This document shows positions 1 to 64,000 of a DNA stretch of 64,000 bases, in pieces. Source of the stretch: Streptomyces sp. NBC_01591 (GTDB taxonomy: Bacteria; Actinomycetota; Actinomycetes; Streptomycetales; Streptomycetaceae). The translations under genes and the position numbers were made by a program. How positions within the stretch are numbered: position 1 is the stretch's first letter; every line of letters starts with the position of its first letter. The notes beneath the pieces were generated by a model. That model was given only the letters and a program-made list of their open reading frames with translations. It was not told the origin of the DNA and ran no database searches. The stretch covers positions 558,001-622,000 of the forward strand of contig NZ_CP109327.1 of the NCBI RefSeq assembly GCF_035918155.1, read 5' to 3'.

Positions 1-438
1 GCGCCGGCCGCGTTCGCCCGGTCCAGGATGCGCTCCAGGCCCCCAAACCCTTCCTCGCCGATACCCTCTACGGCGAGGGCTCCCTGCAGCACCTGGAAGT
101 CCACCACCGCGCACACGCCCGCGTCGAAGACGCGTATCCGCTGCGGCAAGACCACCGGCTTCGGCCGCTTCCCCTCCCGGCACTTCCACATCAACGCGGC
201 CCGGCTCGAACTCGCGCCGACCGCTACCGACCCGTCCGCCTGGACGCAGACGCGGCTACTGGACGGCGAACCCGCCACCGCCGAGCCGAAAAAGCTGCGC
301 TACCGGCTGCTGCACACAGCCGCCCGCGACGGCCGCCGACTCCACCTGCACGTCTTTGCAACCTGGCCCTGGCAGCACGAACTCATCAACGCGTTCACCC
401 ACCTCACTGAGCCTTTGCAAACCTCACGTTATGCGTGA
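1..438 (+). pseudogene. IS1380-family transposase, C-terminal relic
   Basis: The last 100 or so codons of an IS1380-type transposase are readable. The block from GKTTGFGRFPSRHFHIN through LRYRLLHTAARDGRRLHLHV to TWPWQHELINAFTHL is the usual C-terminal end of this family. Codons before about position 128 read LQHLEVHHRAHARVEDAYPL in another frame. The family normally has EDRIRCGK here, so one extra base near 129 has shifted the frame. The rest of the gene lies outside the window or is lost. It is followed at once by an IS5-type relic on the other strand. It is related to, but clearly different from, the two full IS1380 copies at 9 and 22 kb. Confidence 0.75.
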
Positions 439-592
439 TGGAGGACGAGGGCGGTCCGGACGATCGCGGTGATGCGTTTGGTGCTGCAGCGGAGCTTCCG
501 TAGGGTGGCCGGCTCCCTGGTACACCTTGTCCGCCCAGCACTTCGGCTCGGCCGCGGCGAGCGCGTCGATGATCCCGCAGCTCACTCCTCAC
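429..592 (-). pseudogene. IS5-superfamily (DDE_Tnp_4-like) transposase, C-terminal relic
   Basis: On the minus strand the reading GIIDALAAAEPKCWADKVYQ is joined directly to PATLRKLRCSTKRITAIV and ends in a stop at 429. Both halves resemble separate parts of IS5-superfamily transposases of the LRKLRCSTTRITAL type. In full-length members they are separated by several dozen residues, so this is an internally deleted relic. Family assignment is from memory of the motif. It cannot be active. Confidence 0.6.
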
Positions 593-947
593 CCCCGACC
601 GGAACCAGCCCAGACGTGCGTTCAGCGACGGTGAGTTCGACAGACAGCCCGAGGGTCCTCCAGAGAAGGATGTCACCAACTGGCCGGACCGAGCATCCTG
701 CGTCTTCACACAACACGGTCATGTGGACAGCAAAGCAGGCCGACTCCGAAGCGACCCGAAGCACCCCCGCAAACAGCAGCCCGTCCATGGCGAGTTGTCG
801 CCACTCACGGATCCCGCTCTGCGACATTCGGGCATCGTGGGCAGCCCGACTGCGGGCAGGAGCCCCAGTGCCGTGCCGGCCGCCACCCGGCTGGCGAACT
901 GTCCAGTCCACGCCGGCGCCAACACGGTAATGACGACACACAGCGGA
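593..947. other. No recognisable gene
   Basis: About 350 bases between the IS5-type relic and the PIG-L gene. Open frames on both strands have no recognisable motif or convincing ribosome-binding site, so they look like GC-driven chance ORFs. The stretch would hold the 3' end of the PIG-L transcript. No clear terminator was seen. Confidence 0.4.
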
Positions 948-1781
948 TCAGCGCAGTCCGGCGAAGAGATCGTTCTCGGGTACGGCCGCGCCGGTGGCGT
1001 CCTTGACACGTACGAAGGTCTCCATGCCCATCAACTCGCCGAATCTCTCCTTGCCCATCTTGAGGAAGAAGATGTTCTCGCCCTGACTGGCGTGCGCGGC
1101 CAGCGCATCGAACTTCTGACCGCTGAATGCGGTGGTGTCCACCCATGTGGTGATCTCACCGTCGGGCAGGCCGATCTCGGCCATCGCGGCGGCCTCGGCA
1201 GGATCCGGTTCCGGCATGTCCTCGTGAAACTCGCGCATGGTCTCCCCGAACCGCTGCATCATCGAGCGAGGCATCGTCGTCCAGTACACCTTCGGTGTCA
1301 GCGCGGTCATCTCCAGCGCCGCCATCGTGATGCGGTGGGCCTGAATATGGTCGGGGTGGCCGTAGAAGCCGTTCTCGTCGTAGGTGACGACCACATCGGG
1401 TCGGTAGTGACGCATGAGTTCCGCAAGTCGGGCAGCACCTTCCTCCACGGGGGTCTGCCAGAAGGACCCGGGGGCGTCATTGCTCGGCCAGCCGATCATC
1501 CCGGAGTCGGCATAGTCCAGCGTCTCCAGATCGCTGACCTTCAGGACGTCACAGCTCGCCTTGAGTTCTTGGCGGCGCATCAGGGCGACGGCCGCCGGAT
1601 CGTGCCCGGGATCGCCCGGCTTGACACCCCCCGGCCCGTCACCGCAACCGCCATCGGTACACGTCACGAGAACCGTGCGGATGCCTTCCGCCGCGTACCG
1701 CGCGAGGACCCCTCCGGTTCCGGTGGCCTCGTCGTCGGGGTGGGCGTGTACTGCCATGAGCGTCAAGAGCCGGTCAATCAT
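948..1781 (-). CDS. PIG-L family zinc deacetylase
   Basis: Predicted zinc-dependent N-deacetylase of the PIG-L/MshB/Mca superfamily, about 277 residues, the usual length. The zinc-site motif AHPDDE is at residues 13-18 (H14 and D17 as ligands) and a second His motif GHPDHIQAH at 141-149 supplies another ligand. D16 is the likely general base. The start was placed at 1781 because AGGAGG lies 7-8 bases upstream; an in-frame start 30 codons earlier has no such site. Known members deacetylate GlcNAc-inositol or mycothiol conjugates, but the substrate cannot be read here. It is one of the few complete ordinary genes in the left part of the window. Its promoter side (1782-1972) is abutted by an IS630 relic. 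Confidence 0.85.
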   Translation of the reverse strand: MIDRLLTLMAVHAHPDDEATGTGGVLARYAAEGIRTVLVTCTDGGCGDGPGGVKPGDPGHDPAAVALMRRQELKASCDVLKVSDLETLDYADSGMIGWPSNDAPGSFWQTPVEEGAARLAELMRHYRPDVVVTYDENGFYGHPDHIQAHRITMAALEMTALTPKVYWTTMPRSMMQRFGETMREFHEDMPEPDPAEAAAMAEIGLPDGEITTWVDTTAFSGQKFDALAAHASQGENIFFLKMGKERFGELMGMETFVRVKDATGAAVPENDLFAGLR

Positions 1782-1972
1782 GAAACAGTCCTCCTGCAGA
1801 AATACGGGTTGGTCCGAGGGCGCGACGGGCGTACCGCGACCCTGGGGCCCGGATCCTGGCGGGGCGGACACCCTTGCAGTCTCCGTGTCTCCCCGCTCGT
1901 ACGGCGCCGGTCCCTCGGTCGATGCAACCGTGCCAACCGGACCGCTGTTCCCGGCGCAGCCAATTGGCCTTT

Positions 1973-2907
1973 CAGGTCACGGCCGAACTCGGCATCGCCC
2001 ACGCGACGGTGAACCGCTGGCGCTCCAGGTTCATCACCCTGCGTCTGGACGGACTGACGGACGAGCCCCGCCCCGGCAGGCCGCCCTCGGTCCTGCTCGA
2101 CCAGGTCGAGGACGTACTCGTGGCGACTCTGGAGTCCGTCCCGGGCAAGGACACGCACTGGTCGCGTGCCTCGATGGCGAAGCACAGCGGGCTGTCGAAA
2201 TCGACCGTCGGGCGGATCTGGAAGAAGTTCGACCTCAAGCCCCACCTGCAGGACTCCTTCAGACTGTCCACCGACCCGCAGTTCGTCGCCAAGGTCGTCG
2301 ACGTCGTCGGCCTCTACCACCAGCCGCCGGAGAAGGCGGTGGTTCTCTGCGTCGATGGAAAGAGCCAGATCCAGGCACTGGACCGCTCGCAGCCGGTACT
2401 GCCGATGATGCCGGGCATGCCCGAACGCCGCACCCACGACTACTACCGGCACGGGATCACCAGCCTGTTCGCCGCACCGCGCCATCGAGTTCAAGAAGTT
2501 CCTGATCCGGATCGACAAGGCCGTGCCCAGCGGACGCGACGTCCATCTGGTCTGTGACAAATTACGCCACCCACAACACCGCCGAGATCAAGACGTGGCT
2601 GGGAAAACACCCCCGCTTCCACGTCCACTTCACCCCGACCGGCTCTTCCTGGATGAACCAGGTCGAGCGGTGGTTCGGCCTGCTGACCGACAAACTCATC
2701 CGCCGCGGCGTCCACACCTCCGTGACAGCCCTGGAGAAGGACATCACCGCCTGGATCGACACCTGGAACGAGAACCCGAAGCCGTTCACCTGGACCAAGA
2801 CCGCCGACGAGATCCTCAAGTCCCTCGCCGACTACCTCACCAAAATCAGCCCACCCAGCACCGAAAACCAGCAGCAGACTTAAGATCAGCTTTTCTGGCG
2901 CATCACA
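1973..2907 (+). pseudogene. IS630-family transposase, truncated copy of IS630-B
   Basis: Near-identical to the intact IS630-B gene at 37.3-38.6 kb, but starting only at the second HTH (AELGIAHATVNRW). It covers the linker, the DDE_3 catalytic domain and the right inverted repeat, which ends at 2907 next to a TA. Compared with IS630-B, 47 bases are missing after position about 2475, where the copy jumps from SLFAA to the RHRAIEFKKF region. A short GCCGC repeat lies at both edges of that gap. One A is inserted near 2563, so the reading frame changes twice. The left end and about 130 codons are absent. The element is dead, but its right end could still be recognised by IS630-B transposase. Confidence 0.85.
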
Positions 2908-3977
2908 CTAGAGTGCCTCACCTTGGCTGAGGCGCTGCCACTCGTTCATGGACTGCTCGATGAGGCGGTTCGCCTGCTCTCGCAGGCCGTCGAGGAACTT
3001 GGCATAGTGGCGGAAGAGAACCTCGATGCTCTGGCCTGCGCGACGGGCGCATTCGGCCGGGTCCACTCCGGAGTAGAGCCAGAACGAGATCCCGGCGTGC
3101 CGGAGATCGTAAGGTCGCTTGACCAGGCGAGAAGTGCGCTCAGTACGAGTCAGGGCGTGCTACCTGGCCCGCGCCCACGTGATGCCGTAGGCGGCAACGT
3201 CCACGTAGTTGGCAGCCTGGTCCCGGAAGAGTCGGCCGTCAGGTGCCACGTCGAACCGTTTCACATGGGCACGCAGCATGCGTACGAATTGCGGCGGGAT
3301 GGGAACAGGCCGCGTCGCGCTTGCCGCGCGACGCTTGAGCGAGTGCACCTCGCGCACCTCACCGTCGTCGGTCCACTCCTTGCCAGACGTGACAACCCCA
3401 CCCGAGAGATTGAGCATCCCCCATCCAGTCTTCGGCAAGTGGCATTGATCGATCCGAAGATGGATGACCTCAGCTGGCCGCATAGCCGCGAAGTACCCCT
3501 TCTCCACCGCAGTGTTGAGACCTTCGTTGAACGCAGCCCTCTTGCGTCGGGCTGTCTTGGCCGCAGCCGCCTTGCCGTCCAGTTTGTGACACAGCGCATC
3601 GAGGGCCCGCCTCAGAACGTCGGCTTCCGCGAGGGCGCTGGCCGGTAGAGAGTTCCGCTTCATCCAGTCCAGCGCGTGGAGCCACCCCTCGGCGGGCTCA
3701 CGCTGCCAGGCTTTCTTGTTGAATGCCCACGAGTACAGGGCACGCCGCAGTACCCGCGGCTCGGACTACGTTGCGCCGGGGAGTACCAGGGCGGGCGTGA
3801 CCGTGGCGAAGTCATCAGCCAGGGTGCGGCGGTGTTCCCTGGCGTGCGCTCCCATCTTTGCTCGGTGTATTCGTGCGCCAGGTCATACCACGTAGTTTGC
3901 TGCTTGATGGCCCGCAACTCGGAAGCAGGCAGACCGGTGTGCTCATCAAACGACTCACCCTCGCGCGCAGCTGTCAT
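2908..3977 (-). pseudogene. Tyrosine-recombinase integrase, multiply disrupted
   Basis: A site-specific integrase reading from 3977 down to 2908. The first segment contains FDEHTGLPASELRAIKQQT. A frameshift near 3850 leads into the middle part. The catalytic-domain segment includes RPAEVIHLRIDQCHLPKTG (first catalytic Arg). The segment after ITWARAR has an in-frame TAG at about 3155 and continues PYDLRHAGISFWLYSGVDP (HxxR-like box) and then VLFRHYAKFLDGLREQ with the catalytic Tyr. The final stop (TAG, 2908-2910) is formed by the terminus of the adjoining IS630 relic, so the native C-terminus is also lost. It resembles integrases of actinomycete integrative elements. No att site could be identified beside it. 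Confidence 0.75.
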
Positions 3978-4029
3978 CAGCTTCGCGCGACGGCTACTGA
4001 ACTTGAATGTGTGATGTCGGCTGGTCGTG

Positions 4030-5009
4030 TCAGGTGTCCAGGGGCAGGCCGGTGCCTATGAGACATCCGTCGATGAGGTGCGGGCGGTATTGGGTTCTCT
4101 TGAGGCTGCGCTTCACGGCGGTGGCGAGCTGGTCGAGGTTCGCGGCGGCGAGGTTGCCGATGGTCCGCTTCACCAGCGACCAGATGCCCTCCTGCGGGTT
4201 GAGATCAGGTGCGTAGGAGGGGAAGTGGAAGACGCTCAGCCAGTCCTCGTTCGCGGCGATGAACTCCTCTATCTGCGGCATGAGATGGGTACGCAGGTTG
4301 TCCCAGAGCAAAACGATGGGCCCTTTGAGCTGGTTGTGCGCCCTCACGATCAGATCGTGGTAGTCCCGCCAGTTGAAACCCTTGGGTTCACCCTTGCGGC
4401 CCCGATGAACGCGGAAGCTGTAGATCATCCGGGACCGGTCTCCGGGGCGGAAACAGACCATTCCCGCCATCGAAACCCGCCCGGATCCCCGGCCCCGGAC
4501 GCGAACGACCGGAGTATGACCGACCCGACCCCAGGACCTCGCTCGTGGCGGCCTCAGCGACTGGCTGGCCTCGTCCTCACAGACGATCCAGGCTCCGCGG
4601 GCCGCCGCCCTGCTTTTACCTGCGGCCACACCTCCTTCTTCCACAACTCCATCGCGCTGTCATCCCACTCGATCAACCTGCGAGCCGGCTGCTGCCAGGA
4701 CCAGCCATGACGCTTCAACAGCCGCCATGTCCCCTCCACCGTGCAGCTGACATGGAACAGCCGCCCGATCAACGTCTTCACCCGAGCCAGCGTCCATCGC
4801 TGGTCCGCCCAGCCATGAGCCAGCGGACCACGCTCCAACTCACCCTCCAACAGGGATATTTGCTCCCCAGACAGCCTCGGACGTCCGGGTGAACCCTTCG
4901 ATCGAACACCAGCCTCGCCCCGCTCCCGCCACTGCCGCCGCCAGCGCTCCACCGACCGCCGCACCGCCCGCTCACGCAACTCCAGCGGATATTTCCTCGG
5001 GGCAGGCAT
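4030..5009 (-). pseudogene. IS630-family transposase fused to an IS3 orfA start, frameshifted
   Basis: The body is an IS630/DDE_3 transposase: RLFHVSCTVEGTWRLLKRHG is the second HTH, WIVCEDEASQSL the first catalytic Asp region, IVLLWDNLRTHL the second, and FPSYAPDLNPQEGIWS the catalytic Glu region. The first 15 or so codons ([17 protein letters not shown]) are instead the N-terminus of the IS3 OrfA found intact at 44.4 kb. The 5' end of the IS630 gene has therefore been replaced by an IS3 end, with the junction near 4970. A one-base frameshift around 4600 separates the two halves of the catalytic domain. No left or right IS630 repeat was identified with confidence. Confidence 0.75.
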
Positions 5010-5082
5010 CGTCTGGGCTCCTCTCATGAGACCCATCTGACCTGCTGTCACCTTTCCCCGCATCTCGGGGGAACCTCACCTT
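4983..5082 (-). repeat. IS3-D-type left end, solo copy
   Basis: About 100 bases nearly identical to the left end of the complete IS3-D element (44393-44506). It includes the terminal repeat TGAGGTTCCCCCGAGATGCG and the leader and start codon of orfA. Only this end is present. It was probably left behind when an IS3 copy recombined with the IS630 element at 4-5 kb. Confidence 0.8.
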
Positions 5083-5229
5083 CGTCGGACAGGTCAGCGA
5101 ATACCTCGCCTGATCCATCGGATCGCGTGGAGAGCCGGATGCTCGGCCAATGGGCACGTCCGGTTCGGCGGGCGGGGATGGGAGAACCGACACCCGAAAA
5201 GGTGCACGGCGTCCCGTCCCCGACCCAAC
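5083..5229 (+). ncRNA. Relic of a group II intron, domains V-VI
   Basis: The stretch GAGCCGGATGCTCGG... GGGCACGTCCGGTTC (from 5133) folds as a group II domain V with the AGC triad. It is followed by a domain-VI-like hairpin and the 3' end CGACCCAAC at 5229. The next base begins IS701 transposase sequence in frame (IKKGTTSAG), so this intron once sat in the same transposase gene as the complete intron 84 bases downstream. Its 5' part is cut off by the IS3 end at 5082. It cannot splice. Confidence 0.65.
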
Positions 5230-5929
5230 TCATCAAGAAGGGCACCACATCGGCGGGGGTTGGCCGGCAGTACACCGGCACGTCGGGGAAGATCGACAAT
5301 TGCCAGATCGGTGGTGCGACGCGAGGTCGCACGCTGTGAGTGGTTACGCAGGGAGGAGGTCGGCATGACGCCGAGTACGTAACCCGGGCCAGTGTCCAAG
5401 GCCTGTCCCCTTCCCGACGTGCGTCGCTGGTAACGGCGGGGTGCGAAGCTCGGGGAAGAAGCCCAAGGACGCCCGTTCCATCCGGGTGTCACAGGCAAGG
5501 GGAAGACCGGACGGGTGAAGCTCACTGAATCCTCAACGATGCTCCGTGATGGCAAGCCTCGCAGATGGGAAGCAACAGCGGGGTGCAGGACTGGCCGCTG
5601 AGAAGCGGCAGGTGCCGGTCGAAGACACCGAGTCGGCCGGGAGGACACCACCGTCCCGGGGTAATGAGGGCGCCCACCCCGGTCGCATCTCACACGTGCG
5701 GAACGCGACAACCCCGTTGGGGTCCAGACCAACCGGTCTGGTCAGCCAACCGCAAGGAAGGCCCAACTCCCCAGCGGGCGCAGGACGGCCCAAGAAGCCA
5801 ACGCCGGTAGCCGAAAGGCAGCAGGAAACCGGGACAGAACATAGGCACCTCCGCCGAGTCCCACATAACTGGCCGGATACGGGTAGATGCCCGAACCCGA
5901 AAGGGTGCTGACGTGGGCCGGGTGAGCCT

Positions 5930-7717
5930 GTGAAGAACTCCACCGAACAGGAACCGGAACCGAAGGACAAGTTGGACACCGTGACGGTCATACCCGCTGC
6001 CGACTCGGCCGCGATCAGCACCGACCCGGTGAACGGACCGGAGGACCCTCTCGACTGGGATGCCATCGACTGGCAGGCCCAGGAAGAGTCAGTACGGCGA
6101 TTGAGGCAGAGAATCTTCACGGCATCGCAGGCAGGGGACCTCAAGAAGGTCCGCAACTTGCAGAAATTGATGCTCCGCTCTCGGGCCAACACGCTGGTCA
6201 GCGTGCGACGGGTCACGGAGATCAACGCAGGACGCAAGACGGCCGAAATCGATGGTCGGGTTGTCCTGACCGCCCCGGGCAAGGCGGAGCTGGCCCACTG
6301 GGTCCAGCACCGGATGAGCCCGGGCCGAGCCAGGCCCGTCAAGCGGGTATACATCCCCAAGCCAGGCGGCAAGAGACGCCCTCTCGGCATTCCCGTGATC
6401 CTGGACCGGGTGGAACAAGCCCGGGTCTCCCAGGCACTGGAGCCGGAGTGGGAAGCGCGGTTCGAGCCGAAGTCGTACGGCTTCCGGCCCGGCCGCGGCT
6501 GTCAGGACGCGATCGCGGCGATCTACTGGACGGCGAAGGGCAGCAAAGCCCGCCGCCGGTGGGTACTGGACGCGGACCTGGCAACGGCGTTCGACCGAAT
6601 CGATCACGACCGCCTTCTCCAGCAGCTTGGCACATTCCCCGCGCGGGAAGAGATCGGGCAGTGGCTGAGGGCGGGTGTGGTCGAAGAGGGCCGGTTCACG
6701 CTCACCGAGGAGGGAACTCCGCAGGGTGGCGTGATCAGTCCAGTGCTCTTGAACATCGCTCTGCACGGGATGGAGACGGCTGCGGGAGTCCGGTACCGGC
6801 AGACCGGCCGCCGGGCCGGTGACACCATGCCGGGCTCCCCGCTGCTGGTGAGATACGCCGACGATCTTGTCGCCCTGTGCCATTCACGGGAACAGGCCGA
6901 ACAGGTCAAGGCCCGGCTTGCCGAGTGGCTGAGGCCGAGAGGACTGGTCTTCAACGAGGACAAGACGCGCGTCGTCCACCTCGAAGAGGGCTGTGACTTC
7001 CTCGGCTTCACCATCCGCCGCTATCACGGCAAGCTGCTGATCAAGCCGAGCTGTGAAGCCGTCAGACGGATCCGGAACAGGCTGCGCACCGAGGTGCGGT
7101 CCCTGCGTGGGGCCAATGTCGCGGCGGTGCTGCAACGGCTCAACCCGATTATCCGGGGGTGGTCGGCCTATTACCGGAGTGTGGTCGCCAGCGAGGTCTT
7201 CACCGCGCTGGACGACTACATGTGGAAGCTCACCTACAAGTGGGCGACCCGCGCTCACCCGAACAAGCCCCGGCACTGGGTCACCGCCCGGTACTACGGC
7301 AAGTTCAACAAGTCCCGGCAGGACCAGTGGGTATTCGGCGACCGCGACAGCGGCGCCTACCTGCTGAAATTCGCCTGGACGAAGATCGTCCGACACCAGA
7401 TGGTCCACGGCTCGGCGTCTCCGGACGACCCAGCCCTGGCTTCCTACTGGGCCGAACGGCGCCGCACCAGCGCACCACCGCCGATCAACCGCGCCACTCT
7501 ACGCCTGCTCCAGGCGCAGAACGGGCAATGTCTGATCTGCGGGGGCCCGTTGCTGCACGCCGACGCCCCGCCGTCCAGCCCCACCGAGTGGGAGCGATGG
7601 CTGCGGGGCACCCGCCAGGCGATCACCACCAGGAAGATCGCCTACCGCGGGATCGACACGTCGGACGGAGTGCAACTCCGTCTTGTCCATGCCTCCTGCA
7701 ACACTGCACGTCTGTGA
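5930..7717 (+). CDS. Group II intron reverse transcriptase/maturase with HNH-type endonuclease domain
   Basis: Multifunctional intron-encoded protein of 595 residues. The order is: N-terminal extension; RT fingers/palm with KRVYIPKPGGKRRPLGIP, SYGFRPGRGCQDAI, LDADLATAFDRIDHD and the catalytic YADD at about residues 309-312; a thumb/maturase region (GFTIRRYHGKLLIKPS, IIRGWSAYYRSVVASEVF); and a C-terminal Cys/His endonuclease (CLICGG from about residue 534, LVHASC near 588). It would bind the intron RNA, help splicing and carry out target-primed reverse transcription. The GTG start at 5930 follows a G-rich leader. No inactivating change is visible. Confidence 0.92.
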   Translation: MKNSTEQEPEPKDKLDTVTVIPAADSAAISTDPVNGPEDPLDWDAIDWQAQEESVRRLRQRIFTASQAGDLKKVRNLQKLMLRSRANTLVSVRRVTEINAGRKTAEIDGRVVLTAPGKAELAHWVQHRMSPGRARPVKRVYIPKPGGKRRPLGIPVILDRVEQARVSQALEPEWEARFEPKSYGFRPGRGCQDAIAAIYWTAKGSKARRRWVLDADLATAFDRIDHDRLLQQLGTFPAREEIGQWLRAGVVEEGRFTLTEEGTPQGGVISPVLLNIALHGMETAAGVRYRQTGRRAGDTMPGSPLLVRYADDLVALCHSREQAEQVKARLAEWLRPRGLVFNEDKTRVVHLEEGCDFLGFTIRRYHGKLLIKPSCEAVRRIRNRLRTEVRSLRGANVAAVLQRLNPIIRGWSAYYRSVVASEVFTALDDYMWKLTYKWATRAHPNKPRHWVTARYYGKFNKSRQDQWVFGDRDSGAYLLKFAWTKIVRHQMVHGSASPDDPALASYWAERRRTSAPPPINRATLRLLQAQNGQCLICGGPLLHADAPPSSPTEWERWLRGTRQAITTRKIAYRGIDTSDGVQLRLVHASCNTARL

Positions 7718-7811
7718 GCCCTCGGGGCTTGCTTGAGCCGAGCTGCGGGGAAAGCCCGCACGGCCGGTTCTGAGGGGGCGGGGACGCAGCAATGCGTCCC
7801 CGCTACCCGAC
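7718..7811 (+). ncRNA. Group II intron domains V and VI
   Basis: Directly after the RT stop. Domain V is the hairpin from GAGCCGAGCTGCGGG, through a GAAA tetraloop, to GCACGGCCGGTTC, with the catalytic AGC triad. Domain VI (GGCGGGGACGCAGCAATGCG...) ends at CCCGAC. The branch-point A could not be placed with certainty. Confidence 0.85.
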
Positions 7812-8827
7812 TGTTCGCCGCCTACGCTTCCGCCAAGGGCCGGGCGCTGGTGGACCGCGAGCTCTACCTGCCCAAGTCCTGGACCGAGGATCCCGACCGG
7901 TGCCGCGCCGCCCGGATCCCCGAGGGCAAGTCCTTCGCGACCAAGCCGGGACTCGCACGCGCCATGGTCCGGCGGGCCCTGGACTCCGTGCTGCCGATCG
8001 CCTGGGTGACCGCGGATGCGGCCTACGGGCAGGAGTGCCACTTCCGGCGGATGCCGGAGGAGGCCGGTGTCGGCTACTTCCTGGCGGTGCCCAAGTCGCA
8101 GCAGGTCAAATCGCCCGCGGGGAGCTGGCGCATCGACCACGTACTGACCGGCGCCCCGGCCGATGCCTGGGAGCGGATCTCCTGCGGGGATGGCGCGAAG
8201 GGACCGCGGGTCTACGACTGGGCAGCAGCCAAGCTGCCCACCATCGACGGCACGGATCCCACCCACTACCGCTGGGTGCTGGCCCGCCACAGCCTGGCGC
8301 GTCCCGAAGAGGTCGCCTACTACCTCGCCTTCGCGCCGGCGCAAGCCACCGTCTTCGAGCTGGTGAGGGTGGCCGGTGCCCGGTGGGCCATCGAGGAGTG
8401 CTTCCAGGCCGCGAAGAACGAATGCGGCCTGGACCAGTACGAAGTCCGCCGCTACGTCGGCTGGTACCGCCACATCACCCTGGCCATGCTCGCGCACGCC
8501 TTCCTGGCGGCGATGACAGCCCAGGCCCTCGAAAAAGGGGCCGAAGAAGCGGTTCGAGCAGCCTCGTTCCCCTCACCCTGACTGAAATCCGACGGCTCCT
8601 GGACCTTGCCCATCCCCCCGCAGCCCGGCACCAGTCACCCGCGCGCCGGCTCCACTGGTCCCGCTGGCGCCGACGCCACCAGGCCACCGCCCGCCACTGC
8701 CACTACCAGCGCCGCACCAACCCCGATCGGGTGAGTCACGAACCACCACCACTCTGACGGAGTGTCAGCTCGATAGACTTCAAAAGAGCCCTGTGACCAG
8801 GACAAATGGAGAAGCACGACTGGAGTA

Positions 8828-10496
8828 CTAGCCTCGATCTTGCATGACGGTCCGTCGGTTCTTCCGTCGGGCCGTTTTGCTGTTGCGGATGTGCGAGGGC
8901 ATGTTGGTGGCCCGGTTGTCGCGTCGGGTGGGCGCCGGGTTCCACTCCCGGGGTGGTCGTGCAGGTTGTTGGGACGGGTGAATTTACTGGTCAGCCGGGG
9001 TTCGGTAGGGCCTGGAGCCGGTCCATGGCGCTGGTGATCACGGATGTCCAGGGCCATCGGGCGGCCAGGCGGAGCCAGCGGCGGCGGCCGGTGTTCACGA
9101 GCTGGGCGGCGGCGGAAAACAAGCGGAGGCGGAGGCGCTTCGGCTCCCAACGGCGGGTTTCGCCTGTCAGGGCGAGCATCGGCATCCAGGCGAGGAGGTC
9201 GAGCGCGATGGAGACGATCTCCAGCCAGATCCGGTTCTGGGCTGTGTCGTGCAGGGGCAGGTTGCGCAGGCCGGTATCGCGGGCGTTTCGGATGCGGTCC
9301 TCGCAGCGGGCCCGCCTGCGGTGACGCAGTTCGAGGTCGGCGAGCTGGCCGCCCTTTGTGTTGGTCGCGAAGCAGGTCAGTCGCAGCCCGTCAACGTCGG
9401 TGAAGCGCAACTGGGCGCCGGGGTGTGGCCGTTCCTTGCGGACGATCAGCCGCATGCCCTTGGGCCAGGTGCTCAGGTCGGGCATGTCGGTGATCTCTGC
9501 GACCCAGGCGCCGGGCCGTTCGGTGCCGTCGGAGTCGTAGGCCGGTGTCCAGGCCCGTTTCGGGATCTTCAGCACAGCCTGGTGGATGGCGTCGGTGATG
9601 GTCATTCCGACCGAGTAGGACAGCCACCGGCCGCGGCGGGAGAGCCAGTCGAGGAAGGCGTGGGTGCCGCCGGCGGAGTCGGTGCGGACCAGCGTCTGCC
9701 GTCCCCGCCGCAGGTGTTTGGGCAGTTGGGCCAGGGCGAGGCGGGTGGTTTCGATGTGATCGCTCGCGGTGTTGGAGCCTGCGTTGCCAGGCCGCAGCAG
9801 CGCGGCCACCGGTTCCCCGGAACCGGCCTGGCCGTGGTCGACGAACGCAACGAGCGGATGGTGACCGAAGGTCTTCTTCCAGGTCGCGGTGGCGTCCTGC
9901 TTCTCGGAGTGCGCAAGCACCAGCACGCCGTCGATGTCCACGATCACGCTGCCACCGGCGGCCGGATTGTCTTCACCGGCCAACTCCCATACTCGCGTGC
10001 GCACTTCGGCTCGTGCCGCGCGGATCGCGGTGAGCGCCTTCGGCCCGGCCGCGGCGAGCGCGTCGATGAGCCGGGAGACCGTGGGGTCCGATGCCACTGG
10101 ACCGAACACGTCGGCCTCGGCCCGCAGCATGGCGACATCAGCGAGGCAGTCCCCGCCCAGAGCCGTCGCGAGTGCGATATCCAGCAGGACCTTGCCCGGA
10201 TCATGCATCGTCCGCGGCTTGCGCCAGGGCGCCAGCGCCGCCGATATCGCATCGTCCAGGCCCAACGTGCGGACCGTCTCGACCAGCAGCACCGCCCCGG
10301 CCTGCGAGACCGCCCCTCTGCCGCCGCCCTCGACGCGGACACGTGGGTACAACCCGATACGCTTACTCACCTGGAGAGTGCTTCTTTCCGTGCAGCCAAC
10401 AGGACCCTAGACAAGTCCCATCGTTGCAGGTCAGAAGCACTCTCTGCTTATTTGATCAAGGCATGGACGAGCACGCTCATGAAAGCGCGAGGCTAG
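8828..10496 (-). mobile_element. IS1380-A, complete insertion sequence
   Basis: A 1669-base IS1380-family element with imperfect terminal repeats: CTAGCCTCGATCTTGCATGA on the left and CTAGCCTCGCGCTTTCATGA when the right end is read inward. One transposase gene fills it. No matching 4-base target duplication was found, so the two flanks may no longer be the original pair. Its right end supplies the stop codon of the neighbouring HAD gene. It is closely related to IS1380-B at 21.4-23.0 kb. Confidence 0.85.
8991..10370 (-). CDS. IS1380-family transposase
   Basis: Full-length 459-residue DDE transposase, GTG start at 10370. Recognisable blocks are SQAGAVLLVETVRTLGLD (N-terminal), VIVDIDGVLVLAHSEKQDA (first catalytic Asp region), LVRTDSAGGTHAFLDWL (second) and the C-terminal RCEDRIRNARDTGLRNLP with the Glu region. 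The catalytic domain has the long insertion usual for IS1380. No frameshift or internal stop is visible, so this copy could be active. Expression would depend on the weak leader inside the IS end. Confidence 0.9.
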   Translation of the reverse strand: MSKRIGLYPRVRVEGGGRGAVSQAGAVLLVETVRTLGLDDAISAALAPWRKPRTMHDPGKVLLDIALATALGGDCLADVAMLRAEADVFGPVASDPTVSRLIDALAAAGPKALTAIRAARAEVRTRVWELAGEDNPAAGGSVIVDIDGVLVLAHSEKQDATATWKKTFGHHPLVAFVDHGQAGSGEPVAALLRPGNAGSNTASDHIETTRLALAQLPKHLRRGRQTLVRTDSAGGTHAFLDWLSRRGRWLSYSVGMTITDAIHQAVLKIPKRAWTPAYDSDGTERPGAWVAEITDMPDLSTWPKGMRLIVRKERPHPGAQLRFTDVDGLRLTCFATNTKGGQLADLELRHRRRARCEDRIRNARDTGLRNLPLHDTAQNRIWLEIVSIALDLLAWMPMLALTGETRRWEPKRLRLRLFSAAAQLVNTGRRRWLRLAARWPWTSVITSAMDRLQALPNPG

Positions 10497-11179
10497 GCGG
10501 TCCCGTCCGCCCACGCATGGGCCCATGCCTGGAGTTCCGGATCAGCCAGAGTGCGCAGCCACAGGTCGGCCTGGTCAGCCCCCTCTTCGGCCGGTCGAGG
10601 TCCCACGCCGAGCACGCGCATGCCTGCTCTCCGGGCCGACTCGACGCCGGTGACCGAGTCTTCCACAGCCATCGCGTCCTCCGGCCGCACGCTGCACAGG
10701 CGGACTGCGGTGGCGTAAACGTCCGGATGGGGTTTCGGCAGCAGTCCATCACCCGCGACGACGACATGGGCGAAATAGCTGAGGAGGCCGACCCGGGCGA
10801 GGCTGGACTCGACCACGTCCAACGGGCAGTTACTGGCGACCGCGAGCGGGATATGGCGGGCGGCGAGGCGGACCAGTGCCGCCGCACCCGGCATGGTCAC
10901 GGGGTCTTCGGCAACGAGCGCCGTGAAGTGCCTCAAGAGCGCATGCGTCATGTCGTCGGCGAGTTGCGGCTTCCCGGTCTCTCTCGCCATGAGGCTGCCG
11001 CACTCGGTGTAGTGCACGCCCTTGGCCCGCTCGGCAAAGCCAGGGCGGGGCTTCAGCCCGAACTCTCCGAAGACCCGGCTGCGCGCGTCCTGCCAGTGTC
11101 GTTCGGTATCCACGAGGGTTCCGTCACAGTCGAAGACCATGGCAGCCGGGGACCAGATGAAGATGCGACGAGGTGTCAT
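10493..11179 (-). CDS. HAD-superfamily phosphatase (beta-phosphoglucomutase-like)
   Basis: A 228-residue HAD hydrolase. Motif I is DCDGTLVDTE (D17 nucleophile, D19 acid/base), motif II is VASN, motif III is around LLPKPHPDVY and motif IV is AVEDSVTGVESARRAGM. The helical cap inserted after motif I fits the phosphoglycolate phosphatase/beta-PGM branch. The start at 11179 puts motif I at the usual distance. Upstream in-frame starts would add an unlikely N-terminus. The stop TAG (10493-10495) lies in the terminal repeat of IS1380-A, so the last residues may not be native. Substrate cannot be inferred. Confidence 0.8.
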   Translation of the reverse strand: MTPRRIFIWSPAAMVFDCDGTLVDTERHWQDARSRVFGEFGLKPRPGFAERAKGVHYTECGSLMARETGKPQLADDMTHALLRHFTALVAEDPVTMPGAAALVRLAARHIPLAVASNCPLDVVESSLARVGLLSYFAHVVVAGDGLLPKPHPDVYATAVRLCSVRPEDAMAVEDSVTGVESARRAGMRVLGVGPRPAEEGADQADLWLRTLADPELQAWAHAWADGTA

Positions 11180-11749
11180 TTGCCTGCCGTTCTCGAAGAG
11201 CGCGCCGCCCCGCGTCGTCAGTGCTTGCAGTAAGAAGCAGGGGACTGCGGAGAGGCCCGCTCGGCCGCAGAAGGTGCGCTGTCGAACGAGCCCCGCTCGA
11301 CCACGCGTGAAGGCCGATGCTTCGCCTCCGGGTCCTCCAGCGACGGACATCGTCCGATCTTCTCCGGATGACCCCAGAAACATCGTGATGACTACGTTAA
11401 TTTCCCAGCCGAGAAGGCGCAATCATCATTTTGAGTGTTTGACGGCACGTTCATTACCAAGTACTCGCGATGCGCGCGCGACAACCGGCAACGGGCGAGT
11501 GAGACCCTCGATCCCTCCAACTCCATTGGAAAAAAGGGGACTTGACCGTAGACGCCGAACCCCGGAGACCGGTGACCGCACTCGGCAGCACCGGCGAAGC
11601 GCGAATTTCCGCAATTGACCGTACTCACGTACGACCCAGAAACATAATAATCTCCACGCATTAACGGCACGGAGCGCCGTAAGTGCGCCACGGCGCACGA
11701 CTCTCCCGGATCAAGAAAATGGGAACTGACGAACGAAGGCGGAACACAC
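11180..11749. promoter_or_regulatory. Divergent promoter region between HAD and GBL-receptor-like genes
   Basis: 570 bases with no convincing gene and visibly lower GC than its surroundings, especially 11380-11660. It separates the minus-strand HAD gene from the plus-strand TetR gene and must hold both promoters. An inverted repeat of 7-base arms (GTGCGCC AC GGCGCAC) at 11683-11698 lies about 50 bases upstream of the regulator start and is a candidate operator. No match to the published ARE-type autoregulator element was recognised. Confidence 0.45.
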
Positions 11750-12391
11750 ATGCAGGACAGGGCACGCGCGACCCGAAGGTCTCTACTGGAATCGGCAGCG
11801 CACCTTTTCGTTGAACAAGGGTACGCACGGACAAGCATCAATGAGATCAGCGACCTTTCAGGGCGCACCAGCGGAGCCGTCTACTTCCACTACTCCAGCA
11901 AGGAGAAACTCGCTCTGGCGGTCGTGCGCGAACAGTTCGCAGCCTGGCCGTTGTTGGCCGACCGCTATGCCGCCCCCGGGATACCGCCGCTGGAGAAGCT
12001 GGTCGCCCTCAGCTTCGATATCGCCAAGGCACTGCGCGACGACGTCATGACCCGGGCCGGCGCGCGTCTGTGGGCTGAGCGTCGCACCATCGACGTCGCC
12101 ATACCCACGCCCTTCGCCGTCTGGACGGCTGCCGTCACGCGCCTTCTGGCCGAGGCACGCGCCGACGGCGAACTGGCCGACGAAGTCGAGCCGTCGGGCA
12201 CCGCCACTACCTTGGTGTGCGCGTTCTTCGGGCTGTACGGCCTCACCGAGGAGATGCCGGAGCACGAGGACCTCTCCGACCGGCTGCACCGGTGGTGGCT
12301 GCTGATCCTGAAGTCGTTGCAGGCACGCCCCGAGCCCGCCGCCCTGGTGGCGCGGGCCCTGGCGCACCACCGGCCGGCGCCCACGGGATGA
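11750..12391 (+). CDS. TetR-family regulator, gamma-butyrolactone-receptor-like (ScbR/ArpA type)
   Basis: 213 residues. The N-terminal DNA-binding segment RATRRSLLESAAHLFVEQGY followed by TSINEISDLSGRTSGAVYFH is the HTH layout of the ScbR/ArpA group. KEKLALAVVREQFAAWP leads into the ligand domain, with WAERRTIDVAIPTPFAVW and FFGLYGLTEEM. Such proteins repress antibiotic or morphology genes until they bind a gamma-butyrolactone or an antibiotic. No A-factor-synthase-type (AfsA/ScbA) gene lies in the window, so it could be a pseudo-receptor. Start ATG at 11750 has GAAGGCGG upstream. It is intact and faces a long upstream region that it may bind. Confidence 0.8.
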   Translation: MQDRARATRRSLLESAAHLFVEQGYARTSINEISDLSGRTSGAVYFHYSSKEKLALAVVREQFAAWPLLADRYAAPGIPPLEKLVALSFDIAKALRDDVMTRAGARLWAERRTIDVAIPTPFAVWTAAVTRLLAEARADGELADEVEPSGTATTLVCAFFGLYGLTEEMPEHEDLSDRLHRWWLLILKSLQARPEPAALVARALAHHRPAPTG

Positions 12392-12861
12392 ACCTCCCGG
12401 GCCGAACCGTTGGTCCCGGCGCCCCGGGCCGGACAACGTCATCCTGCTGTCCTGCAACGAGATCCAGCGACTGTTCATCAACGTCGCTGTCCGAGCCGTT
12501 CACGGTCTGGCCCACCGGCTCGCCCGGTCCACCTTGCGCCCCCTGACAGGGCCTGGCAGCGACTCGTCACCGCTGTCGATTCACAGCGAACTGATTCACA
12601 GCGGCCGCTCGGGACCAGGGCTCACATGCCGTCGGCGAGGGTTCGTCGGCGCGGCTGCCCCTTACATCGAACCAGGCCGCGACGGCAGTCCACCACGACG
12701 TAGGACGTGGCTGAGTGCTGCGCGCACGATGCATGATGTGCCGCGCGGCCACGGCTTCCCCCGGCTCATCGCGATGGAGAGCAGGTGATGTGGTGTCACC
12801 CGTGACAGCGGATCAGGCCGGCCTCGGAAGAACCTGGCGGGTGACCCTCGTCGGTACGGAC
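12392..12861. other. No recognisable gene
   Basis: 470 bases between the regulator and the DUF6207-like relic. Short overlapping ORFs on both strands lack recognisable motifs. No strong hairpin terminator was seen after the regulator gene. Confidence 0.4.
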
Positions 12862-13068
12862 ATGGAACCGATCCACGAACAGCATCTCAGGGAGCCCGGT
12901 CTTGTCGTCTTCGACATCACCACGGCCGACGACGGGATTGCCCACGCGGTCATGTCCGTGCCAGACCAACTCTGGGCGACATCAGGAACGGACATGTGCG
13001 TCCGAGGGCAGGTAATCCCGGAGTCAAGGCGCGGTTGTTCGCACTCATCCGCCACCCCGCCGGATGAG
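12862..13068 (+). pseudogene. DUF6207-like small protein, frameshifted
   Basis: Reads MEPIHEQHLREPGLVVFDIT then AVMSVPDQLWATSGT. This is the start of the small Streptomyces DUF6207-type proteins, which are often found near antibiotic or regulatory genes. The expected C-terminus (GNPGVKARLFALIRHPAG then stop) is present but in another frame, so one indel near 13000 breaks the gene. Function of the family is unknown. Family recognition is from memory of the sequence pattern. Confidence 0.55.
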
Positions 13069-13659
13069 CCGGCCCGTGCCGAAACCGGATTACAGGAATT
13101 CAGAATTCTTGAGTGTTTGCATTTAATTGTTCCGGTCGGAGTCTTTGTCAGTGGTGTCTGCCAATATCCGCAGCATGCTGATGACAAGGAAACCAGCGCA
13201 GGGGCCTTGACCCCGGATCTTGAACACGTCTATGCGGCTCGGGTCAGGGTAGTTGATGTTGTTTGGAAGGTGTTCTCGTAAGCGATCGGGGAGCGTTGTC
13301 CGAGGCGGGAGTGCCGGCGTCGGGTGTTGTATCGGGTCAGCCAGCGGAAGGCGTCGAGTCGGGCCTCACGCTCGCTCGACCAGCCCTTTCGGCCTTTCAA
13401 TGTCTCTCTTTTGAAGCTGGCGTTGAACGATTCGGCGGCGGCGTTGTCCGCGCTGGACCCGACCGCGCTCATACTCTGCCGCACCCCAGCTGACCTGCAG
13501 ACTTCAGCGAAGATTCGACTCGTATATTGCGAGCCGTGATCGGTGTGCATCACCGCCCCGGCCAGGCTCCCGCGGGTCCGCTCGGCAGCCTGGAGGGCAT
13601 CGATGACGAGCTCGGTGCGCTCTACCTTCTTCCTGGGAGGCCCCAGTCATTCGTAGGGT

Positions 13660-13800
13660 TGCGGCACCCAGGGGAGGCGGGTGTGGCTCTCGGTGCGCTG
13701 CCGCCTTGTGGCTCCACATGCTTGGCCGCCCGGCTCCCCACGACGACTCGGCCGCCGATTAGGAAGTGCGAACAAGTCGCTGCGTAGAGCAATGCCGGCG
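13660..13800 (+). ncRNA. Candidate bridge RNA of IS110-1
   Basis: In the non-coding left end, CTCGGTGCGC (13689-13698) equals the left target flank (13611-13620), and CACATGC (13715-13721) is the reverse complement of the right flank GCATGTG (15060-15066). Further on, ATTAGGAAG (13758-13766) equals the element's right end (15052-15060), and GTAGAGC (13784-13790) is the reverse complement of GCTCTAC at the left end (13619-13625). The order of target loop then donor loop and the strand logic match the published IS110 bridge RNA. Exact RNA ends are not known. Confidence 0.75.
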
Positions 13801-13847
13801 AGGTCGTCCGTGGTACGCATCGTTCGAACGAGCATGTCAGGAGCGGG

Positions 13848-15044
13848 ATGAGCCGGATGTGGGCTGGGATCGACAGCGGCAAGGGCCACCACCACTGCCT
13901 CGCATTGGACTCCAGCGGAAAGACACTGCTGTCGCGGCGGGTCGCCAACGACGAGCCCGAGCTGCTGAAGCTGATCGGGGACGTCCTGGCCCTGGCCGGC
14001 GGCGAGCAGGTGACCTGGGCCATCGACATGACCGGCGGGGAGCCCGCGCTGCTGCTGGCCCTGCTGATCAACCACGGTCAGGAAGTCCTCTACATCCCGG
14101 GCCGCTTGGTGAACCGGGCATCCGACGGCTACCGAGGTGAGGGCAAGACCGACGCCCGCGACGCCTACGTCATCGCCGACCAGGCCAGGATGCGACGCGA
14201 CCTGCGACCCATCCGCCCCGGCGACGAAATCGCCATCGAGCTCAAGCTGCTGACCGGCCGCCGCGGTGACCTGGTCGAGGACCGCACCCGCGCGGTGAAC
14301 CGGCTACGCGGCACACTTCTGAGTATGTTCCCGGCCCTGGAGAGGGCCTTGGACCTGACCAATACGGGACCGCTCAAGCTCCTTGCGGGCTACCAGACCC
14401 CGGGCTCGATCCGTCGCGCCGGCACCGCGCGGCTGACGAAGTGGCTGGCCAATCGCAAGGTCCGCAACGCGCGATCCCTTGCCGAAACGGCCGTCGAGGC
14501 CGCCGAGCGCCAGCACACAGCTGTCCCCGGGGAGAAGACCATCGCGAAGCTGGTCCACACCCTGGCCGCGGAGGTGATGGCCCTCAACGGGCAGATCTCC
14601 GAGATGGACAAGCTCATCGAGGGCCGGTTTCGCGAACACGAACTCGCCGACATAGTCCAGAGCGTCCCGGGTATCGGTGCTGTGCTCGGCGCGGAGTTCC
14701 TCGCCTCGGTCGGCGGCAGCCTGGACGGGTTCGACTCAGCTGACGCGCTGGCGGCCTTCGCCGGCGTCGCTCCCGCGCCTCGTGACTCGGGCAAGGTCAG
14801 CGGCAATCTCCACCGGCCGAACAACTACCACCGAAGACTCCAGCGCGTCTTCTATACCTCCGCGCTGGTGAGCGTTCAGTTCGACCCGAACTCGCGGAAG
14901 TTCTACGACCGCAAACGCGCCGAGGGCAAGAAGCATGTCCAGGCCGTGCTCGCTCTCGCCCGCCGACGCGTCAACGTCCTATGGGCCCTGATCCGTGACC
15001 GACGGTGCTACGAAGTCACACCCGCTGCGATCACAGCCGCTTGA
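13848..15044 (+). CDS. IS110-family transposase (DEDD recombinase)
   Basis: 398 residues. The N-terminal RuvC-like domain carries GIDSGKGHHH (D9), AIDMTGGEPALLL (D60) and KTDARDAYVIADQ (D102 and D105), forming the DEDD site. The C-terminal Tnp domain has SVPGIGAVLGAEFLASVGG and a DSGKVSG segment with the likely catalytic serine near residue 317. It would cut and rejoin target and donor under guidance of the bridge RNA encoded just upstream. The ATG at 13848 is preceded by GGAGCGG. The gene looks intact. Confidence 0.9.
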   Translation: MSRMWAGIDSGKGHHHCLALDSSGKTLLSRRVANDEPELLKLIGDVLALAGGEQVTWAIDMTGGEPALLLALLINHGQEVLYIPGRLVNRASDGYRGEGKTDARDAYVIADQARMRRDLRPIRPGDEIAIELKLLTGRRGDLVEDRTRAVNRLRGTLLSMFPALERALDLTNTGPLKLLAGYQTPGSIRRAGTARLTKWLANRKVRNARSLAETAVEAAERQHTAVPGEKTIAKLVHTLAAEVMALNGQISEMDKLIEGRFREHELADIVQSVPGIGAVLGAEFLASVGGSLDGFDSADALAAFAGVAPAPRDSGKVSGNLHRPNNYHRRLQRVFYTSALVSVQFDPNSRKFYDRKRAEGKKHVQAVLALARRRVNVLWALIRDRRCYEVTPAAITAA

Positions 15045-16321
15045 CAACAGCATTAGGAAGCATGTGATCGGCGATCGCCCACCCGGCCAGACGGCGTGAA
15101 CACAGGTCGATCACGGTCGCGAGATAGAGCGGTTTCGCGCCGCTGACCGGCAAGTATGTGATGTCGCCGACGTACTTCGCGTTCACCGCGGTCGCGGTGA
15201 AGTCGCGTCCGATCAGGTCCGGCACCTTCGCCGTGGCCGGGTCCGCGACGGTGGTGCGGTGCCGGCGCCGCAGGCGGACGCCTTCCAGGCCGACGGTCCG
15301 CATGATCCTCGCGACCCGCTTGTGATTGACCACCAGGCCGCCGTCCTCGCGGAGCTCCGCGGTGATCCTCGGGGCGCCGTAGGTGCCGTCGGAGTCCTGG
15401 TGAACCTTGCGTATCCGGGCCGCGAGTTCGGCCTCGGCGGCCTGCCGGGCCGTCCGTGCAGCCGCGGTGCGGCGCCAGTAGTAGAAGCTCGAGCGGGCGA
15501 TTCCCAGCAACGAGCACAACCGCGTGACGCCGAACCGGCGCTGGTGATCTTCAACGAACTGGCAGCGGTTCAGGAGCCGTCAATCAACTACTGCCTGATT
15601 TGATCTTGTTGTCGTGGTCGGTGATCACCTTTTGCAGAGCTTCGAGTGTGCGTGGTGGATGCGTCTGTGGGGTGAGGGTGGGGGTGAGGTCGGTTCCGGC
15701 GAAGGCCAGCAGTGGCCTGCTCGTCATGGCGTGGTAGCTCAGCGTGTTGCGGTCGTGTCCGAGGATCTTGCCCATCAGGGTCAGGGTGACGGTGTTGCGG
15801 ACTCTGAGTAGGGCGACCAGGACGCGGTGGCGGTGGTCGAGGATGCCGAATCCGGGGTTGCGGCCGCGCCGGTCCCGCCCTTCGTTCTGGCGCTGGGCCT
15901 CGGCCAGGATCTGGCGACATGGTTCGAGCTGGAGCACGAACTGGTCGAACTCCTCGCGTGTCAGGCCGGTCAGGACAGGGTGGGTGAGGAGGAAAGTCGC
16001 CTCGGCCGGGACCGGCGGCGGTGCTGGCTCGGGTGCGGATCGGGCAGCTTGTGCGGGGTGATCGTGTAGTTCCACTCGCCATGGAACTCGTCGCGGGTGA
16101 CGCGCTCCGTGATCGCTTTGCGGTCGGCCCGGGTGAGTTTGCGGCCGGTGGGGTAGGTGTTCTCGTCCAGTGCGGCCTTGACGGTCGGTCCGGTGCGGGT
16201 CCGGGTCGCCGAGATCGTCTGGATCAGTACTTCGTAGCTGGTCAGGGGTCGGCCGCGCAGGCTGTGGGTAATGCGGGAGAACAGGCGGTGTTCGACCTTG
16301 TTCCATTTCGATGTCCCGGGC

Positions 16322-17754
16322 CAATGCCGTTGTTTGACTACTGAACTATCGTCGCCTGCAGTGTGATTGTCCTGGCGAGTACGCGGCGTGGTGGGGCTTT
16401 CGGTTTACCCTTCGGCCGGTAGGAGTACAGCGAGTTGGGCCGTTTGAGGAAACGGTCCGCCTCTCGCAGTCGGCGGGTGCCGCTGTCGAGTTTCCGCCGG
16501 ACCTTCGCCGCCAGTGCTGTCAGGAACCTGCGGATCTTCGGCGGGGTGTCGGCGAGTTGGCAGACCACGCTGCGTCGGGTGTGCTTGAGGACCTTGACGA
16601 ACGAGATGCGGTCCGGGTCGATGCCGTTGCTGTCGGCAAGTTGCATGATGATGCCGGTCAGGCAGTGGTGCACGACCAGATGCGCCCACACTTCCTGGCG
16701 CACCAGCTGTGGGTCGGTGGATCGCAGAACTTCCTGCCGGCCCCGCTGGAAGGTCTTGATCTGCCGATAGGCTGATTCCACCTCCCACCTTTCGTGATAC
16801 AGGACCGCTAACTCCCTTGCTGGGTAAGCGTCGTTGTCGAAGAGGTCGGTCAGTAGCCGGATCACTTCGCCTCCGTCGACGCGGTACTCGATCACGCGCA
16901 CCAGCACACCGCCCGGATGGGCGCCCTTCTGCCCCGCGAGGTTCATGCGCGCCAGGTAGGTGCCGTCGGGCAGGTGTCGTACTGGGCGGCGTGCCACACA
17001 CGAGCGGGCCCGCAGCAGGAGGTGGGCACCGGCGCCGATATACGCCTTCCATAACTCCACCCCGGGGAACCCCCGGTCCATGATCACGAGCATCCCGGAG
17101 GCCGAGGCAGCCATTGCCACGGCTGGGTCGCGTTCACCGCTGTTGTAGCCGCCCACCCGGGCGTCGATGGAAGAATGCGTGCCGGTCTCGGTCAGCGTCA
17201 CGACTCTCACCTGCGGAAACCCGCCCGGTTTCCCGCTGGAGTCCTTCGGGCCGCCGAAGGCACGTCGGTTGGCCTCATTGTCCGGCACGTCCAGCAGGAA
17301 CCCGTCGACCGCAGCGAGACGCATCCCCCGGTAGAAGGACCCGGCCAGCCCGCAGGGGCCAGCGGGCCGGCCAGGCGGTGGAAGATCCGCTCAACAACCT
17401 CCGGTCCCAGGCGCTCCCGAGCCCGGGCGAAAGACGCCTTGTGCGGGATACACCCGCTCAACTCATTCATTCCGCCCACCAGTTGTTCTGCCACATCGTC
17501 GTAGGAGTCCTGATGGAAGAGCGCAAGTGCGAGTGTGAAATAGACCATGAACCCCGACGGCAACGCTCCCGGCCGACGGTCCCGTTTGCGACACTCCGAC
17601 AGGACCTCGTCCACCAACTCGGGCGTCACCCACTGCGTGATCAAGCCCAGCCGTACTCGCTCAGATACCCCGCTCCACGGATGCACACCCCGCATAACGG
17701 CGCGACGCTCAGTCCGTCACCACCAACTCAATGAACCTTCAAACAACGGCATTG
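16322..17754 (-). mobile_element. IS4-A with 10-base target duplication
   Basis: 1433 bases with terminal repeats CAATGCCGTTGTTTGA and TCAAACAACGGCATTG, flanked by TGTCCCGGGC on both sides (16312-16321 and 17755-17764). A 10-base duplication is typical of IS4. It lies within the transposase gene of ISAzo13-A. Confidence 0.92.
16338..17695 (-). pseudogene. IS4-family transposase, one frameshift
   Basis: The N-terminal IS4 domain (17695-17330: LGLITQWVTPELVDEVLSEC, LALALFHQDSYDDVAEQLVG) and the DDE domain (17324-16338: AAVDGFLLDVPDNEANRRAF, VIMDRGFPGVELWKAYI, ERWEVESAYRQIKTFQRG with the YREK-type signature) are in different frames. The shift falls near 17330 in a GC-rich run just before the first catalytic Asp. 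Otherwise the gene is full-length (about 450 codons) and the element ends are perfect. Either the insertion is recent and inactivated, or this is a sequencing error. Confidence 0.85.
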
Positions 17755-18784
17755 TGTCCCGGGCGGGAAGTGGGCGACGGTGACGGACAGGCCGGACTCG
17801 TCGGCGAAGGCGGCGAGGTCCATCTTGAACAGGTGGGAGCCGGCGGAGTTCGCTCCGCCGGAGTCCGCGGTGACCAGCAGCCTGCCGGCGCCGGGGTAGT
17901 CCGCCTTGCCCTGGTCGTTCCACCAGCGGCGCAGGGACTCCACCGCGAAGGCTGCGGTGTTGCGGTTGGTGCCCACGTTCACCCAGCCGGTGTCTCGTCC
18001 AAGGTCGTAGACGCCGTAGGGGATGGCGATCGGGGTGTCCGGCCCGGTGAAATCATGGTCCGGAGCGGTGATCGGATCACCCTTGGGACGGTAGGTGCGG
18101 CCGGGACGGGCGAACTCGCCGATCGGCTCCTTCTGCTTCGCGTCCACGCTCACCACGGGCAGGCCGCGGGCCAGAAAGAGCTCGGCGGCCGCGTTGATAT
18201 GCCGGAACTGGGCGTCACGGTCCGGGGACTGCGAGCCGGCCCGGGTCTTGGCCATGCCCTGCAGACTGAACCCCATCTCCCGCAGCAGCCCGCCGACCAC
18301 CGGAGCGCTGACCGGATGCCCCGCATCGCTCAGCTCTCGGGCCAGGTACCGCAACGACGCCGTCGTCCAGCGCAACGAAGACACCGGATCACCCACCTCC
18401 CGCGGCTCGATCAACGCCTCGAGCGCCGGCCGGAGACCAGGGTCCCGCTCAGCAGCCGACCTGCGGCCACCGCCTGGCCGGCGCTCCCGGCCCAACGACT
18501 CCGCCCCGCCGGCGAGTTCGGCGCATCCCCGCGCGACGGTCGACTCCGAGACCTCCGCCAGCCGGGCCACCGCCACGATCCCGCCGTGCCCCAGCGCCTC
18601 GGCCTCCGACGCCAGATACAAACGACGCTGCCGCTCATCCAGATGCGGCAACAACGCCGCGAACTTCACGTCCAGGACCGCCAGATCCTCCTCAGAAATC
18701 CCCACAACAGACCACGTATCACGGCACGTACGGCAGCCGCATCGAAACCGTCAGTAATTTACTGACAGCTCCTCACCAGCGCGT

Positions 18785-18845
18785 CGCCGAGTAGCCGAGG
18801 GGAATTTCACCCCTCGGCCCTCACAGAACCGTGCTTAACAGTCTC
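18785..18845 (-). ncRNA. Domains V-VI of the outer group II intron
   Basis: Read on the minus strand, GAGCCGTGTAACGGGAGACT...AAGCACGGTTC is domain V. It is followed by domain VI with the GAGGGGTGAAATTCCCCTC hairpin and the end CTACTCGGCGAC. The AGC triad is present. It is still attached to RT C-terminal coding sequence but has no matching 5' end in the window. Confidence 0.75.
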
Positions 18846-19323
18846 CCGTTACACGGCTCTTGTCGTCCTGATCATCAGACCAGTACGGCGCTCACTGTTG
18901 GGGCAAGGCGCCAGTGCGCGAACATGCGGGGATATCGCCGAGCGATCTCCTGCAATTTCGCGAGCGCCTTCCGTTTGGCCGCGAGCCGTTTGTACTTCTT
19001 GCGGATCCAGCGCACCAGGTAGGCGTTGATGCGCACCATGAAAGGGATCAGTTCCCAGGGCCTGAAACGGCCGTAGTAATTGATCCAGCCCGCTACCTTG
19101 GGGTTGACCCATCGGGCGAGTTCTTGAAAGGTCAGATCTGTGCGGGTATGTAGGTGCCAGCTCCGCACTACCCGGCCGATCCTTTTCAGGGCGTCCTTGC
19201 TGATCCCCGGGTCGACCGCCAGGAACACATTTCCCTGTCGGCTCCGGTTCTTCCTGGCACGGAACGTGTACCCGAGAAACGTGAACGCCGTGTGCTCGTA
19301 GGAGCTTCGGCGATTCCCGTCCT

Positions 19324-19402
19324 GTCGGGTGGCCCGGGGGAATCTCACCCCCGGGCTCCCACAGATCCCGGCGTGAACTTCTCAGTTCACCGGGCTCTTA
19401 CT
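19324..19402 (-). ncRNA. Domains V-VI of the inner group II intron
   Basis: Minus-strand GAGCCCGGTGAACTGAGAAG...TTCACGCCGGGATC forms domain V. The next hairpin, with stem GGGGGTGAGATTCCCCC, is domain VI, and the intron ends CACCCGAC at 19324. Confidence 0.8.
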
Positions 19403-19409
19403 GTCCTGG

Positions 19410-20690
19410 TCACCACACGCGCGGTACCGAAGGAACCCATTGCCAATGCACAAGCAGGCGAGGGTATCGCTTGACGATCCCTTGCCAACTTTCCTGGGCT
19501 TTCTTCCTTGACCGCAGCCGTTTGTATTTCTGACGGATCCAACGCACCAAGTAGGCATTGATGCGCGTCAGGAGCGGATACAGCGCCGATCTGTAGAAAG
19601 CGCCATAGTAGTTAATCCAACCTCGCACGATCGGGTTGATCTCCCGCACGAGGTCCATGAAGGTGTGACCAGTGCGTGAGTGCAGCCTCCAGGACCGCAC
19701 TTCTGCACTGATTCTGTTCAAGGCATCCTTACTGATCGCAGGCAGGAACGAGGTGAACATCTTCCCTTCCCTGTCCCGCGCTCCACGAGCCCGGAACGTA
19801 TATCCCAGGAAGGTGAACGACGTGTACTCATGCGAGCCACGCCGCGTCCCGTCCCGGCAATAGACAATCCTGGTCTTCTCCGGATGCAGCGCCAGCCCGA
19901 CCTCATCCATTCGCTCCATAAGCGCCTTGAGCACAAAACGTGCCTGGCGTTCGCTGAAACAGTGCAACACTGCATCATCCACATAGCGTTCGAACCTGAT
20001 GGCCGGGAACTTCCTGGCCATCCATGTGTCGAAGGCGTAGTGGAGGAACAGGTTGGCGAGTACGGGTGAAACCGCTGAACCCTGAGGAGTCCCGCGGTCG
20101 CGCTGCTGCAAGGTCCCGTCGGGCAGTTGCAGCGGGGCATTGAGCCACCGTCGCACGTACAGCACCACCCACGGGAGGTCAGTGTTGGCCTCTACCGCTT
20201 TGACGATCAGGTCCCACGGGACACTGTCGAAGAACTTCCGGATGTCGAGATCGATCACCCAGTCGGCTTTCCAACAACGTCGCCGGCAGACCTCGACTGC
20301 ATCCAGCGCCGAGCGCCTCGGCCGGTAGCCATAGGAGTCAGGATGGAAGATCGGCTCGACCTTCTGCTCCAATACCTGGGCCACTACCGTTTGCGCAATC
20401 CGGTCGCCCACAGTCGGCACCCCGAGAATCCTGGTGCCACCACCATGCGCCTTGGCGATCTCCACGGCCTGCACCGGGGGCGGGAAGTACGAACCGGAGG
20501 ACATCCTTTTCCAGATCTTGTACAGGTTTCCCTTGAGATCCTTCTCAAACTCCTCGATCGATACCCCGTCGACCCCCGGCGCCCCTTTGTTGGCCTTGAC
20601 CTTCTTGTATGCCTCCCAGACAGCCCGTTTCGAAATTTCAAACGGCTTGCCTGACGATTTCAACTCGTCCACGCGACTCCTCCCGGGCAC
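19410..20690 (-). CDS. Group II intron reverse transcriptase/maturase (no endonuclease domain)
   Basis: 426 residues. RT blocks are VDGVSIEEFEKDL, GGGTRILGVPTVGDRIAQTV, DSYGYRPRRSALDAV, VIDLDIRKFFDSVPW, GTPQGSAVSPVLANLFLHYA and the catalytic YVDD at 236-239. The thumb/maturase part has FTFLGYTFRARGARDREGK and INPIVRGWINYYGAFYRSAL. The C-terminus ends in RYPRLLVHWQWV with no HNH domain, unlike the 5.9 kb intron protein. It belongs to the same subgroup as the outer RT it interrupts. It is intact. Without an endonuclease domain it probably uses nicked or replicating DNA as primer, which is inference. Confidence 0.9.
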   Translation of the reverse strand: MPGRSRVDELKSSGKPFEISKRAVWEAYKKVKANKGAPGVDGVSIEEFEKDLKGNLYKIWKRMSSGSYFPPPVQAVEIAKAHGGGTRILGVPTVGDRIAQTVVAQVLEQKVEPIFHPDSYGYRPRRSALDAVEVCRRRCWKADWVIDLDIRKFFDSVPWDLIVKAVEANTDLPWVVLYVRRWLNAPLQLPDGTLQQRDRGTPQGSAVSPVLANLFLHYAFDTWMARKFPAIRFERYVDDAVLHCFSERQARFVLKALMERMDEVGLALHPEKTRIVYCRDGTRRGSHEYTSFTFLGYTFRARGARDREGKMFTSFLPAISKDALNRISAEVRSWRLHSRTGHTFMDLVREINPIVRGWINYYGAFYRSALYPLLTRINAYLVRWIRQKYKRLRSRKKAQESWQGIVKRYPRLLVHWQWVPSVPRVW

Positions 20691-21354
20691 TCAGCCCGGT
20701 TGATCGAACGAACAACAGCCACGGACAGCCCGGCCCCTTGGCTCCACTCCCATTACAGGAGCTTCATCACTACTACGAACCGGTCCGCCAGCGGACCCCG
20801 ACTCGGTACTCAGCCCCTTGTGGTTTCTGCCACTTGGGGCGCTCCCTTTCGCCCACCCGAGGGTTGACGGCATCGGGGCACGCCTTCTCCCGTTCCGTAC
20901 GGAAGCGGCAGATCAGGATCACGTCGTCTACATGCCGGACACCGCCTGGCCAATGAGCGGGTACCCGCCAGACTTGTCCCGGGATAACTGCAACATCCCG
21001 GTTTTGATGTCAGCTGTTCGTGTTACGACACGTCAGCAACGATTCGCTTGCGCTCGTCTTCCTGATCCCTACCTGACGTCTCTTACGACGCCTTTTCCTC
21101 ATCGCTCACCACGACGGTCTTCAATCCAACGCAGCATGAGGCGGTTTGAAGCCTCCCCCCGCAGGGCGACTTCGAAGGGCCTTCCTTCATCTTCCGCACA
21201 GCACCGCATCAAGTCGCTCTACCTACATAAAGCTTCCCTTCGCGTTCGGGACACACTGCAGTACACGATCTTGGTTTTGTCGGGGTGCAGCCGCAGCCCG
21301 ACCTCTTCCATCCTGTCCCCGAGCGCCTTCAGGACCTGTTGGGCCTGGCGCTCA

Positions 21355-23024
21355 CTGACCTCGATGTTTCGTGACGGTCCGTTGGTTTCTCCGGTGGGCC
21401 GTTTCGGCTTGTCGGGGCGGCTGTGTGCATGTTGATGGCCCGGCTGTCGCGTCGGGTGGGCGTCGGGTTCCACGGCTCCGAGGGCATTCGGCTGCTGGTC
21501 GGGGTGGGTCGTTGTTGCTGTTCAGTTGGGGTTCGGCAGGGCTTGGAGCCGGGCGAAGGCGCTGGTGATCGTGTCGGTCCAGGGCCAGTGGCGGGCCAGG
21601 CGGAGGATGCGTCGGCGGCTGGTGGTGACCAGGCGGGCTGCGGCGGTGAACAGTCGCAGCCGTAGGCGTTTGGGTTCCCAGCGGCGGGCCGTGCCGGTCA
21701 GGGCGAGCATCGGCATCCATGCCAGCAGGTCCAGGGCGAGCTGGACGATCTCCAGCCAGACCTGGTTCTGGGCAGTGTGGTGCAGGGGCGGGTTGCGCAG
21801 GCCGGTGTCGCGGGCCGCGTGGATCCGGTCCTCGGCGCGGGCGCGCTGGCGGTGCCGCAGTTCCAAGGCCGCGATCGCGGTGCCGGTGGTGTTGGTGGCG
21901 AAACAGGTCAGACGCATGCCGTCGGTGTCGGTGAACCTCAACTGCGCTCCGGGATGGGGACGTTCCTTGCGCACAATCAACCGCATCCCGGCCGGCCAGC
22001 CCTTGAGGAGGTCCCCGGCCAGTCCGGCCACCCAGGCGCCGTCGCGGAGCTGGCTGTCAGGTTCGACCGCTGCCGTCCAGGCCGAGTCCGGGACCCGCAG
22101 CACAGCGTGGTGGACGGCGTCGGTGATCGTCATACCGACCGAGTAGGACAGCCACCGGCCGCGCGCAGTGAGCCAGTCCAGGAACTCGTGGGTGCCGCCG
22201 GCGGAGTCGGTGCGGATCAGGGTGCGGCGGCCGCGCCGGTACTGCTTGGGCAACTGGGCCAGGGCCAGCCGGGTGGTGGTGATGTGGTCGGCCGCGGTGT
22301 TGCTGCCTGCGTTGCCCGGCCGCAACAGGGCGGCCACCGGCTCCCCGGACCCGGCCGACCCGTGGTCGACGAACGCGACCAGCGGATGGTGCCCGAAGGT
22401 TCGCTTCCAGGTCGCGGTGGCGTCCTGCTTCTCGGAGTGCGCCAGGACCAGCACGCCGTCGATGTCCACGATGACTTGACCGTTCGCGTCGGGGGCATCG
22501 GCCTGGGCCAACTTCCATACGTGCTCGCGCACTTCGGCCCTGGCCCGGCGGATCGCGGCCAGCGCATGAGAGCCGGCCCCGGCCAGGGTGTCCACCAGTC
22601 TGGAGACGGTGGGATCGGAGGCCACTGGTCCGAACAGCGCGGGCTCGGCCCGCAGCACCGCCACGTCTGACAAGCAGTCCCCGCCCAGCGCGACCGCCAG
22701 CGCGAGGTCCAGCAGGATCTTGCCCGGGTCGTGCACCGCCCGCGGCTTGCGCCACGGCGCCAGCGCCGCCGATATCGCCGTGTCCAGACCGGTCTTGCGG
22801 ACGGTCTCCGCCAGCAGCACCCCGCCGGCCTGCGAGACCACCGCGCCGCCGTCGCCCTGGACGCGGACAGGCGGATACGACCCGATACGCTTGTTCACCT
22901 GGAGAGTGCTTCTTTCCTTGCAGCTGACAGGACCCTCACCGAGTCCCATCGTTGCAGGTCAGAAGCATTCTCCGTTTATCTGATCAAGACCCGGACAAGC
23001 CCGCTCGCAAGGGCGCGAGGTTAG
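21355..23024 (-). mobile_element. IS1380-B, complete insertion sequence
   Basis: 1670 bases, ends CTGACCTCGATGTTTCGTGA (left) and CTAACCTCGCGCCCTTGCGA (right end read inward). It is a sister of IS1380-A with the same layout. Its left end truncates the outer group II intron and its right end supplies the stop codon TAA of the small hypothetical gene at 23.0-23.3 kb. No target duplication was recognised. Confidence 0.82.
21522..22898 (-). CDS. IS1380-family transposase
   Basis: About 458 residues from a GTG at 22898, chosen by alignment with the GTG start of IS1380-A; the leader CTCTCCAG precedes both. Catalytic blocks are VIVDIDGVLVLAHSEKQDA, LIRTDSAGGTHEFLDWLTA and RAEDRIHAARDTGLRNPPL. It is intact throughout and very similar to the IS1380-A protein, with scattered substitutions, so the two are not a recent duplication. 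Confidence 0.9.
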   Translation of the reverse strand: MNKRIGSYPPVRVQGDGGAVVSQAGGVLLAETVRKTGLDTAISAALAPWRKPRAVHDPGKILLDLALAVALGGDCLSDVAVLRAEPALFGPVASDPTVSRLVDTLAGAGSHALAAIRRARAEVREHVWKLAQADAPDANGQVIVDIDGVLVLAHSEKQDATATWKRTFGHHPLVAFVDHGSAGSGEPVAALLRPGNAGSNTAADHITTTRLALAQLPKQYRRGRRTLIRTDSAGGTHEFLDWLTARGRWLSYSVGMTITDAVHHAVLRVPDSAWTAAVEPDSQLRDGAWVAGLAGDLLKGWPAGMRLIVRKERPHPGAQLRFTDTDGMRLTCFATNTTGTAIAALELRHRQRARAEDRIHAARDTGLRNPPLHHTAQNQVWLEIVQLALDLLAWMPMLALTGTARRWEPKRLRLRLFTAAARLVTTSRRRILRLARHWPWTDTITSAFARLQALPNPN

Positions 23025-23341
23025 CCGTTTTCCCGGCCCGGCAGGGGCGCACCCTCCAGGAAGGCGTGATAGGTCTCGACGGCTTCCGGATCGACTTCAG
23101 GGTTGGAGGGGCCGTAGCGGGTGTCGGTGCGGTCCCGCTTCGGCCCGGAGACCCAGAACTCCTCGTTGGTCTGCACGTCGTAGAAGTTCGCATCGAACAT
23201 CCCCCCTGCCCGGCGCAGTGTCCTCCCGTGAAAGTACCCAGTGCTCCAGGTCTTCGAGAAGTCCACCCACCCGATCCACGAGGGTCCGCGGTCGGTGTTG
23301 TAACCAGTCTTCAACTGCACGAACATGAGACGTCGAGGCAT
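23021..23341 (-). CDS. Conserved hypothetical protein
   Basis: About 106 residues beginning MPRRLMFVQLKTGYNTDRGP, with WIGWVDFSKTWSTGYFHGRT, FYDVQTNEEFWVSGPKRDRT and a C-terminus AFLEGAPLPGREN. I recognise the pattern as a small protein common in Streptomyces, of unknown function and sometimes misannotated. There are no membrane segments and no catalytic motif I can name. An AGGA about 12 bases upstream supports 23341; 23326 is an alternative start. The stop TAA is part of IS1380-B. The gene is boxed in by IS1380-B on one side and a solo IS1380 end on the other. Confidence 0.6.
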   Translation of the reverse strand: MPRRLMFVQLKTGYNTDRGPSWIGWVDFSKTWSTGYFHGRTLRRAGGMFDANFYDVQTNEEFWVSGPKRDRTDTRYGPSNPEVDPEAVETYHAFLEGAPLPGRENG

Positions 23342-23409
23342 ACGCTCAGGGTCCTGCACAGACCGCACCCGTGACCAGCCATTTTGCGGGCGCCTACGAG
23401 ACCCCGCGC

Positions 23410-23587
23410 CACCGCCGACAAGGGCTCGGGCAGGTGGGTACGGCCCGATGCGCTCGTTCACCTGGAGAATGCTTCTTTCCTTGCAGCGGGCAGAACCCCT
23501 GGCAAGTCCCATCGTTGCAGCTCAGCAGCACTCTCCACCTATCTGATCAAGACCCGCACAAGCCCGCTCGTGAAAGCCCAAGGTTAG
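23410..23587 (-). repeat. Solo IS1380 end with transposase start
   Basis: Closely matches the transposase-start ends of IS1380-A and IS1380-B: terminal repeat at 23565-23587, leader CACCTGGAGAATGCTTCTTT, then the first 15 or so codons (NERIGPYPPARALVGG). The rest of the element is absent. It is a third IS1380 insertion reduced to one end. Confidence 0.75.
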
Positions 23588-23783
23588 GGTCCGTCCGGTC
23601 TGTTGAGAGCGAGGCCCGTCCCGGCGAGGAATCCGCTGAGGATGCTGTGCCGGTACTGCGGCGCCTTGAGCCGCCTGCGGAGCAGAGTCTCCAGCTCGCT
23701 GAGGGTGCGGGCGGCCAGGTTGGCCAGGCTCCGCTTGATATGCGCCCACAGGCCCTCGACCGGGTTGAGGTCGGGCGCATACC
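23588..23783 (-). pseudogene. IS630-family transposase, C-terminal relic
   Basis: Reads YAPDLNPVEGLWAHIKRSLA, then NLAARTLSELETLLRRRLKA and PQYRHSILSGFLAGTGLAL on the minus strand. This is the catalytic Glu region and C-terminal helix of an IS630/DDE_3 transposase of the same subgroup as the 4.0-5.0 kb element. Upstream domains are missing. The next 250 bases (23784-24040) hold no gene I can name. Confidence 0.7.
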
Positions 23784-24040
23784 CAGCTGGTCCCGCTGGA
23801 CGAGGAAGGGGCGGCGGGCGATGCGGGCGAGAGGCATCTGGCGGCCTGGACCGGCATCTGCGCGCCTGCGGACCTGAAGGGCGATCTCAGCATGCTGTCC
23901 CTGCGGGAGGCGGGGGGCGACCGAGGAGTTGCTGACGACCCGTCTCGGTGCCGACACCGGCCGGGTGCTCTGCCTGTACAAACAGGCAGACGAGGCCGGC
24001 TTCACTGGGCCGGGCCGAGTGGGTTGGTTGTGTTCGGGTG

Positions 24041-24630
24041 CTAGGCTGAGGCTTCCTTCAACAACTTCTGGAAGGCTGGCGTGGCCACCAACTCGGCGTT
24101 CGCCGGGTTGTCCAGCGCCGCCCGGAACTCAGGCGTGTCCAGCACCTCTTCGAACGCCTCGTCCACTCGGTGGTCCTTCCAGATCTGCTGAACGGTCAGT
24201 TCGGGATAGGAGCTGACGAAGATCCCCGCGGGCTCCTGGTGGGCGACGAACCAGTCCTTCACCCCCGGATCGGCGATGCCCGGGAACCCTTCGCTGTGCG
24301 AGAAGATCCTGTCGAAGTGGGCCCCGACTACCGTCCTGGCGAAGTCGTCGATGTAGGTGTCCCAGGAGCCGTCGAAGACGCTGGCGAACATGAACCGGGT
24401 GTCGTTGTCGAAGATCACGTGCCGTGCGTCGTGCAGGGTGCCGATCTGGTGCAGCGCCGCACGGTTGTCCGCGTCATCCGACCCGCTGGCGAGCGTGGCG
24501 AGATCCTCACGCAGTGCATCCGCGTGGCCGGCTTGATCTTGGTAAAGACGGTGAACTCGCCACACACCCCATCCGTCCTGCCCGGGCGCTCGGGCTGAGC
24601 TGGCTGGTTTGCACCTGTCGTCGCAGTCAT
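24041..24630 (-). pseudogene. Hypothetical protein, frameshifted (possible alpha/beta-barrel fold)
   Basis: About 195 codons. The start ATG at 24630 has AGGAG 9 bases upstream. The first 35 residues (TATTGANQPAQPERPGRTDG ... FTVFTKIKP) and the remainder (GHADALREDLATLASGSDDA, LHDARHVIFDNDTRFMFASV, FDGSWDTYIDDFARTVVGAH) are in different frames, with one base lost near 24535. The repeated pattern of a strand, a helix and then an FASVFDGSWD strand suggests a ferredoxin-like/dimeric alpha-beta barrel, a fold shared with heme peroxidases of the DyP group. That is inference from pattern only. Function unknown. Confidence 0.5.
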
Positions 24631-24789
24631 CGTGAGATTCTCCTGCCACGGATCGATGCGAGGGTCGCCAAGCGCCAGAATCATGGGGCGACATCGCCCT
24701 CACACATCAATCCTCACCACGGATGCGCCGCCTCGCACCCCCACCCTGGGTGATGTGGTGCCACCGCATCCAACGACGTCGCCCTCGGG

Positions 24790-25192
24790 CTGTCCGGCCG
24801 GGGCCCGGCGCCTTCCGACGCCCCGTACACCGCCGCCGCGGCGGACTTCGAGGCCCACCGCATCCGCTCGCCGACGCGGGGCGCGAGCAGCGCGGCCGTG
24901 GTGCGCGGCGGCGCGATCGCCCTGGACATCGCGTACACCGGGGCTCTCCTGGTCACGGCGGCGCGGATCGCGCTCGGGGCGCCCGTACCCGTGGACGCGG
25001 CGCGGACCGGCCGGGCCTGTTCTGGTACAAAGGGCAGCCTGCGCTCTCGCTCTACGCACGCCGCCTGCAGGCCATCTCACGCCGCATCGGTGTACTTCCA
25101 GAACGCCGTCCAAATCGCGCTGGCCCTGGCGGCCGGTCGGCTGATCGTGGGCGCGCTCGACCTGTCCCACGGCCTGTGGGCGCTGCTGGCGG
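24790..25192 (+). pseudogene. FUSC-family membrane protein fragment
   Basis: Blocks FEAHRIRSPTRGASSAAVVR, FWYKGQPALSLYARRLQ and SVYFQNAVQIALALAAGRLI followed by DLSHGLWALLA are typical of bacterial FUSC/aromatic-acid-exporter-type membrane proteins. They are spread over at least two frames, with shifts near 25020 and 25080. It ends abruptly at 25192 and is joined to unrelated helicase-associated sequence. No start or full membrane domain remains. Confidence 0.55.
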
Positions 25193-26144
25193 CGTGGGAT
25201 CGAGGCGGCCGGGCGGTGGCTGCGCGAGTCGGGGAACGGTGTGCTGCGGGTGCCGTACACGCTCGTCACGCCGGAGGACTGGGGTGGGGTCGGCGGGTAT
25301 CCGCTCGGGCAGTGGATCGCCGACCAGCGCCGCGCCTACACGGCCGGGACGCCGACGGCGGGCGGGTGGCCGAGCTGGAGCAGCTCGGGATGGTGTGGTC
25401 CGAGCAGGAGGCGGCATGGGCGGACGGGGTGGCCGTCGCCGAGGAGTACGCCGCGGTGCACGGGCACTTCCTCCCTCCGACCACCGCGGTGTGGGAGGGG
25501 CACCCCATTGGGGTCTGGGCGAAGAACTCGAGGGCCGCGGCTCGTAGGGCGCGGGAGAACGAGGAGCTGCGCGAGGCCGGCCGTCCCGTCCCCTCGGCCG
25601 CCGGGGCGATGACTGAGGCGCGGCGGGACGAGCTGACGCGATCGATCCGGGGTGGTGCCCGGTATGGGACACCGGGTGGCAGCGCTGCTACCGCCTCGTC
25701 CAGAACCACGTCCAGGCCGGCGGAACACTCCCCACGGCCGCGGGCGTGGTCGTCGTCCAGGGCGAGAACCTCGGACGGTGGGTGAGTGCGCAGCGGTACG
25801 GGTGGGAACAGCTCCTGCCCGTACAGCAGTGGATCCTGGAAAACACCCTCGAGATCACACCGGCCGAGGAAGACGAGCGGCCGGTGAAGCGGACGCAGGA
25901 CACCATGTGGGCCCTCAACCTCGCGGCGGCACGGCAGTACCACGCCCGTGAAGGGCACCTGCGGGTACCGCGCAAGCATGCTGAGCACCTGGAGACGGAG
26001 AACGGGCTGGGAGACCGTCAGGCCGGTACTGACGGGCTCGTGGTGGTCAAGCTCGGCACATGGCTCGACAACGTCCGCAAGCGCGCCGCGAAACTCCCCG
26101 AGCAGCGCCGTGCGGACCTCGATCAGCTTGGTATGCGCTGGTAG
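25193..26144 (+). pseudogene. Helicase-associated (HA) domain protein, C-terminal relic
   Basis: The readable series is GNGVLRVPYTLVTPEDWGG, LGQWIADQRRAYTAG, LEQLGMVWSEQEAAWADGVA, AAVHGHFLPPTTAVWEGHPI, LGRWVSAQRYGWEQLLPVQQ and a final LDQLGMRW. These repeats of about 70 residues, with a strictly spaced W/G pattern, are helicase-associated domains found at the C-terminus of large actinomycete DEAD-like helicases. The repeats run through three frames (shifts near 25360 and 25650-25740). The helicase motor domain is absent. Such genes are often near chromosome ends or on integrative elements. Confidence 0.65.
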
Positions 26145-26669
26145 ATCGAGCGCGGCAGTGAACGTCCCCTGGCCCCCGCCCCAAGGCTGGCGCAAGCCCC
26201 TGGAAGCGAAGTGGGAGGGCAGGGACGTCCGACCGCTGCAACGCCATGGACCCGACCATGCTCCCTGTTCCAAGCTGGCCGCCTTCGACGGCGGTCGGGG
26301 GACGCGGGGCGCCCGGACAGCATCCCGCCGGGCCGGACAGCAGTCCCCTGGGCGACTCTCTGTACGAAATCCTGTGCCCCTGCCCCGCGCTCGCCCCGTT
26401 ACCTTTTCTGTGGCCCCGAAATGGGGCGCCTGGCCCCCGGGTCCGGTATGGCTGTGTGCCCCCTGTCGAAGTCGATGACCTGGGGGGTGTTGCCGCCGGG
26501 CTTCGGGGCACCGCTTGACCGCTGATGAGGGGCCTGACGACTGCCTGGTCCGGTGCAACGCCGGACCTCTTCACGGGCGGGATGTCTGCGTAACGTGGTT
26601 GCCGGCGTGTGGTGCCGCAGGGACGGCCGGGACGGATGCGAAAGGCACGACCGAAGAGGGGCATCGCGC

Positions 26670-27905
26670 ATGGCCGACACCGTCATCGATATCTCCGGCA
26701 TAGGTCTGTTCCTCGGCCTGGACCTGGGCAAGGAGTTCCACCACGCCCGCGGCCTGACCGGGCAGGGCAAGACCGTCCACGACAAGAAGCTGCCCAACAC
26801 CGAGGCCCGCCTGCGGGAGTTGTTCGACAAGCTCAGGGCCAAGTTCGGCACCGTCCTGGTGATCGTGGACCAGGTCGCCAACATCGGCGCGCTGCCACTG
26901 ACCGTGGCCCGCGCGACCGGCTGCCGGGTCGCTTACCTGCCGGGACTCTCGATGCGCCGGGCCGCCGACCTCTACCCGGGCGAAGCCAAGACCGACGCCC
27001 GCGACGCCTTCGTCATCGCCGACACCGCCCGGACCATGCCGCACACCCTGCGCGCGGTGGACCGCGACGACGAGAAGCTGGCCGAGCTGACCATGCTCAC
27101 CGGCTACGACAACGACCTGGCCGGCGAGGTCAACCGCACCTCCAACCGGCTGCGCGGCCTGCTCTCCCAGATCCATCCCACCCTGGAGCGGGTGGTCGGC
27201 CCCCGGCTGGGCTACCCCTACATCCTGGCCCTCCTTGAACGGCACGGCTCCCCGGCCAGGCTGAAGAAACTGGGCCACGCCCGCTGCGAGGCCCTGCTCA
27301 AGGCGCACGGCTCGCGCAAGGCCCACCACCTCACCGCGGAGATCTTCGACGCGCTTGCCGAGCAGACCGTCATCGTGCCCGGCACCGAGGCCAGCGCGCT
27401 GATCGTGCCCGGACTTGCCGCCCAGCTCGCCGCCGCCCACACCCAGCGCCGCCAGGCCGAGCAGGAGATCGCCGCCCTGCTGGAGGCCCTCCCTCTTTTC
27501 CACCTCCTGACCTCCATGCCCGGCATGGGCGTCAGGACCACCGCCGCCGTGATCGTCGCCATCGGCGACGGCACCACCTTCCCCACCGCAGGACACCTCG
27601 CCTCCTACGCCGGACTCGCCCCCGCCACCAAGTCCTCGGGCACCTCCATCCGTGGCGAGCACGCACCCCACCGCGGCAACCGACTCCTCAAACGCGCCCT
27701 CTTCCAGGCCGCGTTCGCCGCGATCGGCTGCAAATCCGACCGCTCCTCCCGCACCTACTACGACCGTCAACGCGCACGCGGCAAGACCCACACCCAAGCG
27801 ATCCTCCGCCTGGCCCGCCAACGTGTGAACGTCATCCACGCAATGATCCGCACCGGGGCCCTCTACGAACCACGAACCCCCGGCGACATCGGCCTCGCGG
27901 CCTGA
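26670..27905 (+). CDS. IS110-family transposase
   Basis: 411 residues, ATG at 26670 after GAAGAGGGG. The RuvC-like N-terminal domain has LFLGLDLGKEFHHARGL, VLVIVDQVANIGALPL and GEAKTDARDAFVIADTAR. The C-terminal domain has LTSMPGMGVRTTAAVIVAIG, FPTAGHLASYAGLAPATKSS and SYAGLAPA...GTSIRGEHAP with the catalytic serine region. The gene is full-length with no lesion. An in-frame extension to 26553 was rejected because it covers the conserved non-coding left end. Confidence 0.9.
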   Translation: MADTVIDISGIGLFLGLDLGKEFHHARGLTGQGKTVHDKKLPNTEARLRELFDKLRAKFGTVLVIVDQVANIGALPLTVARATGCRVAYLPGLSMRRAADLYPGEAKTDARDAFVIADTARTMPHTLRAVDRDDEKLAELTMLTGYDNDLAGEVNRTSNRLRGLLSQIHPTLERVVGPRLGYPYILALLERHGSPARLKKLGHARCEALLKAHGSRKAHHLTAEIFDALAEQTVIVPGTEASALIVPGLAAQLAAAHTQRRQAEQEIAALLEALPLFHLLTSMPGMGVRTTAAVIVAIGDGTTFPTAGHLASYAGLAPATKSSGTSIRGEHAPHRGNRLLKRALFQAAFAAIGCKSDRSSRTYYDRQRARGKTHTQAILRLARQRVNVIHAMIRTGALYEPRTPGDIGLAA

Positions 27906-28007
27906 CAGCACCACCGCCCCTCCCTTCCTGACCCCATCACGCGCGCACCGGCACGGCCACCCCCGCCGTGCCGGCCACCGGGCTGCCCATCAGGCACCCG
28001 ATCCGCC

Positions 28008-28036
28008 GGGAACGTCCCGCTTCGCGGGACGTTCCC
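28008..28036. terminator. Strong hairpin, 13-base stem
   Basis: GGGAACGTCCCGC, loop TTC, GCGGGACGTTCCC, about 100 bases after the IS110-A transposase stop. It is followed by AAAAA on the plus strand, so it would act better as a terminator for minus-strand transcription (T-run after the stem) coming from the decarboxylase operon. It may also protect the IS from read-through. Confidence 0.5.
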
Positions 28037-28175
28037 AAAAACCAGCACCAACTCCCACGAACCGACCCTGACAGGGTTGACGAAACAGATAGGGGCACCC
28101 CCCTGTCTCCGAGACTGGAGTTCCAGTAGATCCTGGTCCCTACCCGTGCAGGAAGCACGGGAGTTGACGGAGGTG

Positions 28176-28361
28176 ATGACCGAACGCGGACGTGCACGCG
28201 TCATCCACTGCGACCTGCCCGGCGATGAATGCGCAGAAGGTGACCTTGCGGAAGACGACGTCGTCGAGCATCACGTGCGCAACAGAAACACCCGCAGAGC
28301 CACCCTCCTGCTCATCGGAGCCCTCACGGACCTTGGCTTCGGCGACCTGGACAACGACTGA
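28176..28361 (+). CDS. Possible small hypothetical protein
   Basis: A 61-codon ORF starting ATG at 28176, just after GGAGGTG (spacing unusually short). It is acidic in the middle (AEGDLAEDDVVEHHV) and ends TDLGFGDLDND. No family was recognised. It lies between IS110-A and the 3' end of the decarboxylase operon on the opposite strand. It may be chance; no other gene was seen between 28136 and 28479. Confidence 0.25.
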   Translation: MTERGRARVIHCDLPGDECAEGDLAEDDVVEHHVRNRNTRRATLLLIGALTDLGFGDLDND

Positions 28362-28479
28362 CACGACCCCGTGATCGTCACCGGCTTCACCGCAATCGCC
28401 CACACCCACAAGCTCGGGCTCACACCCGGCCAGAAGACTGCCCCCGGCCCTCGGACGGGGGCCGGGGGCCGTACGGCGG

Positions 28480-30324
28480 CTACTTGCACTTCTCATCGAT
28501 CTTGTACTGGAGTGCCCGCGGGTAGTCGTGCCGGCTGAGCCGGACCCGGGCCAGGATCGGGGCGCGGTTGATGTCATTGCCCGGATCGGCGATGTCGAGC
28601 AGCAGTGACTCCAGCTGGGTGTGGGTGGTGAGCTCCCGCCCGTGCATCCGGTCCTTCTCCGAGCCGAAGACCTCCGCGAGCTTCTCGTACTGCCACGAGT
28701 GCAGCACGTTGTAGAAGTCGGCCCCGTCGGACGGCTTCTCCTTGTAGTAGCAGGGGCTGACCAGCATTTGCTCGATGCCGTAGAAGCCCTCGTTGTCCAG
28801 GACGAAGACCACCGGCCGCAGGTGGTGGCGCACATGCGTGGACAGCTCCTGGCAGATCTCCTGGAACGAGCCGTCCCCGACGAACACCAGCGGCCGCTTG
28901 AGCGGCTGCTGGCGGCCCAGCGCCACCCCGGTGGCCGCGCCGACCGAGTAGCCGATGGACAGCCAACTGTTCTGCGCCACGAAGCTCGCCCGCTCCGCCA
29001 TCCGCAGATTCATCGAGCCCAGCAGTGCGAACGCTGCGTCCGAGACCACCGTGAACGGCGAGGTGGCCTCCGGGCCGTCGCCCTGCGACTGGCTCAGCAG
29101 AAAGGCGTTCATGTGCTGGAAGAACCCGTCGTACGTGAGCTCCTCGGGGTAGTCCGTGCCGCTCAGGCCGGTCAGGAAGGCGATCGTGCTCGTCGGGACC
29201 TGCCGGTCCTTGGCATGTGCCAGCGCGAAGAGGTCGGTCTCGAACGCCCGCTTGCCGAAAGCGACACCCAGCGCGTCCCGCAGCGCCGGGACGAACCGCG
29301 CCAGCTGGACGTCCGGGAAGTACTGCGCGCCGACGCTGACGCCCTCGCGGGCGGCCACGATCCAGTCGTCGCCGATCGACTTCTCGCCACCGAGATTCTT
29401 CGACGTCGACCAGGTGCCCAGGCCGATCCGGCACCCGGCGGCCATGAATGCCTTGCGCACCTCCGGCAGGCTCGCCTTGCCGTTGTAGACGCCCGTGAAG
29501 CCCGGGGTGTTCTCGGAGACCACGGACTTCGCGCCTACGGTGGTGCAGAACGGGATGCCGGTCAGCTGCACCAGCGAGACCAGTTCCCGCTCCAGCCGAT
29601 TGCGCTCGATCTCCTCGCCCGCCCACAGCACCGGCGTGCCGAGCCGTTCGACCAGCTTCACCGAGGCCTCCACCGCCTTGGCGAGCATTTCCTCGTGCTT
29701 CTTGGTGAACGGTCGTTCCTGGCGACGGAGTTCGCCCTGCGGTGCGGCGCACGGGGCATTCCAGAGGTCGTCCATCACCTCCAGGTAGACCGGCCTGCGC
29801 TCGGTCAGGCCGGCGGTGATCGCGCTGTCGATCTGCGAGGGCGCGAGCCCGGGGTTGGAGATCACCTGCGCGTCCACCGTGACCTGCCGGTAGACCTCCA
29901 GATTGCTCTCCCGGCGCTGGCTCATGTGCGAGGTGAGCAGACCAACCGCCTGGTAGTTGAGCCACTGCTCGTACGACGGCGCCGCGTTGATCGCGATCAC
30001 CGGCACGTATTCGACGTACGCGCCGCCGATCGGGTTGAGCAGGCTGAAAGCGCCCACACCATAGGTGACCGCGACGGCAGCGACGCCCTGCTCGCCCTTG
30101 GCGAGGTCGGCGTCGGCGGCTCGCACCCGGGCGTAGGCGTCGGCGGCGTAGCCGCCACCGATCTCGGTCGGGGTGCCGACCCAGCGCACCCCGGTGGTGG
30201 CGTGCATGATCGTCAGGAAGGGGCCGAGGTGGTCGCCCGGCACCCCGAACAGGTACCGGATGCCCAACTGCTCCAGTCTGGTGGCCAGGTAACGGCCCAC
30301 CGTCCATTCGTCGTTGCTGTTCAT
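28480..30324 (-). CDS. Thiamine-diphosphate-dependent 2-oxo-acid decarboxylase
   Basis: 614 residues of the pyruvate/indolepyruvate decarboxylase superfamily. The N-terminal Pyr domain has [17 protein letters not shown] and the activating Glu in [18 protein letters not shown]. The C-terminal PP domain has the ThDP/Mg motif [11 protein letters not shown] ... [14 protein letters not shown]. The double-His catalytic pair of classical pyruvate decarboxylases is not seen; a single His appears in LLTSHMSQ, so substrate and mechanism may differ. Start 30324 has GGAGG upstream and its ATGA overlaps the stop of the oxidase gene, so the two are translationally coupled. Given that partner, the natural substrate is probably the oxidase product (2-oxoglutarate or another 2-oxo acid). 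That is inference. Confidence 0.82.
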
Positions 30325-32441
30325 CTGCTCAGTACCTCCGCTCTGCGTGCGCGGCCGGTCCGCGCCTCGGGCCGGATCTCCGGTTTGGCGCGGGGCGGTG
30401 GCGCGGGTGCCTCGTGCACGGCGATCGCCGCGCGGACAGCGGTCTCCACAGCGCCCTCGATCCAGGCGTGCTTGAGCGAGACGTGCTCGCCGGCGAAGTG
30501 CACCGGGCCCTCCGGCTTGACCACGTCGAGGTGGAAGCTGGTCATCTGGTGCGGGGTGTACACCGCCGCCTCGCCGAAAGCGTACGGGTCGCGCAGCCAG
30601 CTCTGGGTCTGGCCGTAGCCGGTGTAGAACACCTCGATCCGCCGGCCGTGCACCGACTGGAGGTTGCGCAGCGCGTACACGTACCGCTCGGCGTCGGCCA
30701 TCGAGTCCCAGCGCACCGCGTCGTCCGACCAGCTGTAGCTGGCCAGCACCACGCCGCCGCCGTCGCTGTCGGGCACCGGGTGCGAGGGGTAGTACATGAA
30801 GCGGTTCGGGTTGTCGGTGGTCGAACCGCCGCCGAAGCAGTTGGTGGCGGGGCGCACGCTCGCCCGGCGCAGCGGGGTGTGCCGGAAGACCTCGAACTGC
30901 TCCTGGCTGATCCGGCTGGAGTCCACGCTCCGGTGGGCGCCGAGCAGCACCCTCGGTGGATTGAGCGGCGGCCGGTGCCCGTTGTGCGCGGCCGAAGCAA
31001 CCGTCGCGGCCGCCTCGGCGTCCTCCTCGCCGACCCGCTGGTAGTACTCGTACAGGCCGGGTTCGATGGAGTCGAGCTCGTCCTTCCAGTCCGCCTCGGT
31101 GAACTCCCACCACCGGCGGGAGAACTCCAGCAGCACCTTGGTGGCCTGGTCGTAGTGCGTCTCGATGATCGCCCGGCGCTTCTTGTACGAGTACGGGGGC
31201 GAGACCTGGACGAACCGCAGCGCGGAGAACGGGACGGTGACGATCGCGAAGTCACCCTTCCAGACCGTCGGTTCGGCCTCTGGGTCGTCCTCGGGCACGG
31301 TGTGAACGGCGACCTGCGGTCCGTTCGGTCCGACGTCCTCGCCGGCCTCGCCGTCGCGGCGCGGGTCCCAGTACTCCATCCGGATCATCCGCTCGCCCAT
31401 TTCGAGCTCCTCCTGGAGCTCCATGGCGAGGGCGTAGGGCAGCTGCCAGCTGCCGCCCTCGATCTCCCAGTAGGTGGCGTCCGGGTTGATGTCGCTGCGG
31501 CCCAGGAAGGTGTGGAAAAAGGACAGGTGCAGTCGCGAGGTCATGTTCTCGATCGTGCCGATCGCCTCGATGGCCTCATCGCTGAAGCCCGCGTACTCGC
31601 GCAGGAAACGGCCCATCGAGTAGCCGTCGAAGTCGCGGATCACCCGGGCCCAGCCGTCCAGCCAGTCGGCGAACGGCTTGCGCACCCGCTTGCCGTTCTC
31701 GATGTACGAGTAGTAGTCGCGGACCGGCTCCAGCGCCTGGTTGACCATCTCGGCGGCGGTGATCCGCACCTCGTCGCCGGTGAGGTGAAAGTCCTCGTTG
31801 ACGCTGCTGGGGTCGGCGGCGTACTCGCTGCGGCGGGCCTGGATCCGGTTGGTGCGGATCCAGCTGTTGAAGCGCTTGACCGGCTCGCGGAAGTCCGGGC
31901 TGTCCTCGCCGTACTTCCAGACCTTGCCGTCCTCGAAGGACTCGTAGACCACCGGCGGGACGGGCGTGTTCTGGTTGCCGGTGTCGGGATCGACGTCGAC
32001 GTTGTAGAACAGCTGCCGTTTCAGGCCTAGGCTGTCGACCAGGGCCAGGGTGAGAGGGTGGAAGCTGGGCAGGCGCATCGCCCCGGCCTCCCCGTACTGC
32101 TCCGGGTCGCAGAACGGGCCGTCCTGCTCGTCGTCGGTCGAGCGGAAGGTCTTGATCCGCCCGCCGACCCGGTTGGCATTGGCCTCCAGGATGGTGACGT
32201 TGTGCCCGGCGTCCTTGAGCAGCTTCCCGACAACCAGACCGGCGATCCCGGCGCCGACGATCAGCACGTCCTTGGGCTCGTCGGTCTCCGGGATGCCCTC
32301 CTTGATCAGGACGTCGAGGTAGCGCAGCTTCAGGTCCTTGTCGTCCGGACCGACCAGCAGCAGCTCGCGGGCCAGCTGCTGGCAGGTCCGCCGGCGGGCG
32401 CGGTCGTTGACCGTGCCCTCGATGGTGGGGTTCTCGTTCAT
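30321..32441 (-). CDS. L-glutamate oxidase-like FAD L-amino-acid oxidase
   Basis: 706 residues, very close along its whole length to the known L-glutamate oxidase of Streptomyces (about 700 residues). The FAD Rossmann motif [17 protein letters not shown] has GAGIAG at 63-68. Other blocks are [56 protein letters not shown] (its Arg corresponds to the substrate-carboxylate Arg in the characterised enzyme), [20 protein letters not shown] and the C-terminal FAD box [20 protein letters not shown]. It would convert an L-amino acid, O2 and water to 2-oxo acid, NH3 and H2O2. It starts 16 bases after the peroxidase stop with GGAGAAG upstream. It is intact. Substrate preference needs the active-site alignment. 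Confidence 0.88.
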
Positions 32442-32457
32442 GGCTTCTCCTCGCCGC

Positions 32458-33948
32458 TCAGGAGCCGGCCGGCTTGTTGGGGAGGTCCTCGCCCTCGGCG
32501 AGCAGCCGCAGCGTGCTGATCGAGGGGGTGAAGGCGTAGAGCGCGCCCGTGGTGCGGACGAAGCGCTTCATGTCGATCGTGCCGAGGGTGCCGTCCGCGA
32601 GTTCGACCGAGGCCTTGCCTGCGAGGCCGGTGACCTTGTCGAAGCCGTTGGCGACCACCTGGTCGGACCGGCTTTCCCCGGGGGTGAACGTGTCGTCGTT
32701 GGACCAGTGCCGCTGGACCAGTTCGAACTGCTCTTCCAGCGAGGTGCCGTAGCAGACGAACATCAGCCCGCGGTCCTTGCCGTCGTCCGGGCCGCCTTTG
32801 AACTCAGGGCCGTACGGAATGCCGCGGCGCATCAGGCGGTGGCTCATCGGCTTTTTGTCGACGATTCCGGCGAAGACGCGCGGATGGGTGCGGCGGATAT
32901 GCGCGGCCCAGGGGGTGTGCCGGCCGATGGGGTCGTTCGCGTAGTCGAAGTCGTTCCGGTCCGAGCCGAGGCCGGTCACGGCGCTGCACGGCGGGGCGAG
33001 CGGTGTGCCGTCCTTGGCCCGGCCGACCAGACAAGCACCGAGCCGGTTGGCGTCCATGTTCCCGGTGAAGTTCTTGACGCCGTCCACCACGGCCTTGTTC
33101 CAGCCGGCGACATCCTGGCGAAGGCGGCGCACCACCTGGAGGGAGCCGTTCTTCATCCACGCCGGCGCCTTCCGGTCGCCCTGTTCGCTCTTGTAACCGA
33201 AGACGAACTCGCCGGGTTCGATCAGCTCGGTCCCGGCGTGGTTGTCGCGGAAGCCCTTGCGGCCGGCATCCTCGCGGTGGAAGTCCTTGACGCCGGGCTG
33301 GGAGATGCCGTCCTTGTAGCCGAAGTGCTCGTGACCCTTCAGATCGCCCTTCAGGGTGCGGCCCTCGTCCACATGGACGCGCGTGATCTGGTGGGTCTGC
33401 TCGACCGTGTCGAGGTTCTTCAGCTTCTCCTTCAGCAGCGCCTCGGTGTCCGCGGCGACGATGAGGACCGCGTGCACGACCTTGTCGCCGCTGCTGGCCC
33501 CGAACAACCAGGTCCTCGGGTCGCTCTCGCCGGTGTCCCCGAGATCCTTGGCCCGTGCGGCCGCGCCCGCGCAGAACGACGTGAAGGCGCTGAGGTCCTT
33601 CTTGATCTGATCGGGCTTGTTGGCGATCATCATGAGGCCCTCGAAGGTGAGGGAGACCCCGCAGCGGACGGTGGTGATCGACGGGTCGCGGCCGAAGGCC
33701 CGGCGGGCCAGCGAGTACTGCTCGTTGAAGTCCTCCGTCTCGTTGGTTGTGGCGACGGTGTTGAGGATCGCGGAGAGCCAGCCGCGGCCCTTGGCGGCGT
33801 CCGGGAAGCGCAGGTAGCGGAAGTCCATGAAGTCCTTGTTGAACGCGGCCAGGATGTTGCCCTGGATATCGGTGGACCCGCGCAGCTCCGGCTGGGGCAG
33901 CTGCTCGATGGACGGAACGGCGGTGGGACGGGTGGGGGTCGTGGTCAC
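32458..33948 (-). CDS. DyP-type heme peroxidase
   Basis: 496 residues from a GTG at 33948 with AGGAG 7 bases upstream; an in-frame ATG at 34005 would run through the promoter-like region. The diagnostic GxxDG motif is GYKDG at 210-214 (catalytic Asp213), within GYKDGISQP. The axial heme His is probably H350 in [10 protein letters not shown], and the distal Arg lies in [12 protein letters not shown] (about R371). No signal peptide or twin-arginine motif is visible, so it should be cytoplasmic. It is first in a minus-strand operon with an H2O2-producing oxidase, which would supply its oxidant. It is longer than encapsulin-cargo DyPs, matching the larger C/D-type group. Confidence 0.88.
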
Positions 33949-34090
33949 GGTGGGGCTCCTCGCGTGGGGTGGAGGGCGGCGACGGATTCGTAAGGGGTGA
34001 CACAATCACCATAAATCACAAAGAGTGATTATTTAGCTACTCACAGTAGGTAAACCGTTGCCGTGAGCCCTGTCAAACGGAGGCCGGCCC
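33949..34090 (-). promoter_or_regulatory. Promoter/operator region of the DyP operon
   Basis: AT-rich for this genome between 33995 and 34065. It contains AATCAC at 34004-34009 and again at 34014-34019, and the inverted GTGATT at 34025-34030. This combination of direct and inverted repeats 55-80 bases upstream of the GTG start is a plausible regulator site. A minus-strand TAGCTAAATAATC stretch could hold the -10 box. No known regulator box was recognised. Confidence 0.45.
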
Positions 34091-34422
34091 CTCGACGGGT
34101 CACATGGCGTCGCCGGACGGAGCGTCCCCGCGCAGGCGCGGACGGGCGAGCGCGAAGGAGAGACCGCCGACCCGCGAGGACCACCAGCGCAGTGAGTGGC
34201 ACCAGGTAGTCGTCGCACCAGGCGGCGTCCGGGGTATGCCCCAGCAGATGTTGACTATGGCCGCCAGGCCGTACGCCAAGGCGCCGAGGTTCACCGGCAG
34301 CCCCCAGCGGCCGAGCCGGTACGCGCCGGAGGGGGCGGGCCGCGCAGCCGGGCCCGCAGGGCGGCCGGCACCACCATCCGGAAAGCCGGGCAGATGGGCC
34401 TTGACCCAAGGCCGGGTGGTTA
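34091..34422 (-). pseudogene. Amino-acid permease (APC-type), C-terminal relic
   Basis: Minus-strand blocks FRMVVPAALRARLRG, GAYRLGRWGLPVNLGALAYG followed by LAAIVNICW, TPDAAWCDDYLVPLTALVVL and a tail RGDAPSGDAM resemble the last two membrane segments of APC-family amino-acid permeases. They occupy at least two frames. ISAzo13-B cuts off the rest at 34423. It lies upstream of and parallel to the DyP-oxidase-decarboxylase operon and was probably part of the same locus. Confidence 0.55.
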
Positions 34423-36182
34423 GGGCTCGTAAAGAATCAACACGTTGCTTCACGGTCTCCCTGTCGTTGGTGTGGTATGCGCATACCGAGTGAGGTTCGT
34501 GACCAACTTGCCCTGAGATTCGGAGTGTTGTTCCCTCATCTGAATGAGCGGCAGCAGCGGCTGGCGCTGGCCGCCGAGGCCCGGCTGCTGGGGCACGGTG
34601 GGGTCCGGGCCGTCGCGCGTGCCGCAGGGGTGAGCGAGACGACGGTGCGGAAGGGTGTCTTCGAGTTGGAGGGCGGTGAGGACCCACTGCCCGATGGCCG
34701 GGTCCGCCGGGACGGCGGCGGTCGCAAGAGCGCCGAGAAGCTTGACCGGCTGCTCGTTCCGGCGTTGCTGGCGCTGGTCGAGCCGGATGAGCGGGGGGAT
34801 CCGATGTCGCCGCTGCGGTGGACGACCAAGTCGCTGCGGTCTCTGGCCGGGGAGCTGACGCGGCAGGGCCATACCGCGTCGGCGCCGACCGTGGGCAGGC
34901 TGCTGCGGGAGAACGGTTTCAGTCTGCAGGCCAATGCCAAGACCCTTGAGGGCGCTCAGCACCCCGACCGGGACGCGCAGTTCCGGTACATCAACGACCA
35001 GGTCAAGGACCATCAGGCGGAGGGCGAGCCGGTGGTCAGTGTGGACACGAAAAAGAAGGAAGTCGTCGGGGATTTCAAGAATGCGGGACGTCAATGGCGG
35101 CCGGCCGGTGAACCCGTGCGGGTTGACGTCCATGACTTCCCCAGCGATGCACTGGGCAAGGCCCTGCCTTATGGCATCTACGATCTGGCGGCGGACACCG
35201 GCTGGGTGAATGTCGGTACGGATCACGACACCGCAGCCTTCGCGGTCGAATCGATCCGCCGTTGGTGGAACGGGCAAGGACGCCTCGACTACCCGCAGGC
35301 CAGACGTCTGTTGATCACTGCCGATGCCGGCGGCTCCAACGGCTACCGCACCCGGGCCTTCAAGACCGAGTTGGCCGCGTTCGCCGCCCGGACCGGCCTG
35401 GCCGTCACGGTCTGCCACATGCCGCCGGGCACATCGAAGTGGAACAAGGTGGAGCATCGGCTGTTCTCCGCGATCACCATGAACTGGCGCGGCAGAGCGC
35501 TGAACAGCCACGAGGTCGTCGTGCAGTCCATCGCCGCGACCACCACCCGCACCGGTCTCACCGTCCACGCCGAACTCGACACCGGCACCTATCCCACCGG
35601 TGTGAAGGTCAGCGACACCGAGCTGAACGCGGCGCCGGTCACCGGACATGCCTTCCACGGCGAATGGAACTACACCGTGCACCCCCACCCCGCCAGCCCG
35701 GCAGACCCCACCAGGCCGACGCCCGGGCCGGCGGCGGTCTTCGACCGCGGTGCCCTGTCACATCCCGCGCTGACCGGCATGACCTGCACCGCACTGGCCG
35801 AGCTGACCGAGACCCTGACCCCTGGCTGGCAGGCGCTGCAGAAACAGGACCCGGCCACCCGACGCGACGGCGGCACCCGGCGCCGGGCCCCGGGCGGCGG
35901 CCGCAAAGCCAAACTCGACCTGGCCGACCGGGTCCTGGCCACCGTGCTGCAACAAAACCTCGCTCTGCCGCCTACCGTGCTGGCCCACCTCTTCGCCGTC
36001 AGCAAGGACACCATCCGCCACACCACCAGCGAGATCCGACGACTGATGGACCAGCACGCGCACACACCCCAGCCCCCAGCAGCACACCTCAGCACCCTGG
36101 CAGGACTCCTCGTCCACGCCACCGCACACGGCGCGACCCTCACGACAGAGACCAAACCAACGTGTTGATTCTTTACGAGCCC
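34423..36182 (+). mobile_element. ISAzo13-B, complete insertion sequence
   Basis: 1760 bases with perfect 22-base terminal repeats (GGGCTCGTAAAGAATCAACA...), flanked on both sides by TA (34421-34422 and 36183-36184). It has one intact transposase gene. It removed the upstream part of the permease relic from the DyP locus. Confidence 0.9.
34477..36168 (+). CDS. ISAzo13-family transposase
   Basis: 563 residues. The HTH region is GGVRAVARAAGVSETTVRKG. The catalytic core is PVVSVDTKKKEVVGDF, LLITADAGGSNGYRT and MPPGTSKWNKVEHRLFSAIT (the Glu region and family hallmark). The C-terminal part is YPTGVKVSDTELNAAPVTGH ... NLALPPTVLAHLFAVSKDTI. It is full-length and intact, so ISAzo13-B may be mobile and may act on the ends of ISAzo13-A, although those repeats differ considerably. 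Confidence 0.92.
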   Translation: MRIPSEVRDQLALRFGVLFPHLNERQQRLALAAEARLLGHGGVRAVARAAGVSETTVRKGVFELEGGEDPLPDGRVRRDGGGRKSAEKLDRLLVPALLALVEPDERGDPMSPLRWTTKSLRSLAGELTRQGHTASAPTVGRLLRENGFSLQANAKTLEGAQHPDRDAQFRYINDQVKDHQAEGEPVVSVDTKKKEVVGDFKNAGRQWRPAGEPVRVDVHDFPSDALGKALPYGIYDLAADTGWVNVGTDHDTAAFAVESIRRWWNGQGRLDYPQARRLLITADAGGSNGYRTRAFKTELAAFAARTGLAVTVCHMPPGTSKWNKVEHRLFSAITMNWRGRALNSHEVVVQSIAATTTRTGLTVHAELDTGTYPTGVKVSDTELNAAPVTGHAFHGEWNYTVHPHPASPADPTRPTPGPAAVFDRGALSHPALTGMTCTALAELTETLTPGWQALQKQDPATRRDGGTRRRAPGGGRKAKLDLADRVLATVLQQNLALPPTVLAHLFAVSKDTIRHTTSEIRRLMDQHAHTPQPPAAHLSTLAGLLVHATAHGATLTTETKPTC

Positions 36183-36185
36183 TAA

Positions 36186-36356
36186 CTCCAACCACCGCAG
36201 CCACACCGCGCAGACCCGAGCCCTCCATGCCTACCTCCGCTGGCGCAACGCGAACGCCCGCCACCCCGACGTGCTGGCCGCCCAACGCCGCGAACGCGCC
36301 CGTATCCGCAGCGAGAAGGGCATCCGCTGGGGCGGCCGAAGTCAGGCAGCCGCTGC
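36186..36356 (+). pseudogene. Transposase C-terminal relic (family uncertain)
   Basis: A basic stretch TAQTRALHAYLRWRNANARH, then PDVLAAQRRERARIRSEKGI and RWGG, ending in a stop at 36356. It resembles the C-terminal tail of actinomycete transposases; I cannot name the family with confidence. It begins right at the ISAzo13-B end and so has no upstream part. Confidence 0.4.
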
Positions 36357-36403
36357 CTAAAACTGCCCGCACTCCCCGGCGGCCACGCACTACGGTGGGA
36401 TAC

Positions 36404-37186
36404 ATGTCCGAGCCCTCCGTGCGGGATTTCTACGACGATTTGGCCCACGACTACCACCTGATGTTCCGGGACTGGGACGCGAGCATGGCCTACCAGGCCG
36501 AGGTATTGGGCGGGCTCGTCCGCCAATCTCTCGGCGCGGGACCGCACACCGTCCTGGACTGCTCGTGTGGGATCGGTACCCAGGCCATCGGGCTGGCCCT
36601 GGCCGGGCACCAGGTCGTCGGCAGCGACCTGAGCCCGGTCGCCGCCGCGCGCGCCGGCGCCGAGGCGGCGGCCCGGGGAAGTCGGCTTCCGGCCGCTGCG
36701 GCCGACATGCGCCAACTGCCTTTTAAAGAGACGTCATTCGATGTCGTCCTCTGCGCGGACAATTCGCTCACGCACCTACTCTCCGGGCAAGATCTCCGGA
36801 CGGCACTCCTCGGCATGAGACGGGTACTCCGAGACGACGGACTGCTGGTGATCACCGTCCGGTCCTATAACGAGACGCGCCAGACCAGACCCACGTCGAC
36901 ACCTCCCCAGGTCTCGCAAACACGCGAAGGCCAAGCGATCACCTTCCAGCTGTGGCACTGGCACGAAGACGGCGAACGCTATGACCTGGAGCACTTCCAG
37001 CTCATCCCCGCAAAGAACACCTGGCAGGTCCGAGTCCGCCGGACCACCCACTGGGCGCTGACGCCGCCGCAGCTGACAGAGTTCGTGACTGAAGCCGGCT
37101 TCACCAAAATCGCCTGGCACAGTCCGGCCTCCAGCGGGTACTACCAGCCCGTGCTCACCGCACAGCGCGCTCCCTCAGCGCAGTAG
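36404..37186 (+). CDS. Class I SAM-dependent methyltransferase
   Basis: 260 residues. Motif I is VLDCSCGIGTQAIGLA, followed by the acidic ribose-binding residue in VVGSDLSPVAAARAGAEA, then AAADMRQLPF and SFDVVLCADNSLTHLL (motif II region) and LRDDGLLVITVRSYNE. The N-terminus VRDFYDDLAHDYHLMFRDWD and overall layout resemble glycine/sarcosine N-methyltransferase-like proteins. The substrate is unknown. ATG at 36404 has GGTGGG just upstream. It stands alone between ISAzo13-B and IS630-B. Confidence 0.82.
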   Translation: MSEPSVRDFYDDLAHDYHLMFRDWDASMAYQAEVLGGLVRQSLGAGPHTVLDCSCGIGTQAIGLALAGHQVVGSDLSPVAAARAGAEAAARGSRLPAAAADMRQLPFKETSFDVVLCADNSLTHLLSGQDLRTALLGMRRVLRDDGLLVITVRSYNETRQTRPTSTPPQVSQTREGQAITFQLWHWHEDGERYDLEHFQLIPAKNTWQVRVRRTTHWALTPPQLTEFVTEAGFTKIAWHSPASSGYYQPVLTAQRAPSAQ

Positions 37187-37263
37187 TCCAGACATCGGTT
37201 CCGCCCTGCCTAACTCTCCGTTCATCCATGGCAAACCGGTGAACGTTGCCGGTCACAGCACTA

Positions 37264-38684
37264 GTGTGATGCGCCAGAAAAGGTGATCTTAAGTCTGCCG
37301 CTGGTTTTCGGTGCTGGGTGGGCTGATTTTGGTGAGGTAGTCGGCGAGGGACTTGAGGATCTCGTCGGCGGTCTTGGTCCAGGTGAACGGCTTCGGGTTC
37401 TCGTTCCAGGTGTCGATCCAGGCGGTGATGTCCTTCTCCAGGGCTGTCACGGAGGTGTGGACGCCGCGGCGGATGAGTTTGTCGGTCAGCAGGCCGAACC
37501 ACCGCTCGACCTGGTTCATCCAGGAAGAGCCGGTCGGGGTGAAGTGGACGTGGAAGCGGGGGTGTTTTCCCAGCCACGTCTTGATCTCGGCGGTGTTGTG
37601 GGTGGCGTAATTGTCACAGACCAGGTGGACGTCGAGTCCGGTGGGCACGGCCTTGTCGATCCGGATCAGGAACTTCTTGAACTCGATGGCGCGGTGGCGG
37701 CGGTGCAGTTCCGATATGACGGTGCCGTCGGCGATGTTGAAGGCGGCGAACAGGCTGGTGATCCCGTGCCGGTAGTAGTCGTGGGTCCGGCGTTCGGGCA
37801 TGCCCGGCATCATCGGCAGTACCGGCTGCGAGCGGTCCAGTGCCTGGATCTGGCTCTTTTCATCGACGCAGAGAACCACCGCCTTCTCCGGCGGCTGGTG
37901 GTAGAGGCCGACGACGTCGACGACCTTGGCGACGAACTGCGGGTCGGTGGACAGTTTGAAGGAGTCCTGCAGGTGGGGCTTGAGGCCGAACTTCTTCCAG
38001 ATCCGCCCGACGGTCGACTCCGACAGCCCGCTGTGCTTCGCCATCGAGGCACGCGACCAGTGCGTGTCCTTGCCCGGGACGGACTCCAGAGTCGCCACGA
38101 GTACGTCCTCGACCTGGTCGAGCAGGACCGAGGGCGGCCTGCCGGGGCGGGGCTCGTCCGTCAGTCCGTCCAGACGCAGGGTGATGAACCTGGAGCGCCA
38201 GCGGTTCACCGTCGCGTGGGCGATGCCGAGTTCGGCCGCGACCTCCTTGTTCGTCCCGCCCTCCGCACACCGCAGCACGATCTTCGCGCGCAGTGCCAGG
38301 AACTGCGCGGTCTTCGCCCGCCGCGCCCAGCGCGTCAGCTCCGCACGCTCGGCTTCGCTGAGCACCAGGTCCGGCTTGCGCCGGCCCGGCCGCGGCTCAT
38401 CCACCAAGCCCGCCAGCCGCCGGGCCACGAACCGCGAACGCCACTTGCGCACCGTCTCCACGGACACCCCACAGCCCGCCGCCACAGCGGTACTTGACGC
38501 CCCGTCCGCACAGGCCAGGATGATCCGCGCCCGCTCCGCCACACGGGCCGGCACCCCGCCACCCGCCCAGCGCAGCAACTCCGCACGCTCCTCAGCGGAC
38601 AGCACGACTTCGACAGCACGAGGGCCTCGATGCGACATAAAAACAGCCTACAGACTTAAGACCGGCTTTTCTGGCGCATCACAC
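37264..38684 (-). mobile_element. IS630-B, complete insertion sequence
   Basis: 1421 bases, terminal repeats GTGTGATGCGCCAGAAAAG perfect over 19 bases, then 6 variable bases, then TTAAGTCTG in both. It is flanked by TA on both sides (37262-37263 and 38685-38686), the IS630 target duplication. It is the source or sister of the relic at 2-2.9 kb. Confidence 0.95.
37289..38638 (-). CDS. IS630-family transposase
   Basis: 449 residues. It has two successive HTH units (VPARVAERARIILACADG..., then KEVAAELGIAHATVNRWRSR), a third recognition segment (SMAKHSGLSESTVGRIWKKF) and the DDE_3 catalytic domain with VVLCVDEKSQIQALDR (first Asp), DVHLVCDNYATHNTAEIKTW (second) and HFTPTGSSWMNQVERWFGLL (Glu). 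It is full-length, with no lesion, and is likely able to mobilise itself and the relic that keeps the right end. Confidence 0.93.
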   Translation of the reverse strand: MSHRGPRAVEVVLSAEERAELLRWAGGGVPARVAERARIILACADGASSTAVAAGCGVSVETVRKWRSRFVARRLAGLVDEPRPGRRKPDLVLSEAERAELTRWARRAKTAQFLALRAKIVLRCAEGGTNKEVAAELGIAHATVNRWRSRFITLRLDGLTDEPRPGRPPSVLLDQVEDVLVATLESVPGKDTHWSRASMAKHSGLSESTVGRIWKKFGLKPHLQDSFKLSTDPQFVAKVVDVVGLYHQPPEKAVVLCVDEKSQIQALDRSQPVLPMMPGMPERRTHDYYRHGITSLFAAFNIADGTVISELHRRHRAIEFKKFLIRIDKAVPTGLDVHLVCDNYATHNTAEIKTWLGKHPRFHVHFTPTGSSWMNQVERWFGLLTDKLIRRGVHTSVTALEKDITAWIDTWNENPKPFTWTKTADEILKSLADYLTKISPPSTENQRQT

Positions 38685-38686
38685 TA

Positions 38687-39786
38687 GGGCGTGTATCGAG
38701 TCGTGATCACCGGATGGTCGGGGTGAGGTCTTTGATCCAGATCATCGAGGCGCGCAGGTGGAGTCCGGCGAGGTAGCTGTCCGGGGTCTTGTCGTATCGG
38801 GTGGCGATGCCACGCCAGGCCTTGAGCTTGTTGATCTGGCGTTCGACGGTGTTCCGCTCTTTGTAGAGGTCCGCGTCGTGACTGGCGGGCCGGCCGCCCC
38901 TGCTGCCCTTCTTCTTCCGATTGGCGGCTTGGTCCTTCTTCTCCGGGATGACTGCCTTGATGTGACGTTTCCGCAGGTGGGCCCGGATACCGCGGGACGA
39001 GTAGGCCTTGTCCCCGGCGACCGCGTCCGGCCGGGTACGGGGGCGGCCGACGGGCCCGCGGACTCGTATCTTCCCCAGCACGGGGATGAACTGCGGGCTG
39101 TCGGCGGCCTGTCCCGCGGTCAGAACGAACGCCGGCGGGCGGCACTTGCGGTCGGCGGCAAGGTGGACCTTGCCGGTCTGCCCACCTCTAGAGAGCGTCC
39201 CAGGAGGGCGGCCTTCAGTCGGAGTTTTCGGCGACGCCGGATGCGTCGTCGCTCTTCCCGCTCGGGATCGTTTTCGGCGTCCTGCCCGGTTTGTTCTTCG
39301 AGGTCGCCTCCTTTGACCTGGCCTTCTCCTCCTCGGCGGCGGCCTCCTCCAGCGCGGCGACGACGTCCTGGTCCAGATGCATCCCGGCGGCGTCGTGGTG
39401 AGCCCGCGCGGTGGTGGAGTCGACGCTGACCAGGGACAGGTCCACCTCGCCCCGCTTCGCGGCCTCCGCGATCAGCCCCTCCAGCAGGGCCTCGAAGACG
39501 CCGGCGTCACGCCACTGCCGGAAGCGGTTGTGGACGGTCGACCAGGCACCGAACTCCTGCGGCATCTCCCGCCACTGCCCGCCCGTCTTGAACCGCCAGA
39601 TCACCCCCTCGAACTGCTGCCGCAGCCGCTCGGGGTACGGGCCGTACTCGCCGATCGGCAGGTACAGCTCGATGAACCCCCAATCCCTGTCCGTCAGTTG
39701 CACTCGCGTCATGCAAGAACATCTACCGGTCCAGGCCCCGCCGCGAGGGCGAATCCCTCAGATTGATCACGACTCGATACATGCCC
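38687..39786 (-). mobile_element. IS5-A, complete ends
   Basis: 1100 bases with terminal repeats GGGCGTGTATCGAGTCGTGA and TCACGACTCGATACATGCCC, flanked by TA. The left TA is also the duplicated TA of IS630-B, so the two elements share one target dinucleotide. IS4-B is inserted 4-6 bases outside the other end. Confidence 0.85.
38707..39712 (-). pseudogene. IS5-family transposase in two frames
   Basis: The first frame (39712-39215) has LTDRDWGFIELYLPIG, GGQWREMPQEFGAWSTVHNR, LSLVSVDSTTARAHHDAAGM (first Asp). The second (down to 38707) has GGQTGKVHLAADRKCRPPAF, DAVAGDKAYSSRGIRAHLRK (second Asp) and RNTVERQINKLKAWRGIATR (Glu). The second frame is +1 relative to the first. Many IS5/IS427 elements use a programmed -1 shift, so +1 here is more likely an indel, near 39215-39240 at a GAAAAC sequence. 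Both ends of the element are intact. Confidence 0.75.
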
Positions 39787-39792
39787 TAGCTC

Positions 39793-41245
39793 CAATACCG
39801 TTCAGTTAAGCCCTGCTGGGTTATCGTGGGTGCATGCCGCGTTCTGGTTGGGTGAAGCCGTCTTCTGATGTCCGGTTGTCGGATTTGGTGTCTGTGGGGT
39901 TGCTGACGCGGGTGTTTCCCGCGGACGTGGTTGACGCGGTGATCGAGGAGGCGGGGCGTACTGAGCGGCGTCACCGGTCGTTGCCTGCCCGGGTGATGGC
40001 GTACTTCTCGATGGGGATGGCGTTGTATTCGGATGGTTCCTACGAGGATGTGTTCGCGCAGCTCACGGACGGGCTGTCGTGGGCGTCGGGGTGGTCGGAG
40101 TCGTTTCCGCCGCCCTCGAAGTCGGCGATCTTCCAGGCCAGGGCTCGTCTGGGGTTCGAGCCAGTGCGGGATCTCTTCGCCCGTGTCGCGCGTCCGCTGG
40201 CGGGGCCGGACACGCCGGGGTCGTGGCTGGCCGGGCGTCGCCTGGTGGCGATCGACGGGACGTGCCTGGACGTGGCGGACACGGCGGCCAACGCGGAGTT
40301 CTTCGGGCGGCCCGCTTCCAGCAGGGGGGAGCGGTCCGCGTTTCCGCAGGCCCGCCTGGTGGCATTGGCGGAATGCGGTACTCATGCGGTCTTCGACGCT
40401 GTCACCGGCCCGTGCAGTGTGTCGGAGATCGAGTTGTCCCGGCAGCTCGTCGGGCGACTTGAGCCGGGCCAGCTGGTCCTGGCCGACCGGGGCTTTTACG
40501 GGTTCCGCCTCTGGCAGCAGTCCGCAGCCACGGGCGCGGATCTGCTCTGGCGAGTGAAGACGAACCTGAGGCCCCGGTATCTGGAAACCCTGGCCGACGG
40601 GTCGTGGCTGGCCAGGATCGTCCCGACGTCGGGCCCGAACCGGGCCACGACGGATCCACTCACGGTCAGAGTGATCGACTACACGGTCGATGACGGCCGG
40701 GACAACCCCGAGGAATACCGTCTGCTGACCACGATCCTCGACCCGGCCGAGGCCGGCGCCGAGGACCTCGCAGCCGCCTACGTCCAACGGTGGGAAATCG
40801 AGACCACCTTCGACGAACTGAAAACCCACCAGCGCGGGCCCCGCGCGGTACTGCGCTCGAAAGCCCCCGAGCTCGTCCAGCAAGAAATCTGGGGACACCT
40901 GTGCTGCCACTACGCCATCCGCACCCTGATGGCCGACACCGCCGCACACGCCGGCCACGACCCCGACAGAGTCTCCTTCGTCAAAGCCCTCCGCATCGCT
41001 CGCCGTTCAGTCGCGCAGAGCGCATTTCCCCCCTCCGAGCACTGACACGGCCGACACGATCTGGCATCACGCCATCCGATGGCTCACCCAACACCTCAAC
41101 CCACCACGCCGAAAGCGCACACACCCACGAGTCGTCAAACGCAAGATCCTGAAATGGGCCGCGAAACGCTCCCACCACACACACTCGCCCCAACCCAAAC
41201 ACAACCCCCACATCACCATCCAAATCCACTAACTGAACGGTATTG
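39793..41245 (+). mobile_element. IS4-B with 10-base target duplication
   Basis: 1453 bases, terminal repeats CAATACCGTTCAGTTA and TAACTGAACGGTATTG, flanked by GCCCTAGCTC on both sides (39783-39792 and 41246-41255). The target overlaps the end of IS5-A and lies beside a SnoaL-like gene whose C-terminus it cuts. Confidence 0.92.
39834..41233 (+). pseudogene. IS4-family transposase, late frameshift
   Basis: The main frame (39834-41045, 403 codons) has the IS4 N-terminal domain (LVSVGLLTRVFPADVVDAVI, MGMALYSDGSYEDVFAQLTD), the DDE residues in RLVAIDGTCLDVADT and LVLADRGFYGFRLWQQSA, and the Y-R-E-K-type signature QRWEIETTFDELKTHQRGPR. Near 41035 one base change shifts the frame; the family tail (WHHAIRWLTQHLNPPRRKRT ... 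HNPHITIQIH) continues in the next frame to about 41233. The catalytic residues are all before the shift, so partial activity cannot be excluded. Confidence 0.82.
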
Positions 41246-41249
41246 GCCC

Positions 41250-41570
41250 TAGCTCCGTCCAGTACTCACGGCCGCTGGTGACAGGCCGTTACGGACAGTC
41301 CAGAAGGATGCCACCCGGTGGATGCCCATCGTGCCGTGAGGAACTCGACCTCGGAAACGACTTCGTTCCCGGACGACAGGACACGAAGGATCTTGATCAA
41401 CCACCCTTCCGGATATTCCGCGTTGATACGTACGAAGTTCTCCCGGCCATGGATACGTTCACCGCTGACCGGCCATTCCACAACTACATCTTCCGCCAGC
41501 AGTTCGCCGACGCCTGCCCAGTCCCGGGCCTGCATGCGGTCCTAAAGCATCTGAATGGTGTTTGAAGGTT
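41250..41570 (-). pseudogene. SnoaL-like (NTF2-fold) protein, broken
   Basis: Reads QARDWAGVGELLAEDVVVEW, GERIHGRENFVRINAEYPEG and ILRVLSSGNEVVSEVE, then in a shifted frame PHGTMGIHRVASFWTVRNG and finally REYWTELG, abutting the IS4-B target copy. This is the SnoaL-like polyketide-cyclase/NTF2 fold. An in-frame TAG occurs just before the first block, and two further frameshifts follow. The C-terminus is cut by IS4-B. It cannot be functional as read. Confidence 0.65.
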
Positions 41571-41807
41571 CCATAACCACATCCTGCATGGCACCACCGA
41601 CAGTGGCCCTGGTCTCCCGCAACGCACCGCCATCGGTTCCGGGAGGACAGCCGCTGGCGGTCAGCCGACCTTGGCGGTTTCCTCGGCTCGGGCCCGATAC
41701 GGCCTCTGGGTGCCTGCACTGGCGGTTACATAGGGCACAGTGGCGGAGTGGCAGCTCCTACCGCCCGGAGCTGCTGCGTTGTCGATGTTGCGTTGTGGAG
41801 AGCACTG

Positions 41808-42719
41808 ATGGACCGGACCATGTATGCCGAGAGCTTCGTCGAGCACCGTGACGGTGAGACGTCGGAGACGCTGCGGTGGCTTCCTGAAATGTACAGGGCC
41901 GCCGCGGCGCGGCTGGAAAAACTGGAGCGGGAGGCAGAGCAGAGGTATCCGGGGGTCTTCGAGCGCCTGGACACGGAACGCGTGGCAGCCGGGGCCACTG
42001 TCCCCTCGTGGTGCTGGCTGCCGGTGGCCCGGGTTCAAGAGGTACTGGCGCACCACTACACCAGTCACGGGACGGGCGTCGAAGGCGCCTCCCCTACAGC
42101 ACAGAGGTCCGTCGATGCCGCGCGGCTGGCGTCGATCGGGGCGTGGCGGGCCGCAGGGCGGCACATGGTCCACCCGGACGACGACCTCATCCCCTGGCCG
42201 CACGAGGCAGAGTGCGAAGGGGGCGACGAAATGCCTGTCGACCTGCCCGGACGATGGCCGCTCTCCGGCCTGTACGTGGTCTTTCTGTCCCCGAACCCGG
42301 CCGTCCAGGCCGAGGGAGGCTTCTTGCACCTGGAGTGGGACGAGCGGGAGCAGCGGGCCGCATTGCGCATCGCACCCGACAGGGAGCCGATTGCCGGCCT
42401 GGAGCGGCTGGATGCCCAGCCGCTCCACCTGGTGGGCGACACGATCCTTGAGGCGGCCCGCAAGACTGTGCGCGCTGTCCCGTCGGACACGGTCCTTGCT
42501 ACGTCCTCGGGCAGTGACCTGGATTGGTCAGCGATGCTACTGGCCGGCCAGAACCGGTTCTGGGTACGGGCAGCTGACAGGCTGACCTCGCCACAGGTCA
42601 ACTTCGTGGACGCGGCACAGGCCCTGGGGCGCGCCCCAGGGGCCCTGTGGCCCCCCGAGCAGCCGGATGCGAAAGGCAGGGCGCCTTTGCTGTGGCTGGC
42701 GATGCCCGCAAACGCGTGA
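41808..42719 (+). CDS. Hypothetical protein
   Basis: 303 residues from ATG 41808, with GGAG 8 bases upstream. A helical acidic N-terminus (MYRAAAARLEKLEREAEQRY) is followed by VPSWCWLPVARVQEVLAHHY, HMVHPDDDLIPWPHE and a C-terminal half with LSGLYVVFLSPNPAVQAEGG and LYVVFL-type strands. No signal peptide, membrane segment or catalytic motif is recognised. The gene is unbroken in a neighbourhood of relics, with codon use like ordinary Streptomyces genes, so it is probably expressed. A 15-base inverted repeat follows the stop at once. Confidence 0.65.
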   Translation: MDRTMYAESFVEHRDGETSETLRWLPEMYRAAAARLEKLEREAEQRYPGVFERLDTERVAAGATVPSWCWLPVARVQEVLAHHYTSHGTGVEGASPTAQRSVDAARLASIGAWRAAGRHMVHPDDDLIPWPHEAECEGGDEMPVDLPGRWPLSGLYVVFLSPNPAVQAEGGFLHLEWDEREQRAALRIAPDREPIAGLERLDAQPLHLVGDTILEAARKTVRAVPSDTVLATSSGSDLDWSAMLLAGQNRFWVRAADRLTSPQVNFVDAAQALGRAPGALWPPEQPDAKGRAPLLWLAMPANA

Positions 42720-42733
42720 TGATTTCCCGGAAA

Positions 42734-42807
42734 CTGTATCCATACCGAACCGATCACCGATCTGAAATCCGTTCGATCCTCATGCTCGATGATCGGTATG
42801 GATACAG
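42734..42807. repeat. Perfect 15-base inverted repeat
   Basis: CTGTATCCATACCGA (42734-42748) and its exact complement TCGGTATGGATACAG (42793-42807), 44 bases apart, 14 bases after the stop of the hypothetical gene. It could be a terminator, a small non-autonomous element or a recombination site. The arms are unlike any IS end in the window. Confidence 0.6.
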
Positions 42808-42904
42808 CTTCTGACCGGCGGGGGCCTGCCGGGCGGGGGTGTGGGGGCCGGCCGCGGTGGCGGTGGCCAGGCCGACGGCAACCGAGGAACTGTGGCCGCC
42901 CGGG

Positions 42905-43140
42905 CCTGATGGCCGCCATGCTTGAGGCGTTCGCCGAGGCACGGCCGCTGATCGAGGGCATCAAGGCGGTAGGCGACCCGATCGAGGTCCTGCCCGTCGC
43001 CTTCCACGCGCTGTGGCACGGGCAGCTGGGCGTGGCGCTGGATGCTCCGTTACACGAACGGGTCCTGGTCCGCTCCCCCACGGCCCCTCGGCGTGCGGGC
43101 GGCCCGGCTGATCGCCGGGCCGCCGCCGTCCATGACTGGA
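42905..43140 (+). pseudogene. TnsA-like protein, C-terminal relic
   Basis: Plus-strand LMAAMLEAFAEARPLIEGIK then AVGDPIEVLPVAFHALWHGQ and PLHERVLV. This matches the C-terminal pattern of the TnsA-like endonuclease subunits that Streptomyces annotations describe for heteromeric transposases. The upstream catalytic part is absent, and the sequence runs into the IS5-D relic. Assignment is by memory and moderate. Confidence 0.45.
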
Positions 43141-43212
43141 GGTCTTGACGCTCTGCGCTTCGATCACGCAGCCCGACGGTTTGAGGTTCCCCCGCAGCGC
43201 GGGAGTGGCTGA

Positions 43213-44244
43213 CTAGCTGGTCAGAGCGGGTTGACGTGGTTTCAGGTTCACTTGTTCGGTCGCTGCCGGGGCGGCGTAGTACTTCTCCTCGAACTCGATC
43301 GGGCTGAGGTAGCCCAGTCGTTTCTGGATGCGGCGGGGGTTGTAGAAGCCGTCGATGTACTCGAAGAGCGCGAGGTTCGCTTCGGCTCTGGTGGCGAAGA
43401 CGCGGCCGCGGATGCACTCGGTCTTGATGACCATCCACAGGTTCTCCGCCAGGGCATTGTCGAACGAGTCGCCGACCGAGCCCATGGACGCCTGGATACC
43501 GGCCCTGACCAGGCGTGTTGTGAGCTTCACGGACGTGTATTGACAGCCGTGGTCGGCGTGGTGAATGAGCTCACCGGGGGCGACCTCGCGGCTGGCCAGG
43601 GCATACTCCAGCGAGGTGAGGACCAGGTCGGCGTCCGCGCGGGCGGAGGTCTCCCAGGCGACCACCCGGCGGGAGAACGCGTCGCGGATCGCGGACAGCC
43701 ACAACGGCCCCTCCCCGGTGGAGATCATGGTCAAGTCGGTAACCCACAGCCGGTTCGGCCCATTCGCGGTGAAGTCGCGTTGCACCAGGTCAGGGGCCAG
43801 ATCGGCGTCCGGGTCACGGCGAGTGAAACCCGTGCCCCGGCGGGGGCTGATCCCGGCCAGGCCGGCCTCCCGCATGAGCCGCTCGACGCGCTTCCTGCCG
43901 ACGTGGACGCCCTCACGCTTGAGGACGGCGTGCACGCGAGGTGAGCCATAGATCCCGCCGGACTCGTCGTGGACCTGCTGGATCCTGCCCGTCAGCTCGG
44001 CGTCCCGGCGGCGCCGTTCGCACGGTTCCTTCTCGGCCTGGCGCCACCGGTAGTAGGTGGAGGAAGGGATGTTCAGTTCCCGGAGTACGGGCTCGACCCC
44101 CAGATGCGGGTGCTCGTCAACGAGCGCCGTCACCTGGGCCGGGTCGGGTCGAGCTGGGCCGCGAAAAAGCCGAGGCCGTCCGCAGGACCTCATTCGCACG
44201 CTTGAGCTGGGCATTCTCCTTGCGCAGGGCGGCAAGCTCCTCAC
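43213..44244 (-). CDS. IS3-family transposase OrfB
   Basis: Integrase-type catalytic protein, readable from about 44180. It has VTALVDEHPHLGVEPVLREL, the HTH_21 segment GGIYGSPRVHAVLKREGVHV, and DDE: RLWVTDLTMISTGEG (Asp), HHADHGCQYTSVKL (Asp), SMGSVGDSFDNALAENLWMV (Glu). The tail NPRRIQKRLGYLSPIEFEEK is complete. OrfB lacks its own good start and would be made as an OrfA-OrfB fusion by frameshifting at the T-run. No internal lesion. Confidence 0.85.
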   Translation of the reverse strand: MRSLPPCARRMPSSSVRMRSCGRPRLFRGPARPDPAQVTALVDEHPHLGVEPVLRELNIPSSTYYRWRQAEKEPCERRRRDAELTGRIQQVHDESGGIYGSPRVHAVLKREGVHVGRKRVERLMREAGLAGISPRRGTGFTRRDPDADLAPDLVQRDFTANGPNRLWVTDLTMISTGEGPLWLSAIRDAFSRRVVAWETSARADADLVLTSLEYALASREVAPGELIHHADHGCQYTSVKLTTRLVRAGIQASMGSVGDSFDNALAENLWMVIKTECIRGRVFATRAEANLALFEYIDGFYNPRRIQKRLGYLSPIEFEEKYYAAPAATEQVNLKPRQPALTS

Positions 44245-44437
44245 GCTCGGCGGTGGTGAGCAGGTCGTCGCGTTCGCCGGCGTCGGCCTCGGCCTGGCGG
44301 ATCCAGTTGCGCAGGGCCTCGTGGTGCACGCCGAGTTCCTCGGCCATGCGGCGGATCACGGGCTTCGGCTCGGCGGTCCGGTACATCCGGACCGCACGCT
44401 CACGCAACTCCAGCGGGTACTTTCTCGGCGCAGGCAT
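44117..44437 (-). CDS. IS3-family transposase OrfA
   Basis: HTH protein: [40 protein letters not shown] (HTH) and a leucine-zipper-like LAALRKENAQLKRANEVLRT. In relatives the C-terminus reads SAFFAAQLDPTRP; here a run of five T residues (44164-44168) appears one T short, and the frame instead reads SAFSRPSSTRP to 44117. Either OrfA ends abnormally, or slippage in the T-run supplies both products. Start at 44437. Confidence 0.75.
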   Translation of the reverse strand: MPAPRKYPLELRERAVRMYRTAEPKPVIRRMAEELGVHHEALRNWIRQAEADAGERDDLLTTAEREELAALRKENAQLKRANEVLRTASAFSRPSSTRPGPGDGAR

Positions 44438-45980
44438 CGTCTGGGCTCCTCTCATGAGACCCATCTGACCTTCTGTCACCCATCCCCGCATCTCGGGGGA
44501 ACCTCAGTTCGGCGTCCTGCCCTTCCTTCTGCCGCAAGAGCTGCCTGAGCAGGCCGTTGAGCTGGGCGAACACTCCTTCCTTCGTCCACTTCGCGAAGTA
44601 TCCGCAGACCGTTTCCCAGGGCGGGAAGTCGTGCGGAAGGTAGCGCCACTGCACGCCGGTGCGGTCCACATACAAGATCGCGTCCATGATGTCGCACAGG
44701 TCGTGCCCGGGTGGCCGGCCGAAATCCAGGGCCCTGCCCCGGCGCTCGAATCGCCAGGCGGCAAGGACCGGCTCGATCAACTCCCAGCGAGCATCGGACA
44801 GATCACTCGGGTACGGACGTCGCGCAGGCATGCTCCTGGCGTACCGCTCCGGACCGAGTGCGCCCCGGCGCACGGCAACGGCGACGGAAGCCCCCCGTTA
44901 TGTTTTTCGCGGTCCTGCAAGAGGGCCGCTGGCCTCCGGGCCCGGCATGACTGTGTCCCCCTGTCGAACGGATGACCTGGGGGGGGTGGTGTCACCGGGC
45001 CCGGGAGGTGCCGTCGGAGACGCTGATGAGAGGTCCGGCCACCGCCCGGTCCGGCGCAATGCCGGACAGCTCGCGGGCGGCAGGTCTGCATAACGTGGAT
45101 GCGCGCGTACGACACCGACGCCGAGGCCGGCACGTTCAACTCCCCTGGAAGGGAACAATGTTCGAAACCGAAGACGTGGGCGTGTTCCTCGGCCTGGACG
45201 TCGGCAAGACGGCCCATCACGGCCACGGGCTCACCCCGGCAGGCAAGAAGGTCTTCGACAAGCCCCTGCCCAACAGCGAGCCGAAACTGCGGGCCGTCTT
45301 CGACAAACTGGCCGCCAAGTTCGGCACCGTCCTGGTGATCGTGGACCAGCCCGCCTCCATCGGAGCCCTGCCCCTGGCCGTCGCCCGGGACACGGGCTGC
45401 AAGGTCGCCTACCTGCCCGGCCTGGCCATGCGCCGGATCGCCGACCTCTACCCCGGCGAGGCCAAAACGGACGCCCGCGACGCCGCCGTCATCGCGGACG
45501 CGGCCCGCACCATGCCGCACACCCTGCGAACCCTGGAACTCACCGACGAGATCACCGCCGAGCTGACCGTCCTCGCCGGCTTCGACCAGGACCTCGCGGC
45601 CGAGGCCACCCGCACCAGCAACCGGATACGCGGCCTGCTCACCCAGTTCCACCCCTCGCTGGAACGTGTCCTCGGCCCCCGTCTCGACCACCAGGCCGTC
45701 ACCTGGCTGCTGGAACGCCACGGCTCGCCGGCCGCCCTACGCAAAGCCGGACGCCGCCGCCTCGTCGAGCTCGTCCGCCCCAAGGCCCCGCGCATGGCAG
45801 GACGGCTGATCGACGACGTCTTCGACGCCCTGGACGAGCAGACCGTCGTGGTCCCGGGGACCGGCACCCTCGACATCGTCCTGCCCTCCCTGGCCCGCTC
45901 GCTCGCCGCCGTCCACGAACAACGCCGGGCCCTGGAAGCCCAGATCAACACCCTGCTGGAGGCCCACCCTAATGGGCAGT

Positions 45981-46335
45981 GATGCGGGGCACCGCCAGGC
46001 CCACCCCGGCCCGTCGACGCCTTGAAAGAGACTGCGGGCCCCGCATCACCCTCGTGACGGTGGTCGGTGCCGGAGAAGCCGCGCACACCCCCAGGGACTT
46101 GGATCCCTTGGTCAAGAGTCGGCCTCCGGTGCCGTCCAGCGTCACGAGTCCGTACCCCACCGCATCCAGTCCGATGATCGGATCGTTGAAGTTTGTGGTC
46201 CGAGCCGCCCACAGGGGTCACCTCTCACCACGCCTGGAGCCGCCGAGCTCTGGAGCAGACCGAGGGCCCTGTGAGTCGCTGGGGTCACGAACGGCTAATC
46301 GGATGCAGGGCCATCGAGCCCTTCCATTAGGGAGA
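45981..46335 (+). ncRNA. Candidate bridge RNA of IS110-C
   Basis: GGCCCACCC (45998-46006) equals the left target flank (45961-45969), and GAAAGAG (46024-46030) is the reverse complement of the right flank CTCTTTC (47662-47668). ATCGGATG (46298-46305) equals the right element end (47653-47660), and CCATTAG (46324-46330) is the reverse complement of CTAATGG at the left end (45969-45975). Target-like then donor-like loops, each with two guides, match the bridge RNA scheme. The two loops are further apart than in IS110-1. Confidence 0.72.
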
Positions 46336-46398
46336 CGCGTGCCCCCGCACGGCTGCGACCAGCAGGACACCCCAGACCGAGAGGACGAACACGCCACG

Positions 46399-47640
46399 AT
46401 GACCGTCACCTGCGGAATCGACTGGGCCAGCGACCACCACGATGTCGCTCTGATCGACCACGAGGGCACCTTGTTATCCAGGGCCCGAATCAACGACGAC
46501 CTCGAGGGCCTGCACCAGCTCCTCAGTCTCCTCACCGCTCACGGCGACAGCGCGAACACCCTGATTCCTGTCGCGATCGAGACCTCCCGCGGCCTCCTTG
46601 TGGCCTGCCTGCGAGCCACCGGCCGGCCCGTCTACGCGATCAACCCGATGGCCGCCGCACGCTACCGCGACCGGCATACGGTCACCCGCAAGAAGTCCGA
46701 CCACCTCGACGCCATGGTGCTCGCGAACATCTTGCGCACGGACAAGGCCGCCCACCGGCCGCTGCCCGACGACAGCGAACTCGCCCGCGCTATAGCCGTC
46801 CTGGCCCGCGCTCAGCAGGACGCGGTCTGGGACCGCACCCAAGCGGGCAACAAACTCCGCTCCCACCTGCGCGAATGCTTCCCCGGCTTCCTCGCGACCT
46901 TCCAGCACAACCGCGAAGGAATCAGCAGCAACGTCGCCCGCGTCCTCCTGGCCGCGGCCCCCACACCCGAACAGGCGGCCAGGCTCACCCGCGTCCAGCT
47001 GCGCTCGCTCCTGAAAAGGGCCGGCCGCCAACGCGGCATCGAGGCGGAAGCCGAACGGCTCCGAGACGCACTGCGCATCCCGCAGATGCGCCAGCCTCCG
47101 CAGGTCGAGCAGGCCATGGGCCGCCAGGCCATCGCCCTGCTCAGACAACTTGATGCCGCCTGCACCAGTGTCGACGACCTCGCCGAAGCGACGGTGGAGT
47201 CTTTTGACACGCACCCGGACGCCGAGGTCATCACCAGCTTTCCAGGGCTCGGGGCTCTCACCGGCGCCCGGGTGCTCGCCGAGATCGGTGACGACCGATC
47301 CCGCTTCACCGACGCTAGAGGGCTCAAGGCCTTCGCCGGAGCCGCACCGGTCACCCGGGCGTCCGGCAGGAGCCTCGCGGTCATGGCCCGACGGGTCAAG
47401 AACCAGCGTCTGGCCTCGGTCGGCTATGTCTGGGCCTTCGCCAGCCTGACCGCTTCACCCGGAGCCCGGGCCCACTACGACCGGCGGCGAGCCGATGGAG
47501 ACCGTCACACTGCCGCTCAGCGCAACCTCTTCAACCGCATGCTCGGCTGCCTCCACCACTGCCTTACCAAGCGAACCCGCTATGACGAGCTCGCCGCGTT
47601 CCCCGCACCGTCAACCCCACAACTCACCATCGCCGCTTGA
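46399..47640 (+). CDS. IS110-family transposase
   Basis: 413 residues. RuvC-like domain: TCGIDWASDHHDVALID (Asp), PVAIETSRGLLVACL (Glu) and KKSDHLDAMVLANILR (two Asp). C-terminal Tnp domain: ITSFPGLGALTGARVLAEIG, GLKAFAGAAPVTRASGRSLA (serine region) and HYDRRRADGDRHTAAQRNLF. ATG 46399 was chosen because sequence upstream is the bridge-RNA region; the ORF could be extended to 45979 only by reading through it. It is intact and could be active. Distant from IS110-1 and IS110-A. Confidence 0.92.
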   Translation: MTVTCGIDWASDHHDVALIDHEGTLLSRARINDDLEGLHQLLSLLTAHGDSANTLIPVAIETSRGLLVACLRATGRPVYAINPMAAARYRDRHTVTRKKSDHLDAMVLANILRTDKAAHRPLPDDSELARAIAVLARAQQDAVWDRTQAGNKLRSHLRECFPGFLATFQHNREGISSNVARVLLAAAPTPEQAARLTRVQLRSLLKRAGRQRGIEAEAERLRDALRIPQMRQPPQVEQAMGRQAIALLRQLDAACTSVDDLAEATVESFDTHPDAEVITSFPGLGALTGARVLAEIGDDRSRFTDARGLKAFAGAAPVTRASGRSLAVMARRVKNQRLASVGYVWAFASLTASPGARAHYDRRRADGDRHTAAQRNLFNRMLGCLHHCLTKRTRYDELAAFPAPSTPQLTIAA

Positions 47641-47981
47641 CAGATCAACTGCATCGGATGTCTCTTTCCCCGGTCCTGACCTCGATGCCCGGAGTCGGCG
47701 TCAGGACCGCCGCAGTCCTGCTGACCACCGTCGGCGACGGCACCGGCTTCCCCACCGCCGCCCACCTCGCCTCCTACGCCGGCCTCGCCCCCACCACCAA
47801 GCAGTCAGGCACATCGATCCACGGCGAACACGCACCCCGAGGAGGAAACCGGCAGCTCAAACGCGCCATGTTCCTCTCCGCCTTCGCCTGCATGAACGCC
47901 GATCCCGTCTCCCGCACCTACTACGACAAACAACGCGCCCGCGGCACGGAAGATTTCAAGTCCAGTGAGACGGTCGTGACG

Positions 47982-49223
47982 CTATGAGGTTTGTGGTGCG
48001 GGTTCCCTGCGTTTGGCCGGGTCGTTGATCCAGGCCGTCTGGGGTATCTCGGGTGGTCTGGGGCGGCGGCCGAAGCGTTCGGGGTGGCGGGCGTATGCCT
48101 CGGCGAGGGTGACCGCGCGCTGGTCGCGGACTTCCTCGGCGGTCCCGAAGTGGACGGAGGCTGGTGTGTGCCAGCCGATACCCGAGTGCCGGTGCTCATG
48201 GTTGTAATACGCGATGAACGCGTCGAACCACTCGCGGGCGTGGGCCAGCGAATCGAACCGTTCAGGATAATCCGACATGTACTTCGTGGTCTTGAACTGG
48301 GCCTCGCTGTAAGGGTTGTCGTTGGAGACCTTCGGCCTCGAGTGCGACCGCGTCACGCCCAGATCGATCAGTAGTTGGGAGACCTTCTTCGACGTCATCG
48401 AGGTGCCGCGGTCCGCGTGCACGGTCTGGGGCACGATGCCGTTGCGGGCGATGGTCTCGCGGATCAGCTCCTCGGCCCGCACAGCTGATTCGGCTCGCTC
48501 GACGGTGTGGCCGACGATATACCGGCTGAAGATGTCGATGATCACGTAGGCGTGATACCAGACGCCCTTGGCCGGCCCGGCCGCCTTGGTGATGTCCCAG
48601 GTGAACACCTGCGAGGGCCCGGTGGCGACCAGCTCGGGCACCGCCTTGGCGGGATGGGTGGCCTGCCGTCGGCGCTCACCGGACTGATCCTGCTCGCGCA
48701 GGATCCGGTACATCGTCGAGACGGAGCAGTGATAGCGCCCGGCATCCAGCTCGCGGGCCCAGATCTGCGCGGGCGCCAGCTCGGCGTACTCGTCGCCGTT
48801 CATCAACTCGAGTACCGCAGAACGCTCTTCGGCCGTCAGGGCCGACGGCTGCATCTGTGGGGCACGTGTTCTGCGTGGTGGTGGGGGCCGGAGCCGACGG
48901 TAATGCGTGGCGCGGGAGCGGCCGGTCAGCCGACAGGCGGCCGTGATGCCCAGCTGAACCTCGACGCTGGTGAACGCCTCGTCCACGACAGGGTCGGCGG
49001 CAGGCTTCAGTCCGCGCTCTCGGAGATCATTTCCAAGAGCGCGGAAGCTTTTCCCATCACCTCGAGTGCGGCCTTGTTCCGTGCCAGGTCCCTCTGCAAC
49101 CGCTCCACCTGCTGCCGCAGCTTTTCGTTCTCCACCTCCGCGGCGGACTTCTTCGCACGGGCCGGGCTGGTCCGGCGGTCGACCAGGTTTTCCAGGGCCC
49201 CGGCATCCCGGGCGGCCCGCCAC
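47982..49223 (-). CDS. IS3-family transposase OrfB
   Basis: The catalytic part is readable from about residue 75 (FTSVEVQLGITAACRLTGRS). DDE residues: SQVFTWDITKAAGPAKGVWY (Asp), VHADRGTSMTSKKVSQLL (Asp), KVSNDNPYSEAQFKTTKYMS (Glu). The tail HRHSGIGWHTPASVHFGTAE is complete. The first 70 or so codons of the ORF overlap orfA out of frame and are not translated on their own; a fusion by frameshifting is expected. Intact. Confidence 0.87.
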   Translation of the reverse strand: MAGRPGCRGPGKPGRPPDQPGPCEEVRRGGGERKAAAAGGAVAEGPGTEQGRTRGDGKSFRALGNDLRERGLKPAADPVVDEAFTSVEVQLGITAACRLTGRSRATHYRRLRPPPPRRTRAPQMQPSALTAEERSAVLELMNGDEYAELAPAQIWARELDAGRYHCSVSTMYRILREQDQSGERRRQATHPAKAVPELVATGPSQVFTWDITKAAGPAKGVWYHAYVIIDIFSRYIVGHTVERAESAVRAEELIRETIARNGIVPQTVHADRGTSMTSKKVSQLLIDLGVTRSHSRPKVSNDNPYSEAQFKTTKYMSDYPERFDSLAHAREWFDAFIAYYNHEHRHSGIGWHTPASVHFGTAEEVRDQRAVTLAEAYARHPERFGRRPRPPEIPQTAWINDPAKRREPAPQTS

Positions 49224-49390
49224 TCCTTGACATGCGAGTGGTAGAGCCGTTCCCTGCGCAGGACCGCACCCTTCTCGTTCCTGGGCGCGGCGTCGTACTC
49301 GGCGACGATTCGCAGCTTGTACTCCGAGGTGAAAGTGCGGCGCTTCGGCCTCGGCGCCGGCTCGGACCCGACGGGCTCTGTACTGGGCAT
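49007..49390 (-). CDS. IS3-family transposase OrfA
   Basis: 127 residues. RTFTSEYKLRIVAEYDAA, then an HTH region with GAVLRRERLYHSHVKEWRAA, and a coiled-coil segment AEVENEKLRQQVERLQRDLA. Ends at 49007, overlapping orfB by about 200 bases in a different frame, as in frameshift-expressed IS3 elements. Intact. Confidence 0.85.
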   Translation of the reverse strand: MPSTEPVGSEPAPRPKRRTFTSEYKLRIVAEYDAAPRNEKGAVLRRERLYHSHVKEWRAARDAGALENLVDRRTSPARAKKSAAEVENEKLRQQVERLQRDLARNKAALEVMGKASALLEMISESAD

Positions 49391-49991
49391 AAGGGACGGT
49401 TCTCCTGTCGTGCCCTCTCAGGCTAACCCCGCAGAACGGGATGTCTCACCCAAGGCTGACAGAGAGGGGCAAGACCCACACACAGGCCCTCCTCCGCCTC
49501 GCACGCCAACGCATCAGCGTCCTGTTCGCCATGCTCCGAGACGGCACCTTCTACGAGCCCCGCGAACCCCGAACCAACACCCAGCAACCGCATGAACCCC
49601 ACCCCGGCAAACCACCCCAGAACCGGCACCTTGGGGTTGACGAAGAACATAGAGGCACCCCCCGAGGACTGGACATCCTGGGATGAGACAGACACGGACC
49701 GCCTCCCGCCCCTGCTGTCACCCCACCCGGCCAACAGGCCTCAACCACACCTCCAGCCTCACCAGCACCACAGTCCCGCACTCCAAAAATCGACGGATAC
49801 ACTGGCATCCAAGGTGAAAACGACCTCTCAGCTTGTTCTTTATGGTCTGACCTGGTCGCGTTCGGCGATGGTCTCAGGTCGCCTGACCGTTTTACCCACG
49901 TCGTAGCGGATGGCGGGGTGCCGGTTCTTCGAGCCGATCGGCCTGCCGGGGCCGGGCCGGTTGAGTTTCGGCGCACGGGCCGGACAGGGCA

Positions 49992-51651
49992 GAGGCTGTC
50001 GCACGGCTCCTGCCCCGTGAAGGTCAAGAGCGATTCTTGGGTGTGTGATTGATGAGCTTGTTGAGGTTGTGCACCGTGCCGAGGAGCTTGATCTCGGCGT
50101 CCACCGCTTGGCGGCCGCGGTAGTTGAGGTGTCGTCCGATCCGTTGGAAGAACTGGGCGAATCCCGGCTCGACCAGGGCACTTCGTTGACGGTACTGGGC
50201 CCGTCCCGTTGGGGTGGCGAGGCGGGCCGCCATGTCCTGCTGGCCGGCAGGGGCCTGCTGACGTTTCGCGGGAAAGCCTGCCTGGTCGGTATCGCTGGTG
50301 ACCGAGACCAGTAGCGGGAGGTCAGCGAGGGCCTCGAAGGACGTGGCGGAAGCGTACCCGCTGTCAGCGAGCCAGAGTTGGATGTCGCCGGGGAGCCGTG
50401 CGGCCTGGTGATTGTGCTGGGTCTTCTTCACCATCGGAACGAGGGCCGTCCTGTCCGAGGGATTGTCGTGCGCTTCGATGGCCAGCAAGAATTGACGGCG
50501 GGCGCACACGATCTGGATGTTGTATCCCTGCAGGTAGCCACCGCGTTTGCCGGGAATCAGCCGGGAGTCGGGATCGCTCAGGCAGGCACGGGAATCCGGG
50601 GAGGGGACCGGTCGGGGTGCGTGGGCCCGCTCCAGCCAGGCCCGCATCTTCACCAGTCGCGTTCGCTGGCGAACGAGGACGGTCTTGTGCTCCATCGGGA
50701 CCGGCGGCCGTCCGTTCGCTCCACGACGTCCTGCCGCCCGGTCCTCTTGGACGCGGAACTCGTACTTCTTCAGCTTCTCCTGGTGCGCCTCGGTCTCGGC
50801 GGCCAGGCGCATCTCCGCGCGGGCCACCATCCGCTCGGCGGCTTCGACCTTGACCCGGATCTCGGTAGGTGAAGGCATAGCCCGTTCATGCAGTCTGTCC
50901 CTGGCCGTGTGCGCGCGGGTGAGCCGGTCGCACAGCCGGGACAGGCGAGGCCAGTTATCGCACGGGTCCTCGCCATCGCCCTGTGCTGCCGAGCCGTCGG
51001 CCTCGACGCTCAGCGCGTGGTCGACTACATCCTCCATCAGCGTGCGGATCTCTTTCTCGCACTGGGAGATGGTCCCCTCCAGGCGCTGGAGCCGCTGGTT
51101 GGCGTCGCGTGAGGCATTCGCCTCCATCGGTGAGCCGTCCACGGCCACCGCCGAAAGATCGACCAGGCCACGTCGGCCACACAGCGACAACACCTGGACG
51201 AACAGCGAGTTCAAGGCGGCACGGTGGCGTCGTACGAACCGCGCGACGGTGGAGTGGTCCACTCGGCGGTTCGCGGTGATGATTCGGCAGCCCACGTCGT
51301 CCCAGCAAGCCTGCCCGATGCGACGGGAGGAGCGCACTCCCTTGCTGTAGCAGTACAGGAGCAACGCAATCAGGCTCGCGGGAGGGTAGGCCACCCCGCC
51401 CCGCCCGTCGTCACGGTAGCTGTTCTCGAACGCCGACAGGTCAAGAACCTCGACGACGTCGAGCACCTTCCAGCACAGGTGCTCGGGCGGCAGCCACTGC
51501 CGGACATCCCGCGGCATCTCAAGATCACGTTCACGGTCGCACGACAAGAAGTTCCGCTCCACCGGCCAAGAATCCGACGCCTCCCTGATCCTTGGAACCG
51601 AACAACGAATCGCTCTTGACCTTCACGGGGCAGGAGCCGTGCGACAGCCTC
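49992..51651 (-). mobile_element. IS1182-family element with 46-base terminal repeats
   Basis: 1660 bases bounded by 46-base near-perfect inverted repeats beginning GAGGCTGTCGCACGGCTCCT, flanked by GGCA on both sides (49988-49991 and 51652-51655), a four-base duplication. Inserted in the last part of the NF041680-type transposase. Contains one intact gene. Confidence 0.92.
50024..51562 (-). CDS. IS1182-family transposase
   Basis: 512 residues. The N-terminal DUF772-type domain has WLPPEHLCWKVLDVVEVLDL, YPPASLIALLLYCYSKGVRS and VDHSTVARFVRRHRAALNS. The DDE_Tnp domain has DLSAVAVDGSPMEANASRDA (Asp), IQLWLADSGYASATSFEALA (Asp) and RSALVEPGFAQFFQRIGRHL (Glu). A long charged linker between them is typical. 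No lesion. The element's ends are also perfect, so this is a likely active IS. Confidence 0.93.
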   Translation of the reverse strand: MERNFLSCDRERDLEMPRDVRQWLPPEHLCWKVLDVVEVLDLSAFENSYRDDGRGGVAYPPASLIALLLYCYSKGVRSSRRIGQACWDDVGCRIITANRRVDHSTVARFVRRHRAALNSLFVQVLSLCGRRGLVDLSAVAVDGSPMEANASRDANQRLQRLEGTISQCEKEIRTLMEDVVDHALSVEADGSAAQGDGEDPCDNWPRLSRLCDRLTRAHTARDRLHERAMPSPTEIRVKVEAAERMVARAEMRLAAETEAHQEKLKKYEFRVQEDRAAGRRGANGRPPVPMEHKTVLVRQRTRLVKMRAWLERAHAPRPVPSPDSRACLSDPDSRLIPGKRGGYLQGYNIQIVCARRQFLLAIEAHDNPSDRTALVPMVKKTQHNHQAARLPGDIQLWLADSGYASATSFEALADLPLLVSVTSDTDQAGFPAKRQQAPAGQQDMAARLATPTGRAQYRQRSALVEPGFAQFFQRIGRHLNYRGRQAVDAEIKLLGTVHNLNKLINHTPKNRS

Positions 51652-53152
51652 GGCAAGTACGGGCGGAGGTTTCTGAACCCCCGGCGGACCCGGGCGGGGG
51701 TGAGCCGGCCGGGCTCGGCCGGCCTCTCCCAGGGGCGGCGGAGGTCCGCAGCCAGCGGCCGGGCAAGGCGGAGTTGGGTATGGGCGGCGATGATCAGCCA
51801 GGTCCACCGGTCCGCCGCCTCGGGGGTACGGAGCTTCGGGCGGGTCCAGCCCAGCGTTTGCTTGAAAGGGCGGAAAGTGTGCTCCAGGTCGAATCTGCGC
51901 AGGAACGCCTGCCAGCGCAGGTCGACGCCCTCGCCCGACAGGCCGGTGACCGACGACCGCAGCCAGACCGGGAGTGGATCGTGGCCGCCGGGCAGGCGCT
52001 CGACCTCCAGGCGGATCAACGTGCTCGATGACGGGGAGTTCGCCGGTGTGGTCAATCCACGCGGAGCGGGTGGTCAGCCGGGGATGGATGCGGTCCCAGG
52101 CCATCACGCGAGCGGTGCCGTAGCGGTCGGTGACCTGCACGGTCGCAGTATCGGGCTCTTCCCAGGTGTCGGGCTTGGCGAAGCGGAACTCCTTGCCGTG
52201 CTTGGGCGGCCGTCCGCCCTGCGGCGGTGAGATCCAGGGGACCGGGACGGGCTTGCGCATCACGCGGTCCGTGCGCATCCGCCCGAGGACCTCCACCGGC
52301 AGTCCTTCCAGCAGATGGGCCATGCGCGGAGCGTCGTAGCCTGCGTCGAAGACGACCAGGATGTCGCGGTCCCCCGCGCGCCAACGGCCCATGTCGATCA
52401 GGTCCTCGACCACCCGGCGGACCTGGGCAGCGGTGACCTTGGCGACGTCGTCGGCCGGCCCCAGCCGCAGAGCGTCCAGGATCTGGCACCACGAGGTCCG
52501 GCCCGACTCCAGCACGGCGACGAACGAGTAGGGCCAGCCGGGCACGAACTGGTCCGAGGACCGGCCGCTGCGGCCGTAGACGTGGCAGAACAAGCGGTCC
52601 GCGCTGGTCGGTGCGTCCGGCCGGAGCCAGTGGGTGACGTCCACCGCCAGGACCAGACGCCCGTCGGCGGCCTCGGGCTGCGGCAGCCCGGCCAGCACCT
52701 GCTGCAGCCGCGACACATCGACGTTCCCGCTGTTCAACGCGTCGTACATCGCACCGTGCCCGCGCCGGTGCTCGGCCGTCAGCGTGAGGTCCACCGGCGT
52801 GGTCACCGGCCCGTCCGCGCACAGCAACGCGTTGGTCAGCTCGAACAGCGTGTCCTCACGCGGGGTCAGGCAGTCGAAGAAGTCGTCCCGGAAGTGTGAC
52901 GCGACCGCGAACGTCTCCCGCCGGACATCATGTTGCAGCAGACTCATTCCCCCACGGCCTTCGTACTGGTCAAGTGCCTCTTTGGTCGGAGCGCAGGATC
53001 AGACGAAGGCCGTGTTCACGTCCCCGGAATCCTCGTACGAGCGAGTGCGTTCGGGACATCGTTCGAGGTCGGACCATAAAGAACAAGCTCAGTGACTGTT
53101 TGAGATCCTGCGACGCTATTGCAGGTGGACCGAGGATGATGGACTGGGTGCC

Positions 53153-53808
53153 ATGACGACATTGGCGACCCGCATTTTTGAGGCAATTAACCGATTCCAC
53201 AACGTCCCCCGTGGGACCACAACGCCCACTACCACCGGTGGATCATGCGGCAGGTCCCCAGGCGCTTCGACAGAGCTTTGGACGTTGGATCGGGTAGCGG
53301 AGATTTGGCCCGGCTCCTGGCCTCACGTGCCAAATCCGTGCAGGGTCTGGATGCCGACCACACAATCGTTGCTCGGGCCCGGGAGCTCACTGCGCCGGCT
53401 GCCCCAGTGACGTTCACCGCAGGAGACGCACTGACGGAGATACCGCCTGGTTTCTACGACGTCATCACGTGTGTCGCCACCATCCACCACCTGCCGTTCT
53501 CGGACACTCTCATCCACCTTCGCCAGCGCTTGGCACCAGGCGGGACTTTGGTCGTCGTAGGCGTAGCCCGTGCGCAGTCACCCGGCGACCATCTTCTCGG
53601 CGCTGCCGCCATTCCGCTGAATATCGCCATGGCATGGATCAAGAACAAGGGACGCAGAGCACCACGGCCGGACTCCATGACGGCTTCCACCCGACCAGCG
53701 ACCATGAGCTTCGCCGACATTGTTCGTGACGCCCGCCGTGTTCTGCCCGGTGTTCGGCTGCGCCGACGCCTGTTCTGGCGCTACACGCTGGTCTGGCATC
53801 AGAGCTGA
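53153..53808 (+). pseudogene. Class I SAM methyltransferase, one frameshift
   Basis: The N-terminus TTLATRIFEAINRFHNVP, then in a shifted frame PWDHNAHYHRWIMRQVPRRF, motif I ALDVGSGSGDLARLLAS, GLDADHTIVARARE, DALTEIPPGFYDVITCVATI and the tail MSFADIVRDARRVLPGVRL, RRRLFWRYTLVWHQS. One extra C in the CCCCC run near 53207 breaks the frame. Everything else is full-length (about 215 residues), so this may be a sequencing error or very recent decay. Substrate unknown. Confidence 0.75.
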
Positions 53809-53849
53809 CGAGCGCTCTCGGAAGCCGCTCTCTGCGACGTTCAGTTTCC

Positions 53850-54010
53850 GATGACGGGTTTCTTCGACCAGTAGGCCACAACATCGTCAAGGGCTCAGTG
53901 GCCGAGCATTTCGGGGCGCCGACCGTGATCTCGACGGAGGTCAAGGGAGAGGCTGACTTCCCCCGCAAGCACTGGTGGATCACCGAACCGGTCGCCCGAG
54001 CCCTCGCTCT
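53850..54010 (+). pseudogene. Possible recombinase/integrase fragment
   Basis: Plus-strand GHNIVKGSVAEHFGAPTVIS then TEVKGEADFPRKHWWITEPV and ARALALAVV. The phrase WWITEPVARAL is reminiscent of the middle of some actinomycete integrases, but only about 50 residues remain and no catalytic residue is included. Low confidence; it could be something else. Confidence 0.3.
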
Positions 54011-54022
54011 AGCGGTGGTTTG

Positions 54023-54982
54023 TTAAGCCGGGGAGTAGAGGTCAAGCGGGTGGCCTGCGCCGACGGCGTTGATCAGGGCTTGGAGTTCCGGTGGTGGGGG
54101 TGCATTCGTCCAGGCTCGCCAGCATCGTTGGAGGCTGGTCCAGGGGTCGAGCCAGGCCCGGACGGCGCGTATTGCTTTGGCCAGCTGGCCGTGTGGGGCT
54201 GGTGGGGTCTGGTTGGGCCCCCTCTCGGGCCGGCTCGGTTCTTCGGGCGGCTCCGGTGGTGCTGTGCCGGGCGAAACCTCGGGTGGCGGACTGAACCAGG
54301 CGTCCCAACAGAACGAGAACGCGCAGGTGACCAGCGTCTGGTGGCGGCGGATGGCGGTGTCGGAGCGGACCTGGAAGTCGGCCCACCCGAGTTCGTCCTT
54401 GACCTGCTTGTAGTTCTGCTCGATCCAGTGCCGGATTCCGTAGATCCGGACGACTTCGTGCAGGTCAGCGGCGGGTTCGGGACTATCGGCCTCGCGGGGG
54501 CCGCCGGGTCGGGGCAGGTCGGTGGCCAGGTACCAGGTGGCCTTCGCGGGCAGGGTGGCCGGGTCTGCGGTCGCCACGATCAGGCGGACGTTTCCGTCGG
54601 GGCCCCACCAGCCGAGATGGGCATCGGCGGCCCACCAGGTCTCGGTGTGTCCGTCGCGGAAGGTTCGCTCGATGGCAGTCCAGTCGCCGGGATGCTCGGG
54701 ATCCGTCCAGGTCAGGGCGCGGGCGGCGTCGGCGGGGGTGTAGGCGTCCTTGCCGTAGGCCCAGGTGCCGTGGCTCGGTTTGAGGGCCATGACGAACGGC
54801 AGTCCCGCCTCGCTGAGTTGTCTGCGGAAGCTGTCCTGGTCGCCGTAGGCGCAGTCGGCGGCAACGGCCCGGAAGGTCACCCCGGTGGCCTTGGCGGTGC
54901 GGGCGAGTTCTGCGGCGATCTGCAGTTTCGTGCGGAAGCCGGGATCGCTCCTGCCCTTGGGGAAGTGATGGCCGGGGCTGTA
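54023..54982 (-). pseudogene. IS701-family transposase, C-terminal two thirds
   Basis: Reads YSPGHHFPKGRSDPGFRTKL, TFRAVAADCAYGDQDSFRRQ (catalytic Asp), WWAADAHLGWWGPDGNVRLI, RIYGIRHWIEQNYKQVKDEL and GWADFQVRSDTAIRRHQTLV (Glu region), then a proline-rich stretch and a tail ending PLDLYSPA. IS3-E cuts it at 54983, and the N-terminal third is not found on the other side of IS3-E. The remaining frame is unbroken. Confidence 0.75.
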
Positions 54983-55054
54983 GGGGGGCGTTTCCCCTTG
55001 ATCGTGGACACCCTGATCATTGGATCGTGAAGATCCATAGGACAGGAGTTCCCG

Positions 55055-55342
55055 TTGGGGACATCGAAGTACTCGCCTGAGTTCCGGGCCGATGCCGTCG
55101 CGCTGTACCACGCCAGTCCGGGTGGGACGTATGCGTCGGTGGCCAAGGACGTGGGCGTCAGCCACGAGACGCTGCGCACGTGGGTGCGGGACGCCGGGCA
55201 GGCCGCCCGGCCCGGGGCCGTGGAGGCCACCGCGATGGAGAAGGAGAACCGGCAGCTGCGGGCACGGGTGAAGGAACTCGAGCCTGAGCGGGAGATCCTG
55301 CGGAGGGCCGCGAAGTATTTTGCGGCGGAGACCAGCTGGTGA
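55055..55342 (+). CDS. IS3-family transposase OrfA
   Basis: 95 residues (TTG start in GTTGGGGACATCG). SKYSPEFRADAVALYHASPG, then the HTH SVAKDVGVSHETLRTWVRDA and a coiled coil EKENRQLRARVKELEPEREI, ending RRAAKYFAAETSW. Its TGA overlaps the GTG of orfB (GTGA), the usual coupling in this IS3 subgroup. Intact. Confidence 0.85.
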   Translation: MGTSKYSPEFRADAVALYHASPGGTYASVAKDVGVSHETLRTWVRDAGQAARPGAVEATAMEKENRQLRARVKELEPEREILRRAAKYFAAETSW

Positions 55343-55839
55343 GCAGCCGCTTCCAGTTCGTCGACGATCACCGTGGCGCCTTCGGCGTCAAGCGGCTGTG
55401 CCGGATGCTGCATGTCTCGCGTTCCGGCTTCTGCCGGTGGCTGGCCGGCGCGGACGCGCGGGCTGCCCGGGCCCAGGCAGATGCAGAGCTCGCCGAACGT
55501 ATCGCTGAGATCCACCGGGAATCGGACGGCACCTACGGGGTCCCGCGCGTCACCGCCGAGCTGAAGGACGCCGGGAGGCGGGTCAATCACAAGCGCGTCG
55601 AGCGCGTCATGCGCACGTTCCGCACCGTCGGGCTGCACCTGCGCAAGAAGGTCCGCACCACCATTCCCGAGCCATCGGCAACGCCGGTGCCAGACCTGCT
55701 GCGGCGCGACTTCACCGCCCAGGCGCCGAACACCAAGTACGTGGGCGACATCACCTGTCTCCCGATCGGAGGCGGCCAATTCCTCTATATGGTAACGGTG
55801 TTGGACCTGCACTCGAAGCGGCTGGCGGGCTGGTCGATC

Positions 55840-56540
55840 GCTGCGATGGTCTTCTCCCCGGGGACAGCTGTGTGCTGGCGCTCGGCGGCCTCGACGGCCG
55901 TTTCGGCAAGGGATCGCGCGTTGCGGACCTTGCGATTGGCCAGCCACTTCGTCAGCCGCGCGGTGCCGGCGCGACGGATCGAGCCCGGGGTCTGGTAGCC
56001 CGCAAGGAGCTTGAGCGGTCCCGTATTGGTCAGGTCCAAGGCCCTCTCCAGGGCCGGGAACATACTCAGAAGTGTGCCGCGTAGCCGGTTCACCGCGCGG
56101 GTGCGGTCCTCGACCAGGTCACCGCGGCGGCCGGTCAGCAGCTTGAGCTCGATGGCGATTTCGTCGCCGGGGCGGATGGGTCGCAGGTCGCGTCGCATCC
56201 TGGCCTGGTCGGCGATGACGTAGGCGTCGCGGGCGTCGGTCTTGCCCTCACCTCGGTAGCCGTCGGATGCCCGGTTCACCAAGCGGCCCGGGATGTAGAG
56301 GACTTCCTGACCGTGGTTGATCAGCAGGGCCAGCAGCAGCGCGGGCTCCCCGCCGGTCATGTCGATGGCCCAGGTCACCTGCTCGCCGCCGGCCAGGGCC
56401 AGGACGTCCCCGATCAGCTTCAGCAGTTCGGGCTCGTCGTTGGCGACCCGCCGCGACAGCAGTGTCTTTCCGCTGGAGTCCAATGCGAGGCAGTGGTGGT
56501 GGCCCTTGCCGCTGTCGATCCCAGCCCACATCCGGCTCAT
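55840..56540 (-). pseudogene. IS110-family transposase, C-terminally truncated
   Basis: Same first 233 residues as the IS110-1 protein, including all DEDD residues (GIDSG, AIDMT, KTDARDAYVIAD), but the Tnp domain with the catalytic serine is missing. The ORF runs on into antisense IS3-E sequence and stops at 55785. It lacks the strand-exchange domain and is inactive. Confidence 0.85.
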
Positions 56541-56589
56541 CCCGCTCCTGACATGCTCGTTCGAACGATGCGTACCACGGACGACCTCG

Positions 56590-56730
56590 CCGGCATTGCT
56601 CTACGCAGCGACTTGTTCGCACTTCCTAATCGGCGGCCGAGTCGTCGTGGGGAGCCGGGCGGCCAAGCATGTGGAGCCACAAGGCGGCAGCGCACCGAGA
56701 GCCACACCCGCCTCCCCTGGGTGCCGCAAC
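56590..56730 (-). ncRNA. Candidate bridge RNA of IS110-2
   Basis: The same guides as in IS110-1, on the minus strand: target guides at 56690-56699 and 56667-56673, donor guides at 56622-56630 and 56598-56604. The retained left flank in IS3-E (CTCCGTGCGC read on the minus strand) differs from the target guide CTCGGTGCGC at one position. The right flank is deleted. Confidence 0.65.
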
Positions 56731-57168
56731 CCTACGAATGACTGGGGCCTCCCAGGAAGAAGGTAGAGCGCACGGAGCTGGTCACCGACGCACTCAGGGC
56801 CGCCGCAGCGGCCCGCGGCGCCGACGGCCTGCACGGGGCGATTTTCCACAGCGACAACGGAGCCCAGTACGCGTCGAGGGAGTTCGCCCAGGTCTGCTCG
56901 GAACTCGGCGTGACCAGATCACGCGGCGCGGCGGGCACGAGCGCGGACAACGCCACCGCGGAGAGTCTGAACGCGACCATGAAACGCGAGACGCTCCAGG
57001 GACGGAAACGGTGGGACGGGGCCCGCGAGGCCCGCCTCGCGGCCTTCCGATGGGCAACCCGCTACAACACCCGCCGACGGCACTCCCGCCTCGACCAGAT
57101 CAGCCCGATCGCCTACGAACAACGATCAACTACGCTGGCCACCGCCGCATGACAACCGGTGTCCACGA

Positions 57169-58200
57169 TCAAGGGGAAAGCCCCCCGAGTTGTTCCGCCG
57201 CACGCAGCGCCAGCGAGGCCGCGAGCGTCACCCCGGGGTGCGCAGCCAGTGCGACGACCCCCGGAGTGCTCGCCAGCGGTGCGCAGAGCACGCCGTCGCC
57301 AGCCGGGATCGGGCGGACCCCTATGGTCACGTCCCCCAGCACCGGTTCCCGCGGCAGTCCGAACGCCTCCCTTACGGCACTCAGGGACGCACGTACCCGC
57401 GCTCGCGTCGCCGTCTCCGTCTCGCCCGGGACCACGTCCTCGGCGCCGACGAAGCCATGCCGGGCGGACGGCCGGATCTCGAAAGCCGGCGTGGACACCA
57501 CCCGGTCCAGGCGTAGTTCCGGCGCGATGAAGGTGAAGCGCGCGGCCGGGACACCGGGCACTTCGATGTGCTCGCCGAGCTGCTCCGCGAGGGCGGGCAG
57601 GCCCGTCCCGCAGGCGAGTACGATCCGATCGACGACGAGTGCCACTCCGGTGCCCTGCAGCTCATAGCCGCCCGCCCGCCGCGCCCGGATGCGATCCACC
57701 CGAGCGGCGACGACGGTGGCCCCGCCGGCCCGCGCGCGGGCGAGGAACGCGCGGCGCAGGTCGTCCGGCTCGACCATGCCCTCGTCGCTCGCGTGCGCGA
57801 CGACCGGCGGCGGCACCCGCAGGCCGGGAAGGATCTGTCTCAGAGCCTCCGCCTCGACGGTCGCGACGCCGGGACCCGATTGCTCGGCGAATCGAGCCGT
57901 TGCGGCTGCGGTCGATGCCCAGCTCACGGCGCCGTTCCAGGTGATGACGCCGCGCAACGGCCGCGTCGCCGTGACATTGCGCAGCACGCCGAGCGACCGG
58001 GCGAGCTCGTCCCGATCGCGCGCGCCCGACGGCGGTTCCGCCGCCGACCCGTGCGAGTTGAGCCAGCCGAACGCCACATCCGTCACCGGCGGCCGCGACT
58101 CCTCCGCCGTGCAGACCACGACGGACAGGCCGCGGCGCACGAGCTCGTCCGCCGCCGCCGCTCCCAGCGCGCCCGAGCCGACCACGGCGACGCGCATCAT
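57169..58200 (-). CDS. FAD-dependent amine/D-amino-acid oxidoreductase (DadA-like), C-terminus cut by IS3-E
   Basis: About 343 residues. The N-terminal FAD motif is MRVAVVGSGALGAAAADELV. Other blocks are VTDVAFGWLNSHG, GMVEPDDLRRAFLARARAGG, VLACGTGLPALAEQLG, RHGFVGAEDVVPGETETATR and VTIGVRPIPAGDGVLCAPLA, a glycine/D-amino-acid-oxidase fold. The expected final helix after GVTLAASLALRAAEQLGG is replaced by LSP and a stop lying inside the IS3-E end. Start 58200 or 58197; 58215 is an alternative with AGAGG upstream. The flavin-binding C-terminal helix may be incomplete, so activity is doubtful. Confidence 0.75.
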   Translation of the reverse strand: MMRVAVVGSGALGAAAADELVRRGLSVVVCTAEESRPPVTDVAFGWLNSHGSAAEPPSGARDRDELARSLGVLRNVTATRPLRGVITWNGAVSWASTAAATARFAEQSGPGVATVEAEALRQILPGLRVPPPVVAHASDEGMVEPDDLRRAFLARARAGGATVVAARVDRIRARRAGGYELQGTGVALVVDRIVLACGTGLPALAEQLGEHIEVPGVPAARFTFIAPELRLDRVVSTPAFEIRPSARHGFVGAEDVVPGETETATRARVRASLSAVREAFGLPREPVLGDVTIGVRPIPAGDGVLCAPLASTPGVVALAAHPGVTLAASLALRAAEQLGGLSP

Positions 58201-58825
58201 GCTCTCCCGAACCATTCGCCCACCTCTGTTTCCTCGGCGACCATGCGCACTGCACGGCGACGGAGCTCAAGCGGGTACCGGGAAGGTCGTACCACGACTC
58301 GATCCTTTCATGAGCCTTGCACGCTTCACTCCCGGCACCTTCTTGTGCTTTGCCTGCGATCCGAAGGTGCAGGGCAGCGAGCGCGTTCGTTCCCCTGGAG
58401 GGGAAACGACCAGGTCAACGGAACGTGGCTCAGCACTGGCGGTATCGCCCCCAGGTGATATCCGGCTCTCGAATGTCCCCCTGCTGCACAGAAAAGTGCA
58501 CCAGGGGTGCATTCCGCAGTGCATGCAGCAGCTGTGCATAGATCTCGCGTGGAACATCTCAGCACTGCGATGTATGCAGCCGCCAGTACGGAAACTGACG
58601 CCGTGCTGCTGACCTCGGAGCAGCAGAACTCGTTGTGTGCAGCAGAGCCTCGGGCCGCAGGCCGCTGAGCAGGCTCAGGCCGACAACGGACTGGCCTGCT
58701 CCCCCGGCAACTGCCGTGTGCAGCATGGGCCATGCAAATGCTGCGCTGTACCACGACACCGCCTGCTGCCACCCGGCTACCACCACCAGGACCACGAGCA
58801 GCACCACCGCGACGACGACCACCAC
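58201..58825. other. No recognisable gene; palindrome and TGCA/CAGCA-rich tract
   Basis: About 620 bases with no convincing coding sequence. A palindrome TTCCCCTGGAGGGGAA (7-base arms) lies at 58390-58405. From 58484 to 58760 the sequence repeatedly contains GTGCA, TGCAGCAG and similar words (for example TGCATGCAGCAGCTGTGCAT), unusual here. It would include the promoter of the oxidoreductase. Confidence 0.4.
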
Positions 58826-59368
58826 TCACCGGACCCACCGCGCAGAAGCTGTTGCACACAATGGCGAGCAGCAGGACCAGGAGTGGGAGCACTTGAACAC
58901 CTCCCGCTTGGAGCGGGCGAACTCCGCGTTCGTCGCTTTCAACTCGGCGACCAGGTCTTTCAGGGCCTTCTCCCCGCCGACGGCCGGATAGACCACCTCG
59001 CGCACGCTGCCCTCGGGGGCGCCGAGGGAGGCAGTGGCGATCTTCCCAAGCAGCCCGGCCCTGCCGCGGACCTTGGTGAACTCGGCGACGAACGCCTCGG
59101 TGACCTTCTTCTTCGCCCACGCGTTGATGCGGTGCACGGTGGAGTTCAACAGCTCCACGAGGGTGTCGGTGATCTCCCGCTGACGCTGGAAAAGCAGGGC
59201 TGCGAGCAGGACATGCCGTACGGGGGCGTCGAAGCGCCGCAGGTGGCTTGGAGAGGTGGCCGACGCTCTGGCCCGCCAGGCGTTGATGACCTGCACCCCA
59301 ACGCCGGTGAACACTGGCCGACTGAGGCGCCCAGTCGCAATACTGTGCCGAGGCTCGGTAGTTGTCAC
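58826..59368 (-). pseudogene. Tn3-family transposase fragment
   Basis: Minus-strand VINAWRARASATSPSHLRRF, VRHVLLAALLFQRQREITDT, LVELLNSTVHRINAWAKKKV and LVAELKATNAEFARSKREVF. The pattern of small helical blocks up to VHRINAWAEKKV and the conserved block ending in a (K/R)xxY-like segment match the N-terminal half of Tn3-type TnpA. The catalytic DDE half is absent. Upstream (59369-59479) has no clear continuation. Confidence 0.6.
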
Positions 59369-59479
59369 CCACGGGACCGAATGGGCTGCAGAAGGAATCA
59401 GGTGATCTGCAGACTCCAGGTGTCCACCTCGGGACTGCGCCGGTGGAAGACGTTCGGCTGAACCGGGTCACATGTGACC

Positions 59480-59876
59480 AGCAGGATGTCTCCCTGCCCG
59501 AGCACAGCCTCCCGGTCGACTCATGTGGAACGTCACTTGCTGGTTCGGTGGACCTCAAGCTGCATGAGTGCGGGCCTGGGGCAAGAGGGACGAAACGAGC
59601 CGTTCTGATGCTGGTTCGGTCCATGCCGCTGAGCCGGCGCTCGCCTTCCGTGATGGACACCAGGCGCCACTTGGGTGACATGCTGCGGGGTGGGTCGAGC
59701 AGGTCCACCTGGATCAGCAGGCTTGTCCGGCCTCGACGGCGGGCCTTGTGGATGAGATAGCGAGAGCGCCACTTCAACCGGCCGCCGAGGACGTTGTTCA
59801 CCTGCGCCGCATCTCCCACGTTTCCCCCGTCTGCGAGCCGGTCAAGCCATCTGTCCACCCAGGCTGGCCTGGTCAC
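59480..59876 (-). other. Possible degraded coding sequence, unidentified
   Basis: A minus-strand frame with a protein-like start: MTRPAWVDRWLDRLADGGNV, then NNVLGGRLKWRSRYLIHKAR, RTSLLIQVDLLDPPRSMSP and WRLVSITEGERRLSGMDRTS. It continues out of any recognisable pattern after about 100 codons. It starts 4 bases before the FMN protein's stop on the same strand. No family recognised; may be a relic or chance. Confidence 0.3.
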
Positions 59877-59879
59877 GCG

Positions 59880-61424
59880 TCAACCGGCAGGCTTCTGGAA
59901 AGGGGTCGGCCTGGTGGTGAGCAGTGCGGTGATCTCCTGGGCGAGCTCCGGGCCGAGTTCGCCCCAGCCGTCCTTGTAGCCGTAGACGCTCGCCAGGGTG
60001 CGGGCGTCGTAGTCGCCGTTCATGATCTCGATGTCGGTGGTGGTGATGAGTGCCGGGTGGGCGACGCCGACAGCTCCCGAGACCTTCAGCAGCTCCTTAC
60101 GCAGGGTGCGCAGGTAGACAGCAGCCCGGGTGGCCTTCGAGGGCGCGTCGATGCCGCGCACCAGCCACGGGTCCTGAGTGGCGATGCCGGTGGGGCACTT
60201 GTCGGTGTGGCATTTCTGCGCCTGGATGCAGCCGATGGACAGCATTGCCTCGCGGGCGACGTTGATCATGTCGACACCCAGGGCGAAGGCGACGGCGGCA
60301 TTCTCGGGCAGACCGAGCTTGCCGGAGCCGGTGAAGGTGAGGTCGTCGGTCAGACCCCGCTCGGCGAACGTGCTGTAGACGCGGGAGAAGCCCATCCGGA
60401 ACGGCAGCGACACCGAGTCGGTGAAGATCAGGGGAGCCGCCCCGGTGCCGCCCTCGCCTCCGTCGATGGTCACGAAGTCGACGCCGCGATCACCACGCGC
60501 CATCAGCGTGGCCAGCTCCTGCCAGAAGCTCATCTCCCCCACAGCGCTCTTGATCCCGACCGGCAGACCGGTCTCGGTAGCGAGCAACTCCACGAAGTCG
60601 AGCATCGAGTCGACGTCGTGGAACGCGGTGTGCCGAGAGGGGGAGGCGCAGTCCTTGCCGACCGGGATGCCGCGGATCCTGGCGATCTCGGGGGTCACCT
60701 TCGCGCCCGGCAGCATCCCACCGAGCCCCGGCTTGGCGCCCTGGGAGAGCTTGATCTCTATCGCCTTGACCGGGGCGCCTGCGACCACGGCCTTGAGCTT
60801 GTCGAGGTTGAAGGTGCCGTCTTCATTGCGGCAACCGAAGTACGACGTCCCGATCTGGAGGATGAGGTCACCGCCGTTGCGGTGGTACTGCGAGAGGCCG
60901 CCCTCGCCCGTGTTCTGCATCGCGCCGGCCAGCGCCGCGCCCTTGTTGAGCGCCGTGATGGCCGCGCCGGACAGCGATCCGAAGCTCATCGCCGAGATGT
61001 TCACGACGCTCGTCGGCCGGAACGCCTTGGCGCGCCCGCGCGGGCCGCCCAGCACCTTGGCCGAGGGCAGCGGGGCCTGCGGGTCGTGCAGATCGGGCAG
61101 CGTGTCGGCGAACGTCCGCTGCTTCACGTACGCGTGCCCTTGCACATGCTCGACATCTACGTCGGTTCCGAACCCGAAGTAGTTGTTCTCTTCCTTCGCC
61201 GACGCATAGATCCAGGTGCGCTGGTCACGGCTGAACGGGCGCTCTTCCTCGTTGGACGTCACGACGTACTGGCGCAGTTCCGGCCCGATCGTCTCCAACA
61301 GGTACCGGGCGTGCCCGATCACGGGGAAGTTTCTGAGCAGTGCGTGCTTCTTCTGGACGAGGTCGCGGGCAGCCACCAGCGCCAATGCTGTTGCGGCGGC
61401 TGCGCCGATGCTCCGAGCGCGCAT
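59880..61424 (-). CDS. FMN-binding glutamate-synthase family protein
   Basis: 514 residues from ATG 61424 (AGGAGAGG upstream). An N-terminal membrane-anchor-like helix SIGAAAATALALVAARDLV is followed by the GltS FMN barrel: AMSFGSLSGAAITALNKGAA, MQNTGEGGLSQYHRNGGDLI, IEIKLSQGAKPGLGGMLPGA, FVTIDGGEGGTGAAPLIFTD and a cysteine cluster CIQAQKCHTDKCPTGIATQ in the position of the 3Fe-4S cysteines. These stand-alone proteins resemble archaeal-type GltB domains; their reaction is often unproven. The glutaminase domain and NADPH subunit are absent, so it is not a full glutamate synthase by itself. Complete and apparently functional. Confidence 0.87.
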   Translation of the reverse strand: MRARSIGAAAATALALVAARDLVQKKHALLRNFPVIGHARYLLETIGPELRQYVVTSNEEERPFSRDQRTWIYASAKEENNYFGFGTDVDVEHVQGHAYVKQRTFADTLPDLHDPQAPLPSAKVLGGPRGRAKAFRPTSVVNISAMSFGSLSGAAITALNKGAALAGAMQNTGEGGLSQYHRNGGDLILQIGTSYFGCRNEDGTFNLDKLKAVVAGAPVKAIEIKLSQGAKPGLGGMLPGAKVTPEIARIRGIPVGKDCASPSRHTAFHDVDSMLDFVELLATETGLPVGIKSAVGEMSFWQELATLMARGDRGVDFVTIDGGEGGTGAAPLIFTDSVSLPFRMGFSRVYSTFAERGLTDDLTFTGSGKLGLPENAAVAFALGVDMINVAREAMLSIGCIQAQKCHTDKCPTGIATQDPWLVRGIDAPSKATRAAVYLRTLRKELLKVSGAVGVAHPALITTTDIEIMNGDYDARTLASVYGYKDGWGELGPELAQEITALLTTRPTPFQKPAG

Positions 61425-61946
61425 GAACGTTCCTCTCCTCGGCTGCTCGATACCCGACTCCATCGCTCTGCGGCGGACGTCGTGGGCGTTGGGCGGCGGA
61501 CACGGCCAGGCAGGCATCGGCGTCCGACTACGAAACGCCACATGATGTTAGAGGTCTTGCGGATGGGCGGACGCGGCAGGGTACGTGAGTCCGGCCGCGC
61601 CGCTGGCATCCCCTGCCGGCTGAACTCCCGCCGCACTCCGCGCATCACCACGGCCCCGGGCTGGGAGGGCGCCGTCTTCGTTCCACGGCCCGGGCACGGC
61701 AGCACGCTGGTAGCACCAGGTACACCGGATCGTTCTGGAGCAGAGCAGAGCACAGCAGTGCCCCCTGCCGCCGGCCCATTGCAAATGCTGCGCCAAGGGC
61801 CATCGCCTCAGCTCTGATTTCCTTCGGAGATTTGCTGTCGCGCCTCTGTGAAGTTGAGGCAGTCACGGTCTTTGCGAGGCACCTGTTCTCGCGTCCCGGT
61901 CAATCCGAGGCGCCGGCCTTCCACCATGCCTCACCTTGACCGACAA
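61425..61946. other. Intergenic region upstream of the FMN protein
   Basis: About 520 bases between the TetR stop and the FMN protein start, both on the minus strand. No recognisable gene. GCAAATGCTGCGC at 61781-61793 also occurs around 58733-58745 in a similar context (GGCCCAT before it). A promoter for the FMN protein is expected here but was not located. Confidence 0.35.
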
Positions 61947-62576
61947 TCACGAAGCATCCGCATCGTGATCGATGAGGGACATGTCGGATGCCAGAGCGCG
62001 GGCGGTGTCGGCGAAGTACTGCTCGTCGGCACCGTGGGCGAGGCCGAGGGTGACGCCCTGGCCGAGGCCGACGAACAGTGCCCTGAGTGCGGTGGTCAAA
62101 CGCTGTGCTTGATGCGCCGTCACGACGCTCCCATGGTGCGATCTTCCGGTGAACAGCGCGATGAGGTGGTTCTCCTGCGATCGGATGGACGTGGCGAGCT
62201 GGGTCCCCAGATCGGGGTCATGCAGGGCCATATCCAGCAAGGTGATCTGGAGCGACTGGCGAGACAGCGCGTCGGGGGCGTCACAACTACGCCGGTAGTG
62301 CCTGGCGAAGGCATCGACCGCTTCGAGCAAATCCAGCCCGACTGGAACCGCCTGCTCGATCTCTTCGTAGTACGGCCGCAGGTAGTCGACGACGAGGGCG
62401 ACCACCAGGCCGTTCTTGCTCCCGAACAGTGAGTAGATGGCGCCGGTGGTCAGGTCGGCGCGCTCGGCGATCTCATCAAGCTTGGCCCGGTACCCGTCCC
62501 GGGAAACGACCTGGAACGCGGCGTCCAGCAAGGCGCGGCGGTTGCGTTCCTTGGCCTCCGCTCTCGTCATTCTCAT
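61947..62576 (-). CDS. TetR-family transcriptional regulator
   Basis: 209 residues. The N-terminal HTH is RALLDAAFQVVSRDGY, then KLDEIAERADLTTGAIYSLF and GSKNGLVVALVVDYL, followed by a helical ligand domain with SLQITLLDMALHDPDLGTQL. It is divergent from a small membrane protein with 64 bases between the starts, an arrangement usual for autoregulation and control of the neighbour. ATG at 62576 has no clear ribosome-binding site; 62570 is an alternative, and the mRNA may be nearly leaderless. Confidence 0.85.
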   Translation of the reverse strand: MRMTRAEAKERNRRALLDAAFQVVSRDGYRAKLDEIAERADLTTGAIYSLFGSKNGLVVALVVDYLRPYYEEIEQAVPVGLDLLEAVDAFARHYRRSCDAPDALSRQSLQITLLDMALHDPDLGTQLATSIRSQENHLIALFTGRSHHGSVVTAHQAQRLTTALRALFVGLGQGVTLGLAHGADEQYFADTARALASDMSLIDHDADAS

Positions 62577-62640
62577 AGTTTGATTATTACCGTAATCTCA
62601 TTATGGAACCAGTCAGGACGAGCTTCAAGGAGGAACGCTC
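62577..62640. promoter_or_regulatory. TetR/membrane-protein divergent promoter with inverted repeat
   Basis: The inverted repeat GATTA-TTACCG-TAATC (62582-62597) lies in an AT-rich spot between the divergent starts, within a longer imperfect dyad running from CATAG to TTATGG. It is the best candidate operator for the TetR protein. Ribosome-binding site AAGGAGG for the membrane protein at 62627-62633. Confidence 0.6.
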
Positions 62641-63063
62641 ATGGCCCAGGTCGTGGCACTGCGGGTGACCCGCCGGACGGTGGGGGCCATCGCCGATGGC
62701 GCCTTCAAGGTGTTGCTCGCCGCTGTCTACATCGCCGGCGTTGCCCCACTCGGCCGGTTACTCGGCACGCCAGCGTGGCTGATGGTTGTCTCGGGCGTGG
62801 CCCTGCTAATAGGCGGTGGCATCGAGATCGGATACACGCGCAGCCGGTCGATGCGCACGTACACGCAGCTCATGGTTGCCTACGACAGCGGCTGGGTGTT
62901 GGCGGCTGTCGTAGGCTTCCTGATGGCGCGGCAAGGCAGCAGCGCCGGGGGTGAAGTGTGGATCGGGTACCAGACAGCCGCCCCCGTCATGTTCGCCGCA
63001 CTGCTGGTCGCCGCCACTCCGACAAAGACGACCTCGGACACCACAGAGGCCCCCGCCCACTGA
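62641..63063 (+). CDS. Small integral membrane protein
   Basis: 140 residues with four predicted membrane segments (about 18-37, 43-60, 78-94 and 108-125: FKVLLAAVYIAGVAPLG, WLMVVSGVALLIGGGIEIG, GWVLAAVVGFLMARQG, AAPVMFAALLVAAT). No transport or enzyme motif. The strong AAGGAGG site 7 bases before ATG suggests good translation. It is divergent from the TetR gene and probably repressed by it; function unknown. Confidence 0.75.
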   Translation: MAQVVALRVTRRTVGAIADGAFKVLLAAVYIAGVAPLGRLLGTPAWLMVVSGVALLIGGGIEIGYTRSRSMRTYTQLMVAYDSGWVLAAVVGFLMARQGSSAGGEVWIGYQTAAPVMFAALLVAATPTKTTSDTTEAPAH

Positions 63064-63205
63064 CGGCCGGCCTGATCGCCACCGATCCCGTCCAAGGGAA
63101 AGATCCTTCAGCTTCCTCAACTGAACCAGTACCTCCGGAAGCACCGCGCCTCGGAGGAGTAGACCCGCCCGCGACTGGCCGGCGGATGCAGCCGCGGACG
63201 GGAAA

Positions 63206-63403
63206 TCAGAAGCGCCGCCTCCTGCTCGGTTTCGGTGTGCCGAGTGCGCGCCGGAACGCGGCTCGCAATCGATCGCGCGGCTTGCAGTCCGACGTACCGG
63301 GCGGGTGTGCGTAGCTGTCGGACCGGGCTCCGGACATTGAGTCGCCGTAGGCGGCAATGATGTAATCGCCCGTGATGGTGTGATCGCAGTCGACGCAGAT
63401 CAT
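63206..63403 (-). CDS. Small CxxC-motif protein
   Basis: 65 residues beginning MICVDCDHTITGDYIIAAYG, a CxxC zinc-ribbon-like start, with a basic C-terminus RAAFRRALGTPKPSRRRRF. A similar MICVDC start is common in small Streptomyces and actinophage proteins of unknown role. Its ATG overlaps the stop of the next gene upstream (ATGA), so it is translationally coupled. Confidence 0.6.
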   Translation of the reverse strand: MICVDCDHTITGDYIIAAYGDSMSGARSDSYAHPPGTSDCKPRDRLRAAFRRALGTPKPSRRRRF

Positions 63404-63549
63404 CGACGAGCCTTCCGCCAGACACGGCCGAGCTGCGCCACCGTGAGGCAGGCCGTCCCAGCGCGGCAGGCCGCGCAGGTCAAGGTGTGGCCGAGCAGCG
63501 TGCGGTACGCGACGTCTGGCGCAGGCAGTGTCCTGGTCAGGGTGATCAT
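63400..63549 (-). CDS. Small CxxC-motif protein
   Basis: 49 residues: MITLTRTLPAPDVAYRTLLG then HTLTCAACRAGTACLTVAQL and a basic tail VWRKARR. Four Cys (CAAC...C) suggest zinc binding. Start and stop both overlap neighbours by ATGA, typical of a tight operon. A longer in-frame start was rejected because it runs through the previous gene. Confidence 0.6.
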   Translation of the reverse strand: MITLTRTLPAPDVAYRTLLGHTLTCAACRAGTACLTVAQLGRVWRKARR

Positions 63550-63763
63550 TGTTGGCGGCCTTTCCAGCAGATCGAGCAGCAGCTGGGGAACCACAGAGCC
63601 GAGATGCCGTGCGCGTCCACCGGGCGGGGCCTTGGTCATGGGCTGCCCCACTGGCCGGCGCGACGCAACACCAGACGCAATGCGCGCCGCGCTGCTGCGC
63701 ATCAGACAGTGACGCCGGATCCGGCACGGTGAACTCAGCAGTGAGCAGGACCGGCTCCCTCAT
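63546..63763 (-). pseudogene. Small Cys-rich protein, frameshifted
   Basis: Starts MREPVLLTAEFTVPDPASL with RGAHCVWCCVAP (CxxC), then a frameshift near 63625. The expected remainder RPVDAHGISALWFPSCCSIC then WKGRQQ ends exactly in a TGA overlapping the next gene's ATG, which shows the true frame. Probably a zinc-ribbon protein like its neighbours. Confidence 0.55.
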
Positions 63764-63939
63764 CGGTGGCAGGCCCGCAGCCGCAGGAGACGATCGGCCA
63801 ACACCGGGTCTGCCCCGGCAAGACGACGGCCCCGGCCGGGACGAGCTTCCGGGTCACGGCGCCGCAGCGCCAGCAGGCTTCGCCGTGGAGCCGAGCAATA
63901 CTCACTCACTCGCTTCTTGATGAGCACAGGGGTGGTCAT
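63735..63939 (-). pseudogene. Small Cys-rich protein, frameshifted
   Basis: ATG at 63939 after GGAGGGG. It starts TTPVLIKKRVSEYCSAPR; then, after a shift near 63890, EACWRCGAVTRKLVPAGAVV and RCWPIVSCGCGPATDEGAG, ending at 63735 and overlapping the next gene's start. Two CxxC pairs are visible only in the shifted frame. First gene of the four-gene cluster. Confidence 0.5.
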
Positions 63940-64000
63940 GGTGCCCCTCCTCTACCTGTGTGGTGTGGACAGATAGAGCGTGGGCCCTGGGAAGAGGTGC

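Follow-up and report, generated by a model that had tools for sequence, protein, structure and literature searches.

An IS110-group element of Streptomyces with a probable left-end bridge RNA addressed to IS3-type transposase genes, and stop-codon guides among its relatives

The window analysed here, a 64,000-nucleotide stretch of the Streptomyces sp. NBC_01591 genome (contig NZ_CP109327.1, positions 558,001 to 622,000), carries an element, IS110-1, that belongs to the IS110 group of insertion sequences, is complete, and has a putative bridge RNA in its left non-coding end (LE; Table 1). Working along it from left to right, we see the layout of that group: an LE of 227 nt located upstream (5′) of the transposase gene, and much longer than the right non-coding end (RE) of 15 nt. 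Assignment to the IS1111 group was considered and rejected; this would need the bridge RNA to lie in the short right end. Both family domains are found in the transposase (PF01548, E 2.4e-51; PF02371, E 8.8e-21), and profile alignment gives 66.8 bits to the transposase of ISCro4 and 58 bits to that of IS621. Among 14 aligned relatives D9, D105 and S314 are invariant and D102 is nearly so; the position of the catalytic E is D60 in 14/14, as placed from a weak N-terminal alignment with ISCro4 (14 bits). A D instead of an E at this second catalytic position is a feature that we count against the bridge-RNA explanation.

Joining the two flanks of IS110-1 (copy 1) restores one open stretch of 302 residues in which AIADHMRTELVIDAL spans the site; the insertion falls at DHMRTEL, N-terminal in the joined frame to HTDHGSQY, which we take to be the stretch holding the second D of the IS3 catalytic DDE. 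For copy 1, entry without duplication beyond the core is read from the continuity of this joined frame. The second copy carries the same guides and sits at the same place within a different IS3-type gene, intact copies of which (L180 and L181, 98–99% identical to the flanks of copy 2) are present in the same genome. Their uninterrupted site reads CTCCGTGCGCATGTGGTC, and because they show this site, the left boundary and core of copy 2 are fixed; its right boundary is lost, and L180/L181 support the absence of duplication, the core excepted, for the left side only.

Table 1. Features of IS110-1, its host gene and the second copy, in window positions.
Feature	Position	Strand	Basis or remark
Interrupted IS3-type transposase, C-terminal part	13230..13553	-	rve domains
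Left target flank including core, CTCGGTGCGC	13611..13620	+	inside IS3-type transposase gene; joined flanks open
GC core, left copy	13619..13620	+	common to right end, target and guides; uninterrupted hosts for copy 2
Left non-coding end (LE), putative bridge RNA	13621..13847	+	alignment A1 of relatives; compensatory fold changes; upstream of transposase
TACCTT, -10-like box; spacing to TTGACA in the joined RE-core-LE, 17 bp	13623..13628	+	junctions of relatives
Target-binding-loop stem, 5′ arm, pairs with 13725-13739	13671..13687	+	A1 helix 2
Left target guide (LTG)	13689..13698	+	identical, letter by letter, over 10 bases to left flank 13611-13620; covariation in relatives
Right target guide (RTG), CACATGC	13715..13721	+	reverse complement of right flank 15060-15066, 7 bases; covariation in relatives
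Target-binding-loop stem, 3′ arm	13725..13739	+	A1 helix 2
Donor-binding-loop stem, 5′ arm, pairs with 13796-13811	13740..13754	+	A1 helix 4
Left donor guide (LDG), ATTAGGAAG	13758..13766	+	identical over 9 bases to the element's right end 15052-15060; relatives
Right donor guide (RDG), GTAGAGC	13784..13790	+	reverse complement of core and left end 13619-13625, 7 bases; RDG-core series in relatives
Donor-binding-loop stem, 3′ arm	13796..13811	+	A1 helix 4
Transposase, 398 aa, DEDD_Tnp_IS110 and Transposase_20	13848..15044	+	domain search; alignment with IS621 and ISCro4 transposases
Interrupted IS3-type transposase, N-terminal part	15031..15519	-	domain/ORF; frame enters element, DHM-LPNAVVKRL-stop
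TTGACA, -35-like box of predicted junction promoter, which only the circle would complete	15041..15046	+	junctions of relatives
Right non-coding end (RE), 15 nt, ends ATTAGGAA	15045..15059	+	sequence; relatives
GC core, right copy	15060..15061	+	sequence
Right target flank including core, GCATGTG	15060..15066	+	sequence
Second copy, 3′-truncated	55843..56767	-	search, 100% identical over query bases 1-935; in another IS3-type gene
Left target of copy 2, CTCCGTGCGC	56768..56777	-	9/10 match to guide (one base differs)

Four short stretches of the LE match, letter by letter and at the positions where the first-pass annotation had placed them, the flanks and ends of the element; the two left guides are copies of the left flank and of the right end, the two right guides are reverse complements of the right flank and of the core with the left end. 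Their order, strand and place fit the layout of IS110 bridge RNAs as described in PMC11208160, in line with that annotation. It had also judged chance very unlikely. Across 20,000 dinucleotide shuffles of the LE (first 5 nt excluded), exact copies appear in 0.13% for the LTG, 0.99% for the RTG, 0.015% for the LDG and 1.3% for the RDG, and 0/20,000 shuffled left ends hold all four. When real 227-nt stretches are taken from either strand of the whole window at steps of 20, 26/6378 contain at least two of the motifs, and 26/26 of these overlap the two LE copies.

The consensus of 57 left ends shows a short 5′ stem followed by a target loop and a donor loop, with the LTG and RTG on the two sides of the former and the LDG and RDG on the two sides of the latter. 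In the fold of alignment A1, 98.7% of cells are paired, falling to 25.7–54.7% in slid controls, and 96 cells are changed on both sides against a shuffle mean of 18; the structure derives from the same alignment, so the percentage paired is by itself no proof and the double changes of helix 2 weigh more. This helix, the stem of the target loop, has six pairs with changes on both sides, and helix 4, the stem of the donor loop, has three. A two-loop fold conserved with compensatory changes is the reverse of the missing fold that the first-pass annotation had named as evidence against its own claim. Two results do count against a bridge RNA: folded as a single sequence, the window LE performs no better than its shuffles (z -0.09), and a search of the window with Rfam at gathering scores returned only group II intron families, none of them at the LE. 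When RE, core and LE are joined, the window element reads TTGACA-17-TACCTT, promoter-like by sequence only; across 67 distinct junctions, TTGACN and TANNNT lie exactly 17 bp apart in 55 and 16–18 bp apart in 65. A junction promoter of this sort has been described for IS621 (PMC11208160).

Our first relatives are the best 80 of 91 named loci, mostly from Streptomyces and kin; matches at E up to 0.001 are present in 324/392 congeneric genomes, many of them partial. A left guide was read by regular expression in 118/140 elements with a transposase start, the expression finding none in the other 22, and 37 loci without a transposase start were left out. Two loci, L111 (from the window's genus) and L038 (Streptomyces sp. 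AP-93), share the flanks of the window element. Its exact guide context occurs in 1/392 congeneric genomes, namely its own, at the two known copies; contexts with 1–2 mismatches occur in at least 136/392, in a search whose reversed-pattern control also yields such matches.

Left guide and left target vary together. The 103 elements with a left side (three with an odd left-end length, and those without a left boundary, having been dropped) give 50 unique pairs, 42 of which match at 8 or 9 of 9 positions; the total match is 382, where permutations average 237 (sd 10) and 0/20,000 reach the observed value. We count the 8/50 pairs that score 6 of 9 or lower against the bridge-RNA explanation; judged by eye, seven of them come from a guide or target that is one base longer or shorter, and the eighth is a miss of the regular expression. 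A localisation made without using the guide position, and with 21 elements lacking a recognised boundary dropped, places the best LE match of the left flank uniquely at position 67–75 in 107/115 elements, the window's two copies included. Nine or ten of ten bases match for 93/115 left flanks, against six with nine and none with ten among 575 control 10-mers taken from distant flanks of the same loci; the 8/115 flanks not uniquely localised to the guide are again counted against this explanation. We make no claim for wobble pairing: 21/68 left-guide mismatches are rG-dT or rU-dG, but many of the listed mismatches are register slips. An rG:dT pair has already been reported (PMC11208160).

For the right guide and its target, the 69 unique pairs agree at 268/345 positions beyond the core, well above the permutations (mean 110, sd 8.6, highest of 20,000 equal to 152). 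Two positions farther out match only as crossed pairs do, and for this reason we read the right guide as the core plus about five bases: the seven-base match of the window's RTG to its right flank, as first annotated, is real, and the length of the guide needs correcting to the shorter stretch over which the relatives pair. The GC core, which the first-pass annotation had set apart from the usual CT, is likewise real and is one of three in the subfamily; the 93 elements in which both RE and RDG were read (25 without a read right end being dropped from the core and junction reading) comprise 68 GC, 12 TC and 13 GT, not de-duplicated. In 93/93 the core of the right end recurs among the final four bases of the left flank, and the RDG agrees with it, reading GTAGAGC or GTAGGGC with GC, GTAGGGA with TC and GTAGGAC (once GCAGGAC) with GT. 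The right end of one locus, L157, was misread.

Identical left ends at unrelated targets, the other observation named beforehand as adverse, were looked for in the relatives and not seen: six copies in Streptomyces sp. AC1-42W (L031–L035, L083) all have TCAGTGGGC on the left, six copies in SM10 (L040–L044, L061) all have TCAGGCCGC, and three copies sharing one guide (L062–L064) lie at targets with one mismatch each.

Could the matches be accidental, or duplications in a decayed element, with no RNA function? The exact 7-base matches each arise in about 1% of shuffled left ends and the fold of the window LE alone lends this idea some support, but it is contradicted by the covariation seen in 50 unique pairs on the left and 69 on the right, by a flank match localised to the guide, by the compensatory changes in the stems and by cores that change together in flanks, ends and RDG; we regard it as extremely improbable. 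Scarcely more plausible is a transposase protein that picks the target on its own, leaving flank copies in the RNA as a by-product of past recombination. Descent among related copies could indeed produce a match between guide and target, but closely related proteins have different guides, each found at its matching target, and on a FastTree tree of 84 proteins the left target 7-mer needs 65 changes (the core needs 5). RNA control has, moreover, been shown for IS621 and ISEc21 (PMC11208160, PMC11187229). The bridge-RNA claim of the first-pass annotation stands, as a reading of sequence held with high confidence.

We favour, with a probability of about 0.95, an IS110-group element whose LE would encode a bridge RNA addressed to IS3-type genes, within a subfamily in which most distinct guides are of the stop type and most right ends bear TAA at the matching codon. 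On excision the element would circularise, and its joined ends may form the TTGACA-17-TACCTT promoter from which the bridge RNA would be made. The first RNA loop would pair with the target, the left guide with the bottom strand and the right guide with the top strand, and the second with the junction of the element's two ends; strand exchange by the transposase would take place at the common GC core. For the window element the address of the RNA would be a codon stretch in IS3-type transposase genes. In relatives inserting at gene ends, the last codons would be replaced by GCT TCC TAA (or GAT TCC TAA, or ACC TCC TAA), with length kept. Expression of the RNA, its binding and the recombination itself, together with an adaptive meaning of the stop exchange, are what we infer from these patterns.

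The stop-type guides are seen in the relatives. The complement of a stop codon (24 TCA, one CTA) occupies positions -9 to -7 at the start of 25/39 distinct guides, a list drawn from 123/176 elements with a left end (53 dropped: 5 by the regular expression, 40 without a right end, 8 with the core unplaced). Taking as a gene end the point where a minus-strand frame closes in register, given a length of 100 codons or more and a GC3 of 0.8 or higher, we find 22/58 stop-type target sites of the first set at such an end and one each in the other two frames; the control, the same 9-mers elsewhere in the flanks, gives 10, 25 and 4 of 108 in frames 0, 1 and 2. A second set, from a family-wide search of 394 genomes, provides 30 new unique insertions. 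Of the 22 that are stop-type, 7 lie in frame, and the other two frames hold none (7/22 compared with 10/108 in the control, p 0.0099). After common re-reading and de-duplication, the pooled set (205 elements, of which 29 failed at the boundary and 42 have the left side only; 2/207 not analysed) places 28/77 stop-type insertions at a gene end against 10/108 control sites (Fisher 1.2e-5), and 1/77 insertions in frames 1 and 2 together against 29/108 control sites. Target sites without a stop type (n=32) distribute as 4, 0 and 4 over the three frames, and a Pfam domain lies in frame at 9/10 gene ends tested. Counted against a stop exchange are the 49/77 stop-type sites that these criteria do not place at a gene end, and the unequal flank needed: 360 nt for control sites, 330 for insertions.

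The right end provides the counterpart. Translated from the minus strand in the frame that lost its stop, 60/87 unique right ends bring a stop at codon 3 and 76/87 by codon 5; frame 1 has no stop before codon 12, and frame 2 has two at codon 6, with the next no earlier than codon 11. In 26/28 gene-end insertions the RE puts a TAA exactly where the lost stop codon stood, with gene length kept, as in the codon-for-codon replacement of GCCGCCTGA by GCTTCCTAA; in the remaining two the stop comes at codons 5 and 10. The in-frame TAA is present in all three core clades (GC, TC and GT). A stop at codon 3 is lacking in 27/84 tree rows, which we count against the stop exchange; by the tally of right ends, such ends are mostly of the ATTGGGAA types. 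Target stop and right-end stop form 2–3 independent pairs on the tree, too few for a claim of coevolution. A terminator at the AAAAGGCTC guides of the TC clade was also considered and rejected, their flanks having no terminator stem by eye. The term ‘stop codon’ is absent from the main texts of PMC11208160 and PMC11187229. The exchange itself is anatomy, visible in the insertions; its selective meaning is something we infer.

Gene-end insertions might reflect purifying selection only, together with the commonness of such ends in G+C-rich genomes, and TAA might be a by-product of donor pairing. In-gene insertions would be purged, as the near-empty frames 1 and 2 would suggest; ATTAGGAA has to match the LDG regardless; and the independent contrasts on the tree are too few. 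This account, which we rate as possible at rather less than even odds, has to contend with 25/39 distinct guides that keep the stop complement at the same three positions as others vary, with a TAA that lies in frame 0, at the codon of the lost stop, in each of the three core clades, and with right-end stops gathered at codon 3 and so sparse early in the other two frames. We lean instead towards a gene-sparing RNA address in members of all three core clades, in which a guide made up of the complement of a stop codon, four codon bases and the core would be matched by an RE stop in the same register, leaving the host protein at full length; the window element would then be a branch whose stop address has given way to a codon stretch within rival IS3 transposons.

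The window element itself has no stop address, which we count against the stop exchange: its guide starts TCG and points into IS3 genes, where the reading frame is a different one and the truncated IS3 protein terminates in LPNAVVKRL. On the tree it falls within a clade of 25 rows that have GC cores only, and L031, the row closest to it (91%), carries a TCA guide; the window element is best read as a retargeted member of the subfamily.

IS110-1 adds a bridge-RNA system from actinobacteria that is well supported and has GC as its natural core, and the GC, TC and GT cores of its subfamily, each with matching guides and ends, are of use wherever programming is limited by the CT core of IS621. Confirmation of the stop exchange would reveal a way for RNA-guided transposons to pick host-sparing landing sites, and would provide a scheme by which DNA could be placed at the last codons of a gene with the protein kept; the window element suggests, in addition, how a change of guide can turn a stop-address element against other transposons. 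Natural cores and a gene-end address make the subfamily worth testing.

Tn7 and the integrases of gene and tRNA ends also insert at or beside gene ends such that the host gene survives, and they do so with DNA-binding proteins or by duplication of the attachment site. The IS110-1 subfamily differs in its use of RNA guides and of a stop codon carried in the right end. IS621 (PMC11208160) shares with IS110-1 the DEDD and Transposase_20 domains, a long left end, insertion at a dinucleotide core, two guide loops whose four guides agree in order and strand, and a circle-junction promoter; its core is CT rather than GC (TC and GT in relatives of IS110-1), its target is REP rather than IS3 genes, and its protein is only distantly related. 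IS110-1 has D, not E, at the second catalytic position. IS900, as described in PMC8141618, resembles the subfamily in having a target motif that looks like a translation signal (CATGNNNNNNTCTCCTT) and is rarely inside coding sequence; we read that motif as the region of the start codon and ribosome site, whereas the IS110-1 subfamily mostly addresses stop codons and re-supplies the stop. ISEc21 (PMC11187229) is likewise of IS110 type, with an RNA from the upstream region, and targets IS3-family transposase genes at the codons for the second D of the catalytic DDE, whereas the IS110-1 site is DHMRTEL, a comparison made by target codons only; since ISEc21 also targets IS3 genes, at other codons, the targeting of transposons by IS110 elements was already known.

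Pairing of the left target guide with the left flank is not always exact among the relatives of the window's IS110-group element: at seven loci (L076, L077, L120, L130, L139, L142 and L148) the guide is one base longer or shorter than its target, which suggests, on a reading of the sequences, that bulges may be tolerated or the register shifted. At a further locus (L243), an insertion at the TAA end of a Mutator-type transposase gene, target TTATGCGGT and guide CTATGCGGT differ by one base, yet each of them reads as a stop codon. A group with TC cores (L137, L146, L147, L153, L154, L158, L249 and L250), carrying guides such as AAAAGGCTC, is found mostly at GAAAAGGCTC-ACTG-like insertion sites.

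The genome itself holds a left-end remnant standing alone (L019, GT core), whose guide TGATTGGGT, read by eye, still matches its own left flank; a search of this locus returned no transposase match. Also present are 14 copies (L004–L017) of a different IS110-family element, with 37% protein identity, their flanks having little in common apart from consecutive C residues at the junctions; judged with the element's ends uncertain, targeting looks loose. Within the window, six matches to group II introns exceed the Rfam gathering scores.

Coordinates of the features discussed
Feature	Location	Source
Group II intron matches (n=6)	window 5130-5470, 7733-7811, 18786-18861, 19324-19399, 21071-21188	Rfam
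Left-end remnant L019	G000 (own genome) C2:583976-584097	
Transposase	window 13848-15044 (+)	

The DEDD motif has D60 in place of E at its second position in all 14 aligned transposases, those of the window element and its relatives; this position is placed by a weak N-terminal alignment to ISCro4 (14 bits).
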